From contig NZ_CP098401.1 of assembly GCF_023674425.1 (NCBI RefSeq), positions 1,612,001 through 1,676,000 on the forward strand: 64,000 nt of DNA, read 5' to 3'. The stretch's first letter is position 1. Every line of letters begins with the position of its first letter. Positions 1-64,000 of this stretch are shown piece after piece. A program made the translations under genes and the position numbers. Origin of the DNA: Sphingomonas donggukensis (GTDB lineage Bacteria > Pseudomonadota > Alphaproteobacteria > Sphingomonadales > Sphingomonadaceae). The notes under the pieces are model-generated. The model saw only the letters and a list, made by a program, of their open reading frames with translations, did not search any database and was not told where the DNA came from.

Positions 1-1
1 G

Positions 2-1396
2 GACCACCGCGTGGCGGTGCCCGGCGGCAAGTCGGTCGGCGTGCCGGGCGCGCTGCGCGGCATGGCGCTGGCGTACCGATCGGGCGGCAAGCTGCCGTGG
101 GCCCGGCTGTTCGCGCCGGCGATCCGCATTGCGCGCGACGGCTGGCAGCTGACCCCGCGCTTCGTCGACGGACTGGCGCGCAACGGCACGCACATCACGC
201 CCGAGATGCGGGCAATCTTCTCGCCCGGCGGCGTCGCGCTGCCGGCCGGGGCGACGGTGCGCAACCCTGCCCAGGCGGCGCTGCTCGAACGGCTGGCGTC
301 GCGCGGTGCCGACAGCTTCTACGTCGGTCCCGATGCGCAGGCGCTGGTCGCTACGGTCAGGAACGCCGCGCAGAACCCGTCGCAGATGACGACCGGCGAC
401 ATGGCGAGCTATGCCGCGAAACCGCGCGATCCGGTGTGCGTGCCGTACCGCAGCTACCGTATCTGCGGGATGGGTCCGCCGTCGTCGGGCGGACTGACCG
501 TGCTGATGATCCTGAAGCAGCTCGAACGCTTCGACATGGGCGCGCTGGGCAAGGACAGCGCGACCGCGTGGCATCTGTTCGCCGAATCGTCGCGCCTCGC
601 CTATGCCGATCGCAACCTGTACATCGGCGATCCCGATTTCGTGCGCGTGCCGGTCGCCGGCCTGCTCGACCCCGCCTATCTCGCCGGCCGCTCGGCGCTG
701 ATCGCGCCCGACCGCACGATGGCGAGCGTCGCCGCCGGCACTCCGCCGGACGCCCCGCCGCGCGTCCGCGCCGCGCCCGCCGAGGTGCCGGGAACGACCA
801 GCCTGTCGGTCGCCGACGCGCAGGGGAACGTCGTCGCGGTCACGACGACGGTGGAGGGCGTGTTCGGATCGGGACTGACCGTCAACGGCATCGTCCTCAA
901 CAACCAGCTGACCGATTTCGACACCGTGCCCGAGAAGGACGGCTATCTGGTCGCCAACCGGGTCGAGGGCGGCAAGCGCCCGCGCAGCTCGATGGCGCCG
1001 ACGATCGTGTACGACGCGCAAGGCCGCGTTCGCCTGTCGATCGGTGCCGCCGGCGGCCCGACGATCATCGCGCAGATCGCCAAGGCGATCATGGGCGTGA
1101 TCGATTTCGGCCTGCCCGCACAGGACGCGATTGCGATGGGGCTGCTCTATGCGCCGGGCATGCAGGCGGTCGCCGAAAGTGGTACCGAGCGCGCAGGCAT
1201 GGTCCCGGCGCTGCAGGCGCTCGGCGAGCGCGTCGCGGTCGGCCCGCTGGGGCTGAAGGCGAATGCGGTCGAATGGGTCGGCGGGCGCTGGGTCGGCGCC
1301 GCCGATCCGCGCAGCGAAGGCGTCGCAGAGGACGAGGCCGGGACCGTCACGAAGATTCGTCGCTTCGGCAGCGACCCCAGCCGGCCGCCCGAATAA
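2..1396 (+). CDS. ggt: Gamma-glutamyltransferase, 3' part (5' end outside window)
   Basis: The frame is open from the first bases of the window, so the gene begins upstream and about 464 residues are visible. The family transfers or hydrolyses the gamma-glutamyl group of glutathione and related compounds, usually in the periplasm, after autocleavage at a threonine. The visible part has the family's conserved GVPGALRG region near the start, a GPPSSGG segment, and the autocleavage site GTTSLSVAD (first Thr at 794-796) followed by the FGSG region. The Thr-initiated small subunit is therefore complete to its stop codon. The next gene, an acyl-CoA synthetase, starts 64 bases downstream on the same strand. 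The family call is firm. Signal peptide and true start cannot be judged. Confidence 0.9.
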   Translation, partial: DHRVAVPGGKSVGVPGALRGMALAYRSGGKLPWARLFAPAIRIARDGWQLTPRFVDGLARNGTHITPEMRAIFSPGGVALPAGATVRNPAQAALLERLASRGADSFYVGPDAQALVATVRNAAQNPSQMTTGDMASYAAKPRDPVCVPYRSYRICGMGPPSSGGLTVLMILKQLERFDMGALGKDSATAWHLFAESSRLAYADRNLYIGDPDFVRVPVAGLLDPAYLAGRSALIAPDRTMASVAAGTPPDAPPRVRAAPAEVPGTTSLSVADAQGNVVAVTTTVEGVFGSGLTVNGIVLNNQLTDFDTVPEKDGYLVANRVEGGKRPRSSMAPTIVYDAQGRVRLSIGAAGGPTIIAQIAKAIMGVIDFGLPAQDAIAMGLLYAPGMQAVAESGTERAGMVPALQALGERVAVGPLGLKANAVEWVGGRWVGAADPRSEGVAEDEAGTVTKIRRFGSDPSRPPE

Positions 1397-1460
1397 ACGA
1401 CCCCAGACGAATTTGGAGAGCGGCGCGATCATACAAGACGCCGCACCGCAGGAGAGATAC

Positions 1461-3257
1461 GTGACCGCCAGAACCCTCGAACATTTCCCCAATCTGGTGA
1501 CGATGTTCTTCACCCGCGCGCGTGAGAAGGGCGACGCGCCGTTCCTGTGGCACAAGGAAGACGGCGGCTGGCAGTCGATGAGCTGGGCCGAGGCCGCGCA
1601 GCAGGTCGCGAGCCTTGCCACCAGCCTGCGCGCGATGGGCCTGCGCAAGGGCGACCGGGTGATGCTGGTCAGCGAAAATCGCCCCGAATGGTGCATCGCC
1701 GACCTGGGCATCATGGCCGCGGGCTGCGTCACCGTGCCGACCTATGTCACCAATACCGAACGCGACCACCAGCACATCCTGGAAAACTCGGGCGCCTGCG
1801 CGGTGGTCGTGTCGACCGCGAAGCTCGCCAAGACGCTGATGCCCGCGGTGCTGCGTGGATCGGCGGCGCGGATCGTCATCGCGATCGAGGATTTCCGGCT
1901 GGGCCAGCCCGGATCGATCGACTTCCACCACTGGGCCGATCTGATTGCGCCCGACCGCGGCGACGTCGCCAAGGTTACCGCGGAGGCGACCGCGCAGCGC
2001 GGCGATCTCGCCTGCATCATCTACACCAGCGGCACCGGCGGCGCGCCGCGCGGGGTGATGCAGCATCACGGCGCGATCCTGCACAACGTCAACGGTTGCT
2101 GCACCGTCATCAGCGAGGATTTCGGCTGGGAGGACGAGGTGTTCCTGTCGTTCCTGCCGCTCAGCCACGCCTATGAACATACCGGCGGGCAGCATTTCCC
2201 GATCGGGCTGGGCGCGCAGATCTACTACAGCGAGGGTCTCGACAAGCTTGCGAGCAATATCGAGGAGACGCGCCCCACGATCATGGTAGTGGTGCCGCGC
2301 CTGTTCGAAGTGCTGCGCACCCGCATAACCAAAGCGATCGAGAAGCAGGGCAAGCTCAGCAGCTACCTGCTCGACCGCGCCGTCTCGATCGGCGGCAAGG
2401 AAGCCGCGGGCAGCGCGTCCGCGCTGGACCTGCCGATGCGCCTGATCGTGAATTCGCTGTTCAAGCCCAAGATCGGCAAGAAGTTCGGCGGGCGGATGAA
2501 GGCGATGGTATCGGGCGGCGCGCCGCTCAATCCAGAGGTCGGCACCTTCTTCTCCTCGATCGGGCTCACCTTCCTGCAAGGCTATGGCCAGACCGAGGCG
2601 GCGCCCGTCATCTCCTGCAACCGCCCCGCCGCCGGCCTGAAGCACGACACCGTCGGCCCGCCGCTCGTCGATACCGAAGTCCGCATCGCCGAGGATGGCG
2701 AAATTCTCGTCCGCGGCGAGCTCGTCATGCACGGCTATTGGCGCAACGAGGAGGAAACCGCGCGCGTCCTGAAGGACGGCTGGCTCCACACCGGCGACAT
2801 CGGCGTGATCGATGCCAAGGGCCGCATCCAGATCACCGATCGCAAGAAGGACATCATCGTCAACGACAAGGGTGACAATGTCGCGCCGCAGAAGGTCGAG
2901 GGGATGCTGACCCTGCAGAACGAGATCGTCCAGGCGATGATCGCCGGCGATCGCCGCCCGTACATGACCGCGGTAATCGTCCCCGATCCCGAATGGACCG
3001 CGGAATGGTGTGCGAAGACCGGATCGGGCTGCAATTTCGAGAAGCTGAAGGCCAATCACGAATATCGCGCCGCGATCGGTGCCGCGGTGGAGCGGGTGAA
3101 CAAGGATCTGTCGGTCACTGAGCGCATCCGCCGCTTCATCATCGCCGACGGCCCGTTCACGATCGAGAACGAGCAGTTGACCCCCAGCCTGAAGATCCGC
3201 CGTCACGTCCTGCGGGCAGTGTACGGCGAAAGGCTCGACGCCCTGTACAAGCATTGA
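1461..3257 (+). CDS. Long-chain acyl-CoA synthetase (AMP-forming)
   Basis: This 598-residue protein of the ANL adenylating superfamily is expected to activate long-chain fatty acids to acyl-CoA through an acyl-adenylate. Visible motifs in order are the ATP-binding loop YTSGTGGAPRG near residue 187, YGQTEAAP near 373, GWLHTGDIG near 440 and the hinge region TDRKKDIIV near 460. The GTG at 1461 is chosen because a GGAGAG ribosome-binding site lies just upstream and the protein then begins at the expected position; the frame stays open further upstream, overlapping the ggt gene, but without similarity. The P-loop reads GTGGAPRG rather than the usual GTTGxPKG, a mild variation. Substrate chain length cannot be read from sequence. 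Confidence 0.9.
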   Translation: MTARTLEHFPNLVTMFFTRAREKGDAPFLWHKEDGGWQSMSWAEAAQQVASLATSLRAMGLRKGDRVMLVSENRPEWCIADLGIMAAGCVTVPTYVTNTERDHQHILENSGACAVVVSTAKLAKTLMPAVLRGSAARIVIAIEDFRLGQPGSIDFHHWADLIAPDRGDVAKVTAEATAQRGDLACIIYTSGTGGAPRGVMQHHGAILHNVNGCCTVISEDFGWEDEVFLSFLPLSHAYEHTGGQHFPIGLGAQIYYSEGLDKLASNIEETRPTIMVVVPRLFEVLRTRITKAIEKQGKLSSYLLDRAVSIGGKEAAGSASALDLPMRLIVNSLFKPKIGKKFGGRMKAMVSGGAPLNPEVGTFFSSIGLTFLQGYGQTEAAPVISCNRPAAGLKHDTVGPPLVDTEVRIAEDGEILVRGELVMHGYWRNEEETARVLKDGWLHTGDIGVIDAKGRIQITDRKKDIIVNDKGDNVAPQKVEGMLTLQNEIVQAMIAGDRRPYMTAVIVPDPEWTAEWCAKTGSGCNFEKLKANHEYRAAIGAAVERVNKDLSVTERIRRFIIADGPFTIENEQLTPSLKIRRHVLRAVYGERLDALYKH

Positions 3258-3309
3258 GGCCGGTCACGCGGTAGTGCGCAAGGGGTTCCCGCCGCCCGCC
3301 CTTTGCGCC

Positions 3310-4578
3310 ATGACGCACCGCACCATGACCGGCCACGCTCCCGAAGACAGCCAGAACCGCGCGCCGATCGGCTTCGTCGAGTTCGTCGCGCTGATCGCCG
3401 CGCTGATGGCGCTGACCGCGCTCGGCATCGATTCGATGCTGCCGGCGCTGCCCGCCATCGCCGACGCGCTCGACGTGGCCGAGCCCAATCGCCGCCAGTT
3501 CGTCATCACCGCCTTCATGGTCGGGTTCGCCTTCGCGATGCTCGTCTATGGCCCGATGACCGACCGGTTCGGGCGGCGCCGCGTGCTGGTGGTGGCCCTC
3601 GTCGGCTATGTCGCGACCAATCTGCTGGCGGCGATTTCGGGCAGTTTCGACCTGCTGCTGATCGCCCGCCTCGCCTCGGGCGCGATGGTGGCGGGCGCGC
3701 GGACGGTCACGGTGGCGCTGGTGCGCGACTGTTTCTCGGGCCGGGCGATGGCGCGGGTGATGAGCCTCGCCTTCATCGTGTTCATGGCAGCGCCCGTGCT
3801 CGCCCCGACCTTCGGCCAGCTGATCCTGCTGTTCGCCAGCTGGCGGTGGATCTTCGGCGGCATCGCGCTCGTCACCGCCTGCATCCTCGCCTGGTTCGTG
3901 TTGCGCATGCCCGAGACGCTGGCGATCGAGGACCGGCGGCCCTTGCGCCTCGGCCTGCTGGTCGCGGGCACGAAGCGGGTGGCGGGCGATCGCTACGCGG
4001 TCGGCTATACGCTGGCGGCGACGATGCTCCAGGGCGCGCTGTTCGGCTTCATCGGATCGATCCAGCAGATCGTGTTCGACGTGTTCCGGGTGCCGCACCT
4101 GCTCGCCGTCGTGTTCGCGTCGGTCGCCGGCACGATGGCGGTCGGATCGTTCCTCAACTCGCGCATCGTGATGAAGCTCGGCACGCGGCTCATCTCGCAC
4201 ACCGCGCTGATCGGCTTCATCATCTTCGCGGTGGCGCACCTGATGATCTCGCTGTCGGGCGCCGAGACGCTGGCGAACTTCATCGTCGTCCAGGCGCTGA
4301 TGATGGCGTGCTTCGGCCTTGCCACGTCCAATTTCTCGGCGATGGCGATGGAGAACATGGGCGACATCGCCGGCACCGCCGCCAGCCTGCAAGGCTTCGT
4401 CGCGACGCTCGGCGCGGCGCTGATCGGTGCCTATGTCGGCCAGAGCTACGACGGGACCACGGTGCCGCTGTACGTCGGCTTCACCACGATGGGCGTCCTC
4501 GCGCTTGTCATCGTGCTGGTCGCGGAGCGCGGGCGGCTGTTCCGTCCGGCGCACGAACCGGCGGCTCGTCGCGCCTGA
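3310..4578 (+). CDS. MFS transporter, Bcr/CflA drug-resistance type
   Basis: A hydrophobic protein of about 422 residues with around 12 membrane segments. The first helix carries the drug:H+ antiporter-2 motif DSMLPALPAIA, and the loop between helices 2 and 3 reads GPMTDRFGRRR, the MFS signature. The Bcr/CflA family exports bicyclomycin, sulfonamides and similar compounds by proton antiport at the inner membrane; the real substrate here is unknown. ATG codons at 3310 and 3325 are both possible, and a GTG at 3274 is in frame. It follows the acyl-CoA synthetase by about 50 bases on the same strand and may be cotranscribed. Confidence 0.88.
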   Translation: MTHRTMTGHAPEDSQNRAPIGFVEFVALIAALMALTALGIDSMLPALPAIADALDVAEPNRRQFVITAFMVGFAFAMLVYGPMTDRFGRRRVLVVALVGYVATNLLAAISGSFDLLLIARLASGAMVAGARTVTVALVRDCFSGRAMARVMSLAFIVFMAAPVLAPTFGQLILLFASWRWIFGGIALVTACILAWFVLRMPETLAIEDRRPLRLGLLVAGTKRVAGDRYAVGYTLAATMLQGALFGFIGSIQQIVFDVFRVPHLLAVVFASVAGTMAVGSFLNSRIVMKLGTRLISHTALIGFIIFAVAHLMISLSGAETLANFIVVQALMMACFGLATSNFSAMAMENMGDIAGTAASLQGFVATLGAALIGAYVGQSYDGTTVPLYVGFTTMGVLALVIVLVAERGRLFRPAHEPAARRA

Positions 4579-4654
4579 ACGGAACAGGTCCGCGCCCCCG
4601 CCGTTCGTCCGTCACAGGGTCGGCATCCCGCCGTTCCCGCCAGAAAGGACGATC

Positions 4655-4999
4655 ATGGGCGGCCATCAGATACCGGGCGTAGGCACCAGCGACGACGGCT
4701 ATGACGAGGACGGCTATGACGAAAGCCAGCGCGCCGAGATTCTGGAGGCGACCGGCGACGGGCCGAGCGACGGCACGATCCTGACCGACATGAACCCTGA
4801 TCTGGGGCGCGAGCCGCTCGACGACGAGGACGACGACGAGATCGATATGCTCGCCGACGAGGTCGCCGAGGAGGACGACGACGCCGAACAGGACGAGGAC
4901 GACATGGCCGAGGATTCGGCGCAGGTCGATTTCGAGGACGACGCGGAAGACGCCGACGAGGTCCGCGACGATGGCGACGACGTGGCGCTCCAGCCCTGA
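4655..4999 (+). CDS. Small highly acidic protein of unknown function
   Basis: A 114-residue protein beginning MGGHQIPGVG with an AAAGGA ribosome-binding site 8-13 bases upstream. The first half has a GYDEDGYDE repeat. The second half is dominated by runs of Asp and Glu (for example DDEDDDEIDM and EEDDDAEQDEDD), with no cysteine and no membrane segment. It is probably disordered and soluble. I do not recognise a domain. Its composition could suit a metal- or nucleic-acid-mimicking role, but nothing in the sequence proves one. It stands alone between the MFS exporter and the YdeI-like gene on the same strand. Confidence 0.7.
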   Translation: MGGHQIPGVGTSDDGYDEDGYDESQRAEILEATGDGPSDGTILTDMNPDLGREPLDDEDDDEIDMLADEVAEEDDDAEQDEDDMAEDSAQVDFEDDAEDADEVRDDGDDVALQP

Positions 5000-5038
5000 T
5001 CTTGACGCGGGTCGGCGGTCGGGCGCAGCATCGCCGCC

Positions 5039-5632
5039 ATGCCGACCGACCCGCGCATCGACGCCTATATCGACGCTCGCGCCGACTTCGCGCAGTCGAT
5101 CCTCGCCTGGTTGCGGCAGCGCGTCCACGCCGCCTGCCCCGAGGTGGAGGAGGCGATCAAGTGGAGCATGCCGGCCTTCCTGTACCGCGGTCGTCCGCTG
5201 GCCAATATGGCGGCGTTCAAGGGGCATGCCACCTTCGGCTTCTGGGACCGTCAGGCGCTGGCGACCGGCATGGAGGGTGAGGCGATGGGCCAATATGGCC
5301 GGATCGAGCGCCTGTCCGACCTGCCGCCCGCCGAAGTAGTCGAAGATCAGGTCCGTGCCGCGATGGCGCGGATCGACAGCGGTGCGAAGCCCGCGCGCGC
5401 CGCCCGGACGCCAAAGCCCGAAGCCGTGGTTCCGCCGGCCCTCGCGACCGCGCTCGCCGGCGATGCCGCCGCCGCTGCTACGTTCCACGCTTTCCCGCCA
5501 AGCTGTCGCCGAGACTATTGCGAATGGATCGCCGAGGCGAAACGCGCCGACACCCGCGACCGCCGCGTCGCCGATGCCGTCGCCTGGCTGCGCGAGGGCA
5601 AGCGCCGCCATTGGAAGCATGAAAGCTGCTGA
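5039..5632 (+). CDS. YdeI/OmdA-like protein with N-terminal DUF1801 domain
   Basis: A 197-residue soluble protein. Residues about 10-110 match the DUF1801 fold, with the conserved segments EEAIKWSMPAF and MAAFKGHATFGFW. The C-terminal part has the bacteriocin-protection YdeI/OmpD-associated signature (FPPSCRRDYCEWIAEAK followed by TRDRRVADAVAWL and GKRRHWK). The family is widespread and its biochemical role is poorly defined; a link to peptide or bacteriocin resistance comes from enterobacterial homologues. It starts 40 bases after the acidic-protein gene. Confidence 0.8.
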   Translation: MPTDPRIDAYIDARADFAQSILAWLRQRVHAACPEVEEAIKWSMPAFLYRGRPLANMAAFKGHATFGFWDRQALATGMEGEAMGQYGRIERLSDLPPAEVVEDQVRAAMARIDSGAKPARAARTPKPEAVVPPALATALAGDAAAAATFHAFPPSCRRDYCEWIAEAKRADTRDRRVADAVAWLREGKRRHWKHESC

Positions 5633-5654
5633 CCCGCCACAAAGTAGATCGACG

Positions 5655-5969
5655 ATGCCGCTGTCCCCGATCCTGATTGCCGCCCTGGCCGTCCCCTTGT
5701 CGCCTCCCGCCGCCGGACAGGCGATGAAGGCCTCGCCGCGAGTCATAGCGAATCCGATGCCCGATCGCTGCGGCGGCAACCGCATCGCCGGCCATGTCGG
5801 TCGCAGGGCCGGCCCGAGCCCACTTGCCCAACAGCCCCCCGCCGCGCGCCTCTACGCGCTCTACCGCACGGTCGATGGATGCCCCCGGCCGATCGTGCTG
5901 CGCGAAGGGATTGGTGCCCATCCTGAGCGGCGCCTGCCGATCGTTCCCGACTCCGCCGTCCCGCGCTGA
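5655..5969 (+). CDS. Small secreted hypothetical protein
   Basis: A 104-residue protein with a plausible signal peptide (short N-terminus, hydrophobic ILIAALAVPL, possible cleavage after AAG). The mature part is Pro/Arg-rich with two cysteines and a conserved-looking ARLYALYRTVDGCPRP segment. No known domain is recognised. It follows the YdeI-like gene by 22 bases, so it may be transcribed with it. The frame is also open upstream, antisense-like to the previous gene, but only the ATG at 5655 gives a sensible signal peptide. Confidence 0.5.
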   Translation: MPLSPILIAALAVPLSPPAAGQAMKASPRVIANPMPDRCGGNRIAGHVGRRAGPSPLAQQPPAARLYALYRTVDGCPRPIVLREGIGAHPERRLPIVPDSAVPR

Positions 5970-6009
5970 GCGCGTCCGCGGAGGCGGGTTGACGCTTCCA
6001 GTGCGATGC

Positions 6010-6027
6010 GTGATGATGCATCATCAC
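6010..6027. promoter_or_regulatory. Perfect 18-bp palindrome before the ExbD-like gene
   Basis: GTGATGATGCATCATCAC is a perfect inverted repeat lying 17 bases upstream of the start codon at 6045. A -35-like TTGACG lies at 5989-5994, so the palindrome overlaps the place where the -10 element and start point would be. That geometry is typical of a repressor operator. The regulator is unknown. Confidence 0.45.
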
Positions 6028-6044
6028 ATCAAGGAGCCCCGGCC

Positions 6045-6464
6045 ATGCGCAGCGTCCGCACTTCCGAAGCCACCGAGCCCTTCTCCGCGATCAACATCAC
6101 GCCGATGATCGACGTGCTGCTGGTCCTGATCGTGATGCTGATCCTGACCATCCCGGTCGTCGCGCACAAGGTGCCGATCGACCTGCCCGCCCCCGGCCCC
6201 AAGGCCGCGCCCCCGGAGCAGCCGCATCGCCTGGGAATCGCGGGGGACGGTGCGCTGTCGTGGGACGGGCGGACGATCGCCGACGCGCAACTGAAGCCGT
6301 TGCTGGAGGGGCTGGCGCGCGAGGGCAGCGGCGTGCTGCACATGCAGACCGACCCGCTCGCCCGCTACGAACGCTTCGACCAGACGCTGGCCGAGGTGAA
6401 GCGCGCGAACGTCACCCGTCTCGCCTTCATCGGCGACGCCGCGATGGTGGACAGCCTGCGCTAG
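6045..6464 (+). CDS. ExbD/TolR-family protein (orphan)
   Basis: A 139-residue protein with the ExbD/TolR layout: short cytoplasmic N-terminus, one membrane helix preceded by INITPMIDVLLVLI, then a periplasmic domain. The Asp in the helix start (MIDVLLVL) is the proton-path residue of the family. ExbD/TolR subunits work with ExbB/TolQ to energise TonB or TolA. No ExbB/TolQ gene is adjacent, so its partner must be elsewhere. The start at 6045 has an AAGGAG site 8 bases upstream; an upstream in-frame ATG at 6006 would put the 18-bp palindrome inside the coding region and has no good ribosome-binding site. Confidence 0.85.
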   Translation: MRSVRTSEATEPFSAINITPMIDVLLVLIVMLILTIPVVAHKVPIDLPAPGPKAAPPEQPHRLGIAGDGALSWDGRTIADAQLKPLLEGLAREGSGVLHMQTDPLARYERFDQTLAEVKRANVTRLAFIGDAAMVDSLR

Positions 6465-6518
6465 GAACGGGCGCCCGCGCCGAAGCGTTCGACCGCCGCA
6501 GGACGGACGGAGAACAGC

Positions 6519-7121
6519 ATGCGGATCGGATTGGGCGTGGCGGCGATGGCTCTGATGGCGGGATGCAGCGAAGCGCCGCGCGACATGAACGCGCATCGCG
6601 ATGGCGCCGAGGTCTCGCGCGGGGCTGGAACGCCGCTGCCCGCTCCGGCCCCGACACCTGCTGCACCGTCTCCGGCCCCCGTCCCGGCTGCGAGCCGGTC
6701 CGCAGCATCTCCGTCGATGCCAGAGACGCCGGTCGCCGACGACGATGGCGCCCAGGCGGCGGCAGGAATCGTCGAACGCTATTTCGCGCTGATCGAGACG
6801 GGGCGCTTCGCCCAGGCCTATGACCTTTGGGAGCCGCAGGCGGCGGGCGACACCCGATCGCAATTCAGGGCCAGTTTCGCGCAATATGCCGAGTATCACG
6901 CCACGGTGGGCACCCCCGGGCGAGTCGATGCCGGTGCGGGCCAACGCTATGTGACGGTGCCGGTCCGCACCTATGGAAAGCTGTCGGCGGGCGGCGCGTT
7001 TGCACGGAACGGCTCGGCGATCCTCCACCGTACTGCCGACATCGACGGCGCCACCGCCGCCCAGCGCAGCTGGCGCATCCGCTCGATCGAGCTGCAACCG
7101 GCGACGCCTTCCGCACGATAG
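6519..7121 (+). CDS. Lipoprotein of unknown function
   Basis: A 200-residue protein with a type II signal (lipobox ALMAGC, Cys at residue 15). A Pro/Ala linker at about residues 40-70 is followed by a domain from about residue 78 (AGIVERYFALIETGRFAQAYDLW), which looks like an NTF2/SnoaL-like alpha+beta fold ending with a beta strand that contains RSWRIRSIEL. The function is unknown; the protein should be anchored in a membrane and face the periplasm. It follows the ExbD-like gene by 54 bases on the same strand. Confidence 0.65.
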   Translation: MRIGLGVAAMALMAGCSEAPRDMNAHRDGAEVSRGAGTPLPAPAPTPAAPSPAPVPAASRSAASPSMPETPVADDDGAQAAAGIVERYFALIETGRFAQAYDLWEPQAAGDTRSQFRASFAQYAEYHATVGTPGRVDAGAGQRYVTVPVRTYGKLSAGGAFARNGSAILHRTADIDGATAAQRSWRIRSIELQPATPSAR

Positions 7122-7131
7122 CGGGGACGGG

Positions 7132-7347
7132 TCAGCTCGCCTCCATCACCTTCATCAGGTCCTTCAGGTTCTTGTCGTCGATCGGCTGGCCCAGCGCATC
7201 GGTCGCGACCGCCTTCGTGGGGGCGGCGCCCTTTTCCGGCGCGTCGCCGAAGCCGACCGTCATCACCGCCGCGACGATGACCCAGAACGACCACCAGATC
7301 GCGCCCTTGCGGCTGCGAAAGACCTTGGAATTGGGGATCGGAAGCAT
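7132..7347 (-). CDS. Small single-span membrane protein
   Basis: A 71-residue protein with a basic N-terminus (NSKVFRSRKG), one membrane helix (AIWWSFWVIVAAVMTVGF) and a hydrophilic tail. It faces the lipoprotein gene convergently (10 bases between stops). No family is recognised, but the strong positive-inside pattern and codon use look like a real gene. Confidence 0.55.
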   Translation of the reverse strand: MLPIPNSKVFRSRKGAIWWSFWVIVAAVMTVGFGDAPEKGAAPTKAVATDALGQPIDDKNLKDLMKVMEAS

Positions 7348-7413
7348 CGCCCGGCCCTAGCCCATGACCGATGAAGGCTTCGCTCGAAGGGAAGGTGAGC
7401 CTAGCGTTGACCA

Positions 7414-7809
7414 ATGACGCCCTTCGCCATGCGCTTCACCGCCGATCCCGCCGACATCGACGAGCTCGGCCACGTCAACAATGCGGTCTGGGTCCGCTGG
7501 ATCCAGGACATCGCCGTCGCCCACTGGCACGCGGTGGCGGACCCGGCGCATCACGATGCCTATATCTGGGTCGTGACCCGGCACGAGATCGACTATCGCG
7601 GCAACATGGTCGCGGGCGACACGGTGACCGCCGAAACCTGGATCGGCGATCCGCCCAAGGGCGCCCGCTTCGACCGCCACGTCCGCTTCGTGGGCGACGA
7701 CGGCAAGGTGAAGGTCGAGGCGCGGACGACCTGGGCGATCCTCGACCGCGCGACGGGACGGCTGGTGCGCGTCCCGAAGGAAGTGGCCGCGCCGTTTTTG
7801 GGGGCGTGA
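7414..7809 (+). CDS. 4HBT-fold acyl-CoA thioesterase (YbgC/FadM-like)
   Basis: A 131-residue hot-dog-fold protein. The N-terminal motif DIDELGHVNNAVWVRWIQD is the 4-hydroxybenzoyl-CoA thioesterase signature, with the active-site Asp/Glu in the DELGHVNN segment. The family hydrolyses short- to long-chain acyl-CoA thioesters in the cytoplasm; the substrate is not predictable. It lies between a divergent small membrane protein and convergent ppc, with a hairpin terminator just after its stop. Confidence 0.85.
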   Translation: MTPFAMRFTADPADIDELGHVNNAVWVRWIQDIAVAHWHAVADPAHHDAYIWVVTRHEIDYRGNMVAGDTVTAETWIGDPPKGARFDRHVRFVGDDGKVKVEARTTWAILDRATGRLVRVPKEVAAPFLGA

Positions 7810-7818
7810 GCGAACATA

Positions 7819-7843
7819 CTCCCCTCCCTGAAATTGAGGGGAG
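7819..7843. terminator. Hairpin between convergent thioesterase and ppc genes
   Basis: CTCCCCT at 7819-7825 pairs with AGGGGAG at 7837-7843, with an 11-base loop. It sits between two convergent stop codons and could end transcripts from both sides. There is no U-tract, so it may instead be a small intergenic repeat. Confidence 0.4.
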
Positions 7844-7857
7844 AAGGCGTCGCGACC

Positions 7858-10533
7858 CTACCCTGAATTCCTAAGCGCCGTCGCGATCGCGTTGATCGAC
7901 AGCAGAATGCCCTCGCCGATCCGCGCGTCGTCCTCGCCGGCGCGGTGGCGTTTCAGCAGTTCGATCTGGAGCAGGTTGAGCGGCTCGATATAGGGCAAGC
8001 GCAGCCGGATCGACGCCTCCAGCGCCGCGTGCTTTTCCAGCAGCCGCGTCTGGCGGGTGATGCCGAGCAGGCCGTCGTGGGTCTGCTGCCACCCGTCCCG
8101 GATGCGCGTGAAGATGCCGTCGCCCAAGGCCCGATCCTCGACCAGCGCCGCGTAGCGCGCGGCGAGGTCCATGTCGGACTTCGCCAACACCTGCTCCATG
8201 TTGGCGAGCGTCGCGGCGAACAGCGGCCAGGCGCCCGCCATCTCGCGCAGCAATTCCTTGTCCTCGAAGCCCGCGATCGCCTGGCCGACGCCGTACCAGC
8301 CGGGCAGCATGATCCGCGCCTGCGCCCAGCTGAAGACCCAGGGAATCGCGCGCAGATCCTCGATCGCGTCGCTTTTCTTGCGGCTCGCCGGGCGCGATCC
8401 AATCTTCAGCCCCGCGATCTCGGCGATTGGCGTCGCCTGGCGGAAGAAGGTGCGGAAGCCGTCGGTCTCGTACACCAGCCCGCGGTAGGCGCGGAACGCG
8501 GTGTCGCTCAGCGTATCCATCGCCGCATGGAAGCGCGCGCGGTCCTTCTCGGGCAGTTCCGACGGCGCCAGGCTGGCGAGCAACGTCGCCGCCGTCATCG
8601 CCTCGAGGTTGGTCATCGCCGATGCGCGGGTGCCGTATTTGGCGGCGATCACCTCGCCCTGTTCGGTGATGCGGATGCGGCCCTGCACGGTGCCGGGCGG
8701 CTGCGCCTGAATCGCCTGGAAGGCGGAGCCCCCGCCGCGCCCGACCGCGCCGCCGCGCCCGTGGAACAGCTGCATCCGGACACCCGCCGCCTCGAACACC
8801 GGGGCCAGCGCCGACGACCCCTTCGACAATTGCCAGGTCGATGTCAGGTAGCCGCCGTCCTTGTTGCTGTCGGAATAGCCGATCATCACTTCCTGCACGC
8901 CGCGCGCGGAGGCGATCGCGGCGACCTCGGGCAGCGCCAGCCAGTCGGCCATGATGCCCGGCGCGCGTTCCAGATCGGCGACCGTCTCGAACAGCGGGAT
9001 CGCCATGATGGCCGCCTCGGGCGGCTTGCCGGGGCGGTACAGCCCGGCCTCCTTCAGCAGCACATGGACCTCCAGCAGGTCCGACACCGACTGCGCCATC
9101 GACACGATGTAGTTGACGATCGATGCCGGCCCGTAGGTGCGATGCGCCGCTGCGGCTGCGCGCACGACGCCGAGTTCCGAGGCGGTTTCGTCCGAATAGG
9201 TCGCATAGGGGCTGGTCAGCAGCCGCGCGCTCGCCAGTTCGCGGCGGAGCAGCGCGACCCGCGCATCTTCGTCGAGGGCCAGATAGTCGTCCGCCACCCC
9301 CGCCGCGCGCAGCAATTCGGCGACCACCCGCTCGTGCACCGCGCTGTTCTGCCGCATGTCGAGCGTGGCGAGATGGAAGCCGAAGGTTTCGACCGCGCGG
9401 ATCAGCCGCCCGAGCGCCCCGCCCGACGCCAGCGGCCCTTCCCCCTCGCCCGCCAGCGCATGCGCGATCTCGGCCAGGTCGTGGCGGAACGCAGCGGGAT
9501 CGCTATAGGGCGCACCGGTCAGCGGGCCGGGTCGCGGTGCGGGCTTGCCGGTCAGCGCCAGATGCGTCGCCGCCAGCCGCGCATAGATGCCCGACAGCGC
9601 CCGGCGGTATGGTTCGTCGGCCCGGCTCGCCGCGGTGTCGCCGCTCGCCTCGGCGAGCGCCAGCGCACCGGCTGCGACGCGGGCATGTTCGGTCGAGATC
9701 GACAGTTCGGCACCGAGCGCGTGGACCGCTTCCAGATAATAGCCGAGCACCGCCTCGCTCGCCCGCGCCAGCGCCAGCGTCATGCTGGCGCCGTCGACAT
9801 AGGGATTGCCGTCGCGGTCGCCGCCGATCCACGTGCCGGGGCGCAGGAACGACGGCACCCGCTCGCCCACCACCCGGTCCCACCGCGCATACAGCGCCGG
9901 GAGCGCGGGCAGGAACACGTCGCGCAGGTAACTGAGCGCGGTCTCGACTTCGTCGGCGACGTACAGCCGCTCGCGCCGCAGCACCCGCGTCTGCCACAGC
10001 AGCGCGATCTGGCGCAGGATCGCGTCGTCGATGCGGTCGCCGTCTCCGGTTTCCTCCAGCCCGCGGTCCTTCAGCGCCAGCAGGTCGGCGATGCGGTTGC
10101 GGTGATCGATCATCGATTTGCGCCGCACCTCGGTCGGGTGCGCGGTCAGCACCGGCGCGATCAGCGCGGTGTCGAGGAGCGCCAGCACCGCGTCCCGTCC
10201 GATGCCGTCCGCCGCCAGCCGCTCGATCGCATGGGCGACGTCGGCCCCCGTTTCGGCGGCGACGCCTTGGCGATCCTCGGCCAAATTCGCGAGCATCGAA
10301 AACAGCATGAAGCCGCGCGTGAAATCCAGCGTCTCGTCAAGCGTCAGCCGGTCGAGCCCCGGGTCGATCGCCTCCGCACCCGCCACCCCGCGCGCGCGAT
10401 CGACCGAGACGCTGCGGATATATTCGATCCGGCGGAACAGCGCCTCTCCCCCATAAGCGCGGATCACGTCGCCGAGCAGCTTGCCGAGGAAGCGGACATC
10501 AGGATTGTTTGCGATGGGGGGAAGGCTGGCCAT
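7858..10533 (-). CDS. ppc: Phosphoenolpyruvate carboxylase
   Basis: An 891-residue enzyme that carboxylates phosphoenolpyruvate to oxaloacetate with bicarbonate, the anaplerotic supply for the citrate cycle. Family motifs are all visible: LTAHPTEVRR near residue 133 (catalytic His), GGDRDGNP near 240, FHGRGGAVGRGGG near 590 and the GSRPASR phosphate-binding segment near 715. Length is normal for bacterial enzymes. It is transcribed alone on the minus strand, divergent from the lipoprotein gene at 10639. The ATG at 10533 has only a weak ribosome-binding site. Confidence 0.97.
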   Translation of the reverse strand: MASLPPIANNPDVRFLGKLLGDVIRAYGGEALFRRIEYIRSVSVDRARGVAGAEAIDPGLDRLTLDETLDFTRGFMLFSMLANLAEDRQGVAAETGADVAHAIERLAADGIGRDAVLALLDTALIAPVLTAHPTEVRRKSMIDHRNRIADLLALKDRGLEETGDGDRIDDAILRQIALLWQTRVLRRERLYVADEVETALSYLRDVFLPALPALYARWDRVVGERVPSFLRPGTWIGGDRDGNPYVDGASMTLALARASEAVLGYYLEAVHALGAELSISTEHARVAAGALALAEASGDTAASRADEPYRRALSGIYARLAATHLALTGKPAPRPGPLTGAPYSDPAAFRHDLAEIAHALAGEGEGPLASGGALGRLIRAVETFGFHLATLDMRQNSAVHERVVAELLRAAGVADDYLALDEDARVALLRRELASARLLTSPYATYSDETASELGVVRAAAAAHRTYGPASIVNYIVSMAQSVSDLLEVHVLLKEAGLYRPGKPPEAAIMAIPLFETVADLERAPGIMADWLALPEVAAIASARGVQEVMIGYSDSNKDGGYLTSTWQLSKGSSALAPVFEAAGVRMQLFHGRGGAVGRGGGSAFQAIQAQPPGTVQGRIRITEQGEVIAAKYGTRASAMTNLEAMTAATLLASLAPSELPEKDRARFHAAMDTLSDTAFRAYRGLVYETDGFRTFFRQATPIAEIAGLKIGSRPASRKKSDAIEDLRAIPWVFSWAQARIMLPGWYGVGQAIAGFEDKELLREMAGAWPLFAATLANMEQVLAKSDMDLAARYAALVEDRALGDGIFTRIRDGWQQTHDGLLGITRQTRLLEKHAALEASIRLRLPYIEPLNLLQIELLKRHRAGEDDARIGEGILLSINAIATALRNSG

Positions 10534-10581
10534 GCCGGCGATGCTGCACCGCCGCAGACACCGGGGTCAACGCAGAAACCG

Positions 10582-10610
10582 TTGACGCTGCCGCAAGCCC
10601 GCCTTAACTG
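10582..10610 (+). promoter_or_regulatory. Predicted sigma-70 promoter of the lipoprotein gene
   Basis: TTGACG at 10582-10587 and TAACTG at 10605-10610 are 17 bases apart and lie about 28 bases before the start codon at 10639. The region separates the divergent ppc and lipoprotein genes. Confidence 0.4.
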
Positions 10611-10638
10611 TACTAGTCAAGTAATACAGGAGAGCGAC

Positions 10639-11145
10639 ATGCGTGCGTTTCTGATCCTCGCCCCGGCTGCCCTGCTGGCCGCGTGCAACGGCGGCGGCAG
10701 CGCCGACGACGGTACCGAGATTTCGATCAAGGGCGGCACCGGCAGCGAGTTTTCGGCGGGCATGGGCAAGGACGGCAGGGTGTCGATCGACGCGCCGGGG
10801 TTCAAGGCCGCGATCAACCTGCCCAAGGTGAAGCTGGATGCCGGCGATTTCGACATCAACGGCGTCGGCCTGCCCGCCGGATCGACGATCGAATCGATGA
10901 ACATCGACGGCAACGAAAAGGGCAACGGCGCCGCGGGCGAAAGCGTCAACGTGCGCTTCACGAGCCCGACCGGCACCGCGGGCGTGCGCGAATGGTTCCA
11001 GGGGAAGCTGGCCGCGGAGGGCTTCAAGCTGACCGCCGAGGGCGACAACCTCTCGGGCACCACCGACGAGGGCAAGCCGTTCCGCCTGACCACCAGGTCG
11101 GTCGGCAACGGGCGCAGCGAAAGCACGCTGGCGATCGGCGGATAG
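10639..11145 (+). CDS. Lipoprotein of unknown function
   Basis: A 168-residue lipoprotein (lipobox LLAAC, Cys at residue 16) with an AGGAGAG ribosome-binding site. The mature part has a Gly-rich start, a beta-rich region (SIDAPGFKAAINLPKVKL) and a C-terminal domain with REWFQGKLAAEGFKLTAEGDNLSG, which resembles small periplasmic alpha/beta domains in which a helix precedes an antiparallel sheet. No named family is recognised. It is divergent from ppc with its own promoter. Confidence 0.65.
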   Translation: MRAFLILAPAALLAACNGGGSADDGTEISIKGGTGSEFSAGMGKDGRVSIDAPGFKAAINLPKVKLDAGDFDINGVGLPAGSTIESMNIDGNEKGNGAAGESVNVRFTSPTGTAGVREWFQGKLAAEGFKLTAEGDNLSGTTDEGKPFRLTTRSVGNGRSESTLAIGG

Positions 11146-11249
11146 CGCCGTCGCGCCCGGTGCGGGCGCGGACGCAAGCCGCGAAATGCCCGGACGCAAG
11201 CGCCAACCGCCTTGACGTCGGATGCTGCATGCGCGAAGCGGGGGGCGCT

Positions 11250-11633
11250 ATGATCCATCGTATCCTCCCCACCGCCGCCGCGCTCGCGCTCCTCTCCCTC
11301 GGCGCTTGCAAGAGCGAGCCCGAAGTCGTCGACAGCCGCGCGCCCGATCCCATGGCCGAGCAGCTGAAGAACGCCGCCCCGGTCGAGCTGCCGCCGGCAG
11401 TCACCGCCAGCGTCACCTTCCGCTGCCAGCCGGGCAACAGCCTGGTCTATGTCGACTTCTTCGACGGCAACAAGATGGCCAACCTGCGCACCGAAAAGGG
11501 CGGCACGCCCACCATGCTGACCGCGCCCGAGGCCGGCCAGCCCTACACCGGCGGTGGCTACACCGTGTCGGGCACGCCGAAGTCGATCCAGTACACGGCG
11601 CCGGGCAAGTCGGCGCTCAGCTGCAAGGCCTGA
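11250..11633 (+). CDS. Lipoprotein, possibly MliC-type lysozyme inhibitor
   Basis: A 127-residue lipoprotein (lipobox SLGAC). The mature domain of about 75 residues starts with VTFRCQPGNSLVYVDF, continues with a GGGYTVSG segment and ends with ALSCKA. This matches the pattern of the MliC/PliC family: an early Cys, V-x-F strand, an S/G-rich loop and a final Cys two residues from the end. In that family the two Cys form a disulfide and the protein protects peptidoglycan from c-type lysozyme. The match is by eye and moderate. A strong terminator follows. Confidence 0.55.
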   Translation: MIHRILPTAAALALLSLGACKSEPEVVDSRAPDPMAEQLKNAAPVELPPAVTASVTFRCQPGNSLVYVDFFDGNKMANLRTEKGGTPTMLTAPEAGQPYTGGGYTVSGTPKSIQYTAPGKSALSCKA

Positions 11634-11657
11634 TCGTCCTGCCTTCCAACCGACATC

Positions 11658-11688
11658 GGGGTCGGCGGAGCGATCCGCCGGCCCTTTT
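11658..11688 (+). terminator. Rho-independent terminator
   Basis: A GC-rich stem of about 11-12 bp with loop GCGA at 11670-11673 is followed by CTTTTCG. It lies between the MliC-like gene and aat. The core (GGCGGA-GCGA-TCCGCC plus flanking GGCCCTT) is the same as in the terminator at 27363-27392. Confidence 0.8.
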
Positions 11689-11700
11689 CGTTTGCCTGCC

Positions 11701-12450
11701 ATGAGCCGCCCGACGATCCCGACCGAGACGATCGACCCCGACTTGGTGCTGCGGGCCTATGCGATGGGGGTATTCCCGATGGCCGACGCGCGCGACGCGC
11801 CCGGCATCTACTGGGTCGAGCCGAAACAGCGCGCGGTGCTGCCGCTGGATGCCTTCCACCTGTCGCGTTCGCTCGCCCGCACGATCGCGCGCGACCGCTT
11901 TCGCGTGACCGCCGACACCGCGTTCGACCGCATCATCGCGCTGTGCGCCGAATCCGCGGACGACCGGCCCGACACGTGGATCAACGCGTCGATCGAAACC
12001 GTCTTCCGCCAGCTGCACGCCCGCGGCTTCGCTCATTCGGTCGAGGTGTGGGACGGCGACGCGCTGGTGGGCGGGCTCTACGGCCTTGCCCTGGGTCGCG
12101 CGTTCTTCGGCGAAAGCATGGTCAGCCGCGCACGCGATGCATCGAAGGTCGCACTCGCCTGGCTCGTCGCACGGCTCAGGCTCGGTGGCTTCGCGTTGCT
12201 CGACTGCCAGTTCCAGACCGACCATCTCGCGACGATGGGGACTGTGGAGCTGCCGCGCAGCGCCTATTCGGTGGTGCTGGGCGAGGCGCTGGGCGACGGG
12301 GTCGCCGGGCTGGTCGGCGGCGCGCCGGTCGTGTCGGGCGACTGGTCCGCCCTCGACCGCCTTGGCGACGACGCAGGCGACGCCTCGCTCACCGTCTCCG
12401 CGGGCCCCTCGGGGAAGCGCATCGTGCAGCTCTTGGGCCAGACGTCGTAG
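11701..12450 (+). CDS. aat: Leucyl/phenylalanyl-tRNA--protein transferase
   Basis: A 249-residue enzyme that attaches Leu or Phe from aminoacyl-tRNA to N-terminal Arg or Lys of proteins, marking them for ClpSP (N-degron pathway). Typical segments are YAMGVFPMAD, YWVEPKQRAVLPLD, HSVEVWDGDALVGGLYGLALGRAFFGESM and LLDCQFQTDHLATMG. The final segment GKRIVQLLGQTS is usual for alphaproteobacterial homologues. The 3' end overlaps the opposite-strand DUF2155 gene by 187 bases. Confidence 0.95.
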   Translation: MSRPTIPTETIDPDLVLRAYAMGVFPMADARDAPGIYWVEPKQRAVLPLDAFHLSRSLARTIARDRFRVTADTAFDRIIALCAESADDRPDTWINASIETVFRQLHARGFAHSVEVWDGDALVGGLYGLALGRAFFGESMVSRARDASKVALAWLVARLRLGGFALLDCQFQTDHLATMGTVELPRSAYSVVLGEALGDGVAGLVGGAPVVSGDWSALDRLGDDAGDASLTVSAGPSGKRIVQLLGQTS

Positions 12451-12986
12451 AGCGCGCTCGGCACGACGTTCAGCGCGGGCCGCTCCTTGTACACCCAGCC
12501 CGAGAAATGCCGCCGCCAGCGCCCGTCGAACCCGCGCACGTCGAGTTGCAGGAACGCGCCGGTCAGCTGCTCCTCTTCCCACGGCGCGGTCTGCTCGCAG
12601 GCGCGCAGGCGGACGATGGCGTCGCCGATGCGGTACGCCTGGCCCGGCTTCATCTGCACGTCGCGGGCATCGCCGTTACGCTTGTTGAGGACGCCGATCA
12701 CCGCGACGCGCTCCGCCATCGGCGTCGCGCCGGGCGCCTGTGCGGTCGCAGCGTTGGTGACGGTCGCGCCCTGCGTCTGCGGCACGGCGGCCTGCTGCAC
12801 GGGGGCAGCGGCGGGAGTCGCACCGAAGGGCAGGCGCGGCAGCCAGTCGGGCATCGCCTGCGGCGCGGCGAACTGCAGCCCCGCCCAGGCGGCGACGATC
12901 GCGACCACGCCGATCGCGGCGCCACCGAGCCACCGCGTCGGCGTGCGCTCCGACCGCCCACCCTCCGGCGGGGCGCGGTCAGTCAC
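12264..12986 (-). CDS. DUF2155 membrane-associated protein
   Basis: A 240-residue protein starting at a GTG that overlaps the stop of the upstream NDUFA12-like gene (shared GTGACTGA, 8 bases), which suggests translational coupling. One membrane helix lies near residues 20-42 (WLGGAAIGVVAIVAAWAGLQF). The DUF2155 domain follows at about residues 95-180: VAVIGVLNKRNGDARDVQMKPG, then AFLQLDV, and the closing FSGWVYKERPALNVV and LYDVWPKSC. A Ser/Pro/Ala-rich tail overlaps aat on the other strand. The family is found in alphaproteobacteria next to complex-I-related genes; its exact role is unknown. Confidence 0.85.
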   Translation of the reverse strand: MTDRAPPEGGRSERTPTRWLGGAAIGVVAIVAAWAGLQFAAPQAMPDWLPRLPFGATPAAAPVQQAAVPQTQGATVTNAATAQAPGATPMAERVAVIGVLNKRNGDARDVQMKPGQAYRIGDAIVRLRACEQTAPWEEEQLTGAFLQLDVRGFDGRWRRHFSGWVYKERPALNVVPSALYDVWPKSCTMRFPEGPAETVSEASPASSPRRSRADQSPDTTGAPPTSPATPSPSASPSTTE

Positions 12987-13371
12987 CGGGGGTCCAGGCC
13001 TCGTAATCGCCGGTCGCGGGCGCGCGCTTGCCGCCCGCACCCAGCGCACCCGCGGGACGATAGGCAAGCGGCGTGCCGGTCAGGTTCGGGACCGCCGGCT
13101 GCTGCCACGGTTTCGCGGGCGGCAGTGCGCGATCGGGCACGTCGTCGATCTGATGGTGCAGCCAGCCGAACCATTCGGGCGCGATCCGGCTCGCGTCGTT
13201 CGATCCGTTGTAGATCACCCAGCGCCGCGGGTTGCCGCTCGTGTCGCTGCCGCCCTGATAATAGACGTTGCCCAGCGCATCCTCACCGACGCGCCCCTTG
13301 CCGCGCAGCCCGAACCACGTGCCGATGGTGGCGCCGTTCCACCAGGTGAAGGGATTGAGATTGATGCCCAT
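12979..13371 (-). CDS. NDUFA12-family NADH:ubiquinone oxidoreductase accessory subunit
   Basis: A 130-residue protein homologous to the mitochondrial complex I subunit NDUFA12 (B17.2). Typical features are the start MGINLNPFTWWNGATIGT, the segment VGEDALGNVYYQGG, and RRWVIYNGSNDASRIAPEWFGWLHH. It should attach to the peripheral arm of complex I at the inner membrane. The start MGINLNPF at 13371 is chosen over an upstream ATG because conserved homologues begin there. It is the first gene of a two-gene unit with DUF2155. Confidence 0.9.
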   Translation of the reverse strand: MGINLNPFTWWNGATIGTWFGLRGKGRVGEDALGNVYYQGGSDTSGNPRRWVIYNGSNDASRIAPEWFGWLHHQIDDVPDRALPPAKPWQQPAVPNLTGTPLAYRPAGALGAGGKRAPATGDYEAWTPGD

Positions 13372-13702
13372 GCGCCCGCGATTAGCGGGCGGGCGGAGAT
13401 TGGGCAAGGCGCCGGCGGCGGCGGATTTGCGTTAGCAAATCGCCGACTCGCCACGGCGGGAAGCAAGATCGCGCAGAGAAACCGTTTAGCGGCGTTGTAA
13501 TATGATGAGTGGCCGCTCACGCCCCAAAAGCAGACATATTAGTGTCGGCAATGCCGCGCTTTGGTCATCCACCCGCGTACGGCAAGAGCAAAGACAGACA
13601 CCGGGTTTGGCTTGACTCTCGTAACAAAGGCCCGCAGTTTTAGTCCCTTCCGCTTGGACGAACGACGCGTCGGTTATTATCGAGTTTACAGGGGGCCAGA
13701 TC
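13372..13702. other. Intergenic stretch, becoming AT-richer
   Basis: This stretch holds no gene I can support. From about 13480 the sequence is visibly AT-richer than the flanking DNA and stays so to about 14230. Confidence 0.5.
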
Positions 13703-13975
13703 ATGAAGGTGCTGCTAAGCGCAATTTTCATCGCGACGTTCACGCTAATGTCTGGCACCGCCTCGGAAGCTAAAGATGACGTAAGTGCAAAAACAAACAA
13801 AGGTGAGCATTGTCGGACGGCGAAGAAGGCTGGGGTCGATGCTGCACTAGCAGCTGCTGAATGTAAAAAGCTGCTGGCTAAGCCCCCCCGACCCACGGAC
13901 TGTGTCCTGCGACCGGGGCAACCTAACAAATGTGCCGCACTGCTTCCACCGATGTCGAACATCTCGACAAGGTGA
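13703..13975 (+). CDS. Small secreted Cys-containing protein of unknown function
   Basis: A 90-residue protein with a clear signal peptide (MKVLLSAIFIATFTLMSGTASEA, cleavage likely after SEA). The mature part has four Cys in CRTAKKAGVDAALAAAEC and CVLRPGQPNKC, a spacing that could form two disulfides. No family is recognised. Codon use is less GC-biased than in neighbouring genes, consistent with recent acquisition. Confidence 0.5.
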   Translation: MKVLLSAIFIATFTLMSGTASEAKDDVSAKTNKGEHCRTAKKAGVDAALAAAECKKLLAKPPRPTDCVLRPGQPNKCAALLPPMSNISTR

Positions 13976-14163
13976 TAGAGATCGGCCGACGGCAGTGAGC
14001 GATGATTGCCGCGACGATTGAGTAAATCAGACAACAAAATTCGGCGCGCCCAAGACAGGAGCGCGCGATCGTAATCCTCGATTGTCGAGGGGTGCGACGT
14101 GCGCCTCCTGGCAGGCGGCACCTTACTTCGCTAAAGATAGCGACTTGCGGCGATATGGTCAGA

Positions 14164-14187
14164 GTCCGCTAACCACCAATCGCGGAC
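14164..14187. repeat. Small GTCCGC/GCGGAC hairpin repeat (family H)
   Basis: GTCCGC at 14164-14169 pairs with GCGGAC at 14182-14187 around an ACCACCAAT core. The same core, in the other orientation, recurs at 21646-21669, 21951-21975 and 22529-22553. Confidence 0.5.
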
Positions 14188-14239
14188 GCTCGGCGTAGCA
14201 GCACTCTACGTCGTCTGCCGGATACTATCCGCCCCCGCC

Positions 14240-14728
14240 CTACTTCGCCCAGCTCACCTTGTCCCCCGGCGCAATCCCCAATTCCCCCGCACGTCCACCG
14301 AGAATTTCCAGCACCGCGCTCACCGGTTCGCCGCTGGCAACCGGTGTCTCGCTGAACGGCACGGTATTCTCCGCGATCGTCGCGATCGTGCCGTCGGGGC
14401 GGATGAAGATAATGTCGAGCGCGGTCGGCGTGTTCTTCATCCAGAAGCTCGCCTCGCGCGGGGCGCCGCCACCCGCGGGATAGGGCGCGAAGATCATGCC
14501 GCCGTCCTTCTTCAGGTCGGTGCGGTACATCAGCCCGCGCTCCTGCTCCGCCGCAGTCTTCGCGACCTCGACCGCGAAGACGTGCGCGCCGTTCGCCGAG
14601 GTGATGGTGACCGGGATCGTCTTCGCCACCGCCGCCTGGTTGGCGTCGGCGCTGCCGCCTGCGCACCCCGGCAGGGCGAGGGCCAGCCCCACGGCGATCG
14701 CCGCGCCGCGCCAGATTCGAGCATTCAT
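14240..14728 (-). CDS. DUF192 lipoprotein
   Basis: A 162-residue lipoprotein (lipobox ALPGC, Cys at residue 22). The DUF192 domain covers about residues 38-160 with the hallmark segments TAAEQERGLMYRTDL, FWMKNTPTALDIIFI and NTVPFSETPVASGEPVSAVLE. The family is widespread, mostly extracytoplasmic, and its function is not established. It starts 2 bases after the stop of the cold-shock gene, so the two are very likely cotranscribed. Confidence 0.9.
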   Translation of the reverse strand: MNARIWRGAAIAVGLALALPGCAGGSADANQAAVAKTIPVTITSANGAHVFAVEVAKTAAEQERGLMYRTDLKKDGGMIFAPYPAGGGAPREASFWMKNTPTALDIIFIRPDGTIATIAENTVPFSETPVASGEPVSAVLEILGGRAGELGIAPGDKVSWAK

Positions 14729-14730
14729 CG

Positions 14731-15327
14731 TCACTTCCTCTCGACCACCACGGCCAGCGGCCCTTTCTCGCCATCGACGATGCGCGCGGTCAGCGGCTCG
14801 TCGGGCTCGACTTCCTCGATGCCGGCGCGGCGCAGCGTTTCCATGTGGACGAACACGTCGCGCCCGTCGCCGCGTACCAGGAAGCCATAGCCCTTCAGCC
14901 GGTTGAACCATTTGACGGCGACCGGTTCGAAATCGCCGGCATCGTCGATCATCTTCACCCGGTCGATGCGGTCGCCGCCGGTGCGGGCGCGGACCGGCTC
15001 GACCGCGGTCGACAGATCGATCGACAGGATCGCCGTCGCCTGGAACCCGCGGTCGCGGCGCACCGCCTCGCACACCACGCGCGCGCCCTCGGGCAGGCTG
15101 CGGCGGCCATGATCGTGCAGGACCGAGAAATGGATCAGGATGTCGCCCACGTCCGCATCGTCCGCGACGATGAAGCCGAATCCGCGCGTCACGTCGAACC
15201 ATTTGACCACGCCGCCGAACACATCGGCTGCGGGCGCGGCAGGCGCGGCGGCGGCGCCGTCGCCGACCGGTGCGGCGGCGGATCCTGTATCCCCGGTATC
15301 CAACCCACGCGCATCGTTACGCATCAT
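14731..15327 (-). CDS. Cold-shock protein with two CSD domains
   Basis: A 198-residue protein with two cold-shock domains. The first, at about residues 38-105, has VVKWFDVTRGFGFIV and ILIHFSVL. The second, at about 130-198, has AVKWFNRLKGYGFLV and DVFVHMETL. These are RNP1/RNP2 nucleic-acid-binding motifs. Twin-CSD proteins are typical of alphaproteobacteria (for example CspC/CspD of Caulobacter) and bind single-stranded RNA/DNA. The first ATG of a tandem ATGATG at 15327 has an AGGGGAAG site upstream. An Ala/Pro-rich linker precedes the first domain. Confidence 0.93.
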   Translation of the reverse strand: MMRNDARGLDTGDTGSAAAPVGDGAAAAPAAPAADVFGGVVKWFDVTRGFGFIVADDADVGDILIHFSVLHDHGRRSLPEGARVVCEAVRRDRGFQATAILSIDLSTAVEPVRARTGGDRIDRVKMIDDAGDFEPVAVKWFNRLKGYGFLVRGDGRDVFVHMETLRRAGIEEVEPDEPLTARIVDGEKGPLAVVVERK

Positions 15328-15382
15328 CACTTCCCCTGGGCCGCGTATGACATGGCCGCGAAGCCGCGCAAAGACCCCGCAT

Positions 15383-15928
15383 TCAGTCGCGCGCCGCCAC
15401 ATCCGCCTCGAACTCGGACAGTTCGTCGATGCTCATCGCCATGATCCGCCGCGACAGATCATAATCGTGGCCCGCGCGCAGCATGGCGGCCAGCGCCTTT
15501 TCCCGGGCGGCGCGATCCGCAGGCTGCACCCCGTATGCGCCCAACCGCCGTCGCCGGGCGAAGGCCAGCGCGCTCGCCTCGGCGCGTTCCTCGATCGCGG
15601 GGCGGACGTGCTCGGCATCGGCCTCGTCGATCCCGGCCTGGCGCAGCGCCCCGGCGATCCGCCGACCGCCCAGCCCCCGCCGGCCCATCGCCGCCGCGCG
15701 CGATTCGGCAAAGCCGCGGTCGTCGATGTAGCCAAGGGCGGCCATCCGCTCGGCGACCGCGCGCGCATCGGAGGGCGCCTCCCCCGCCCAGCCGCGCTCG
15801 CGCAGCTTGCGCGCCAGATAGTCGGTCAGTTTCGCTCTGGTGGTGGCGAAGCGTTCGACGTAGCGCAGCGCCAGCCGATCGAGCGCGGCGGCGTCGAGCG
15901 GCGGGGGGGTACGGCGCGGTTCCTTCAT
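15383..15928 (-). CDS. recX: RecX-family regulatory protein
   Basis: A 181-residue, helix-rich, Arg-rich protein. RecX proteins bind RecA filaments and modulate recombination and SOS activity. Family features visible are the three-helix repeats with ALRYVERFATTRAKLTDYLARKLRERGW, YIDDRGFAESRAAAMGRRGLGGRRIAGALRQAGID and a third basic repeat. The start MKEPRRT at 15928 is chosen; the frame is open upstream but overlaps the divergent FAAL region. recA is not in this window, which is common. Confidence 0.85.
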   Translation of the reverse strand: MKEPRRTPPPLDAAALDRLALRYVERFATTRAKLTDYLARKLRERGWAGEAPSDARAVAERMAALGYIDDRGFAESRAAAMGRRGLGGRRIAGALRQAGIDEADAEHVRPAIEERAEASALAFARRRRLGAYGVQPADRAAREKALAAMLRAGHDYDLSRRIMAMSIDELSEFEADVAARD

Positions 15929-16046
15929 GCGCCTTGATTGTGCCACAGTGGGATCGGAATTTGAACGCGCGGGCGTGACATGCGCCGATCCCCTTGCGCG
16001 CGTGGCGACTTTCTTGCCGACAGCGACAGGAACGGAAAACAGATCG

Positions 16047-17816
16047 ATGGTGACGGACATGACGGCAGCAGAGCAGGCGGCACCGGTGGCGACACCGACC
16101 GAGGATGCGTTGCCGCGGCGGTTCTCCGACTTCGAAACGGTCGGCGATGCGCTGGATTATGCGGCGCGCGGTGTGCGCGGCCTCAACTTCCACGACGCGC
16201 GCGGGACGCTCACCCGCCCCTATCCCTTCGCCGAGCTGCGCCGCGATTCGCTGACGCAGGCGCACCGGCTGATTGCGATGGGCGTCCAGCCCGAGGACCG
16301 TATCGCCCTGATCGCGGAGACCGGCCCCGAATTCGCCGCGCTGTTCTTCGGCTGCGTCTATGCCGGTGCCTGGCCGGTGCCGCTGCCGCTGCCGACCAGC
16401 TTCGGCGGGGCGCAATCCTATATCGACCAGCTGAAGGTCCAGCTCGACAGCTGCGATCCCAAGATGCTGATCTATCCGGCGGAGCTTGCCGAAATGGCCG
16501 GCGAAGCCGCACGCCAGGCGGGCACGCAGGGCGTCGACTGGACCGATCTCGCCGGGCGTGACGCGCCGGACGTGGCCCTGCCGGCGACGACCGCAGACGA
16601 CATCGCCTATCTGCAATATTCCAGCGGATCGACGCGCTTCCCGCACGGCGTCGCCATCACCCACCGCGCGCTGCTCAACAATCTTGCCGCGCACGCGCAT
16701 GGCATGCAGCTGGAGCCCGCCGATCGCTGCGTGTCGTGGCTGCCGTGGTATCACGACATGGGCCTGGTCGGCTGCATGCTCTCGGTCGTCGCCAACCAGG
16801 TATCGACCGATTATCTGAAGACCGAGGACTTCGCCCGCCGCCCGCTAGCGTGGCTCGACCTCATCAGTCGCAATGCGGGCACGACGCTCAGCTATTCGCC
16901 GACCTTCGGCTACGACATCTGCGCGCGCCGCATGTCGAGCCAGACGAAGGCCAGCGACCGTTTCGACCTGTCGCGCTGGCGCGTCGCGGGCAACGGCGCC
17001 GACATGATCCGCCCCGACGTGATGCAGAGCTTCGTCGACGCGTTCGGAGAGGCCGGGTTCAAGGCCAGCGCCTTCCTGCCGAGCTACGGCCTTGCCGAAG
17101 CGACGCTCGCCGTCTCGATCATGCCGCCGGGCGAGGGCATCGTCGTCGAGCTGGTCGAGGAAACGCAGCTTTCGGGCGTCGCCGCCGGCGAGGATCGCCC
17201 CCAGCGGTTCCGCGCCATCGTCAATTGCGGGAAGCCCGTGCAGGGCATGACCGTCGAAATCCGCGAGGAGGACGGCACTCCGCTCCCCGAGCGCGCCGTC
17301 GGCAAGGTCTGGTGCGCCGGATCGTCGGTGATGGTCGGCTATTTCCGCGACCAGGAATCGACCGATGCGTGCATGGCGCCCGATTCCAAAGGCGGCGTTT
17401 GGCTCGACACCGGCGACATGGGCTATCTGAGCGACGGCTATCTCTACATCGTCGGCCGCGCCAAGGACATGATCATCGTCAACGGCCGCAACCACTGGCC
17501 GCAGGACATCGAATGGGCGGTCGAGCAGCTGCCCGGCTTCAAGCAGGGCGATATCGCCGCCTTCGCGATCACCACGCCGGGCGGTGAGGAAACGCCGGCG
17601 GTGCTCGTCCAGTGCCGCACCAGCGACCATGGCGAACGCATCCGCCTGCGCGACGCGATCCGTGAACGCGTGCGCGCGGTGACCGGCATGAACTGCGTCA
17701 TCGAACTCGTGCCGCCGCGCACGTTGCCGCGCACCAGCTCGGGCAAGCTCAGCCGGGCCAAGGCGCGGAACCTGTATCTGAACGGCGACATCAAGCCTTA
17801 CGCCGTCGCCGCGTGA
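16047..17816 (+). CDS. Fatty-acyl-AMP ligase (FAAL) family enzyme
   Basis: A 589-residue ANL-superfamily enzyme of the fatty-acyl-AMP ligase type, which adenylates fatty acids and passes them to an acyl carrier protein rather than to CoA. Visible motifs are YSSGSTRFPHGV near residue 190, SWLPWYHDMGLVG, LPSYGLAEATLAVS near 344, TGDMGYL near 455 and the FAAL-type GRAKDMIIVNGRNHWPQDIE near 470. The C-terminal Lys is in SSGKLSRAK. No polyketide synthase, ACP or desaturase gene is adjacent, so the acceptor is unknown. The start at 16047 (MVTDMTAAE) is preferred; 16059 is an alternative. Confidence 0.88.
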   Translation: MVTDMTAAEQAAPVATPTEDALPRRFSDFETVGDALDYAARGVRGLNFHDARGTLTRPYPFAELRRDSLTQAHRLIAMGVQPEDRIALIAETGPEFAALFFGCVYAGAWPVPLPLPTSFGGAQSYIDQLKVQLDSCDPKMLIYPAELAEMAGEAARQAGTQGVDWTDLAGRDAPDVALPATTADDIAYLQYSSGSTRFPHGVAITHRALLNNLAAHAHGMQLEPADRCVSWLPWYHDMGLVGCMLSVVANQVSTDYLKTEDFARRPLAWLDLISRNAGTTLSYSPTFGYDICARRMSSQTKASDRFDLSRWRVAGNGADMIRPDVMQSFVDAFGEAGFKASAFLPSYGLAEATLAVSIMPPGEGIVVELVEETQLSGVAAGEDRPQRFRAIVNCGKPVQGMTVEIREEDGTPLPERAVGKVWCAGSSVMVGYFRDQESTDACMAPDSKGGVWLDTGDMGYLSDGYLYIVGRAKDMIIVNGRNHWPQDIEWAVEQLPGFKQGDIAAFAITTPGGEETPAVLVQCRTSDHGERIRLRDAIRERVRAVTGMNCVIELVPPRTLPRTSSGKLSRAKARNLYLNGDIKPYAVAA

Positions 17817-17913
17817 TGGCGCGGGGAGCGGCGCGTCAAAACGCCGCTCCGACCGTCCGATTTTCGCCGCGACCCTAACTTTCCGTCAACCCTGTGGCTT
17901 TTAGGGTCGGCGG

Positions 17914-20274
17914 GTGACCGGGCCCACTTCCTCCCAATTCGCTCAGCCGCGCATCGACGCGCGCGCGCTGCTTGGCCTCTACGACCCCGCGGACACCACC
18001 GACTGGGCGCCGATCCGCGCCGCGCAGATCGCCTCGGGCAGCCACATGGCGCTGTTCATGCTGGCGGCCAACGTGGTCGGCGCGGCGCTGGTGACGTTGG
18101 CGTTCGGTCGGCTCATGCCGCTGTGGCAGTTGGGTGCGTGGGCTGCGCTGGTCGCGGTAGTCGCGACGACGATCGCGGTCAGGCGCCTGTCGAACCGCAA
18201 TCGCACCGACGCCACCGCGACGCTCGCGGATGTGCGCGGCACCTTCGTCGACGGGCTGGCGCTGGGCGGGGTATGGGCGATCGCGCCGCTCTATTTCGGA
18301 CTGTCCGGCGACGGCGGCGCGCTGCTGGGGCTGGTCGCGGTCGTCGTCGTGCTGATGGCTGCGGCGGCGATCTCGATGGCGGCGCTGCCGCTGGCGACGC
18401 TGCTGTTCCTGTTCATCCTCGGCGGCTCGACGGCGGGCATTTTCGCCTGGCTCGACCTGGAGGGGGTGGCGGCCAATCTGGCGCTGTTTACCGGCCTCTT
18501 GATGATCGGATGTTTCGCACGCGGTCGAGCGCTCGTCGTGATCCGCGCGGGCGAGCTGGCGCTTGCCGAGCGCGACGAGACGGTCAGCCTGCTGCTGCGC
18601 GAGACCGAGCAGGAAACCAATGCCGACTGGCTGTGGGAGATCGACGCCCAGCGCCGCGTCGTCCGCGCCAGCCCGCGCTTCGCCCGCTCGATCGGGGTCG
18701 ATCCCGCGTCGATCAACGGCATGGGCTTCCTCGAGATCCTGGCCGGGCCGACCTGGCAGAACGGCAATTTCGCGCAAGGACTGCGCGACCTGGCCGAGAA
18801 GCTGAAGGCGCGCGAGGCGTTCCGCGACCTGCTGCTCCCCGTCTATGTCGACGGCGAGGAACGCTGGTGGGAAATGTCCGCCAGCCCCCGCATCGTCGAG
18901 GATCGCGGCTTCGTCGGCTTCCGCGGCGTCGGCTCCGACGTCACCGAACAGCGCGCCTCGGCGGACAAGATCAGCCGCATGGCGCGCTTCGACACGCTGA
19001 CCGGCCTGCCCAACCGCCTGCTGATCCACGAATCGCTCGCCCGCGCGATGGCGGAGGCCGACAAATGGGGATCGCGCTGCGGCTTCATGATGATCGACCT
19101 CGACCGGTTCAAGGCGGTCAACGACACGCTCGGCCATCCGGTCGGCGACCGGCTGCTGGGCCGCGTGTCCGACCGGCTGAAGAGCCTGATGACCGAGAAC
19201 GAGATGATCGGTCGTCTGGGCGGCGACGAATTCGCGGTCGTGGTGCGCGATGCGAGCGACCGCCAGGCAATGGAGCGGATGGCGCGCACGATCATCGCGA
19301 CGCTGTCGGCGCCCTACGACGTCGATGCGCACACGCTGTACATCGGCGCCTCGGTCGGGCTCGCGATCGGCCCGCGCGACGGGCGCACGCCCGAAATGCT
19401 CATCCGCTCCGCCGACCTCGCGCTCTATCGCTCGAAGGATGCCGGAGGCGGGTCGTTTCACGCCTATGAGCCGCAGCTCCACCTGGTGGCGGAGGAGCGC
19501 CGCGTGCTCGAAATCGCGCTGCGCAACGCGCTCGAAAAGGACGAACTGACGCTCAACTATCAACCAGTGGTCGACGCCGGCACCGGGCGGCTGACCGGGT
19601 TCGAGGCACTGCTGCGCTGGACCCACCCCGAATTCGGGCCGATCAGCCCGGCGAAATTCGTGCCGCTGGCCGAGGAAGCGCGGCTGATCGCGCCGATCGG
19701 CGAGTGGGTGTTGCGCACCGCCTGCGACGAGGCGGCCAAGTGGGACGGATCGATCCGGGTGGCGGTGAACGTCTCGCCCGAACAGCTCCACAACCCCGCC
19801 TTCGTCTCGGTCGTCACCCAGGCGCTCGCCAATTCGGGCCTGTCGCCGGACCGGCTCGAACTGGAAGTGACCGAAAGCGTGTTCATGCGCGAGGGGACCG
19901 GCGCGATCCGCGTGCTCGAAAGCCTGCTCGACCTCGGCATCCGCCTGAGCCTCGACGATTTTGGCACCGGCTATTCGTCGCTCGGCTATCTCAGCCGCAC
20001 GCGCTTCTCCTCGATCAAGATCGACCGCAGCTTCGTGCAGGGCGCGTCGAAGGGCGAGAAGGAAGCGATCGCGATCATCCGCGCCGTCGTGGCGCTCGCC
20101 CAGTCGCTCGGCATGGCGACGACCGCCGAAGGGGTCGAGACCGAGGACGAGCATGCGATGATCCAGGGGCTCGGCTGTACCAAGGTCCAGGGCTATTATT
20201 TCGGGCGCCCCCTGCCCGTCGGCGAAGCCCGCTCGCTGGCGATAGACCCACGCGCCTCCGCCCGCGCGGCATAG
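17914..20274 (+). CDS. Membrane PAS-GGDEF-EAL cyclic-di-GMP protein
   Basis: A 786-residue signalling protein. About residues 45-210 form several membrane helices. A PAS-like sensor (DWLWEIDAQRRVVRASPRFARSIG) covers about 225-345. The GGDEF domain has an intact RLGGDEF near residue 435, so diguanylate cyclase activity is possible; the RxxD inhibitory site is absent. The EAL domain has EALLRW near 563, ELEVTES, DDFGTGYSSLGYL and AEGVE, all key residues for c-di-GMP phosphodiesterase. It may be bifunctional or mainly a phosphodiesterase. The GTG start at 17914 gives a complete domain set. Confidence 0.93.
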   Translation: MTGPTSSQFAQPRIDARALLGLYDPADTTDWAPIRAAQIASGSHMALFMLAANVVGAALVTLAFGRLMPLWQLGAWAALVAVVATTIAVRRLSNRNRTDATATLADVRGTFVDGLALGGVWAIAPLYFGLSGDGGALLGLVAVVVVLMAAAAISMAALPLATLLFLFILGGSTAGIFAWLDLEGVAANLALFTGLLMIGCFARGRALVVIRAGELALAERDETVSLLLRETEQETNADWLWEIDAQRRVVRASPRFARSIGVDPASINGMGFLEILAGPTWQNGNFAQGLRDLAEKLKAREAFRDLLLPVYVDGEERWWEMSASPRIVEDRGFVGFRGVGSDVTEQRASADKISRMARFDTLTGLPNRLLIHESLARAMAEADKWGSRCGFMMIDLDRFKAVNDTLGHPVGDRLLGRVSDRLKSLMTENEMIGRLGGDEFAVVVRDASDRQAMERMARTIIATLSAPYDVDAHTLYIGASVGLAIGPRDGRTPEMLIRSADLALYRSKDAGGGSFHAYEPQLHLVAEERRVLEIALRNALEKDELTLNYQPVVDAGTGRLTGFEALLRWTHPEFGPISPAKFVPLAEEARLIAPIGEWVLRTACDEAAKWDGSIRVAVNVSPEQLHNPAFVSVVTQALANSGLSPDRLELEVTESVFMREGTGAIRVLESLLDLGIRLSLDDFGTGYSSLGYLSRTRFSSIKIDRSFVQGASKGEKEAIAIIRAVVALAQSLGMATTAEGVETEDEHAMIQGLGCTKVQGYYFGRPLPVGEARSLAIDPRASARAA

Positions 20275-20285
20275 TCGCTCGATGC

Positions 20286-20314
20286 TTGCGAACCGCGAAC
20301 GAGCGGGGTAGAGG
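20286..20314 (+). promoter_or_regulatory. Predicted promoter of tRNA-Trp
   Basis: TTGCGA at 20286-20291 and TAGAGG at 20309-20314 are separated by 17 bases and end 11 bases before the mature tRNA. The elements are weak but well placed. A similar TTGCGT-N17-TAGGCG occurs upstream of rplK. Confidence 0.4.
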
Positions 20315-20325
20315 CGCGAGGGCAC

Positions 20326-20402
20326 AGGGGTGTAGCTCAGTTGGTTAGAGCGTCGGTCTCCAAAACCGAAGGCCCTCGGTTCGAGTCCGAGCTCCCCTGC
20401 CA
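20326..20402 (+). tRNA. trpT: tRNA-Trp (anticodon CCA)
   Basis: A 77-base cloverleaf with encoded CCA end. The anticodon loop CTCCAAA carries CCA; the T arm is CTCGG-TTCGAGT-CCGAG. The acceptor stem is complete except for a T-T mismatch at the sixth pair. It stands just upstream of secE-nusG, as is common in alphaproteobacteria. Confidence 0.96.
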
Positions 20403-20422
20403 TTCCGAACAGCAGTGAGGAC

Positions 20423-20475
20423 GGCCGGCGCGGCCTTAGCCGCGTCCGACGTCATGGGATTTACTCCCATGACGG
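20423..20475 (+). repeat. Double-hairpin element R1
   Basis: Layout: GGCCGG, hairpin 1 (CGCGGC-CTTA-GCCGCG), spacer with TCCGAC, hairpin 2 (GTCATGGGA-TTTAC-TCCCATGAC, nine perfect pairs). It lies 20 bases after tRNA-Trp and belongs to the same family as the elements at 21499, 27186, 27295, 33390 and 58297. Confidence 0.75.
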
Positions 20476-20655
20476 CTTCCCATTCCAGCAACGCCCCCAC
20501 CCCCGCTTGCGCCATCCGCCGTCCCCGGCTACAGCCCTCCCCAATCCGAAATCGGAAGTTTTCATCGTCGGGGCCTCGCAAGGCACCGACGGCGGACCTA
20601 TGTCCGGAAAGCACTCTTCCGATCCCCGGACCCGAACGACGAAGGATCACTATCC

Positions 20656-20853
20656 GTGGCGAAGCCCAGCCCGCTCGAATTCCTGAACCAGGTGAAGGCC
20701 GAGACGCAGAAGGTCGTCTGGCCGACGCGCAAGGAAACCGTGATGACCGGCGTGATGGTCGTCATCATGACGACGTTGCTGGCGCTGTTCTTCTTCGGAG
20801 TCGACACCGTGTTCGACGCGATCGTCAAGGGGCTGCTGTCGCTCGCCGAATAG
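20656..20853 (+). CDS. secE: Preprotein translocase subunit SecE
   Basis: A 65-residue single-span protein with the family signature: amphipathic helix FLNQVKAETQKVVWPTRKET, then a membrane helix (GVMVVIMTTLLALFFFGVDTVF). SecE forms the inner-membrane translocon with SecY and SecG. The start is a GTG. nusG follows 41 bases downstream, the usual pairing. Confidence 0.95.
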   Translation: MAKPSPLEFLNQVKAETQKVVWPTRKETVMTGVMVVIMTTLLALFFFGVDTVFDAIVKGLLSLAE

Positions 20854-20894
20854 GCGCCTCCGCCGCCTCAACACGCATTATCAAAGGGTTAGAC

Positions 20895-21431
20895 ATGTCG
20901 CGCTGGTACATCATCCACGCCTATTCGGGTTTCGAGAACAAGGTCCGCGACCAGATCCTGGCGGATGCCACCCGCATGGGCCTGGACGCGCTGGTCGAGG
21001 CGGTCGAGGTGCCGACCGAGCAGGTGACCGAGGTCCGCCGCGGCAAGAAGGTCCAGTCCGAGCGCAAGTTCTTCCCCGGCTATGTGCTGGCGAAGCTCAA
21101 CATGAACGACGACGTCTATCACCTGGTGAAGAACACGCCGAAGGTGACCGGCTTCCTCGGCAGCATGGGCAAGCCGCAGGCGATCAGCGAGGCCGAGGCC
21201 GCGCGCATCCTGAACACCAAGGAAGAAGCCGCCGCCGCGCCCAAGCAGAAGATCAAGGTCGATTTCGAGATCGGCGATTCGGTCAAGGTGCTGGACGGCC
21301 CGTTCGCGACCTTCAACGGCATCGTCGAGGAACTCGATTTCGACAAGGCGAAGGTCAAGGTGTCGGTCAGCATCTTCGGCCGCGCCACCCCGGTCGAACT
21401 GGACTTCGAGCAAGTCGAGCGCAGCAAGTAA
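20895..21431 (+). CDS. nusG: Transcription termination/antitermination protein NusG
   Basis: A 178-residue protein with an NGN domain (WYIIHAYSGFENKVRDQI at the start, RKFFPGYVLAKLNM) and a C-terminal KOW domain (VDFEIGDSVKVLDGPFATFNGIVEELD). NusG couples RNA polymerase to Rho or to the ribosome. It starts at the ATG following AAAGGGTT. The usual next gene, rplK, is displaced by about 4.6 kb. Confidence 0.97.
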   Translation: MSRWYIIHAYSGFENKVRDQILADATRMGLDALVEAVEVPTEQVTEVRRGKKVQSERKFFPGYVLAKLNMNDDVYHLVKNTPKVTGFLGSMGKPQAISEAEAARILNTKEEAAAAPKQKIKVDFEIGDSVKVLDGPFATFNGIVEELDFDKAKVKVSVSIFGRATPVELDFEQVERSK

Positions 21432-21457
21432 GGCGAGAGCCGAACGCAGCGACCGCA

Positions 21458-21482
21458 CGCGGAATAGCCACGCTATTCCGCG
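21458..21482 (+). terminator. Hairpin after nusG
   Basis: CGCGGAATAG pairs perfectly with CTATTCCGCG around a CCACG loop, 27 bases after the nusG stop. There is no T-run, so it may be a structural 3' end or processing site rather than an intrinsic terminator. Confidence 0.5.
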
Positions 21483-21498
21483 AGACAACGCGCGAGAC

Positions 21499-21562
21499 CG
21501 GCCGGCATGTCGGCGCAGCCAGGCCCGTCCGACGTGAAGACGCGGGATTCACTCCCGAGTCG
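21499..21562 (+). repeat. Double-hairpin element R2
   Basis: A more diverged member of the R family: GGCCGGC, a weak first hairpin, CGTCCGACG, and a second hairpin GACGCGGGA-TTCAC-TCCCGAGTC with one mismatched pair. It lies downstream of nusG in the same orientation as the other copies. Confidence 0.6.
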
Positions 21563-21645
21563 CGCTGCTGCGATATAATACTCTAGTCTCAGCCAGCGTT
21601 CAGTGGTCCGCGCAGCGCTGCCAATTATGACGCAGCACTTGGACC

Positions 21646-21669
21646 GTCCGATATTGGTGGGAAGCGGTC
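21646..21669. repeat. Family H hairpin repeat
   Basis: GTCCGATATTGGTGGGAAGCGGTC, an imperfect copy of the GTCCGC-ATTGG-GCGGAC hairpin, written here only by its ends: GTCCGA and GCGGTC with ATTGGTGGG between. Confidence 0.4.
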
Positions 21670-21922
21670 ATTCGCCGCCGACGATGTCATCGCCGCCCTG
21701 TTCTGGACCCGCGCCGCGATTGCGACGATCAAACGCTATGTGAAGCACGGTCCCGAGTGCGAAAACGCCAAATGCGAGAAGAGCGTCTTGGCTCTTGGAT
21801 GCACTGGTGCACGCGCAATAGACGATGAATAACCACGCGGGGTAGATGCCCAGCACCGTGATCAGCTTGAGCCAAGCGGGCAACGGCCGCCACCAGCTTC
21901 GGTAGCTCTTAAAACGATCCAT
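21668..21922 (-). CDS. Small two-span membrane protein of unknown function
   Basis: An 84-residue protein from MDRFKSYRSWW. Two membrane helices are visible, WLKLITVLGIYPAWLFIVYC and ALLAFGVFALGTVLHIAF, followed by a hydrophilic tail. No family is recognised. It lies in the accessory insertion between nusG and rplK, and its codon use is less GC-biased than that of the backbone genes. Confidence 0.45.
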   Translation of the reverse strand: MDRFKSYRSWWRPLPAWLKLITVLGIYPAWLFIVYCACTSASKSQDALLAFGVFALGTVLHIAFDRRNRGAGPEQGGDDIVGGE

Positions 21923-21943
21923 CCAGCGCGCTATGCGCCTCGC

Positions 21944-21963
21944 TCGAAATGTCCGCAATTGGG
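21944..21963 (+). repeat. 20-bp direct repeat, left copy
   Basis: TCGAAATGTCCGCAATTGGG occurs here and again at 22522-22541, flanking the VOC gene. Each copy begins a family H hairpin (GTCCGC ... GCGG). Confidence 0.6.
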
Positions 21964-22035
21964 TGGGACGCGGACACTCGCGCGATCGCAAAATCCGGGT
22001 CCGCTAGGGTCAAAAGCGGACCCGTGTCGGACAGA

Positions 22036-22434
22036 TCAGGCAGGAAAATGAATTCCGCATAGTTTGTTGCCGTCTGGGTCGCGAAAATAGGCAAGTTCGA
22101 CTGTCCCCAGCGATGCCGTATTACGCGGGCCGGGCGGGGCTTCGATCGAGGTGCCGCCGTTGGCGACCGCGGTATCATGAAGCTGCTTCACTTGTTCAGG
22201 CGAGTTGCACGAAAAGGCGACGGTGCTGCCGTTGGCTACGCTTGCCGGTTCGTCGTTAATCGGCTGGCTGACGATGAAGTTGGTTCCGTTGCCATTATTA
22301 TAGATCAGCCGTGTATGGCCGCTGTCGGCGATGTTCCGCGCCCCTTCGCCTGCCCCCAAAGTGGCGAGCACCGTGTCGTAGAAGCGCTTCGACCGTTCAA
22401 TGTCGTTCGATCCGACCATGGTGTGAAAAAGCAT
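22036..22434 (-). CDS. VOC-superfamily (glyoxalase-like) protein
   Basis: A 132-residue protein with one vicinal-oxygen-chelate domain: MLFHTMVGSNDIERSKRFYDTVLATLG at the N-terminus and VELAYFRDPDGNKLCGIHF at the C-terminus, the usual paired beta-alpha-beta-beta-beta modules. Such proteins include glyoxalases, dioxygenases and resistance proteins; the reaction cannot be assigned. The start MLFHTM is chosen over an upstream ATG because family members start there. It is bracketed by 20-bp direct repeats. Confidence 0.8.
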   Translation of the reverse strand: MLFHTMVGSNDIERSKRFYDTVLATLGAGEGARNIADSGHTRLIYNNGNGTNFIVSQPINDEPASVANGSTVAFSCNSPEQVKQLHDTAVANGGTSIEAPPGPRNTASLGTVELAYFRDPDGNKLCGIHFPA

Positions 22435-22521
22435 GCGGGCTCTCCTTGAGGCTGATCGACTTCCGATCGCCACTAGCCTTCTCCCCTAACCGGCCCATAG
22501 GACGCGGTCATCCCCGGGTCG

Positions 22522-22541
22522 TCGAAATGTCCGCAATTGGG
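22522..22541 (+). repeat. 20-bp direct repeat, right copy
   Basis: Identical to 21944-21963, 578 bases away, on the other side of the VOC gene. Confidence 0.6.
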
Positions 22542-22578
22542 CATTAGCGGTCATACCAAAGCTGACCGCTCATCCCCC

Positions 22579-24900
22579 TCACCGCCGCACACTCATCGAA
22601 TACGGGCGATCCCCCGCCCCGCTCGCCCAGGCCCGGTTCGGCTGAGCCTGCATCGCGAACCGCAGCTCGCCGCCGCCCATGATCTGATCGTGGCGCAGAT
22701 AGGCATTCGTCACGGGCGCGCCGTTCAGCGTGACCGAACCGACATAGGGATGACCGCCATCCAAGCCGTCCGCGACGATCACCAGCCGCTTGCCATTGGG
22801 CAGGGTCAGGGTCGCGCGGTCGACGAAGGGGCGGCCGATGACATATTCCAGGCTGCCGGGCGTCACCGGGTAGAAGCCGAGCGCGGTGAAGACGAGCCAC
22901 GCCGACATCTGCCCCAGGTCGTCGTTGCCCGACAGGCCGTCGGGCGTCGCGCGATACTGGCTGTCGACGATCTGCTTCAGCCGCGCCTGCGTGCGCCACG
23001 GCGCGCCGGCGTGGCTGTAGAGATAGGCGACGTGGTGGCTGGGTTCGTTGCCGTGGATATACTGGCCGATCAACCCGGCGATGTCCTCGGCATGGCTGTA
23101 GTCGAGCTTCGAGGTGTCGAAATCGAACATCGCGTCGAGCTTCGCGACCGTAGCGGCGTCGCCGCCCAGCGCCGTGGTCAGCGCCGCCTGATCCTGCGGC
23201 ACGAACCAGCTGTATTGCCAGGCATTGCCCTCGGTATAATCGGACCCGTAGTTGATCGCGGTCGGATCGAAGGGGGTGCGGAAGCTGCCGTCCGCCTTGC
23301 GCGCGCGGACGAACCCGGTCTTCGGGTCGAAGCTGTTGCGCCAGTTGCCCGCCCGCTTCTCGAACGTCGCGGCGACGTCCCGCCGCCCCATCGCGCGGGC
23401 CATGCGCGCGATCATCCAGTCGTCATAGGCGTATTCGACGGTCTTCGACGCGGCTTCCGGCTCGCGGTCGATCGGCACATAGCCGAGCTTCATATAGTCG
23501 CCGAGCCCGCCATAGGGAGCGTAGGTCGCGCTTGCGACCATCGCGTCGAGCGCGGCGTCGGCGTCGAAGCCGCGGATGCCCTTCAGATAGGCGTCGGCGA
23601 TCACCGGAACCGCGTGATAGCCGATCATGGTCCACGTCTCGCGCCCCTGGAACTGCCACACCGGCAGGATGCCGTCGGGGCTGTCGGCGCGGCTGGCGAT
23701 CAGCGAGCGGACGATGTCGCTCGACGTGCTCGCCGGCTGGACGAGGGTGAGCAGCGGATGCTCGGCGCGGAACGTGTCCCACAGCGAAAAGGTCGAGCGG
23801 AAAGTGTAGCCCCGGGCGACATGCACCTGGTTGTCGGCGCCGCGGTAGCGCCCGTCGGCGTCGCCCGCGACCGACGGCGCGAGCAGGCTGTGGTAGAGCG
23901 CCGTCGCGACCGACGTGCGCATCGGCGCCGGGGCCTCGATCTTCAGCACGTCGAGCGCGCGGCGCCACGCGGCGGTCGTCTTTGCCAGCACCGCGTCGAA
24001 GTCGCCCGGCTCGCTCGCCAGATTGGCGACCGCGCCGGCCTCGTCGACCGAGGAGATTGCGGTCCGGACCTCGAGCGGCCGGTCGAGCGTGCCGAAGTCG
24101 AAACGCGCGACCAGCGCGCGGCCCGCCCGCTCGGCCAGCGTGTCGCTGCCGCGGCCGGGGCCCTGGAAGCCCTTGTAGGTGACGTCCTTTTCGGTGGAGA
24201 CGAAGGCGTGCCCCGTAAGCGGGGCCGAGAAGCGCATCGCGAAGCACAGCTTACGATTGGGCGCCCAGCCACGCGTGTCGCGGCACCCGGTGACGGTGCC
24301 GTCGGGACGCAGCCGCACCGAGGACCACAGGATCTTGCCCGGATAATTGTAGAGCGAACTGCGCAGGTCGAGTACGAGGTGCATCGGCTTCGTCCGGTCC
24401 GCTGCGGCATAGCGCGCGACGCCGATGCGCGTGCCCGCGGTCAGCTGCGCGGTGACGCCCGTGTCGCGCAGCCGCACCGAATAGTAGCCGGGGCGCGCGA
24501 CCTCGCTCGCATGGTCGAACCGCGAGCGATACCCGGAACCGGGCTTCGCGGCGTCACCGGGCTCGAGCGGGACGGTGGCGCCGGTCACCGGCATCATCAG
24601 GAAGTCGCCGAGATCGGAATGCCCCGCGCCCGAGAAATGGGTCAGCGAGAAGCCCTGGATCGTCGGATCCTCGTACCGATACCCCGCGGCGTGCGCGTAA
24701 CAGTCGCGGATGACGCAGCCCGTGTCGGTGTCCGGCGAGAATTGCACCATCCCGAACGGCGCGACGGCGCCGGGGAAGGTATGCCCCTGCCCACCGGTGC
24801 CTATCATCGGATCGACGTGATCGTAGGTGGACTGCGCCAGGGATGGCGACGCCGCGAGGAACGCCGTCAGGGTCAGCTGGGTGATGAAGCGAGGGATCAT
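22579..24900 (-). CDS. GH92 family alpha-mannosidase-like glycoside hydrolase
   Basis: A 773-residue exported protein (signal peptide MIPRFITQLTLTAFLAASPSLAQS). GH92 features include YDHVDPMIGTGGQGHTFPGAVAPFGMVQFSPDT after the signal, HFSGAGHSDLGDF near residue 93, and NDDLGQMSAWLVFTALGFYPV near 655, a segment that contributes to the active site in this calcium-dependent exo-mannosidase family. It probably acts in the periplasm or outside the cell on alpha-mannosides. No sugar transporter or SusCD-like pair is adjacent, so it looks like an isolated acquisition within the nusG-rplK gap. Confidence 0.92.
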   Translation of the reverse strand: MIPRFITQLTLTAFLAASPSLAQSTYDHVDPMIGTGGQGHTFPGAVAPFGMVQFSPDTDTGCVIRDCYAHAAGYRYEDPTIQGFSLTHFSGAGHSDLGDFLMMPVTGATVPLEPGDAAKPGSGYRSRFDHASEVARPGYYSVRLRDTGVTAQLTAGTRIGVARYAAADRTKPMHLVLDLRSSLYNYPGKILWSSVRLRPDGTVTGCRDTRGWAPNRKLCFAMRFSAPLTGHAFVSTEKDVTYKGFQGPGRGSDTLAERAGRALVARFDFGTLDRPLEVRTAISSVDEAGAVANLASEPGDFDAVLAKTTAAWRRALDVLKIEAPAPMRTSVATALYHSLLAPSVAGDADGRYRGADNQVHVARGYTFRSTFSLWDTFRAEHPLLTLVQPASTSSDIVRSLIASRADSPDGILPVWQFQGRETWTMIGYHAVPVIADAYLKGIRGFDADAALDAMVASATYAPYGGLGDYMKLGYVPIDREPEAASKTVEYAYDDWMIARMARAMGRRDVAATFEKRAGNWRNSFDPKTGFVRARKADGSFRTPFDPTAINYGSDYTEGNAWQYSWFVPQDQAALTTALGGDAATVAKLDAMFDFDTSKLDYSHAEDIAGLIGQYIHGNEPSHHVAYLYSHAGAPWRTQARLKQIVDSQYRATPDGLSGNDDLGQMSAWLVFTALGFYPVTPGSLEYVIGRPFVDRATLTLPNGKRLVIVADGLDGGHPYVGSVTLNGAPVTNAYLRHDQIMGGGELRFAMQAQPNRAWASGAGDRPYSMSVRR

Positions 24901-24925
24901 GCGGACAGCTAAGCACCGCCGCGCG

Positions 24926-25822
24926 TCAGTTGCCATCCCCCAGCCGCCGCCCGCCGAAGCGAGCGTGGTTCGGTTCGGGGGCGGTCGCGATGTCGGCGGA
25001 GCTGCGCTGCGCCTTCGACCCGCCGGTGACCTGCGCCAGATCGGGGAGGATCGGCCGATCCCCGCCCGCCGCCGCGCCGCCCTTCGCCTTGCGCTGGGCT
25101 TCGGCGACCAGGAACGCTTCGCGGTCGCGCGTCCTACGGTGTTCGGCCATCAGGGTCAGGCGTTCGTCGCGGGCGGCAGCGCTTTCGCCGCGCTGGCGGC
25201 GCAGCGGCTCTGGCGCACCGCCGAGGCGGGCTTCCTTCTGTTGGAGGTACAGGAGTTGCAGCGCCTGGTTCGCGGTCATCGGGGGGATCGGTGGAGGAGC
25301 GTTGTGCCGCCACGCGTCATCGGCATGCGCGTCGGGCAGGCCGGCGGCGAGGAGCGCCATCTCGACCTGCTCATAGCCCGCCGCCAGAGCGAGGCGCATC
25401 TCGCGGGCGAAGGCGAGGCTGGTCTTGCGCCGGTGGTAGAAGGCGGCGTGGCTGAATCCCGCCGCTGCCGCCGAGAGGCGGATGTTGGCGGTGGCGCTGA
25501 GCGCAGCGAGGAACGCCTGTTCGGCGGCGCGGGTAAGGCGTCCCGGCTGGGCGGGGCGCAGCTGGCGCCGACCGGCGGTGGTGCGAACGACGCGGGGCTC
25601 CGCGGCGGTCGGGCAGCCGGCGTCGTGCAGCGCGGCGTGGGCGACGGCGAGTGCGGCGTCCCACTTGGCGGCGAAACCGGGGTCGCGAGCGCGTCGCTTG
25701 GTATAGGTCGAGCGGTGGACGCCGAGACTGCGGGCCGCCTCGTGGACGTTGCCCGTCTGACGCAACGCGCGGAGGAAGGCGGCGTTCTGGAGCGCCTGCG
25801 CACGGGTGAAGGACCTGCTCAT
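24926..25822 (-). CDS. HTH protein with two terminase-small-subunit-like repeats
   Basis: A 298-residue protein. Two similar helix-turn-helix repeats are visible: about residues 12-52 (AAFLRALRQTGNVHEAARSLGVHRSTYTKRR...PGFAAKWDAAL) and a second beginning AFLAALSATANIRLSAAAAGF with HAAFYHRR and FAREMRLAL. Both resemble the homeodomain-like repeat of phage terminase small subunits and of a sphingomonad family of unknown role. The C-terminal third is Ala/Arg-rich. A related gene with a single repeat lies at 54314. It reads away from rplK and ends 25 bases before the GH92 start. Confidence 0.65.
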   Translation of the reverse strand: MSRSFTRAQALQNAAFLRALRQTGNVHEAARSLGVHRSTYTKRRARDPGFAAKWDAALAVAHAALHDAGCPTAAEPRVVRTTAGRRQLRPAQPGRLTRAAEQAFLAALSATANIRLSAAAAGFSHAAFYHRRKTSLAFAREMRLALAAGYEQVEMALLAAGLPDAHADDAWRHNAPPPIPPMTANQALQLLYLQQKEARLGGAPEPLRRQRGESAAARDERLTLMAEHRRTRDREAFLVAEAQRKAKGGAAAGGDRPILPDLAQVTGGSKAQRSSADIATAPEPNHARFGGRRLGDGN

Positions 25823-25868
25823 CAGGCGCGGACAGGTTGCAGGCCAAATCCTACAAATCAAGCCCTGG

Positions 25869-25897
25869 TTGCGTTGCGGCCCCACCTCTGCTAGGCG
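25869..25897 (+). promoter_or_regulatory. Possible rplKA promoter
   Basis: TTGCGT at 25869-25874 and TAGGCG at 25892-25897, 17 bases apart, about 125 bases before rplK. It resembles the tRNA-Trp promoter candidate. Confidence 0.3.
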
Positions 25898-25936
25898 CGC
25901 CGCCTTCCACCGGGTCATCGCTGGAAACATGCGGGA

Positions 25937-25994
25937 GGGCGTTCGCGTCCGATCGGACCGCTAAACTTGAACCGGGCCGGACGCTTGAGCGCCC
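25937..25994 (+). promoter_or_regulatory. Structured rplKA leader, candidate L1 autoregulation site
   Basis: GGGCGTTCGCGTCC (25937-25950) can pair with GGACGCTTGAGCGCCC (25979-25994), enclosing GATCGGACCGCTAAACTTGA. L1 represses its own operon in other bacteria by binding the rplK leader; that this structure is the site is an inference. Confidence 0.35.
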
Positions 25995-26022
25995 GCGCCC
26001 ATCTACAGAGTGAGGTTGCCTC

Positions 26023-26454
26023 ATGGCAAAGAAGATTACCGGCTATATCAAGCTGCAGGTGCCCGCCGGCGCTGCCAATCCGTCGCCGCCGATCGGCCCG
26101 GCGCTGGGTCAGCGCGGCGTCAACATCATGGAATTCTGCAAGGCGTTCAACGCGCAGACCGGCGACGTCGAGAAGGGCACGCCGCTGCCTACCGTCATCA
26201 CCGTCTATGCCGACCGTTCGTTCTCGTTCGAGACGAAGACCGCGCCTGCGACCTACCTCATCAAGAAGGCCGCGAACCTGAAGTCGGGCTCGAAGGAGCC
26301 GGGCAAGATTTCGGCAGGCAAGATCGCGCGCTCGAAATTGAGCGAGATCGCCGAGATGAAGATGAAGGATCTGAACGCCAACGACATCGAGGCTGCGACC
26401 AAGATCATCGAAGGTTCCGCCCGCGCGATGGGCCTCGAAGTGGTGGAGGGCTGA
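26023..26454 (+). CDS. rplK: 50S ribosomal protein L11
   Basis: A 143-residue L11: [34 protein letters not shown] at the N-terminus is the family signature, and the C-terminal domain ends in [12 protein letters not shown]-type sequence. L11 binds 23S rRNA at the GTPase-associated centre. A GAGG site precedes the ATG. rplA follows 4 bases after its stop. Confidence 0.98.
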
Positions 26455-26458
26455 GATC

Positions 26459-27151
26459 ATGGCTTTCGTGAGCAAGAAGCAGAAGGCGCTGACCGTCGAT
26501 CGTGAGCGCCTGCACGGCGTCGACGAGGCGATCGGCCTGGTGAAGTCCAACGCCACCGCCAAGTTCGACGAGACGATCGAGGTCGCGCTGAACCTGGGCG
26601 TCGATCCGCGTCACGCCGACCAGATGGTCCGCGGCGTCGTCACCCTGCCCAAGGGCACCGGCAAGACCGTCCGCGTCGGCGTGTTCGCCAAGGGCGCGAA
26701 GGCCGACGAGGCCCGTGAGGCCGGCGCCGACGTCGTGGGCGCGGAGGATCTGATGGAGATCGTCCAGGGCGGCACGATCGACTTCGACCGCTGCATCGCG
26801 ACCCCGGACATGATGGGCGTCGTCGGTCGCCTGGGCAAGGTGCTGGGTCCGAAGGGCCTGATGCCGAACCCGAAGCTCGGCACCGTCACGATGAACGTCG
26901 CCGAAGCGGTGAAGGCAGCCAAGGGCGGCCAGATCGAATACCGCGTCGAAAAGGCCGGCATCATCCATTCGGGCATCGGCAAGGCGTCGTTCCCGGCGGA
27001 AGACCTGCGCGCGAACTTCGACGCGCTGGTCGACGCGGTGGTCAAGGCCAAGCCTGCGGGCGCCAAGGGCAAGTACGTCCGCAAGGTCGCCGTCTCGAGC
27101 TCGATGGGCCCGAGCGTGAAGGTCGACACCGCCGACGTGGCGGGCGCGTAA
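26459..27151 (+). CDS. rplA: 50S ribosomal protein L1
   Basis: A 230-residue L1 with [46 protein letters not shown] and [21 protein letters not shown]. It binds 23S rRNA at the L1 stalk and usually represses its own operon. The final codons ADVAGA-stop are the start of a 109-bp tandem duplication, so the same tail is present again just downstream but is not translated as part of this gene. Confidence 0.98.
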
Positions 27152-27185
27152 GCTACGCGCCGGCGCCGCGAAAGCGGCAACGTCG

Positions 27186-27236
27186 GCCGGCCGGCGGGTG
27201 AAACCCGACCGACGCGGATCGAATTCACTTCGATCC
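27186..27236 (+). repeat. Double-hairpin element R3
   Basis: GGCCGGCCGG, hairpin 1 CGGGT-GAA-ACCCG, spacer ACCGACG, hairpin 2 GGATCGAA-TTCAC-TTCGATCC (eight perfect pairs). It is downstream of rplA in the same orientation. Confidence 0.75.
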
Positions 27237-27294
27237 CACGCCGACGTGGCGGGCGCGTAAGCTACGCGCCGGCGCCGCGACAGCGGCAACGTCG

Positions 27295-27345
27295 GCCGGC
27301 CGGCGGGTGAAACCCGACCGACGGGGATCGGATTCACTTCGATCC
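27295..27345 (+). repeat. Double-hairpin element R3, second copy
   Basis: Second copy within the 109-bp tandem duplication. A substitution in hairpin 2 (GGATCGGA) leaves one weakened pair against TTCGATCC. Confidence 0.7.
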
Positions 27346-27362
27346 CCCACGAGCCAAACAAA

Positions 27363-27392
27363 AAGGGCCGGCGGAGCGATCCGCCGGCCCTT
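27363..27392 (+). terminator. Rho-independent terminator of rplKA
   Basis: A 13-bp perfect stem with GCGA loop (27376-27379), then TTCTTGCG. Preceded by the A-rich strand AAACAAAAA, so it may work in both directions. Confidence 0.88.
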
Positions 27393-27412
27393 CTTGCGTC
27401 CGCCCCGCCCGC

Positions 27413-27649
27413 TCAGTCCTCGTCGGCGGCGTCCAAGTCGGCGGGATCGAAGCGATAGTCGAGCAGGTCGCCCGGGGTGCAGTCGAGCGCCGCGCACATC
27501 CGTGCGATGGTGGCAAAGCGGATGCCGCGCACCTTGCCCGACTTGAACAGCGACAGCTGGGTCTCGCTGATGCCCATCCGCGCGGCGAGGTGCTTGCCCG
27601 TCATGCCGCGCCGCTCGAGCATGGCATCGAGGGTGACGACCACGGGCAT
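27413..27649 (-). CDS. Small Xre-family HTH regulator (YozG-like)
   Basis: A 78-residue Cro/C1-type HTH protein. The helix-turn-helix covers about residues 12-62 (MLERRGMTGKHLAARMGISETQLSLFKSGKVRGIRFATIARMCAALDCTPGDLL), then an acidic tail. It overlaps the upstream DUF2975 gene by one base (TGATG), a classic coupling. Pairs of DUF2975 membrane protein with this HTH type are known in many bacteria (YoaS/YozG of Bacillus). It probably represses its own operon through the palindromes at 28138-28185. Confidence 0.9.
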   Translation of the reverse strand: MPVVVTLDAMLERRGMTGKHLAARMGISETQLSLFKSGKVRGIRFATIARMCAALDCTPGDLLDYRFDPADLDAADED

Positions 27650-28110
27650 CAGAAGAATTCCTCGATCTCTTCGCGCATCGCTGCGGCGCGCCCGAGAAGT
27701 TCGGCGAAGACCACCAGCGCCGCGCCGACGACACCGAGCGTGACCGGCGAGGGTTCGAAGGTCGCGATATGCGGCTTGTCGAACCGCAGCGCGGTCATCA
27801 GCGGAATGCCGAACACGGTGAACACCGCCCCGCCGAACAGCGCGAGGCCGACCCGGCGCAGGAGCTTGGGCACCACCTCGCCAAAGAGCCTCCCCTCGGC
27901 GATCTGCCCCAGCGCCACGCGAACCATCCAGATCGCCCAGAGGTACAGGCACATCGGCAGATAGTAGATCGCGACGCCATCGGCATAGCGCCCGCCCTGC
28001 CACACGATGTTGCCGACCAGCGCGACCGCGAGCAGCACCAGCGCGACGAACGGGATCGTCACGAGCCATTTGAGCAGGCGGGCGCGTTTGCGGAGTTCGG
28101 TGATCGACAT
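27649..28110 (-). CDS. DUF2975 membrane protein
   Basis: A 153-residue protein with four predicted membrane helices (LVTIPFVALVLLAVALVGNIVW; YLPMCLYLWAIWMVRVAL; VGLALFGGAVFTVFGIPLM; PSPVTLGVVGAALVVFAELL). The conserved region between helices 2 and 3 reads ALGQIAEGRLFGEVVPKLLRRVGLALF, as in DUF2975 proteins. It is the first gene of the two-gene unit with the Xre regulator. Function is unknown; it may sense membrane state or control the regulator. Confidence 0.88.
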   Translation of the reverse strand: MSITELRKRARLLKWLVTIPFVALVLLAVALVGNIVWQGGRYADGVAIYYLPMCLYLWAIWMVRVALGQIAEGRLFGEVVPKLLRRVGLALFGGAVFTVFGIPLMTALRFDKPHIATFEPSPVTLGVVGAALVVFAELLGRAAAMREEIEEFF

Positions 28111-28137
28111 GAGCGTTCCCTTTCGACTTCGGTAAGT

Positions 28138-28154
28138 TTTAAGTCGGACTTAAA
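28138..28154. promoter_or_regulatory. Operator-like palindrome 1 before DUF2975/xre
   Basis: TTTAAGTCGGACTTAAA is a 17-bp perfect inverted repeat (TTTAAGT-CGG-ACTTAAA), 28 bases before the DUF2975 start and strikingly AT-rich for this genome. It is a candidate operator for the small Xre regulator. Confidence 0.6.
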
Positions 28155-28172
28155 CTCGGGACTGTCAAGATC

Positions 28173-28185
28173 TAACTTGCAGTTA
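28173..28185. promoter_or_regulatory. Operator-like palindrome 2 before DUF2975/xre
   Basis: TAACTTGCAGTTA is a perfect 13-bp inverted repeat (TAACT-TGC-AGTTA), related in half-site to palindrome 1. The two centres are 33 bases apart, about three helical turns, so two dimers could bind the same face. Confidence 0.55.
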
Positions 28186-28294
28186 AATTTCTGGAGTGTG
28201 CGGTCCGGTGGAAGCGATTGATGCGCACCACTCGCCGCACCGAACCCGCCCCCCCGCGCGCCAGCCCACGCGAATGCCCGCGCTCATCCCCACC

Positions 28295-28382
28295 CCGTTC
28301 GTCCTGAGCCTGTCGAAGGACATGTTCCACGCACCGCCCCTCACGTTCCGGGCATGTGCTTCGACACGCTCAGCACGAACGG
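28295..28382. repeat. Long palindromic element P4
   Basis: CCGTTCGTCCTGAGCCTGTCGAAG at the left (ends CCGTTCGT / ACGAACGG) pairs with its complement on the right with a few mismatches. It is a member of the P family, in the 493-base gap before the L,D-transpeptidase gene. The rest of the gap (28383-28603) shows nothing else I can name. Confidence 0.65.
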
Positions 28383-28603
28383 TTTTGGAGGGCAGGCCGG
28401 CTGACACAGGCCCTCCCCCGCTTCATGGCGGGCCGACCGAACGCATCGCACCGCCGCCGCGCGGGGCTCGACCCCGTCACGCCACGGCGGCGCAGCCGCT
28501 CCGCCGCGATTTCCTGGTCCCGCCCCGGCTTTTCCCTTTGAATCCGCACGGCTCTATCCTGTACACGGGCGTCGAACGCTCTTTCCCCAGGCGAACCATC
28601 ACC

Positions 28604-30133
28604 ATGCGTACCATGTATCGATCCGCGATTTTCGCGACCGCGACCCTGATGACCGTATCGACCGGCGTGGCCCAGAATGCGCCGCAATCGATCCTGCCGC
28701 CGGCGGCCAAGCCGGCACCCGCGCCCACCCCGCAGGTGCCCGTGCCGCAGGCCACCCCGGCTGCGCCCCAGGCACAGGCCGCGCCCGTGCCGGTCGTCGC
28801 GCCGTCGGTACCCCTGCCGCAACTGAGCCCGGAACAGGCGAAGCAGATCACCGCGATGCTCGCCGGGGGCAGCTTTGCGCAAGGGCTGCGGCACGAGGCG
28901 TCGGCGACCCCGCCGCCTGCCGACAACGACGGGCTGGTCCGCGCTGCGCTCGATTATGCCCGCGCGGTCCATGCCGGGCGGCTGGCGACGGCGGATTTCC
29001 AGGAGGATTGGGGTCTGCGCCCCGCGGCCTATGATCCGCTGCCCGATTTCGCCGCCGCCGTTCAGGGCAACCGGCTGGCGCGCTGGATCGCGATGCTGCC
29101 GCCACCCTATTCGGGCTATGACGGGTTGCAGAAGGGGCTGACCGCCTACCGCGCGATCGCCGCGCGCGGCGGATGGAAGACGCTTGCCGCGGGCAGCGAC
29201 CTGGTGCCGGGCGCCAAGGGGCCGCGCGTGCGGGCGCTGCGCCAGCGTCTGGCGATCGAGGACAAGAGCGTCGAGCCGCTGGGCGACGTGTACGACAAGG
29301 AACTGACCGCGGCGGTGCAGCGCGCGCAGCGGCGCTACGGCCTCAACCCCACCGGTTCGGTCGCGACGCAGACGCTGGCCGCGCTGAACGTCAGCGCCGA
29401 CAACCGCGTGAAGCAGATCATGGCGAACATGGAGCGGTGGCGCTGGCTGCCCGCCGAGCTCGCCAAGAAGCGCATCCAGGTCAACATCGCCGCCGCGGTG
29501 CTGACGGTGTTCGACGGCGACCAGCCGATCATGTCGATGAAGGGCGTGACCGGACGACCGGGCGACGAGACGCCGATGCTGCAGTCGTCGATCCACTCGG
29601 TGGTGCTGAACCCGCCGTGGAACGTGCCGAGCGGCATCGCCGAGCGCGAGCTGTGGCCGAAAGGTGCGGGCTATCTGAAGACCAATGGATTCAAGGTGAT
29701 CGGCGAGGGTCCGAACAAGCGCTTGCAGCAGCAGGCCGGGCCGCTGTCGGCACTCGGGCGCTACAAGTTCGACTTCGACAACCCCTATGCCGTGTACCTC
29801 CACGACACCCCCGCTCAGGCCAAGTTCGCGAGCTTCGACCGGCTGGCCAGCCACGGCTGCGTGCGGCTGGAAAAGCCCGCCGACCTCGCGCGGCTGCTGT
29901 TGCAGGGGTCGCCCGACTGGACGCCCGAGGCGATCCAGGCGACGATCGCCGGCGGCAAGACGACGCGCGCGAAGCTGCCCGAGGCGGTGACCGTGTACCT
30001 GCTGTATTGGACCGCCTTTGCATCGGCCAACGGCACGATGAATTTCCGCGCCGACCCCTATAATTGGGACGGCATCCTGGCCGACAAGATCGAGAAGCGG
30101 TCCGCCATCCAGGCGGCGACGATCGCCCGCTGA
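28604..30133 (+). CDS. L,D-transpeptidase (YcbB/LdtD-like)
   Basis: A 509-residue exported protein: signal peptide to about residue 24, a Pro/Ala linker to about 80, a helical region, a peptidoglycan-binding domain (about 205-265, GPRVRALRQRLAIEDKS and YGLNPTGSVATQTLAALN) and a YkuD catalytic domain (about 290-450) with the active-site SHGCVRLEKP near residue 415. This architecture is that of LdtD-type enzymes that make 3-3 cross-links in peptidoglycan. Catalytic His and Cys are present. The lipoprotein gene follows 14 bases downstream. Confidence 0.93.
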   Translation: MRTMYRSAIFATATLMTVSTGVAQNAPQSILPPAAKPAPAPTPQVPVPQATPAAPQAQAAPVPVVAPSVPLPQLSPEQAKQITAMLAGGSFAQGLRHEASATPPPADNDGLVRAALDYARAVHAGRLATADFQEDWGLRPAAYDPLPDFAAAVQGNRLARWIAMLPPPYSGYDGLQKGLTAYRAIAARGGWKTLAAGSDLVPGAKGPRVRALRQRLAIEDKSVEPLGDVYDKELTAAVQRAQRRYGLNPTGSVATQTLAALNVSADNRVKQIMANMERWRWLPAELAKKRIQVNIAAAVLTVFDGDQPIMSMKGVTGRPGDETPMLQSSIHSVVLNPPWNVPSGIAERELWPKGAGYLKTNGFKVIGEGPNKRLQQQAGPLSALGRYKFDFDNPYAVYLHDTPAQAKFASFDRLASHGCVRLEKPADLARLLLQGSPDWTPEAIQATIAGGKTTRAKLPEAVTVYLLYWTAFASANGTMNFRADPYNWDGILADKIEKRSAIQAATIAR

Positions 30134-30147
30134 CAAGGACAACGACG

Positions 30148-30486
30148 ATGAAGAAGATGCTCCCCGCCGTGGCCGCGCTTTCCGCCCTGGCGCTGCTCGC
30201 CGCCTGTTCGGGATCGGAACCCGAAGCGCCCCCCGCCGCCGACAACGGCGCCGAGATGCTCGACGTGACGAGCGAGGCGGCAAACGTCGAGGAAGCGCCG
30301 CTGGCGATGCCGTCGCCCACGCCGACGCCCGGCAACACCGCCGATGCCGCCCCGCCCCCGCCACCCGAGGCGCAGGTGCAGGACGACGCCGACGCCACCG
30401 GCATGACCGCGCGCGTCAACCGCGACACCGCGGCGGAGGAAGAGACGCAGCCGGCCGACACGACGGTGTCGGAAGAGAAAAGGTAA
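30148..30486 (+). CDS. Small Pro/acidic lipoprotein
   Basis: A 112-residue lipoprotein (lipobox LLAAC) with a low-complexity mature part: acidic, Pro-rich, and a tail EEETQPADTTVSEEKR. No domain is recognised. It is cotranscribed with the L,D-transpeptidase. The last ~20 codons have been duplicated downstream (30668-30738) together with a P element. Confidence 0.7.
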   Translation: MKKMLPAVAALSALALLAACSGSEPEAPPAADNGAEMLDVTSEAANVEEAPLAMPSPTPTPGNTADAAPPPPPEAQVQDDADATGMTARVNRDTAAEEETQPADTTVSEEKR

Positions 30487-30531
30487 GGGGGCAACCCAAC
30501 CTGGCTTTCGTAGTACTGCCCGCCAACCCTG

Positions 30532-30652
30532 CCGTTCGCCTCGAGTAGGGATCGAGCGCAGTCGAGAGCCCGTATCGAGAGGTTCTCTCCCCGAGGCACC
30601 CGCCTCTCGATACGGCGTCTCGACAGGCTCGACGCCTACTCGAGGCGAACGG
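30532..30652. repeat. Long palindromic element P1
   Basis: Ends are CCGTTCGCCTCGAGTAG and CTACTCGAGGCGAACGG (17 perfect pairs). The inner part pairs again through TATCGAGAGG / CCTCTCGATA, making one long foldback of about 120 bases. Confidence 0.8.
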
Positions 30653-30772
30653 GATGGGTGTGCGGTGCGCGCGACAGCGCGTCGGAGGAAGAGACGCAGC
30701 CGGCGGACACGACGGTGTCGGAAGAGAAACGGTAGGGGGGGGCGCCCTTCCTCGTCATCGCCACCATTTCCC

Positions 30773-30892
30773 CCGTTCGCCTCGAGTAGTCGTCGAGCTT
30801 GTCGAGACGACGTATCGAGAGGTGGTTGCCTCTTGGAGGGGACTTCTCGATACGGGCTCTCGACAAGCTCGATCCCTACTCGAAGCGAACGG
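30773..30892. repeat. Long palindromic element P2
   Basis: Same ends as P1 with one change (right end CTACTCGAAGCGAACGG). It belongs to the second unit of the tandem duplication. Confidence 0.8.
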
Positions 30893-30909
30893 GTGGGGGT
30901 GACGGGCGA

Positions 30910-30965
30910 GGGTGCCGGGTAACGGGTAACGGGTGCCGGGTGCCGGGTGCCGGGTGCCGGGTGCC
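30910..30965 (+). repeat. Heptanucleotide tandem repeat (8 copies)
   Basis: Eight head-to-tail 7-base units, six GGGTGCC and two GGGTAAC, with a partial ninth (GGGTGAT). There is no interspersed unique sequence. It lies upstream of the cold-shock gene in a 682-base region without genes; from 30966 to 31168 nothing else is recognisable. Confidence 0.9.
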
Positions 30966-31168
30966 GGGTGATCGGATCGCCGCGCCAGATGGCGTCGCAA
31001 CCCCCACCCCCACCCCTTGCGCACCGCCCTGCGCGTCCCCACATTGCCTCCGCTACAGTCGCACATCGACGGTCTTCGGCGCTTTGCGGCACCTACTTCC
31101 TTCTTTCCCTGCCCCTTGAGCATCGGCCGGCTCACTTTCGGGTCGGTCAAGCACAGAAGGAAATCCTC

Positions 31169-31381
31169 ATGGCCATCACCGGCACCGTCAAATTCTTCAA
31201 CGCCGACAAGGGCTATGGCTTCATCGCGCCCGAAACCGGCGGCAACGACGCGTTCGTGCACATCTCGGCAGTCGAGCGCGCCGGCATGGCGACGCTGAAC
31301 CAGAACCAGCGCGTCACCTATGAGCTGGAGCAGGACAACCGCGGCAAGACCAGCGCAGTGAATCTGCAGCCGGCAGACTGA
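31169..31381 (+). CDS. Cold-shock protein, single CSD
   Basis: A 70-residue CspA-type protein: GTVKFFNADKGYGFIAPE (RNP1), DAFVHISAVERAG (RNP2) and the C-terminal strand. It binds single-stranded RNA/DNA and acts as an RNA chaperone. An AGAAGG site is upstream. A strong terminator follows at 31388. Confidence 0.96.
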   Translation: MAITGTVKFFNADKGYGFIAPETGGNDAFVHISAVERAGMATLNQNQRVTYELEQDNRGKTSAVNLQPAD

Positions 31382-31387
31382 TACCCG

Positions 31388-31425
31388 CGGCGGCGCCGGG
31401 ACCACCCCGGCGCCGCCGTTTTCTC
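31388..31425 (+). terminator. Rho-independent terminator of the cold-shock gene
   Basis: A 13-bp perfect GC stem (31388-31400 with 31406-31418), loop ACCAC, then TTTTCTCC. Confidence 0.88.
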
Positions 31426-31447
31426 CTTTACCGAAAGCAGGTATCCG

Positions 31448-31654
31448 ATGGCGAACGACGCGAGTTATTTCCGGGCCCAAGCCGACCGCGCGCGTGCCGA
31501 CGCCGATGCCGCGCAGCTCGACAACGTCCGCGACCGCGCGATGCGCTCCGTCGCCGCCTTCGAAGCGATGGCCGCCAGCGCCGAGCGCGTCACCAAGCTG
31601 CGCGCCGACCGCGAAGCCGCGACCCAGCACCGCGTCGAGATCGCCGCGTCCTGA
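31448..31654 (+). CDS. Small Ala/Arg-rich helical protein
   Basis: A 68-residue protein (MANDASYFRAQADRARADADAAQLDNVRDRAMRS...) that is almost entirely helix-forming with a heptad-like distribution of Ala and charged residues, perhaps a short coiled coil. It has an AGCAGG ribosome-binding site. No function is known; short proteins starting with this pattern are common in sphingomonads. Confidence 0.6.
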   Translation: MANDASYFRAQADRARADADAAQLDNVRDRAMRSVAAFEAMAASAERVTKLRADREAATQHRVEIAAS

Positions 31655-31751
31655 TATCCCGCACGCCGATCGGTCGGCGCGCTTATTCCTGTTCCCGCTT
31701 GATTGCAGCGGACGTCCGACTGGACGCCCGCCTTTCCCACATGGAGTCCGA

Positions 31752-31925
31752 ATGGACCTGAACTATCTGTATTCCCGTCACCAGATTTCCGTCATGCGCG
31801 CCGCCGCCGCGACCACGCGCGAGGCCCGCTCCAGCCACCGCGGCCTCGCCGCCGGCTACGCCCGCGCCATCCACGACCAGAGAGCGCGTTTCGGTGGCGA
31901 GGGTGTCGTCACGACGCTGGGGTAA
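31752..31925 (+). CDS. Small basic protein of unknown function
   Basis: A 57-residue protein starting MDLNYLYSRHQISVMRAAAA, basic and helix-rich, with GGAGTC upstream. It may be cotranscribed with the preceding small protein. No family is recognised, and the size makes this tentative. Confidence 0.45.
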   Translation: MDLNYLYSRHQISVMRAAAATTREARSSHRGLAAGYARAIHDQRARFGGEGVVTTLG

Positions 31926-31942
31926 GCAGTCGTCTTTATCTG

Positions 31943-32062
31943 CCGTTCGCCTCGAGTAGCCGTCGAGCTTGTCGAGACGGCGTATCGAGAGGTGGGTGCC
32001 TCACTCGCGAGCGCTCTCGACACGGGCTCTCGACAAGCTCGATCCCTACTCGAGGCGAACGG
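31943..32062. repeat. Long palindromic element P3
   Basis: Same ends as P1 (CCGTTCGCCTCGAGTAG / CTACTCGAGGCGAACGG) with inner variation. It lies 17 bases after the small basic gene. Confidence 0.8.
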
Positions 32063-32090
32063 CAGGTGATGAGCAACGCGCCTTCCGCCA

Positions 32091-32118
32091 TTGACTCCCC
32101 GCCGCAATCCGCTAAGTG
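32091..32118 (+). promoter_or_regulatory. Predicted rplJL promoter
   Basis: TTGACT at 32091-32096 and TAAGTG at 32113-32118 with a 16-base spacer. A start point near 32125 would give a leader of about 265 bases with the L10 leader structure. Confidence 0.45.
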
Positions 32119-32134
32119 CGCGCCCTTGATCGGT

Positions 32135-32225
32135 GGCCCCGGCCGCCGGTCGCCGTCCGAGACAGTGGGTGGCCGGTTCGCCGGCCTTAATCTCCCACCG
32201 AGACGGGGATAAGAGTTTCACCGAC
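32135..32225 (+). promoter_or_regulatory. Ribosomal L10 leader (rplJL autoregulation)
   Basis: GTGGG at 32166-32170 pairs with CCCAC at 32194-32198, enclosing GGCCGG-TTCG-CCGGCC and an asymmetric TTAATCT bulge, followed by CGAGACGG. This resembles alphaproteobacterial L10-leader elements, where L10-L7/L12 binds and represses translation. Further hairpins (for example CCCGGC/GCCGGG at 32319-32336) lie between it and rplJ. Confidence 0.55.
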
Positions 32226-32389
32226 CATGCCGGCCACACGCGCCGGTGCTGTCGGGTTCGGCCATGCGCGCGCCTTGTGCCGCGTCAGCCACTCCCCTCC
32301 CCTCACGGACAAGTGACGCCCGGCGGCGACGCCGGGTGATTGAACCGGGCGGCTGCCATCTGGCGGCCGTTCAATTTGAGGAGAATGGC

Positions 32390-32905
32390 ATGGATCGTTC
32401 GCAAAAGACCGACGCCGTTGCCGCGCTGAATGCAAACTTCGGCCAGGTCGGCGTGGTGGTCGTCACCCGCAACCTGGGTCTGACCGTCGCCCAGTCGACG
32501 GTGCTTCGCGGCAAGATGCGCGACGCCGGCGCGACCTACAAGGTCTCGAAGAACAAGCTTGCCAAGATCGCGCTCGAGGGCACGGATTATGCGGGTCTCA
32601 CCGACCTGCTGACCGGTCCGGTCGGGCTCGCCACTTCCGTCGACCCGGTCGCCGCCGCCAAGGCTGCGATCGATTTCGCGAAGACGAACGACAAGTTCGA
32701 AATCGTGGGCGGCGCAATGGGCAGCCAGATCCTCGACGCGGAGGGCGTGAAGGCGCTCGCATCGCTGCCGTCGCTCGACGAGCTGCGGGCGAAGCTCGTG
32801 GGGCTGCTCGTTGCACCCGCCACGAAGCTGGCGACCATCACCCAGGCACCGGCGGCGCAGATCGCCCGCGTGCTCTCGGCATATGCGGAAAAGGAAGCCG
32901 CGTAA
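32390..32905 (+). CDS. rplJ: 50S ribosomal protein L10
   Basis: A 171-residue L10: [66 protein letters not shown] and a C-terminal helix that anchors L7/L12 dimers. The ATG at 32390 follows GAGGAGAA. rplL follows 57 bases downstream. Confidence 0.97.
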
Positions 32906-32962
32906 CATCCGTTGCGCGAGCGAATTTTGAACCCGACACACGATTGAAACTGGAGATTTACA

Positions 32963-33343
32963 ATGGCTGATCTGAACAAGCTGGTCGACGCCCTGAGCGA
33001 GCTGACCGTCCTCGAGGCCGCTGAGCTGTCGAAGCTGCTCGAAGAGAAGTGGGGCGTCTCGGCCGCCGCTGCGGTTGCGGCGGCTCCTGCTGCCGGCGGC
33101 GCCGGCGGTGGCGCTGCGGCTGCCGAAGAGCAGACCGAGTTCGACGTGATCCTGACCGGCGACGGTGGCAAGAAGATCAACGTCATCAAGGAAGTCCGCG
33201 CGATCACCTCGCTCGGCCTGACCGAAGCCAAGACGCTGGTCGAGTCGGCTCCGAAGGCCGTCAAGGAAGGCGTGTCGAAGGACGAGGCCGAGAAGATCAA
33301 GAAGCAGCTGGAAGAAGCCGGCGCGACTGTCGAGATCAAGTAA
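32963..33343 (+). CDS. rplL: 50S ribosomal protein L7/L12
   Basis: A 126-residue L7/L12: N-terminal dimer domain ([29 protein letters not shown]), Ala/Gly hinge, and C-terminal domain ([35 protein letters not shown]). It forms the stalk that recruits translational GTPases. GGAGAT precedes the ATG. Confidence 0.98.
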
Positions 33344-33389
33344 GCCGCAGTGCGGGACGGGCTGGCGACGCCAGCCCGACCTCGCACAA

Positions 33390-33446
33390 GGCCGGCCGGC
33401 GGCGCGAAGCGCCGTCCGACGTCAGGGGATTTACTCCTCTGACGGC
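33390..33446 (+). repeat. Double-hairpin element R4
   Basis: GGCCGGCC, hairpin 1 GGCGC-GAA-GCGCC, spacer GTCCGAC, hairpin 2 GTCAGGGGA-TTTAC-TCCTCTGAC (nine pairs, one wobble). It is between rplL and its terminator. A separate hairpin GCTGGC-GAC-GCCAGC lies at 33361-33375. Confidence 0.8.
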
Positions 33447-33456
33447 CAAGCCAAAG

Positions 33457-33493
33457 AAAAAGGGCGGCCCGCCACAAGCGGGTCGCCCTTTTT
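33457..33493 (+). terminator. Rho-independent terminator of rplJL
   Basis: A 16-bp stem (AAAAAGGGCGGCCCGC with its complement, one G-T pair), loop CACAA, ending in TTTTTCG. The A-run makes it potentially bidirectional. Confidence 0.92.
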
Positions 33494-33595
33494 CGTGCTC
33501 CTCGCATGCGTACCGGCTCCCGACACCCCTCACTCCCCGGCCACAATTTTTTGGGGGTAGCCCGCCGCCCCCACCACCCCTAATTTTCGCCCCGC

Positions 33596-34372
33596 ATGAA
33601 CGTCCACGTCCCCGCGTCCGTCGGAACCTTGTCCGAAAAGGAAAAGCAGACTCTGCGGCTGATCGTGCGGGGGCACGATGCGAAGTCGATCGCGCGCAGC
33701 CTCGACCTGTCGGTCCACACCATCAACGAACGGCTCCGCGATGCGCGGCGCAAGCTGGCGGTGTCGAGCAGCCGCGAGGCGGCGCGCCTGCTGCTGGCGG
33801 TCGAAAGCGACGGGCCGGCGCACCCCCATATTCTCGGGGACGCGGAATTCGGGGCAGATTTGCCCCGCGCCCCGGTGGATCAGGAGGTGGCGCCGGACAG
33901 CGGCGTGGGGTCGGCCATCCGCCGTCCCCGGATCGTCCTTGGAGTGCTCGTCATGACCCTCGCCCTCAGTCTCGTCGCCCTGATTGCCATGCCCAACACC
34001 GCATCGCTCCCAGAGCAGACCGCGGCCCCGTCGGCGGTCGCGCCCGCGTCAGAGGTGGCGGAGGCGGCGCGGCAGTGGATGGCGCTGGTGGATCAGGGGC
34101 GGTGGGACGAGAGCTACCGCGCGACCGGTGCGTCCTTCCGGAAGCTCAACACCGCCGAAGTGTGGGCCGCGGCATCGGTGAAGGCGCGCACGCCGCTTGG
34201 CGCCATGATCTCCCGCACGTTTATCGACCAGCAGAGCGTGCCGGCGCCGCCCGCGGGCTATGAAATCGTCAAGTTCCGCACCCGCTTCGCCAACAAGGCC
34301 GAAGCGATCGAAACCGTATCGCTGGACCGCGAAGGCGGGGCGTGGCGGGTCGTCGGCGTCTGGATCGAATAG
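33596..34372 (+). CDS. Membrane protein with LuxR-type HTH and DUF4019 domain
   Basis: A 258-residue protein. Residues about 10-68 form a LuxR/GerE-type HTH (LSEKEKQTLRLIVRGHDAKSIARSLDLSVHTINERLRDARRKL). One membrane helix follows at about 110-133 (RIVLGVLVMTLALSLVALIAM). The periplasmic part is a DUF4019 domain (AARQWMALVDQGRWDESYRATGASFRKLN ... FRTRFANKAEAIETVSLDREGGAWRVVGVWI). A membrane-tethered DNA-binding protein with an extracytoplasmic domain suggests one-step signal sensing, as in ToxR-type regulators. Target genes are unknown. Confidence 0.85.
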   Translation: MNVHVPASVGTLSEKEKQTLRLIVRGHDAKSIARSLDLSVHTINERLRDARRKLAVSSSREAARLLLAVESDGPAHPHILGDAEFGADLPRAPVDQEVAPDSGVGSAIRRPRIVLGVLVMTLALSLVALIAMPNTASLPEQTAAPSAVAPASEVAEAARQWMALVDQGRWDESYRATGASFRKLNTAEVWAAASVKARTPLGAMISRTFIDQQSVPAPPAGYEIVKFRTRFANKAEAIETVSLDREGGAWRVVGVWIE

Positions 34373-34378
34373 CGCGCG

Positions 34379-35566
34379 TTACCCCCGCGCGACGAAGCGG
34401 CGGGCGTCGAGCTTGGCGAAGCGCACGCCCGCCCGGTCGACCCAAATCGGGCCGAGGCGCGTCGCCCCCGCATCGCCCGTGCCGATCACGAACGCATCGC
34501 CCGCGGTCCGCACCGACAGCCCGCCGCGCCAGCGCATCGCGACCATCGCGACCGGCACGATCATCGCGCGGTCGCCCACCTCGTTCACGCGCATCGCGTC
34601 CCCGGGCAGCAGGATTTCGCCGCCCAGCACGAAGCTTTCGCCGGGTTGCAACGTGAAGGGCTCCGGCCCGCCGGCGAAATCGGCACCCGCCTGGAACGCC
34701 GCGATCTCGGCGGCGGTGTCGCGACCGGCACTCGTCAGCGCGATCGTGGTACGGATGGCGTCGGCGCTCGCGGTGCCGTGGTTGGTGACGACGAGTTCGA
34801 ACGCCAGCACCGCGTCGGGCCCCTGCGTCCACATCTCGCGCGGGCGCAGCGTCGTGACGAGGCTGCGGCCCGGCGGGGTATCGACCGCGGGCGTCGGCGC
34901 GGCCTGCACGGGTGCGGCGGGCGGCGACGGCGCGGGAACCGGGGCGACATAGGCGATCGCGTCGTCGTCCTGGGCGGGCACATCCTCGGCCATCGCGTCG
35001 TCTGTCTCGCGACGGCGCCACAGCACGAAACCGACCGCACCGGCGAGCAGCAGCAGGACGCCACCGCCCAGCCACCACAGCGCGTTCGAGGCCGGCTGGG
35101 AAGCCGTCGGGACGGGCGAAGGCTCGGCCAGCGGCGATCCGGTTGGCAGCGGCGTGGGCGTGGGCGCCGGCGCGACAGGCGTGGCCACCGCCTCTGGCGC
35201 GGGCGCGACTGATTCGGGCGGCGTCGTAGCCGCAGCCGTCGGAGCAGCCGTCGGCGTTGCCCGCGGGGTCGCACGCGGCGCCGGCGTCGCTGCCGGCGTC
35301 GGCGTCGCGCGCACGGTCGGGACGACCGGTGGCGGAGCGGCAGTCGGCGCGGGCGTCGGCACCGTGCTGGGGGTCGGCGTGGGCGTAGGCGTGCCGGGCG
35401 GCAGGCTGAAGTTGTTGAGCGTCGGCGTCGTCTGGACCGGCGGCGCCTGGACATTGTCCTGCGCCAGCGCGGGCGCGGCCAATATGCCGGCCAGCAGCAA
35501 CGCACGAAGGATGGGACGAGTCACGCCGCGGGGCGCTAGGGCGGGCAAGCTGAACATCGGCTGCAT
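34379..35566 (-). CDS. Pro/Ala/Thr-rich membrane protein with C-terminal beta domain
   Basis: A 395-residue protein: signal peptide, a Pro/Thr/Ala-rich segment at about residues 40-160 with PTPTPTP repeats, a membrane helix at 162-183 (ALWWLGGGVLLLLAGAVGFVLW) followed by RRR, then a C-terminal beta-rich domain (VLAFELVVTNHGTASADAIRTTIALTS ... FTLQPGESFVLGGEILLPGD). The beta domain resembles CARDB/Ig-like modules. By the positive-inside rule the C-terminal domain would be cytoplasmic, which is odd for such a fold. A paralogue with the same layout lies at 40133-41461. Confidence 0.7.
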   Translation of the reverse strand: MQPMFSLPALAPRGVTRPILRALLLAGILAAPALAQDNVQAPPVQTTPTLNNFSLPPGTPTPTPTPSTVPTPAPTAAPPPVVPTVRATPTPAATPAPRATPRATPTAAPTAAATTPPESVAPAPEAVATPVAPAPTPTPLPTGSPLAEPSPVPTASQPASNALWWLGGGVLLLLAGAVGFVLWRRRETDDAMAEDVPAQDDDAIAYVAPVPAPSPPAAPVQAAPTPAVDTPPGRSLVTTLRPREMWTQGPDAVLAFELVVTNHGTASADAIRTTIALTSAGRDTAAEIAAFQAGADFAGGPEPFTLQPGESFVLGGEILLPGDAMRVNEVGDRAMIVPVAMVAMRWRGGLSVRTAGDAFVIGTGDAGATRLGPIWVDRAGVRFAKLDARRFVARG

Positions 35567-35570
35567 GGGC

Positions 35571-36812
35571 TTACAGGCTCGCGAAGTCGATCGCGGCGTG
35601 GCGGTCGATCGTGCGCGACTTGTCGGGCATCGGGTATTTCAGGCCGGTCGCGCAGTTGAACAGCACGACGCGCTCGTCGCGCCCGACCTTTCCCGCGTCG
35701 AGCGCGCGGTCGTAGGCGGCGAGCGTCGCGCCCCCCTCCGGACACAGTAGCAGGCCGTCGCCCGCGGCCTCGTCCACCGCCGCCAGCAGCGCGGCATCGC
35801 TCACCGCCAGCGCCGCGCCGCCGCTGTCGCGCACCGCGCGCAGGATCAGGAAGTCGCCGACCGCCTTGGGCACGCGGATGCCCGCGGCGACGGTGTGTGC
35901 GTCCTCCCAGCGATCGGCGTGCTCGACGCCCGCCTCGAACGCGCGGACCATCGGTGCGCAGCCCTCTGCCTGCACCGCATACATGCGCGGGCGTTCGGCG
36001 CCGATGAAGCCCAGCGCCTCAAGCTCGTCAAACGCCTTCCACATGCCGATCAGGCCGGTGCCGCCGCCGGTCGGGTAGAAGATCGCGTCGGGCATCTCCC
36101 AGCCGAGCTGCTCGGCCAGTTCCAGCCCCATCGTCTTCTTGCCCTCGATCCGATACGGCTCCTTCAGGGTCGAAAAATCGAACCAGCCGTTCGCCTTGCA
36201 CGCCGCGCCAACGATGGCGCCGCAATCGTCGATCAGGCCGTTGACGCGGTACACGCGGGCCCCCTGCGCCGCGATCTCGCGCACGTTGATCTCGGGCGTG
36301 TCGTCTGGGCACAACACGACCATCTCGATGCCGGCGCGGGTGGCATAGGCGGCGGCAGCGGCGCCCGCATTGCCATTGGTCGGCATGGCGATGGTCTGCA
36401 CCCCCAGCGCCTTGGCCATGCTGACCGCCATCACCAGCCCGCGCGCCTTGAAGCTGCCGGTGGGCAACCGCCCCTCGTCCTTGACGATCGGCGCGCGAGC
36501 ACCACGCTTGGCGCCGACCCGGTCGAGCGTGACGAGCGGGGTTTCCTGCTCGCCCAGGCTGACGATGTTGTCGGGCGAGCGGACGGGGAGCAGTTCGCGG
36601 TACTTCCACAGGTCGGCAGGCCGGCGGCTGAGCACGTCCTTCGTCATCGCCCCGCGAACGCCGTCGAGGTCGTAGCGCACCAGCAACGGCCGCCCGACCG
36701 CCGAGAGCCCGTGGAGCGTATCGGCCTCGTACCGCTCGCCCGTCATCGAACATTCGAGATGGGTGACGAAACTCTGGCGGGCGGCGGTGAGGTTGGCGTT
36801 CGATGCGATCAT
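35571..36812 (-). CDS. thrC: Threonine synthase-like PLP enzyme
   Basis: A 413-residue fold-type II PLP enzyme. The PLP lysine is K122 in PTGSFKARG; the phosphate-binding loop is TNGNAGAAAAAYA. The layout matches plant/archaeal-type threonine synthase, which converts O-phosphohomoserine to threonine. The N-terminal zinc-ribbon region is reduced to one Cys (LECSMTGERYEADT). The start MIASNAN at 36812 is chosen; the frame is open upstream. It ends 4 bases before the start of the Pro/Ala-rich gene, so the two may be cotranscribed. Confidence 0.82.
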   Translation of the reverse strand: MIASNANLTAARQSFVTHLECSMTGERYEADTLHGLSAVGRPLLVRYDLDGVRGAMTKDVLSRRPADLWKYRELLPVRSPDNIVSLGEQETPLVTLDRVGAKRGARAPIVKDEGRLPTGSFKARGLVMAVSMAKALGVQTIAMPTNGNAGAAAAAYATRAGIEMVVLCPDDTPEINVREIAAQGARVYRVNGLIDDCGAIVGAACKANGWFDFSTLKEPYRIEGKKTMGLELAEQLGWEMPDAIFYPTGGGTGLIGMWKAFDELEALGFIGAERPRMYAVQAEGCAPMVRAFEAGVEHADRWEDAHTVAAGIRVPKAVGDFLILRAVRDSGGAALAVSDAALLAAVDEAAGDGLLLCPEGGATLAAYDRALDAGKVGRDERVVLFNCATGLKYPMPDKSRTIDRHAAIDFASL

Positions 36813-36919
36813 GCGTCGCCTGTCGGACGATGCCGTGGGAAGGTCAATGTTCGGGATCGAGTGGGGAGCTGTCCAAATCACCGTGCATTCGCAAAAAGCG
36901 ACAAGATCCAAGGCGGAGT

Positions 36920-37723
36920 CTAGGATGGGCTGCGCACAAGGCTCACCCGGAACGTCACAGCGCCCAGGACGGCGTTGCCGCTGGCGTCTCTTGCCGGGTT
37001 GAGTAATTTTCTTCCCATAACGGCGGCGCAGGCGACCTTGGCGAATTCCGATTCGGTGGCTTCTGCCAAAGCGTGACACTCGGAGATGCGCCCATCGGTT
37101 GCCACGATCAGGCGGAAGTCGTCGTCGACCACAGGTCGCCTTGTCTGGCGCGCAAGCTTCAAAAGCTCACTGTTCGAAATCCAGTCGTCACGAGGCTTCA
37201 GCGCGATCGGCATTGTGCCGCCAGGTAGGAACTGCGCAGGATCAGCGCCCCATTCAACGAGCTGATCGGCACTGCATTTGCGCAGAGCTTCGACGGCCTT
37301 GGCGGTGCCGATGAGTGCCACGGACATCGTCCCTCCCGCCTTGACATTCACGGTCACGGCGGAGGCACCAGACAGACCGTCCAGCACCGAAGGTGGCAAG
37401 CCTTGCATCAGCAGAACCGGGGTGGTGCTCGACGGCTTCACCGCCCTGACGAAGCCCGTCGTGACCTGCTGTGATGGTGCAAAGGTCAGCGAGGCGGGGG
37501 CTAGAGAGGCAGACGCCCCACGCACGTCGCCCACGATTGCCAAACGATAGCTGTCGCTTCCGGGCGTCGTGTCGATTGCTACGGCGGACACCGTTCCAGG
37601 ACCTTGCCTCTCCAGGCTGCAACGGCCCGGCTTTACCTGCAAAGACCAGCGCGCGGTCGAAGGCTCGGACCCGGTCGCGACATCCGCAAGGAATATGGCT
37701 GTCACGGCAAGTGCAGTGAACAT
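36920..37723 (-). CDS. Exported protein with TonB-like C-terminal domain
   Basis: A 267-residue protein with a signal peptide (MFTALAVTAIFLADVATG). The C-terminal 70 residues (FRLIVATDGRISECHALAEATESEFAKVACAAVMGRKLLNPARDASGNAVLGAVTFRVSL) have the pattern of TonB C-terminal domains: variable-dG-x-C, a helix with conserved Cys, R-x-f-x-PA-d-x-G. Proteins of this type are frequent in sphingomonads and lack the TonB membrane anchor; their role is unknown. Codon use is slightly less GC-rich than in neighbours. Confidence 0.6.
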   Translation of the reverse strand: MFTALAVTAIFLADVATGSEPSTARWSLQVKPGRCSLERQGPGTVSAVAIDTTPGSDSYRLAIVGDVRGASASLAPASLTFAPSQQVTTGFVRAVKPSSTTPVLLMQGLPPSVLDGLSGASAVTVNVKAGGTMSVALIGTAKAVEALRKCSADQLVEWGADPAQFLPGGTMPIALKPRDDWISNSELLKLARQTRRPVVDDDFRLIVATDGRISECHALAEATESEFAKVACAAVMGRKLLNPARDASGNAVLGAVTFRVSLVRSPS

Positions 37724-37846
37724 TGCGCCCCCTCACGGTCTTTAGACATCAGCGTAACGCCGTGGTGCGTGCGAGCAAGCGATCGGTGCGGACGCATTGC
37801 CAGATGCCCCTCGATCCCGCTCCCCGCCGCGGCGGGTCCGCGCCGA

Positions 37847-39766
37847 CTACCGCGCCATCACTCCCCTCTGGTCCACCGCCACCACCGGCAGCCACACCGC
37901 GCTCGCCTGCGTGCCACCGCGTTCCAGCGTAACGGTCGCGGGCTGGTAGTCCGACGGCTTCGCCAGGAAGATGTTGGGCACATAGGTCTGCGGGTTGCGA
38001 TCGTAGAGGGGGAACAGGCTCGACTGGACCTGCACCATGATGCGGTGGCCGGGCTGGAAGACGTGGTTCACGGTCGGCAGGCGGAAGCGGTATTTCTGGA
38101 CCTTGCCTGCGGGGATCGCAGAGGGCTTGGCGAAGCTGTCGCGGTAGCGTCCGCGGAAGATGTCGAGGCTGATCGGCAACTGGTATCCGCCCATCTTCGG
38201 ATCGCTCGCGACCTCGTCGGGGAACACGTCGATCACCTTCACCACGAAATCGCCGTCGGTGCCGGTGGTCTTGGCGAAAATCTCCGCAAACGGCGCGCCC
38301 GACACGCGGACGGGGGCGGTCAGCACGTCGGTCTGGTAGGTCATCACGTCGGTGCGGCCATCGGCATGGCGCTGGTCGCTGACCAGCCAGTCGCCCCAGC
38401 GCCCGTCCCCGAAATTGACCGGGCGTGGCAGGTGCGGGACGGGCTTGGCGGGATCGGAGACATAGCTGTCACCGCCGGCCCCGCCCTTCTCCCAGCCGAG
38501 CTTGCCGCCCATCTGCAGATAGATGGGCTTCAGCGGCGCGGCGCACCCGCTCTCGCACGCCAGCGGCCATTGGGTCAGCCGGTCCCACTTGTTCTCGCCG
38601 GTGTTGTAGATCGCAGCCTGCGGCAGGTTCGCCGCCGGCCCGTCCTTCAGATACTGGTTGAACAGCGGCAGCACCATCTGCTCGCGGAACTGCTGCGCGG
38701 TGTCGCCGTCCCATTTGAACGGCCCGAGCTCGCGCCCCTCGCGGTTGATCTGGCTATGCCGCCACGGCCCCATGACCAGGAAATTGTTGCCGAGCTTCCC
38801 CTTGGCCTTCAACGCCTCCCACGCGGTAATGGCGCCGTACATGTCCTCCTGATCCCACAGCCCCTGTTCCCAGATGGTCGGCACGTTGGAGGGATTGGCC
38901 GCGAGCAGCTTGTCGAGCGCCTGGCCCTGCCAGAACGCGTCGTAATCGGGATGCGCCTGCATCCGCTGCCAGTAGGGCAGCGTGTCGTAGCCGGCGCGCT
39001 TTGCCCAGTCGCCCGCGGAGCCCGTGCGGAAGTTGTCGTAGTCGTCGTAACCGCCAGTCGGAGGCGCCTTGCCCGCGCCCTTGAACCCGGTCTGCCCGCC
39101 CAGCCAGGCGATGTTGGCGAGGCGGAAGGCGCCGTAGTGGAACCAGTCGTCGCCCATCCAGCCGTCGATCATCGGGCTTTCGGGCGCGGCGACCTTCAGC
39201 GCCGGGTGCGGGGCGAGCAGCGCCATGACGACGGTGAACCCCTCGTAGCTCGACCCGATCATCCCGACCTTGCCGTTCGATTCGGGCAGATTGGCCTTGT
39301 TCACCAGCCAGTCGATCGTGTCATAGGCGTCGGTGACGTGATCGACTTTGGTCGGATTGAGCGCGCCGATGACGGGCCGCGTCACGACATAGTCGCCCTC
39401 CGACCCGTATTTGCCGCGGACGTCCTGATAGACGCGGATATAGCCGTCCTTCACGAACGCCTCGTCGGCGAGCGGCAGGGCGGAGAGCATCTTCGGGCTG
39501 TCCATGCGGTTGGCGCGGCCCGCGGCGTTGTACGGCGTGCGCGTCAGCACGATCGGCGCATCCTTCGCGCCCTTGGGCACGACGATGACGGTGTACAGCT
39601 TCGTCCCGTCGCGCATCGGCACCATGACCACGCGCTTGTCGTAATCGTAGTTCGTCTTGGGCACGCTGTAGTTCGCCGGCACGTCCCCGCCCGCGGGCGC
39701 GGTCTGCTGCGCGGCGAGAGGCGTGACGGCGAGCGCGGTGGCGGCGAGCAGGAAGAACTTGGTCAT
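37847..39766 (-). CDS. CocE/NonD family serine hydrolase (X-Pro peptidase S15-like)
   Basis: A 639-residue exported protein (signal peptide ending LAAQQ). The alpha/beta-hydrolase domain has the nucleophile motif GMIGSSYEGF near residue 168 and RVYQDVRGKYGSEG. The C-terminal part is the X-Pro dipeptidyl-peptidase beta-sandwich (RFRLPTVNHVFQPGHRIMVQVQSSLFPLYDRNPQ). Relatives include cocaine esterase, alpha-amino-acid ester hydrolases and glutaryl-7-ACA acylase; substrate is unknown. It probably acts in the periplasm. Confidence 0.9.
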   Translation of the reverse strand: MTKFFLLAATALAVTPLAAQQTAPAGGDVPANYSVPKTNYDYDKRVVMVPMRDGTKLYTVIVVPKGAKDAPIVLTRTPYNAAGRANRMDSPKMLSALPLADEAFVKDGYIRVYQDVRGKYGSEGDYVVTRPVIGALNPTKVDHVTDAYDTIDWLVNKANLPESNGKVGMIGSSYEGFTVVMALLAPHPALKVAAPESPMIDGWMGDDWFHYGAFRLANIAWLGGQTGFKGAGKAPPTGGYDDYDNFRTGSAGDWAKRAGYDTLPYWQRMQAHPDYDAFWQGQALDKLLAANPSNVPTIWEQGLWDQEDMYGAITAWEALKAKGKLGNNFLVMGPWRHSQINREGRELGPFKWDGDTAQQFREQMVLPLFNQYLKDGPAANLPQAAIYNTGENKWDRLTQWPLACESGCAAPLKPIYLQMGGKLGWEKGGAGGDSYVSDPAKPVPHLPRPVNFGDGRWGDWLVSDQRHADGRTDVMTYQTDVLTAPVRVSGAPFAEIFAKTTGTDGDFVVKVIDVFPDEVASDPKMGGYQLPISLDIFRGRYRDSFAKPSAIPAGKVQKYRFRLPTVNHVFQPGHRIMVQVQSSLFPLYDRNPQTYVPNIFLAKPSDYQPATVTLERGGTQASAVWLPVVAVDQRGVMAR

Positions 39767-39833
39767 GGGCGTACGGGCTCCGGGGGAGGAATGGTTGCGA
39801 AGCTAGGCGTGTGCGTGGGGGCGGCGCAAGGGG

Positions 39834-40059
39834 AGAAGGAATGGTTCAGGGAAGGCGCGAAGGCGCGAAGAAGATTTGTTCACGTGGAGGCGCGGAGACG
39901 CGAAGGAATGTATCGCGCGGAGCGCGCTTATCGCCTCAGTCACAAAAGAGCTGAGGCCGCTTCGCGGAAGGTGGGACACGCCACACAATCTCCGCGTCTC
40001 CGCGTGAACAATCCTGCTACTCCTTCGCGCCTTCGTGCCTTCCCTGAACCATTCCTTCT
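39834..40059. repeat. Large inverted repeat (foldback element)
   Basis: The left arm (39834-~39902) starts AGAAGGAATGGTTCAGGGAA. The right arm (~39988-40059) ends with its complement. The arms, about 70 bases each, have scattered mismatches and contain tandem GCGCGAAGGCGCGAAG and GGAGACGCGGAG motifs. A small hairpin (CCTCAG / CTGAGG) is near the centre. No ORF or transposase is inside. It may be a MITE-like element. Confidence 0.75.
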
Positions 40060-40077
40060 TCTGCGCCGCAAACCAAA

Positions 40078-40109
40078 CGGCCCGCCCCTCGCAAGCGAGG
40101 AGCGGGCCG
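40078..40109 (-). terminator. Terminator of the second Pro/Ala-rich gene
   Basis: A GC stem of about 13 bp with one mismatch (CGGCCCGC ... GCGGGCCG) around CAAG. Read on the minus strand it is followed by TTTGGTTTG. It is 24 bases beyond the stop at 40133. Confidence 0.7.
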
Positions 40110-40132
40110 CGGTTACATCCCTTTCGGGAGTA

Positions 40133-41461
40133 TCAGGCGTGTTGCGGCTGGCCGTGGAGGCGCGCCTCTATGTCTTCGCGCATCACCCTGTCGGCCAGGT
40201 CGATCGGCGAGATTTCGCCACCTTCGCGGGTGATCCCGACCACGAACGACGCGAAGGTGCGCCCTTCGCTGCCGTCGGGCAGGGTGTAGCGGGCATCCGC
40301 AATCACGACGGGCGAAAACGCGCCTTCCTCGCCGATGTCGGCCTTCAGAGCCGCCAGCGTCGCATCGATGCGGGCGCCCTCGCCCGGCTCGATCGTCACC
40401 GGATCGACCGCGGCATCACCCGGGCGGTCGAGCAGCAGACGCTCCATGTCGGTCGCCTCGCGGTCGCTCAGCATGAAGGCGGAGACGCGAACGTTGCGCG
40501 CGGCCTGGCTGCCCGAATTGGCGACGGTCAGCTCGATCTCGACCACCGCCTCGTCGGCGCTGGTTCCCGCGCGCACCGGGCGCATCGCGAATTCGAGCCA
40601 CGGGCGGTTGGACACCGGCGCGGTACCGCCGGTCAGCGCGGCGACTTCCTCGGCCTCCGCCTCGGTCAGCGTCGCATCCTCTGCCGCGACGGACTCGACG
40701 TCTGTCGCGGTGTCACGCGCCATCAGCGGGGCTGCGGCAATGGGTGCTGCTGCTGCAACCGGAGCGACATAGGCAGGCTCCTCGACCGGCTCGGCATAGG
40801 CCACCGGCTCCTCGTAATACGCAGGCTCCGCCTCATACAGCTCGGCCTGCGCGCGGCGGCGGCGGCTCCACATCGCGTACCCGGCACCGGCCAGGATGAT
40901 GAGGCCCGCGATCAGCACCAGCGGCCACAGCGGCGCGCCGCCGGTCTCGGTCGTCGTCGTGCGCGTATCGGCTGCGACGGGCGCCTCCACCGGTGCAGTC
41001 GCGTCGTTCGCGGTCGGCGCAACCGGATCGGTGGCGGGGGGCGGCGCGATCGGGTCGGTGGCGGGCGCAGCGGCGACGGGCGCCGGCGCCGGTGCGGCGA
41101 CCGGCGCGGCAGCAGCCGGGGCCCGCGCCGTGGTGGTGCGCGTCGTCACCGTCCGCATCGCACGGGCGGGCGCCCGGCTCGCCTGACGCGCGGGTGCCGC
41201 GCGCTGCGCCGCGATCCGCGCCTCGTCGACAACCTCACGCGCTCCGGGCGCGATCGTGGTGCGCGACGTGGTCGACGTGGTGTCGGTCGTCGGCGTCGGA
41301 GCGGCCTGCGTGACCGGCGCGGGCGCGTCGGGCACGGTGCGCTGCACCGGCGGCGGCGCGGTCTGCGGAGTGTCCTGCGCATAGGCAGGCGTGACCAAAA
41401 GCGCGGGGGCGGCAAGCAGCAGCCAAGCCGCGCGGCGGGCGGGGGTTCGATCCTGTTTCAT
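40133..41461 (-). CDS. Pro/Ala-rich membrane protein, paralogue of 34379-35566
   Basis: A 442-residue protein with the same layout as the 34379 gene: signal peptide (MKQDRTPARRAAWLLLAAPALLVTPAYAQ), a long Ala/Pro/Thr-rich segment, a membrane helix at about 177-197 (PLWPLVLIAGLIILAGAGYAMW) followed by RRRR, an Ala/Glu/Tyr-rich stretch and a C-terminal beta domain (EIELTVANSGSQAARNVRVSAFMLS ... VTIEPGEGARIDATLAALK). Shared features of the beta domains are E(I)ELxVxNxGxxxAxxxRxxxxL and the PGE(G/S) turn. It is divergent from rpoB and has its own terminator. Confidence 0.7.
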   Translation of the reverse strand: MKQDRTPARRAAWLLLAAPALLVTPAYAQDTPQTAPPPVQRTVPDAPAPVTQAAPTPTTDTTSTTSRTTIAPGAREVVDEARIAAQRAAPARQASRAPARAMRTVTTRTTTARAPAAAAPVAAPAPAPVAAAPATDPIAPPPATDPVAPTANDATAPVEAPVAADTRTTTTETGGAPLWPLVLIAGLIILAGAGYAMWSRRRRAQAELYEAEPAYYEEPVAYAEPVEEPAYVAPVAAAAPIAAAPLMARDTATDVESVAAEDATLTEAEAEEVAALTGGTAPVSNRPWLEFAMRPVRAGTSADEAVVEIELTVANSGSQAARNVRVSAFMLSDREATDMERLLLDRPGDAAVDPVTIEPGEGARIDATLAALKADIGEEGAFSPVVIADARYTLPDGSEGRTFASFVVGITREGGEISPIDLADRVMREDIEARLHGQPQHA

Positions 41462-41563
41462 ATCGCTGTGACAATGAACCAGCCGAAGATTCCGGCCCCG
41501 AAACGGATCGTTTTAGCGCCGAACCGTGCTTATCTGTCGATGAACTGAGAAATCGTCGCCGGT

Positions 41564-41592
41564 TTGACACGATGTTGCGGCGCACCTATATG
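41564..41592 (+). promoter_or_regulatory. rpoBC promoter
   Basis: TTGACA at 41564-41569, 17-base spacer, TATATG at 41587-41592. This is the best sigma-70 match in the window and would give a leader of about 200 bases before rpoB. The gap 41462-41795 otherwise contains only this promoter and the leader, with AGGCAGGAA as rpoB ribosome-binding site. Confidence 0.75.
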
Positions 41593-41795
41593 GCGTCTCC
41601 TACCACAGTTTCGGGACATGATGCGCCGTCGCGCAGCGCATCGTACGAATGGAGACTGGCGGTTCTGATACAGGACGCTCTCGAAAAGGTGCCGGATCCC
41701 GAAGATGGGATGCGAGCGCCCTTTTGGCGTCCTGTGCTGCGTCCGCGCCCCGCGGGTCTGATCCGGGGCTAGACGGCTGACGAGGCAGGAATTTC

Positions 41796-45953
<4,158 letters not shown>

Positions 45954-45956
45954 CGC

Positions 45957-46168
45957 ATGGACTGGAAGACAGTAGCTGTGGTCGCGCAGTTGTTATTTTG
46001 GTCAGGTCTGATTGCCTGGTTCCAAGATGGCATTGCGATCCAGCTGCTGATCTTCGGATTGGTCTTTGCTGGTGGAGCGATCTGCTACGGACTGAGCCGC
46101 AAACATTTCGGAGCCTGGGTCGATAAATCGAACCAGCAGATTTTTTCCCCACATAAGGGAAGCGACAA

Positions 46169-46172
<4 letters not shown>
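45957..46172 (+). CDS. Small two-span membrane protein between rpoB and rpoC
   Basis: A 71-residue ORF ([21 protein letters not shown]...) with two hydrophobic helices and a hydrophilic tail. It starts 3 bases after the rpoB stop, with GGCGGAG at the rpoB end as a ribosome-binding site, and overlaps the rpoC start by ATGA. Base composition is clearly lower in GC than rpoB/rpoC. In most bacteria rpoB and rpoC are separated by a short non-coding spacer. No family is recognised. It could still be a chance ORF in an AT-richer spacer, but the coupled ends and membrane pattern favour a gene. Confidence 0.55.
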
Positions 46173-50455
<4,283 letters not shown>

Positions 50456-50467
50456 GGCGCGGGCGGC

Positions 50468-50491
50468 CCCGGATTGCGCGAGCAATCCGGG
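50468..50491 (+). repeat. Perfect hairpin after rpoC
   Basis: CCCGGATTGC-GCGA-GCAATCCGGG (10 perfect pairs, GCGA loop), 13 bases after the rpoC stop. Further on, AACGGC-GCA-GCCGTT and CCGTCCGAT (50515-50540) recall the R element layout in a degraded form. Confidence 0.55.
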
Positions 50492-50589
50492 AACCCGCCA
50501 CGGCAGACGGTGGCAACGGCGCAGCCGTTTCCGTCCGATGGCGCGGCGCACAGCGGCTTCGTCTGACGGCGTGGCGAACTCGACAAGAC

Positions 50590-50628
50590 AAAAAGCCGCC
50601 GTCCGGGACACCGGGCGGCGGCTTTTTT
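50590..50628 (+). terminator. Rho-independent terminator of rpoBC
   Basis: A 17-bp stem (AAAAAGCCGCCG... with one G-T pair), loop GACA, ending in six T residues. It faces the convergent propeller gene and can serve both strands. Confidence 0.95.
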
Positions 50629-50643
50629 CTGGCCTCGGGCGGC

Positions 50644-51948
50644 CTAGATCCGCTTGCAGCGTCGGATCGGTGTGGTGCCGGTGCGCGGTGTCCAGCCAGT
50701 ACGGATGTCACGGATATCCGCGCAGACGACCGGGCTCTCGTCGGTCGGCGCGGTGCGAACAGTATCCACCGCGATCGGCCCGCTGCCGAACGCCCTCGCG
50801 CCGGCGCCCGACGCGGGAACGATGTAGAGTTGCGTGCGGTCGCCGAACGAATCGGCTCGCGCGCGCAGCACGACCCGCCGGCTGTCGGGCGACCAGTGAT
50901 AGAGTTCGAGCGGGTAGCGCGCAGCGGCGGGCAGGACCGCCCAGCGCACGCCATCGCCGCCGGCCAGATCGACGAAGCCCAGCCGCCGCTCGACCGCCCA
51001 CATGTCATCATACACGAACGGGCGTCGTTTGCCCGCGACCGGCGGCAGCGCGGCGGTGGTCGCCAGCACGGCAAGGCGGCGGGCATCGGGCGAGACGGCA
51101 ACGCTCATCGCGCCGAGCAGCGGAAACACGGGCACCCGCGCAACCTCGTGGCCTGCGCCGGTGGCGATATCGACGATGCGCAGGATGGTGTGCTCGGCCG
51201 CGTCACCCGGCACCTGCGCCGCACCGCTGCCGAACGCCACGCCGGTCGGTTGCTGCCCGGCGCGCACCCGCTCGGCATCGCGCACACCATCACGCGAAGC
51301 GCGGCCATATTGATCGATCAGTCCGGAGACACGCCCGGCCGGCAGCGTGGCCGCGAGGATGCGGTAGTTGTCGAGCCAGACGAAGGGCGCATTTTCCTCC
51401 TCGGCACAGCTATGCGGCACCGTCCCGCGATCGGCCCCGCCGCGCAGGTCGGGCATGGTCAGCGGGCTGCCGTAGCGCGTCTGCGTCATCATCGCGGCGG
51501 CGCCCTGCCGCGTCAGGCGTCCGCTCGCGCGATCCCACACATACAGCCGCACGTTGTCGCCGCCGCGCGGCTCGGCGCCCTCGGGCTGCGTCGACAGCAT
51601 TGCCAGGCGGCGACCGTCGGGCGACCAGGTGGCGCACCAATATCCCGCCGCGCGCGCTTTGCCGTCAGTGATGCGCCGGCGCTCGCCGGTTTTCGCCGAC
51701 ACGATCCAGACGTCGCTGCGCCCCGGATCGACCTCGAACGCGGTGCGGCCGTAAACCTCGTCGGCGGTCGCCGCGCGCCGCACCACCACCGCGGCCCATT
51801 CGCCATCCGGCGCGAAGACGGCGCGGTCGACATGCTCCATGCCGAGCACGTCGTCGATCGTGATCGGGTGTCTGGGGGCCTGCGCGGCGGCGTCGGTCGC
51901 GGAGAGGCACAGGACGAACGCGAGCCACAGCAAACCAAGTCCCCGCAT
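50644..51948 (-). CDS. S9-peptidase-like beta-propeller protein without catalytic domain
   Basis: A 434-residue exported protein (signal peptide MRGLGLLWLAFVLCLSATDAAAQ). It has PD40/WD-like blades of an S9 prolyl-oligopeptidase propeller: VDRAVFAPDGEWAAVVV, CATWSPDGRRLAML, SVAVSPDARRLAVL, YHWSPDSRRVVLRA. The stop comes where the alpha/beta-hydrolase domain should begin, and no GxSxGG-type motif is present. It is either a truncated S9 peptidase or a stand-alone propeller. The 3' end is only 16 bases beyond the rpoC terminator. Confidence 0.75.
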   Translation of the reverse strand: MRGLGLLWLAFVLCLSATDAAAQAPRHPITIDDVLGMEHVDRAVFAPDGEWAAVVVRRAATADEVYGRTAFEVDPGRSDVWIVSAKTGERRRITDGKARAAGYWCATWSPDGRRLAMLSTQPEGAEPRGGDNVRLYVWDRASGRLTRQGAAAMMTQTRYGSPLTMPDLRGGADRGTVPHSCAEEENAPFVWLDNYRILAATLPAGRVSGLIDQYGRASRDGVRDAERVRAGQQPTGVAFGSGAAQVPGDAAEHTILRIVDIATGAGHEVARVPVFPLLGAMSVAVSPDARRLAVLATTAALPPVAGKRRPFVYDDMWAVERRLGFVDLAGGDGVRWAVLPAAARYPLELYHWSPDSRRVVLRARADSFGDRTQLYIVPASGAGARAFGSGPIAVDTVRTAPTDESPVVCADIRDIRTGWTPRTGTTPIRRCKRI

Positions 51949-52041
51949 GCCGGCTCCCGTCGATGACCTGCTTTCGTGTCGCGGCCAATTGCGGCGGCAG
52001 TGCGGCCTGACCGGCGCGTGAGACACGACGAACGCCCGTCT

Positions 52042-52647
52042 TCAGCCCATCGCCACCACCTGCGTCCCCAGCCGCTCCGCCTCCCCCGCATCGTGCGTCA
52101 CCAGCACGATCGGCAGGCGCGCGGTGTCGCGCAGGGTCAGGATCACCCCCTCGATCTCGGCGCGGCGCGACGCGTCGAGCGACGACAGCGGCTCGTCGAG
52201 CAACAGTATGTCGGGATCGCTCAGCAGCGCCCGGCCGATCGCCACGCGGCGCGCCTCTCCGCCCGACAGCGTCTTCGGCCAGCGATCAAGCAGGTGCGCG
52301 ATGCCGAGGAAGGCGACCGTCTCCGCCAGCCGCGCGTCGCTCGCCGCGCCGTACAGCAAATTCGCGCGCACCCGCTTGTGCGGGAACAGCCGCGAGTCCT
52401 GGAAGACATAGCCGATCCGCCGCGCCGCGGGCGGCACGTCCACGCCCGCCGCAGCGTCGAACAGCGTCCGCTCGCCGACCCGCACATGCCCGCGCGCCGG
52501 GGGGAGCAGCCCGGCAATCATGTTCAGCACGCTCGTCTTCCCCGCCCCCGACGGGCCGAACAACACGGTCAGGCCATCATCCGCGGCGAAGGCGCAGGCG
52601 ACCTCCGCCTCCCCCACGCGGGCGGCGACATCGACGTCAAAGCGCAT
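52042..52647 (-). CDS. modC: Molybdate ABC transporter ATPase (short form)
   Basis: A 201-residue ATPase with Walker A GPSGAGKTS (about 30-38), signature LSGGEARR (about 127), Walker B DILLLDEP (about 148) and H-loop VTHD. Usual ModC proteins are about 350 residues with a C-terminal MOP domain; that part is missing here. The start overlaps the modB stop by 11 bases. Assignment as molybdate importer rests on the modA/modB neighbours. Confidence 0.88.
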   Translation of the reverse strand: MRFDVDVAARVGEAEVACAFAADDGLTVLFGPSGAGKTSVLNMIAGLLPPARGHVRVGERTLFDAAAGVDVPPAARRIGYVFQDSRLFPHKRVRANLLYGAASDARLAETVAFLGIAHLLDRWPKTLSGGEARRVAIGRALLSDPDILLLDEPLSSLDASRRAEIEGVILTLRDTARLPIVLVTHDAGEAERLGTQVVAMG

Positions 52648-53311
52648 GCTGCCCCCGCCCCGCGCGCCGCGCGATCAGCTCCGAAGCCACCAGCGCGGCC
52701 AGCGACAGCGCGACCGACACCGCCGCCAGCCGCCACGCGGTCGCCTCCCCGCCCGGCACCTGCAGCGCGGCGTAGATGGCCAGCGGCAGCGTGTCGGTCT
52801 CTCCGGGCACATTGCTGACGAAAGTGATCGTCGCGCCGAACTCCCCCAGCGCGCGGGCGAACCCGAGGATCGTCGCGGCGAGGATGCCCGGGATGCTGAG
52901 CGGCAGCGTTATGCTGGCGAACACCCGCCACCGCCCCGCCCCCAGCGTCCGCGCGGCATTCTCCAGCCGCGCGTCCACCCCCTCGATCGACAGGCGGATC
53001 GCGCGCACCATCAGCGGCAGCGCCATGACCCCGCTCGCGATCGCGGCCCCCGTCCAGCGAAACAGCACGCCCCCGCCCGCGAACCCCAGCACGCCCCCCG
53101 GCGCGAAGGCGAGCAGCAGCATCCATCCGGTGACCACCGGCGGCAGCACCAGTGGCAGATGCACGACCGCATCGACCAGCAGCTTCCCCGGAAACCGCGC
53201 CCGCGCCAGCAGATAGGCCAGCGCGAACGCCACCGGCAACGTCGCGATCACCGCAACGCCGCCGACCTTCAGCGACAGCGCCACGATCCCCCATTGCTCG
53301 GCCGTCAGCAT
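52637..53311 (-). CDS. modB: Molybdate ABC transporter permease
   Basis: A 224-residue permease with about five helices and the EAA-type loop ENAARTLGAGRWRVFASITLPLSIPGILAATILGFARALGEFGAT, diagnostic of ModB/CysT-type permeases. It forms the inner-membrane channel for ModA-delivered molybdate. The gap to modA contains the palindrome P5. Confidence 0.93.
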   Translation of the reverse strand: MLTAEQWGIVALSLKVGGVAVIATLPVAFALAYLLARARFPGKLLVDAVVHLPLVLPPVVTGWMLLLAFAPGGVLGFAGGGVLFRWTGAAIASGVMALPLMVRAIRLSIEGVDARLENAARTLGAGRWRVFASITLPLSIPGILAATILGFARALGEFGATITFVSNVPGETDTLPLAIYAALQVPGGEATAWRLAAVSVALSLAALVASELIARRAGRGQHAL

Positions 53312-53330
53312 GATCGCGCCGATGCCCCGA

Positions 53331-53406
53331 CCGTTCGTTTCGAGCGCAGTCGAGAAACGGCCCCGGGCGCGCGTTCGCGTTTCTCGACTACGCTCGAAAC
53401 GAACGG
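53331..53406. repeat. Long palindromic element P5 inside modAB
   Basis: Ends CCGTTCGTTTCGAGCG / CGCTCGAAACGAACGG, inner pairs GTCGAGAAACG / CGTTTCTCGAC. It forms one foldback of about 76 bases in the 115-base gap between modA and modB, so it would be in the mRNA. Confidence 0.8.
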
Positions 53407-53426
53407 AAAACTGTGGCCCGGGTGCC

Positions 53427-54194
53427 TCACCTTACGACAAACCCATAGCGCGCGAAGATCGCCCGCCCGCGCGGCCCCATCAGGAACGCGCGGAACGGCG
53501 CGGCGTCCGCACTCGTCGCGCCCTTCAGGATCGCGATCGGATAGCGGATCGGCGGGTGGCTCGCCGCCGGGAACACCGCGACGACCCGCACCGCGCGCGA
53601 CGCCCGCGCGTCGGTGGCGTACACCACCCCCAGCGGTGCCGCGCCCCGCTCGACCAGCGCCAGCGCGGCGCGGACGTTCTCGGCCCGCACCACCCGGCCC
53701 GACACCGCGCGCCAGTCGCCCAGCCGCTCCAGCGCCGCCTGCCCGTACTTCCCCGCCGGCACCGCCGCCGGATCGGCCATCGCCAGTCGCCCCGTGCCCA
53801 GCACCGCCGCGAGGTTGCCGCCCCGCCCCAGCCGCACCGCGACCCGCGACGCCGCCGGCGCCACCAGCACCAGCCGGTTGCCGAGCAGGTTGGCGCGCGT
53901 CCCCGCCCGCACCCGTCCGCCGCGCTCCAGCACGTCCATCCATGCCTCGTCCGCCGACACGAACAGGTCCGCCGGCGCCCCCGCCATCGCCTGCCGCGCC
54001 AGCGCCGAGGACGCCGCGAACGCCACGCGCGGTCGCGGGTGACCAGCGCGCGCCCACGCCTCCGCCGCCGCGGTCATCGATTCCTGCAGGCTCGCCGCCG
54101 CCAGCACCCGCGGCCCCTCAGCGGGCGGTGGCGCGGCACCGATCGCGACCAGCATCGCGGCGAGCATCGACAGTCGGCGGAACATCGCGGTCAT
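53427..54194 (-). CDS. modA: Molybdate-binding periplasmic protein
   Basis: A 255-residue exported binding protein: signal peptide to about residue 25, then VLAAASLQESM, the typical ModA start, and AFAASSALARQAMAGAPADLFVSADEAWMDVLE. The C-terminal VVAVFPAASHPPIRYPIAIL is also typical. The start follows GGGAG. No modE is seen nearby. Confidence 0.93.
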   Translation of the reverse strand: MTAMFRRLSMLAAMLVAIGAAPPPAEGPRVLAAASLQESMTAAAEAWARAGHPRPRVAFAASSALARQAMAGAPADLFVSADEAWMDVLERGGRVRAGTRANLLGNRLVLVAPAASRVAVRLGRGGNLAAVLGTGRLAMADPAAVPAGKYGQAALERLGDWRAVSGRVVRAENVRAALALVERGAAPLGVVYATDARASRAVRVVAVFPAASHPPIRYPIAILKGATSADAAPFRAFLMGPRGRAIFARYGFVVR

Positions 54195-54290
54195 CGGGCA
54201 TCTCCCATGCCCCAGCTATATCGCGCGCGCACGCCGGCGCCACCCCGCGCCCACAGGCGCGCGCGCACGAACCCCCTGTCCTACACGAAC

Positions 54291-54307
54291 CGATATGGTT
54301 ATATGCG
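54291..54307. promoter_or_regulatory. Weak dyad before modA, possible regulatory site
   Basis: CGATAT-GGTT-ATATGCG is an imperfect dyad with CG(n)ATAT half-sites in the 119-base divergent region between modA and the HTH gene. ModE sites use CGnTATAT-like halves, but the match is weak. Confidence 0.25.
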
Positions 54308-54313
54308 CGCGCC

Positions 54314-55297
54314 ATGCAGAACAGAGTGCCTACGCTGCGGCCGGTCCGCGAGTTCGAGCCCGTCCCCCGGAAATACCGGCATGACGGCTGGACCGTCGAA
54401 CGCCAGCGCGCCTTCATCGCCGCGCTCGCGGAAACCGGATCGGTGAAGGCCGCCGCCGGTCGTATCAACATGAGTCCGGAGGGCGCCTATTACCTCCGTC
54501 GCCAGCCCGGCGCGGAAAGCTTCGCCGCGGCGTGGGAAGTCGCGCTCGACCACGGCGTCCAGAGCCTCGCCGACATCGCCATCGAACGCGCGCGGGAGGG
54601 CGTTCCCGTCCCCGTGTTCTGGAAGGGCGAGCAGGTCGGCGAGAAGCGCTGGTACAACGATCGGCTGCTGATGTTCATCCTGCGCCACCACCTGCCCCGC
54701 CGCTACGGCGCCCTCGCCGCGCTCCCCACCGGCACCCGCCACCCCGACACGATCGCGCGGGAAGAGGCCGCGGCCGCCCAGACCGAAGCCGCCCAGACGG
54801 AAGCAGACCGCGCCGAGGCCGACCAGGCCGAGAGCGACCGCATCAACGAGGTGCTGTTGAAACGCTATGAGGCAAAGGTCCGCGCAGAACGCAGGCTGCG
54901 GCTGGAGGGCCGCGTCGTCGCCGCCGACTTCACCCTGCGCCAGCTCACCCACATCGAACTGATCCTCGACGCCGGCGGCCGCACGCTGGCGCTGATCGAC
55001 CGCGCCACCGGCATGGGCCCGCGCGGCGAGCCCCTCGGCGACGAACCCTACGCCAGCGAAGTCAGCGACCTGCTCGCCACGATCCGCGAGGAAGCATGGG
55101 CCAAGGAGGCCGCCCCGCCCCGCCCGCCCGTGCGAAGGCCCCGCATCCAGAACGGCTTCGGCCGCGACGCCTATAACGACAAGGCGCGACTGGCGGTGCA
55201 GGTCGCCGCGGCGAAGCGGATTGCCGAGGCGCAGGCCGAGTGGGAAGCGGCGGGGACGGCGGAGGGGTGGAAGGCTTGGTGTGAGGGGCGAGGGTGA
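54314..55297 (+). CDS. HTH protein, terminase-small-subunit-like, paralogue of 24926 gene
   Basis: A 327-residue protein. An HTH repeat at about residues 28-75 (RQRAFIAALAETGSVKAAAGRINMSPEGAYYLRRQPGAESFAAAWEVAL) matches those in the 24926 gene. It is followed by VPVPVFWKGEQVGEKRWYNDRLLMFILRHHLPRRYG, a segment common in a sphingomonad/phage family. The middle is a long charged helix rich in Ala/Glu, probably coiled coil. No terminase large subunit or phage genes are near. Function is unknown. Confidence 0.7.
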   Translation: MQNRVPTLRPVREFEPVPRKYRHDGWTVERQRAFIAALAETGSVKAAAGRINMSPEGAYYLRRQPGAESFAAAWEVALDHGVQSLADIAIERAREGVPVPVFWKGEQVGEKRWYNDRLLMFILRHHLPRRYGALAALPTGTRHPDTIAREEAAAAQTEAAQTEADRAEADQAESDRINEVLLKRYEAKVRAERRLRLEGRVVAADFTLRQLTHIELILDAGGRTLALIDRATGMGPRGEPLGDEPYASEVSDLLATIREEAWAKEAAPPRPPVRRPRIQNGFGRDAYNDKARLAVQVAAAKRIAEAQAEWEAAGTAEGWKAWCEGRG

Positions 55298-55378
55298 GGT
55301 GGAGAGGGGTGGGCGGCTGCTGTTGGGCTGGTAGCGGATTGGCAGGGGGTAACTCGGAGCCAGACTAAGAAGACTCAA

Positions 55379-58054
55379 TTAGCGAGGCGATGCGGCCAGC
55401 ATTTCGCTTGGTTTTGAGAAAGTCAGCTCCAGAACGTTGCAGTGGATCAAACTGCCATGCGTTAGTCGCTGCCGAGGCGAATCCTCCCCGACGTAACGCG
55501 CGGCCGCAAAACGTTCGAGGAAACGTCCAGTGATATTCACACTGCGTGAAGCACATAGCCGGTTCATCATCCCTAAAAAGGAATGATGCGCCGGTCGGTC
55601 AGTAGTTGGAATCGCGTAGAAAGCATTTTCGCTTGAGTCGGATCCTTCAATAATCGGTACGAGGAATTCCAGTTCATTTGGGAAGTAGTTGTCAATGAAG
55701 CCTGATTGCCGCTCGCGCACCGTTCCGATGGACCAAGCTTCCGCCTGACGGGCGTATCGCATGATGGGCGCATAGACCCGCCCGACCCTACACGCCTTAT
55801 CGAAAGCCTCCTCTAGGCTCAACCACTCACGATCAAAGCTGATTGAGGCAATCGGCGTTGCATCGCCGTCGAAATCGGCAACTCGCCGAGCAATAACACG
55901 TTGTTGCGGTCCGACTGGGACCGATTGCGCTGCCAGCAGCGCCTGTTTAGTGGCCCAATCGGCCAACAAGGTACGTGATCTTGGAGGTCCAAAGGATCGA
56001 CGTGGTCCAGCTGGTTGATAGTCGACCGCTCCCCAAAAGTCGTTGGCGTACTGGTTGAACCCCTCGGTTGCACGGAACATGCCGACAGCGCGAACACCAC
56101 GCGCGGCCACGCCAGAAACCGCCGCCAGACCGGCTGACGGATCGTCGGGGTCTAAGAACGTCAGTCGCGGTGCTGCTTCGGCTATCTCTGCCTCGATCGC
56201 CTCAATTGAGACGTTGATGGCCTTGTTCACGTGCGGGAGCGAGATGCGCCGCAGCCAAGCTGCCCGATCTTCATCAAACCAGTTACGCGAGTGAATTTTT
56301 GTATTCTGCCCCGCCACATCCACAAAAATGTCAACATCAAGCATTGGGCAAAGAGCACCGATCATTTCCGTGAATGTCACGGGTGTCTCCGAGCGGCTGA
56401 AGGCCGAATCGAAGTGCAGGACTTGCTCCAACATCGTTCGGGCGAGCTTTAACGTGACGCGTGTCGATACTGTCGCGCTCGCGGTGACATTACCCGCATC
56501 AAGTAGAATCGGCCGGGTCGGAGCCCCCTTAGAAAATTTGAGCGTTCGAGATTGATCTAGACCTTGATCGAAAGGACGCGAAAGCACCGTGATCTCGTCA
56601 GCGATCATAAATGTCGAGAAGAAGCCGACGCCAAACTTTCCGGTACGCTTGCGCCCCTTAGACAAAAGTCCGGGCCGCTCAGCTTTGACGAGGCTGGAGG
56701 AGATGTAGCTTTCGCCAAAGTCGATGAGCGGCCCAGTAAGTACCGCCTCCGACATGCCGAGCCCATCATCCTCGATCTCAATCCGCACGTGGTCCGCGCC
56801 ATCATCGCGCAAACGTGCGACGATCCGACCGCTGTAGGGGCTATTCTCCGGTTCCAGCTCCCGCCTATACCGAATTGCGTCGGCAGCGTTCTGAATCAGC
56901 TCGCGAACTGGCACCCACATCTGATGGCCGTAGAGCTTTTCGCCGCCGAACAACTCGACGATTCTGTCGACCCGCGAAATTCTGACGTCGGCAAGCACTG
57001 GGCGCCAGCCGCTGACCTGAACCAGCGCGGCGAGGCGATCTGGCGTCTCGGCGCCGCGGACCCGGTTTACTTGTAGCGGTGGTAAGCCGACATCGCGCAG
57101 GAGAGCGTCCGTCGCTTGAAGTTCACGATTCGCGACGCTAAGCGCATCATAGGCTATCCACCAAGCACTCGCGTCTTCCTCGAGGAACGGCCGAGTGGAC
57201 GTGAAAACCAGTGCCTCGGGCTGCGCAGGATCGACATATGGATGGGCAAGCCGGTTCTGCGCACGCCAATGCTGCTCGGACAAGCCACGTAATTGCAGAA
57301 GCCCAAAAAGGAAATCGGGTGCGCGATCCTGATCAAGCTGGGTCGCGTCGGCACAGCGCAGCAGGCCGGCCAGCAAGATGGGCCGGATCGTCCAGTCAGC
57401 GGGCATACCTGCAAGTGAGCCGCGCGTGCCCCCAAGGCGATTAGCCAGCGTGCCCGTATCCCAATGGTGACTGGCAGCAATCTCACCGATTAGAGCGCCA
57501 AGATGGGTCCGTAGCTGATCGTCGTCCAGAAGATAGTGGCGTCGACCGACCGTCTCAACCTCGAAGTCGGCAAGGTCGAGTGCGCGCTCCGCATGGATGG
57601 CACGCAACGTGTCTAGGAGCAGAGCTCGTCTCGTTTCAACGTCTGGCTCGGAGAGCGCGCCTTCATCTTGTCGCTCGGCCCATTGTGCCAAGGCGTCGCG
57701 CCATTCTGACGTCGCCTCGACCGCGGCCAGACGACCTGGGAAAGCAGCAAGCGAATTAGCGGCGTCGTGTAGAAGGATGGCGCCACCAAAGACAAAAACT
57801 TCGAGCGGAGTCAGTTTGAATTCATTGCCCGCGACTTGATCCGCGCGAGCCCACAAAGCCTCAAAATGCCGATCGTCATGCAGTGTTAGTTGCGGCAGGT
57901 CCCGCTGAATCTCTCGCGATAATTCGACCGCGTTGTTCCAGAACTGGCGATAGCTAGCACGCAATTGCTCGCGCCTGTCGGGGGCCGTGCCCTCTCCAAT
58001 GTTGCGATGCCAGAGCCCGAGCTCCTCAAATTGCCCCAAAACCGAACTCTCCAT
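55379..58054 (-). CDS. HD-domain / HSP90-like GHKL ATPase, candidate conflict-system protein
   Basis: An 891-residue protein. The N-terminal third is an HD-type metal-hydrolase-like domain: LTLHDDRH (H59, H63), AILLHDAAN (H96-D97), SHHWD (about 196) and LLRCADATQLDQDR (D236). The middle is a GHKL/HSP90-type ATPase: N-box ELIQNAADA (E385, N389, D392), G1 EDDGLGMS (D430, G433) and G2 GKFGVGFFS (G475, G477). The last 250 residues are of unknown fold. HSP90-like ATPases joined to HD-family domains occur in predicted bacterial conflict or defence systems. The gene is single, flanked by AT-richer DNA, between an HTH gene and lepA, which fits a mobile acquisition. The ATG at 58054 is the first good start. 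Confidence 0.8.
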   Translation of the reverse strand: MESSVLGQFEELGLWHRNIGEGTAPDRREQLRASYRQFWNNAVELSREIQRDLPQLTLHDDRHFEALWARADQVAGNEFKLTPLEVFVFGGAILLHDAANSLAAFPGRLAAVEATSEWRDALAQWAERQDEGALSEPDVETRRALLLDTLRAIHAERALDLADFEVETVGRRHYLLDDDQLRTHLGALIGEIAASHHWDTGTLANRLGGTRGSLAGMPADWTIRPILLAGLLRCADATQLDQDRAPDFLFGLLQLRGLSEQHWRAQNRLAHPYVDPAQPEALVFTSTRPFLEEDASAWWIAYDALSVANRELQATDALLRDVGLPPLQVNRVRGAETPDRLAALVQVSGWRPVLADVRISRVDRIVELFGGEKLYGHQMWVPVRELIQNAADAIRYRRELEPENSPYSGRIVARLRDDGADHVRIEIEDDGLGMSEAVLTGPLIDFGESYISSSLVKAERPGLLSKGRKRTGKFGVGFFSTFMIADEITVLSRPFDQGLDQSRTLKFSKGAPTRPILLDAGNVTASATVSTRVTLKLARTMLEQVLHFDSAFSRSETPVTFTEMIGALCPMLDVDIFVDVAGQNTKIHSRNWFDEDRAAWLRRISLPHVNKAINVSIEAIEAEIAEAAPRLTFLDPDDPSAGLAAVSGVAARGVRAVGMFRATEGFNQYANDFWGAVDYQPAGPRRSFGPPRSRTLLADWATKQALLAAQSVPVGPQQRVIARRVADFDGDATPIASISFDREWLSLEEAFDKACRVGRVYAPIMRYARQAEAWSIGTVRERQSGFIDNYFPNELEFLVPIIEGSDSSENAFYAIPTTDRPAHHSFLGMMNRLCASRSVNITGRFLERFAAARYVGEDSPRQRLTHGSLIHCNVLELTFSKPSEMLAASPR

Positions 58055-58399
58055 TGGTGTCCGCTTGCAAGCTTAGATGCATGGTCGGAATTCACCAAGA
58101 CGGCATATCTTCTCTTGACTGCAGCGAGACGTTGGGAACGGAAGAACGCGTCCAAAAAGTCCGGTCTTCAGACCGAAGCGTTACACCACGATCTTCGGCA
58201 GTCGTGTGAACGGGTAAAAGCGCACCACTTTCGTAACCTCACTGACGCAAGCTGATCGACCATAAGTGGCGTGCAAAGCCCAAATCCGCACCCGCCGCGG
58301 CAAAGCCGCGTCGTCGGTCGGCGCTCGTAGCGCCGCCGGCCGGGCGCGACGCTGGTCTTCGTCCAACTCGGCGATTGCTGCGCAATCCCCTCGTTGGCC
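58055..58399. other. Intergenic stretch before the HD-HSP90-like gene
   Basis: 58055-58255 is AT-richer and would contain the promoter of the HD-HSP90-like gene; no strong consensus is visible. 58297-58343 is an R element. No gene is supported here. Confidence 0.5.
58297..58343 (-). repeat. Double-hairpin element R5 downstream of lepA
   Basis: Read on the minus strand: GGCCGGC, hairpin 1 GGCGC-TACGA-GCGCC, spacer GACCGACG, hairpin 2 CGCGGC-TTT-GCCGCG. It is 57 bases beyond the lepA stop, in the same orientation relative to its upstream gene as the R elements of the ribosomal cluster. Confidence 0.65.
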
Positions 58400-60193
58400 T
58401 CAGGCGTCGTCGCCCATCCTCAGCGCAGCAATGAACGCCTCCTGCGGGATGCTCACCGAGCCATATTCCCGCATCTTCGCCTTGCCCTTCTTCTGCTTGT
58501 CCAGCAGTTTGCGCTTGCGCGTGGCGTCGCCGCCGTAGCATTTGGCGGTCACGTCCTTGCGCATGGCGCTGATCGTCTCGCGCGCGATCACCTTGCCGCC
58601 GATCGCGGCCTGGATCGGGATCTTGAACATGTGGCGCGGGATCAGTTCCTTCAGCCGCTCGACCATGCCGCGCCCGCGCACTTCGGCGGTGCCGCGGTGG
58701 ACGATCATGCTCAGCGCATCGACCGGCTCCTCGTTGACCAGGATGCCCATCTTGACCAGGTCGCCCTCACGGTACCCGATCTGCTCGTAATCGAAGCTCG
58801 CATAGCCCTTCGACAGCGATTTCAGCCGGTCGTAGAAATCGAACACCACTTCGTTGAGCGGCAGTTCGTAGGTCGCCTGCGCGCGCCCGCCGACATAAGT
58901 CAGGTTCTTCTGGATGCCGCGGCGGTCCTGGCACAGCTTCAGGATGCTGCCGAGATATTCGTCGGGCACGTAGATGACGGCCTGGATCCACGGCTCGGCA
59001 ATGCTCTCGATCCGGTTGGGCTCGGGCATGTCGGCGGGGTTGTGCAGGTCGATGTGCCCGGCGCCGTGGGTCAGCTCGATCTGGTACACCACCGACGGCG
59101 CGGTGGTGATGAGGTCGAGGTCGTACTCGCGCATCAGCCGCTCCTGGATGATCTCCAGGTGGAGCAGCCCCAGGAACCCGCAGCGGAAGCCGAAGCCGAG
59201 GGCAGCCGACGTTTCCATCTCGAAGCTGAACGACGCGTCGTTCAGGCGCAGCTTGCTGATGCTCTCGCGCAGCTTCTCGAAATCGGCGGCGTCGACCGGG
59301 AACAGGCCGCAGAAGACGACCGGCTGGACTTCCTTGAACCCCGGCAGCGGCTCGGGCGTCGGGCGCTTGGCGTCGGTCAGCGTGTCGCCGACGCGGGCCT
59401 GCGCGACTTCCTTGATCTGCGCGGTGATGAAGCCGATCTCTCCGGGGCCCAGGTCGGGCAGCTGCTCGATCTTGGGGCGGAACGCGCCGACGCGGTCGAT
59501 CAGGTGGGTGGTGCCGGCGGCCATGAACTTGATCTGCTGGCCCTTGCGGATCATGCCGTCGATCACGCGCACCAGGATGACGACGCCCAGGTACGGGTCG
59601 TACCAGCTGTCGACCAGCATGGCTTTGAGCGGCGCGTCCTTGTCGCCCTTGGGCGCCGGGATACGCTCGACCACCGCGTCCAGTATTTCCTCGATGCCGA
59701 TCCCCGACTTCGCGCTCGACAGCACCGCGTTTGACGCGTCGATGCCGATGATCTCCTCGATCTCGTGGCGCACCTTCTCAGGCTCGGCGCTCGGCAGGTC
59801 GATCTTGTTGATGACGGGGATGATCTCGTGGTCGTGCTCGATCGACTGGTACACGTTGGCGAGCGTCTGCGCCTCGACGCCCTGCGCGGCGTCGACGACG
59901 AGGAGCGCACCCTCGCACGCGGCCAGGCTGCGCGAGACCTCATAGGCGAAGTCGACGTGGCCCGGCGTGTCCATCAGGTTCAGGATATGGCCCTTCCACT
60001 CCAGGCGTACCGTCTGCGCCTTGATGGTGATCCCGCGCTCCTTCTCGATCTCCATGTTATCAAGGACTTGCGCCGACATCTCCCGCGCCGCCAGCCCCCC
60101 GGTGGTCTGGATCAGCCGGTCGGCGAGCGTCGACTTGCCATGATCGATGTGAGCGATGATCGAAAAATTGCGGATCTTGTCGAGCGGAGTCAT
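58400..60193 (-). CDS. lepA: Elongation factor 4 (LepA)
   Basis: A 597-residue translational GTPase. G1 is AHIDHGKST (about residues 14-22), G3 DTPGHVDF, G4 NKID, and the family-specific C-terminal domain includes [31 protein letters not shown]. LepA acts on stalled or mis-translocated ribosomes at the membrane. The start [11 protein letters not shown] at 60193 is chosen; the frame runs on upstream to 60661 but overlaps the divergent CsgG-like gene and lacks similarity. Confidence 0.98.
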
Positions 60194-60299
60194 GGCAAGC
60201 GCCCTAGCAGCGCCGCGCCGATCCGCACAACCGCCGCCGATTGGCTTCGTCTGGCAACAGGGATATGCTGGACCCGTAACGACTCGACGGGGGCTCCAT

Positions 60300-61277
60300 A
60301 TGACGCGCAACGCACGCCTGTTCGGCTCCCTCGCGCTCACGGCCCTGCTGGTGCCCGCGCCCGTGCTGGCACAGGCCCGCCCGTCCAAGACCCAGCGCAC
60401 GCAAGAGCAGATGGCGACCGACGTGCCGCGCTGCACGCGCAAGCTGGGCACGGTGTCGGTGATGGACGGCGACGATCCGTCGGGGTGGACGCAGTTCCAG
60501 CTGACCGGGCCACAGAAGCTCATCAAGGTGCTGGTCCAGCGGTCGGGGTGTTTCAACCTGGTCGATCGCGGATCCGGCCTGTCGGCGGCGCAGCGCGAGC
60601 GCGACATTGGCGGCAATTTGGGGCTGCAACGCCGGTCGAACGTCGGCCAGGGCCAGATCAAGGCCGCCGATTACGTGCTGATCGCGGAGGTGCAGGCATC
60701 GAACCGCAGTTCGGGCGGCAGCGCGGTTGGCGGGGCGCTCGGCGGGCTGCTGGGCGGGCGTGCGGTCGGCGGGCTGCTGGGCGGCGTAAGCAGCCGCAAG
60801 ATGGAGGCGAACACGGTGCTGTCGCTGACGAACGTCCGCACGACCGAGACGATTTCCACGGTCGACGGCTATGCCGCGAAGAACAGCGTCAGCTTCGGCG
60901 GCGGCGGGGGCGGCTTCTTCGGCGGGGGCGCCGCGGCGGCGGTCGGTGGCGGTTACGACAACACCGACATCGGGCGGATCGTGACCCTCGCCTTCATCCA
61001 GGCCTATTCGAAGATGGTCAACGAACTCGGCCTGGTCCAGCCCGGTGCGGTCGGCACGGCGGAGGCGGCGCCGGCAAAGACCTTTACCGCTCAAGGGGCG
61101 GTGGCGATGCGATCCACCGCCGCCGCGTCGGGGCGGATCATCCGCACGATACCCGCCGGCTCGATCGTCTATCCGACCGGCAACAAGAACGGCCTGTGGT
61201 GGGAAGTCGCCGACGAGAACGACAACGTCGGCTGGGTACTGAACACGAAACTGGCGCCGTCGCAGCAGCCATATTGA
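60300..61277 (+). CDS. CsgG-like exported protein with C-terminal SH3-like domain
   Basis: A 325-residue exported protein (signal peptide ending VLAQA). The central part has the CsgG/curli-assembly-like layout: [36 protein letters not shown], a Gly-rich hinge ([15 protein letters not shown]), [20 protein letters not shown], and [21 protein letters not shown]. The last 70 residues look like a bacterial SH3 domain ([53 protein letters not shown]). No csgA/B/E/F genes are near. There is no lipobox. It may bind cell wall or form an outer-membrane complex. Confidence 0.75.
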
Positions 61278-61286
61278 CGCGGGCGC

Positions 61287-61799
61287 TCAGGCGGCGTCCT
61301 CGACCGCGGTGAGCGCACTGCGGAAGCGTGCCTCGCCCTGCCCCGACACCAGCGCCCAGCGCACGCCGCGCCGCTCCAGCTCGGCGCGGGACAGGTCGAA
61401 GAAGCGCCGACGCTCCACCGCCTGGCCGAACATTCGCGTCCCGTCCTCGATCCACGGCAGGTCGATGTCGAACAGCAGGTACAGGTCGGCGGTGCCTGTC
61501 CACGCATCGAACCACGGGTCGCGGTGGCCGAACAGCATGTCGGCCCACACCGCGGTCATCAGCGGGTCGGTGTCGAGGATCACCGGATCGACCCCGCGCT
61601 GGATGGCGGCGCGGGTGCGTTCGTCGTGCCCCTTCGCGATCGCGACGAGGTCATCCATCGTGAACTCGATCCCGTTGGCCTCGGCATAGGTGCGGCCATA
61701 TTCGTCGATCACCGCCCCGCCCAGCCGCGCGGCGAGCCGCGGTGCGATCGTCGACTTGCCGGTGCTCTCGGGTCCGTGGAGGCAGATGGTTCGGGTCAT
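61287..61799 (-). CDS. NadR-type nicotinamide riboside kinase-like ATPase
   Basis: A 170-residue P-loop protein (GPESTGKST, residues 9-17) matching the C-terminal kinase domain of NadR, with VIDEYGRTYAE and ILDTDPLMTAVWADMLFG. In NadR this domain phosphorylates nicotinamide riboside to NMN. It overlaps the upstream pnuC gene by ATGA, so uptake and phosphorylation are coupled. The N-terminal HTH and adenylyltransferase parts of NadR are absent. Confidence 0.88.
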   Translation of the reverse strand: MTRTICLHGPESTGKSTIAPRLAARLGGAVIDEYGRTYAEANGIEFTMDDLVAIAKGHDERTRAAIQRGVDPVILDTDPLMTAVWADMLFGHRDPWFDAWTGTADLYLLFDIDLPWIEDGTRMFGQAVERRRFFDLSRAELERRGVRWALVSGQGEARFRSALTAVEDAA

Positions 61800-62371
61800 G
61801 CGGGAACGGCTCCGGACAGGCGATACGCGCGCCGCCAGTCGACGAGGCCCCAGACGGCGAGCGCGAGATAGACGAGGTAGAGGCCGGCGACGACCGTCAG
61901 CCCCTGCGCGAGAAACAGCGGCACCGACGCGACATCGACCGCGATCCACAACAGCCAGTTCTCCAGCTTGCGCCGCGCCATAAGCAGCTGCGCGGCGACG
62001 CTGGCGACGGCGATCGCGGCATCGCCCAGCGGCTGCGCCGCGTCGGTCAGCCGGTCCATCGCGAGGCCCCAGCCAAGCGTCGCCACGACCGCGGCGGCGA
62101 GCCACAAAGCGATCTCGATCGCGCTCATCCGCTCGACCGCAACCTCGCCGCCGTCCGCCTTGGCGCGGCGCCAGTTGAGGAAACCGTAGGCGTTGATCGC
62201 GACGAAGAAGAGCTGGAGCAGCGCCTGGCTGTACAGCCGCGCATCGAACACGACGAACGCAAGAACCCCGGTCGAGGCGATGCCGAAAGCGTAGTTCCAC
62301 AAATTGCGCCGGACGGCGAGCGCGACGCAGATCAGGCCCAGTGCCGCGGCCACCCATTCGAGCGATGTCAT
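61796..62371 (-). CDS. pnuC: Nicotinamide riboside transporter PnuC
   Basis: A 191-residue protein with about seven membrane helices and the PnuC features WNYAFGIASTGVLAFVVFDARLYSQALLQLFFVAINAYGFLNW and ENWLLWIAVDVASVPLFLAQGLTVVAGLYLVYLALAVWGLVDWRR. PnuC moves nicotinamide riboside by facilitated diffusion, with trapping by the kinase encoded next. It is divergent from the ferredoxin reductase gene, 62 bases away. No riboswitch is evident in this short gap. Confidence 0.93.
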   Translation of the reverse strand: MTSLEWVAAALGLICVALAVRRNLWNYAFGIASTGVLAFVVFDARLYSQALLQLFFVAINAYGFLNWRRAKADGGEVAVERMSAIEIALWLAAAVVATLGWGLAMDRLTDAAQPLGDAAIAVASVAAQLLMARRKLENWLLWIAVDVASVPLFLAQGLTVVAGLYLVYLALAVWGLVDWRRAYRLSGAVPA

Positions 62372-62433
62372 GTCCCCCTCCTAGCCGCCCCGCCGGCAAG
62401 CCGCTAGCATCCGCGCCAAAAGCGGAGAGCAGC

Positions 62434-63732
62434 ATGCGGCATATCGCGGTGATCGGGTCCGGCCCGGCCGGCTATTACACTGCGGAGGCCGCACAAAAGG
62501 CGTTCGGGGACACCGTGCGGGTCGATATCGTCGACCGGCTGCCGGTGCCGTTCGGGCTGATCCGCACCGGCGTCGCGCCCGATCACCAGTCGATCAAGGC
62601 GGTATCGCGCCGGTACGAGGCGACGGCGCTCGGCGACAATGTGCGCTTCGTCGGCAATGTCGCGGTGGGGCGCGACGTGTCGATCCCGGAGCTTCTGGAG
62701 CTGTACGACGCGGTCGTGCTGGCGACCGGGGCGCCCGCCGACCGACCGCTCGGCATTCCGGGCGACGACCTGCCCGGCGTGATCGGATCGGCGGCGTTCG
62801 TCGGCTGGTACAATGGCCATCCGGATCACGCGGCGCTCGCCCCCGCGCTCAATGGCGGCGGCGTAGTGATCGTCGGTAACGGCAATGTCGCGCTGGACGT
62901 CGCGCGCATCCTGGCGAAGGCGGAGGACGAGTTTTCGGGCTCCGACATCGTCGGCCATGCGCTCGACCGCCTGCGCGCGAGCCACGCGGGCGACATCACG
63001 CTGCTCGGCCGGCGCGGACCGCACCAGATCGCTATGACGCCGAAGGAACTGGGCGAGCTTGGCCACCTGTCTCGCGCCATGCCGGTCGTCGACCCCTCCG
63101 ACCTGCCGCCGCGTGAGGATGACGACGCGCTGGAGCCAGGCCAGCGCAAGTCGGTCGCGCACCTCCGGGACTTCGCTGCCCGCTCCGACTACAAGCCGAT
63201 AAGCATCGTGTTCGACTTCTTCGCCAAGCCGGTTGCGATCGAGGGCGACGGGCGGGTCGAGCGGGTGGTGGTCGAGGGCACCGCGCTGCAACCCGACGGC
63301 AGCGCGCGCGGGACCGGCGAGACCTATGCGATCCCGGCGTCGATGGTGGTCAGCTGCATCGGCTATCGTACCCCCAAAATCGAAGGCGTGCCCTATGACG
63401 AGGCGCTCGGGCGGTTCGCCAACGACGACGGTCGAATATCGGGCGGGCTCTACGCGGTCGGCTGGGCGCGGCGCGGGCCCACGGGGACAATAGGCACCAA
63501 CCGCCCCGACGGATTCGCGATCGTCGAGAAGATCGCCGCGGACATGCCAAGCGATTCGGGCAAGGCGGGCCGCGCCGGCCTCGACGCGCTGCTGACGTCA
63601 CGCGGCGTGGACATCGTCACCTTCCGCGACTGGCAGCGGATCGACGCCGCCGAAGTCGCACAGGCCCGCGTCGGCGCCCCGCGCGAGAAATTCGTCGGCA
63701 TCGATGCTATGCTGGATGCGCGCGGCGGCTGA
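62434..63732 (+). CDS. Ferredoxin--NADP+ reductase, adrenodoxin-reductase type
   Basis: A 432-residue flavoprotein. The FAD motif is [10 protein letters not shown] (5-14), the NADP motif [14 protein letters not shown], and the family segments [19 protein letters not shown] and [15 protein letters not shown] are present. It resembles FprA of mycobacteria and mitochondrial adrenodoxin reductase and would pass electrons from NADPH to ferredoxin, for example for P450 systems. CGGAGAG precedes the ATG. No ferredoxin or P450 gene is adjacent. Confidence 0.93.
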
Positions 63733-63754
63733 AATTTCGGGGACATCGCTGCAA

Positions 63755-63831
<77 letters not shown>

Positions 63832-64000
63832 ACACATTGCAGGGTGCGGCGCCTAGCGGGCGGGCGCGCAGGGTTCAAGGGGAAAGTGGTGGTGGACTTA
63901 TTTCCATCCTCCCCGGCACGGGCAGGTGGCAGCGCAAAGCGCTGACGGAGGGGGCCATCCGATAGCGCAGCGTTTGCTGCCCGCCCCCTCCACCGCTTCG
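63832..64000. other. End of window with a palindromic repeat
   Basis: No gene is supported. From about 63909 (CTCCCCGGCACGGGCAGGTG) the sequence contains CAGCGC-AAA-GCGCTG and AGGGGG / CCCCCT segments that can fold back over at least 80 bases, a Sphingomonas-style intergenic repeat cut by the window end. Confidence 0.45.

Follow-up and report, generated by a model that had tools for sequence, protein, structure and literature searches.

The HD-Hsp90 gene and its domains

The window, that is, the whole stretch of 64,000 nucleotides from Sphingomonas donggukensis that was analyzed, carries a minus-strand gene encoding a protein of 891 residues in which an HD phosphohydrolase domain is fused to an Hsp90-type ATPase. 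The gene begins with an ATG codon and is present as a single copy in the 2.9-Mb, one-contig genome of the host. Its coordinates agree with those given in a first-pass annotation, and so does its location between an HTH-type gene on the plus strand and lepA on the minus strand.

55379..58054, minus strand: coding sequence of the HD-Hsp90 fusion protein, 891 aa (ORF list, Pfam, alignment, AlphaFold model)
57116..57898, minus strand: HD-CE phosphohydrolase domain, residues 53-313 (Pfam PF24391, E 1.7e-48)
56450..56959, minus strand: Hsp90/GHKL ATPase domain, residues ~366-535, with N box E385/N389, G1 box D429xGxGM and G2 box G472xxGxG (profile matches, invariant residues)
54314..55297, plus strand: flanking HTH-type gene (ORF list, sister-genome comparison)
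58400..60193, minus strand: flanking lepA gene (ORF list, sister-genome comparison)

The score against the PF24391 profile was 166 bits, compared with a cut-off of 27, and residues 53-313 correspond to positions 1-262 of the 263 in the model. A Pfam search of the protein also matched HATPase_c_3 to residues 379-494 (E 3.3e-7). When a family profile was employed, the closest solved relatives of the ATPase domain were Hsp90, TRAP1 and Grp94 (E ~1e-22); a sequence search for solved relatives of the HD domain found none. The fusion of an intact HD domain to an Hsp90-type ATPase, as read in the annotation, is thus supported by the Pfam matches and by the invariance of both sites in 70 homologues described below.

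The gene was also said to be unlike its neighbours in base composition, and this was confirmed. It has a GC content of 0.582 and a GC3 of 0.609, whereas the open reading frames of the window have a mean GC content of 0.681 with a standard deviation of 0.038. The GC profile of the window showed that the AT-richer island consists of this gene alone. A 211-residue open reading frame at 13486-14121 on the minus strand has the lowest GC content (0.559) among the window's open reading frames and is possibly another foreign gene.

Conservation of the active sites

A search with an alignment of the HD domain only was employed to collect homologues and yielded 80 genome loci and 6 loci on viral contigs; a peptide-pattern search from the single window protein found no homologue. 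From these loci, 70 full-length proteins that are 28-55% identical to the window protein were aligned. The residues of the predicted HD site are encoded as follows.

57866..57880, minus strand: H59-x3-H63, predicted metal ligands (in all 69 rows covering them)
57764..57769, minus strand: H96-D97, the HD dyad (invariant, 70/70)
57593..57595, minus strand: H154, predicted metal ligand (invariant, 70/70)
57467..57469, minus strand: H196, predicted metal ligand (invariant, 70/70)
57347..57349, minus strand: D236, distal Asp of the HD site (invariant, 70/70)

One of the 70 alignment rows is truncated before H59 and H63. H59/H63, H96-D97 and D236, which had been noted earlier, are all present in the protein and invariant where the rows cover them; H154 and H196, which had not been cited, are invariant too, as is R233. 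In the ATPase domain, E385, N389, D392, D429, G431, G433, M434, G472, G475, G477 and T531 are invariant in the 70-protein alignment, and the GHKL site is intact as claimed, with N389, DxGxGM at 429-434 and GxxGxG at 472-477. The possibility was considered that the HD and ATPase sites are degenerate or not conserved in the family, but it is rejected by the invariance of both sites across the 70 homologues. In the spacing of its ligands, H-x3-H / HD / H / H / D, the site is similar to binuclear HD phosphohydrolases such as the HD-GYP phosphodiesterases.

The C-terminal half of the protein

The following features were assigned in the part of the protein that follows the ATPase domain.

55820..56437, minus strand: probable Hsp90 middle (transducer) domain in diverged form, residues ~540-745 (whole-model Foldseek to TRAP1 N and middle domains; forced profile alignment)
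55997..55999, minus strand: R686, candidate counterpart of the catalytic Arg of Hsp90, R380 in yeast (invariant, 70/70; aligns with the Arg of HtpG NxSRE)
55379..55819, minus strand: variable C-terminal region, residues 746-891 (lowest conservation; fastest divergence in close pairs)

The AlphaFold model of the full protein has a mean pLDDT of 90.8. Structure prediction of the C-terminal part, residues 536-886, likewise gave a confident fold (pLDDT 90.3), but this part alone had no significant match in Foldseek, where the two top-ranked structures were Hsp90s at E ~1, and sequence profile searches with it found nothing. When the whole model was submitted to Foldseek, it was aligned with N and middle domain structures of Hsp90 and TRAP1 over ~446 columns (E 6.6e-11), a match to which the N domain probably contributes most. 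A profile-profile alignment was forced over the N and middle domains, and in it the invariant G675 and R686 fell on the HtpG motif RGxVDSxDxPLNxSRE, in which R686 is aligned to the catalytic Arg of HtpG. Residues 540-745, although not significant alone in the searches, are a probable diverged Hsp90 middle domain. The suggestion of the first-pass annotation that the C-terminal 250-300 residues may be a new effector is therefore not supported for residues 540-745, which make up most of this region and look like such a domain.

The C-terminal part evolves faster than the rest of the protein. In close pairs of homologues, identity drops from the HD and ATPase domains (e.g. 0.93 and 0.94) to the middle domain (e.g. 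0.79) and further to the tail (e.g. 0.67), and the L058/L059 pair is the sole exception to the further drop in the tail among the close pairs listed. Between the window protein and its nearest relative, the identities are 0.61 (HD), 0.64 (ATPase), 0.46 (middle) and 0.40 (tail). The last ~145 residues, for which no domain assignment was obtained, evolve fast and for this reason seem closer to a sensor or a region that binds a partner than to an effector.

An insert beside lepA

Comparison with sister genomes was used to delimit the inserted DNA.

55254..58283, no strand: foreign insert with approximate ends, holding only the HD-Hsp90 gene (DNA similarity to sister genomes interrupted there)
55204..55217, plus strand: imperfect 14-nt direct repeat near the left insert end, 13/14 identical to its partner (repeat search)
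58293..58306, plus strand: partner of the repeat at 55204-55217 (repeat search)

DNA similarity to the sister genomes ends at ~55253 and restarts at ~58283-58290, giving an insert of ~3.0 kb; the equivalent interval in one sister genome, G006, is ~0.5 kb. The HD-Hsp90 gene, lying in this insert between conserved flanks, with a GC content of 58% compared with 68% and rare in the genus, is horizontally acquired. The stand-alone foreign insertion proposed earlier was thus borne out. The direct repeats near the ends of the insert could be due to chance in GC-rich DNA. A scan of the insert for promoters and terminators found sites no more numerous than in shuffled sequences, and homologues showed no general link to tRNA-associated integration.

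In several sister genomes the lepA and HTH-type genes are close together, separated by a gap of varying length. Between the equivalent flanks lie a 780-residue PDC-S06/AAA_13 ATPase in G001, pieces of a type IIG restriction-methylase in G021 and a remnant of a GHKL ATPase in G006, where a resolvase gene is located past the HTH-type gene; in G003, a PIN toxin gene adjoins lepA. The variety of defence-type genes found here in sister species indicates that the spot has been used repeatedly for such genes. The 3' side of lepA in the genus appears to be a small exchange spot for defence-type genes, and it is worth mining for more of them.

Distribution and mobility

HD-CE above the cut-off was found in 4 of 121 genomes of the genus and 4 of 385 genomes of the class, the host genome included, and the copies from the genus fall in different subfamilies of the tree. 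The tree of homologues intermixes at least 13 phyla, archaea among them. This patchy distribution and horizontal spread reject the alternative of a uniformly vertical core gene. Copies from Pectobacterium and Neptuniibacter, which are distant hosts, have an HD identity of 0.89 in unrelated contexts, one adjoining a GNAT-type gene and a transposase and the other adjoining aconitase, indicating that the mobile unit can be a single gene. No DNA-level match to the Pectobacterium copy was found in complete E. coli genomes. The copies are mostly chromosomal, with few on plasmids; six were found on viral contigs, and 50,697 phage records contained no full-length relative.

Genes adjoining the homologues

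In the nearest relative (Phaeospirillum), the gene comes after a Lit homologue and PDC-S28. Elsewhere in the clade of the window gene, the viral-contig copy has a phage integrase next to it, and PDC-M48B and a serine recombinase are found close to the G179 copy. PDC-S06 adjoins the homologues at five loci, and other neighbours include Cap4-nSTAND, OLD, AAA_13, TIR-NLR, RES/HEPN, Fic, MazF and CI-type repressor genes. Adjacent neighbours matched 101 PADLOC models, compared with 28 when about as many randomly chosen genes were used, a rough control that counts models rather than proteins and whose random set includes a defence locus (Argonaute). Many homologues stand alone with housekeeping genes alongside, so the neighbour evidence comes from a minority of the copies. 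The family is patchy, moves horizontally and occurs in the context of defence genes, which are the genomic hallmarks of a defence gene.

The gene had been described as standing alone. This is the case in the window insert, but several distant relatives have an LmuB-like SMC-type gene directly upstream, at six loci with gaps of 0-24 bp; at a seventh, L081, an upstream gene of similar size overlaps the HD-Hsp90 gene. The LmuB-like gene (~830 residues) is conserved on the same strand at L090, L094, L102, L103, L113 and L126, and possibly at L081, making this subclade a candidate two-gene system. At another locus (L099:5978-9847), an Avs-like protein of 1289 residues, matched weakly by Cap4-nuclease and nSTAND1 models, is encoded 72 bp upstream of the HD-Hsp90 gene on the same strand.

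Relationship to known systems

The window HD domain is full length over the HD-CE profile (PF24391), and no difference was found in the domain. However, PF24391 describes the domain only; what is conserved here is the complete protein with its HD domain, Hsp90 N and (probable) middle domains and C-terminal part. Because Pfam already lists the domain, the family itself is known rather than new. The RefSeq label for the Zymomonas mobilis copy on pZMOB03 is 'ATP-binding protein' only, and no paper on HD-CE or HD plus Hsp90 defence was found in the literature library searched. The earlier proposal of a candidate defence system is plausible from mobility, insertion spot and neighbours, but the window protein matches no model in PADLOC-DB 2023, where only weak GHKL matches to TmtA were obtained (E 0.004 or worse).

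The protein resembles Hsp90/HtpG in its GHKL ATPase, with all three boxes, and probably also has a diverged form of the middle domain, with R686 as the candidate catalytic Arg. It differs in having a fused HD enzyme and, unlike a core chaperone, in being rare and mobile. Identity with HtpG is rejected, as the protein scored 49.9 bits in the HtpG equivalog test, far below the cut-off of 371, and had no match to Pfam HSP90 (PF00183). The PF00183 search found no match anywhere in the host genome (G000), which is without a canonical Hsp90/HtpG; the HD-Hsp90 protein is therefore the only recognised Hsp90-like protein there.

The sacsin-type and BbrUII-type ATPases also have an Hsp90-like ATPase fused to other domains, and sacsin couples Hsp90-like modules with a HEPN domain (PMC3710099). 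However, the profile matches to these proteins were weak and limited to the ATPase, and the putative effector of the window protein is an HD domain rather than HEPN or a restriction nuclease. The likeness to Lamassu is confined to the distant subclade described above, in which the LmuB-like SMC gene and the HD-Hsp90 gene form an operon-like pair. The window gene and its clade are without an SMC partner, and the HD-Hsp90 protein matches no LmuA model. Lamassu identity of the window gene is rejected, the insert holding the HD-Hsp90 gene only.

Proposed function

The gene is reasonably likely to encode a mobile, single-protein anti-phage defence, with an Hsp90-type clamp that would sense infection and in turn gate an HD phosphohydrolase; the protection and its trigger are what we infer from the genomic evidence. 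The Hsp90-type ATPase, comprising the N and middle domains, would act as an ATP-driven clamp, and the fast-evolving middle and C-terminal part would probably make contact with a phage product or with a host protein altered by infection. Closure or release of the clamp would turn on the fused N-terminal HD phosphohydrolase, which would destroy a nucleotide or nucleic-acid substrate and so stop phage growth, probably at a cost to the cell. The action is thus probably abortive. The class of substrate is suggested by the resemblance of the metal-ligand pattern to HD-GYP-like binuclear enzymes, while clamp gating and the sensor role are proposed by analogy only.

The possibility was considered that the protein is instead a mobile stress or signalling enzyme, an HD phosphodiesterase under an Hsp90-like chaperone module that processes a host second messenger or responds to protein damage. 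Many copies do stand alone beside housekeeping genes, and in a host without a canonical Hsp90 an accessory Hsp90-like protein could serve the cell itself. However, the very patchy and horizontal distribution, the sharing of the insertion spot with defence-type genes and the presence of Lit, PDC-S06, LmuB and OLD among the neighbours make this explanation unlikely.

A selfish, toxin-like module, in which the Hsp90-like part keeps an HD toxin inactive in cis and the toxin stabilises its carrier element, would fit the single-gene mobility seen in the close Pectobacterium and Neptuniibacter copies and the toxin-type neighbours (MazF, Fic, RES and GNAT-type genes). Broken copies nevertheless occur without an obvious antidote, the invariant ATPase and variable C-terminus point to a regulated sensor, and the mostly chromosomal location of the copies also argues against it, so that this explanation is rather less credible still. 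Capture by bacteria of a phage-derived RIIA-type function (superinfection exclusion or counter-defence) is the most improbable: RIIA proteins, which bear a GHKL ATPase and are tied to phage-host conflict, were matched in Foldseek, and of the viral-contig copies one adjoins an integrase and another an S24/CI-type repressor, but the similarity (best E about 2e-6) is partial in length, weaker than that to Hsp90, probably due to the shared GHKL part only and unaccompanied by any HD-CE relation or full-length match in the phage records.

Within the anti-phage reading, a more specific version, that of an uncharacterised one-protein immunity in which the Hsp90-type clamp, through its fast-evolving middle and C-terminal surface, reads a phage product as a 'client' and so gates the fused HD phosphohydrolase, is put forward tentatively. 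If it is true, a chaperone cycle has been turned into a pathogen sensor that has spread across bacteria and archaea. More generally, if the protein is defensive, the Hsp90-type clamp joins those ATPases that are already known to control the immune effectors of bacteria, and the Pfam HD-CE domain, for which no tested function was found, would acquire one. The system consists of one 2.7-kb gene whose two active sites are well defined, which opens the idea to direct testing.

Broken copies and divergent fusions

Five homologues (L053, L071, L109, L110 and L112) are split by in-frame stops or frameshifts, in every case within the ATPase region or close to it. Recoding at these stops was considered and rejected: the stops and frameshifts are not the same from copy to copy, and in one split copy the N-box Asn is lost as well, which favours decay. 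Decay, or error in metagenome-assembled genomes, is the likely cause, and the clustering near the ATPase is curious.

Two more distant proteins combine an HD domain with a GHKL domain. The first, of 1037 residues and from the same genus (L054:7801-10914), is an HD-CE member at E 4e-46; the second, of 607 residues (L047:7515-9338), is encoded on a Priestia plasmid near type I restriction genes. The HxxxH...HD...D pattern was seen by eye in both, and these divergent fusions suggest a wider superfamily.
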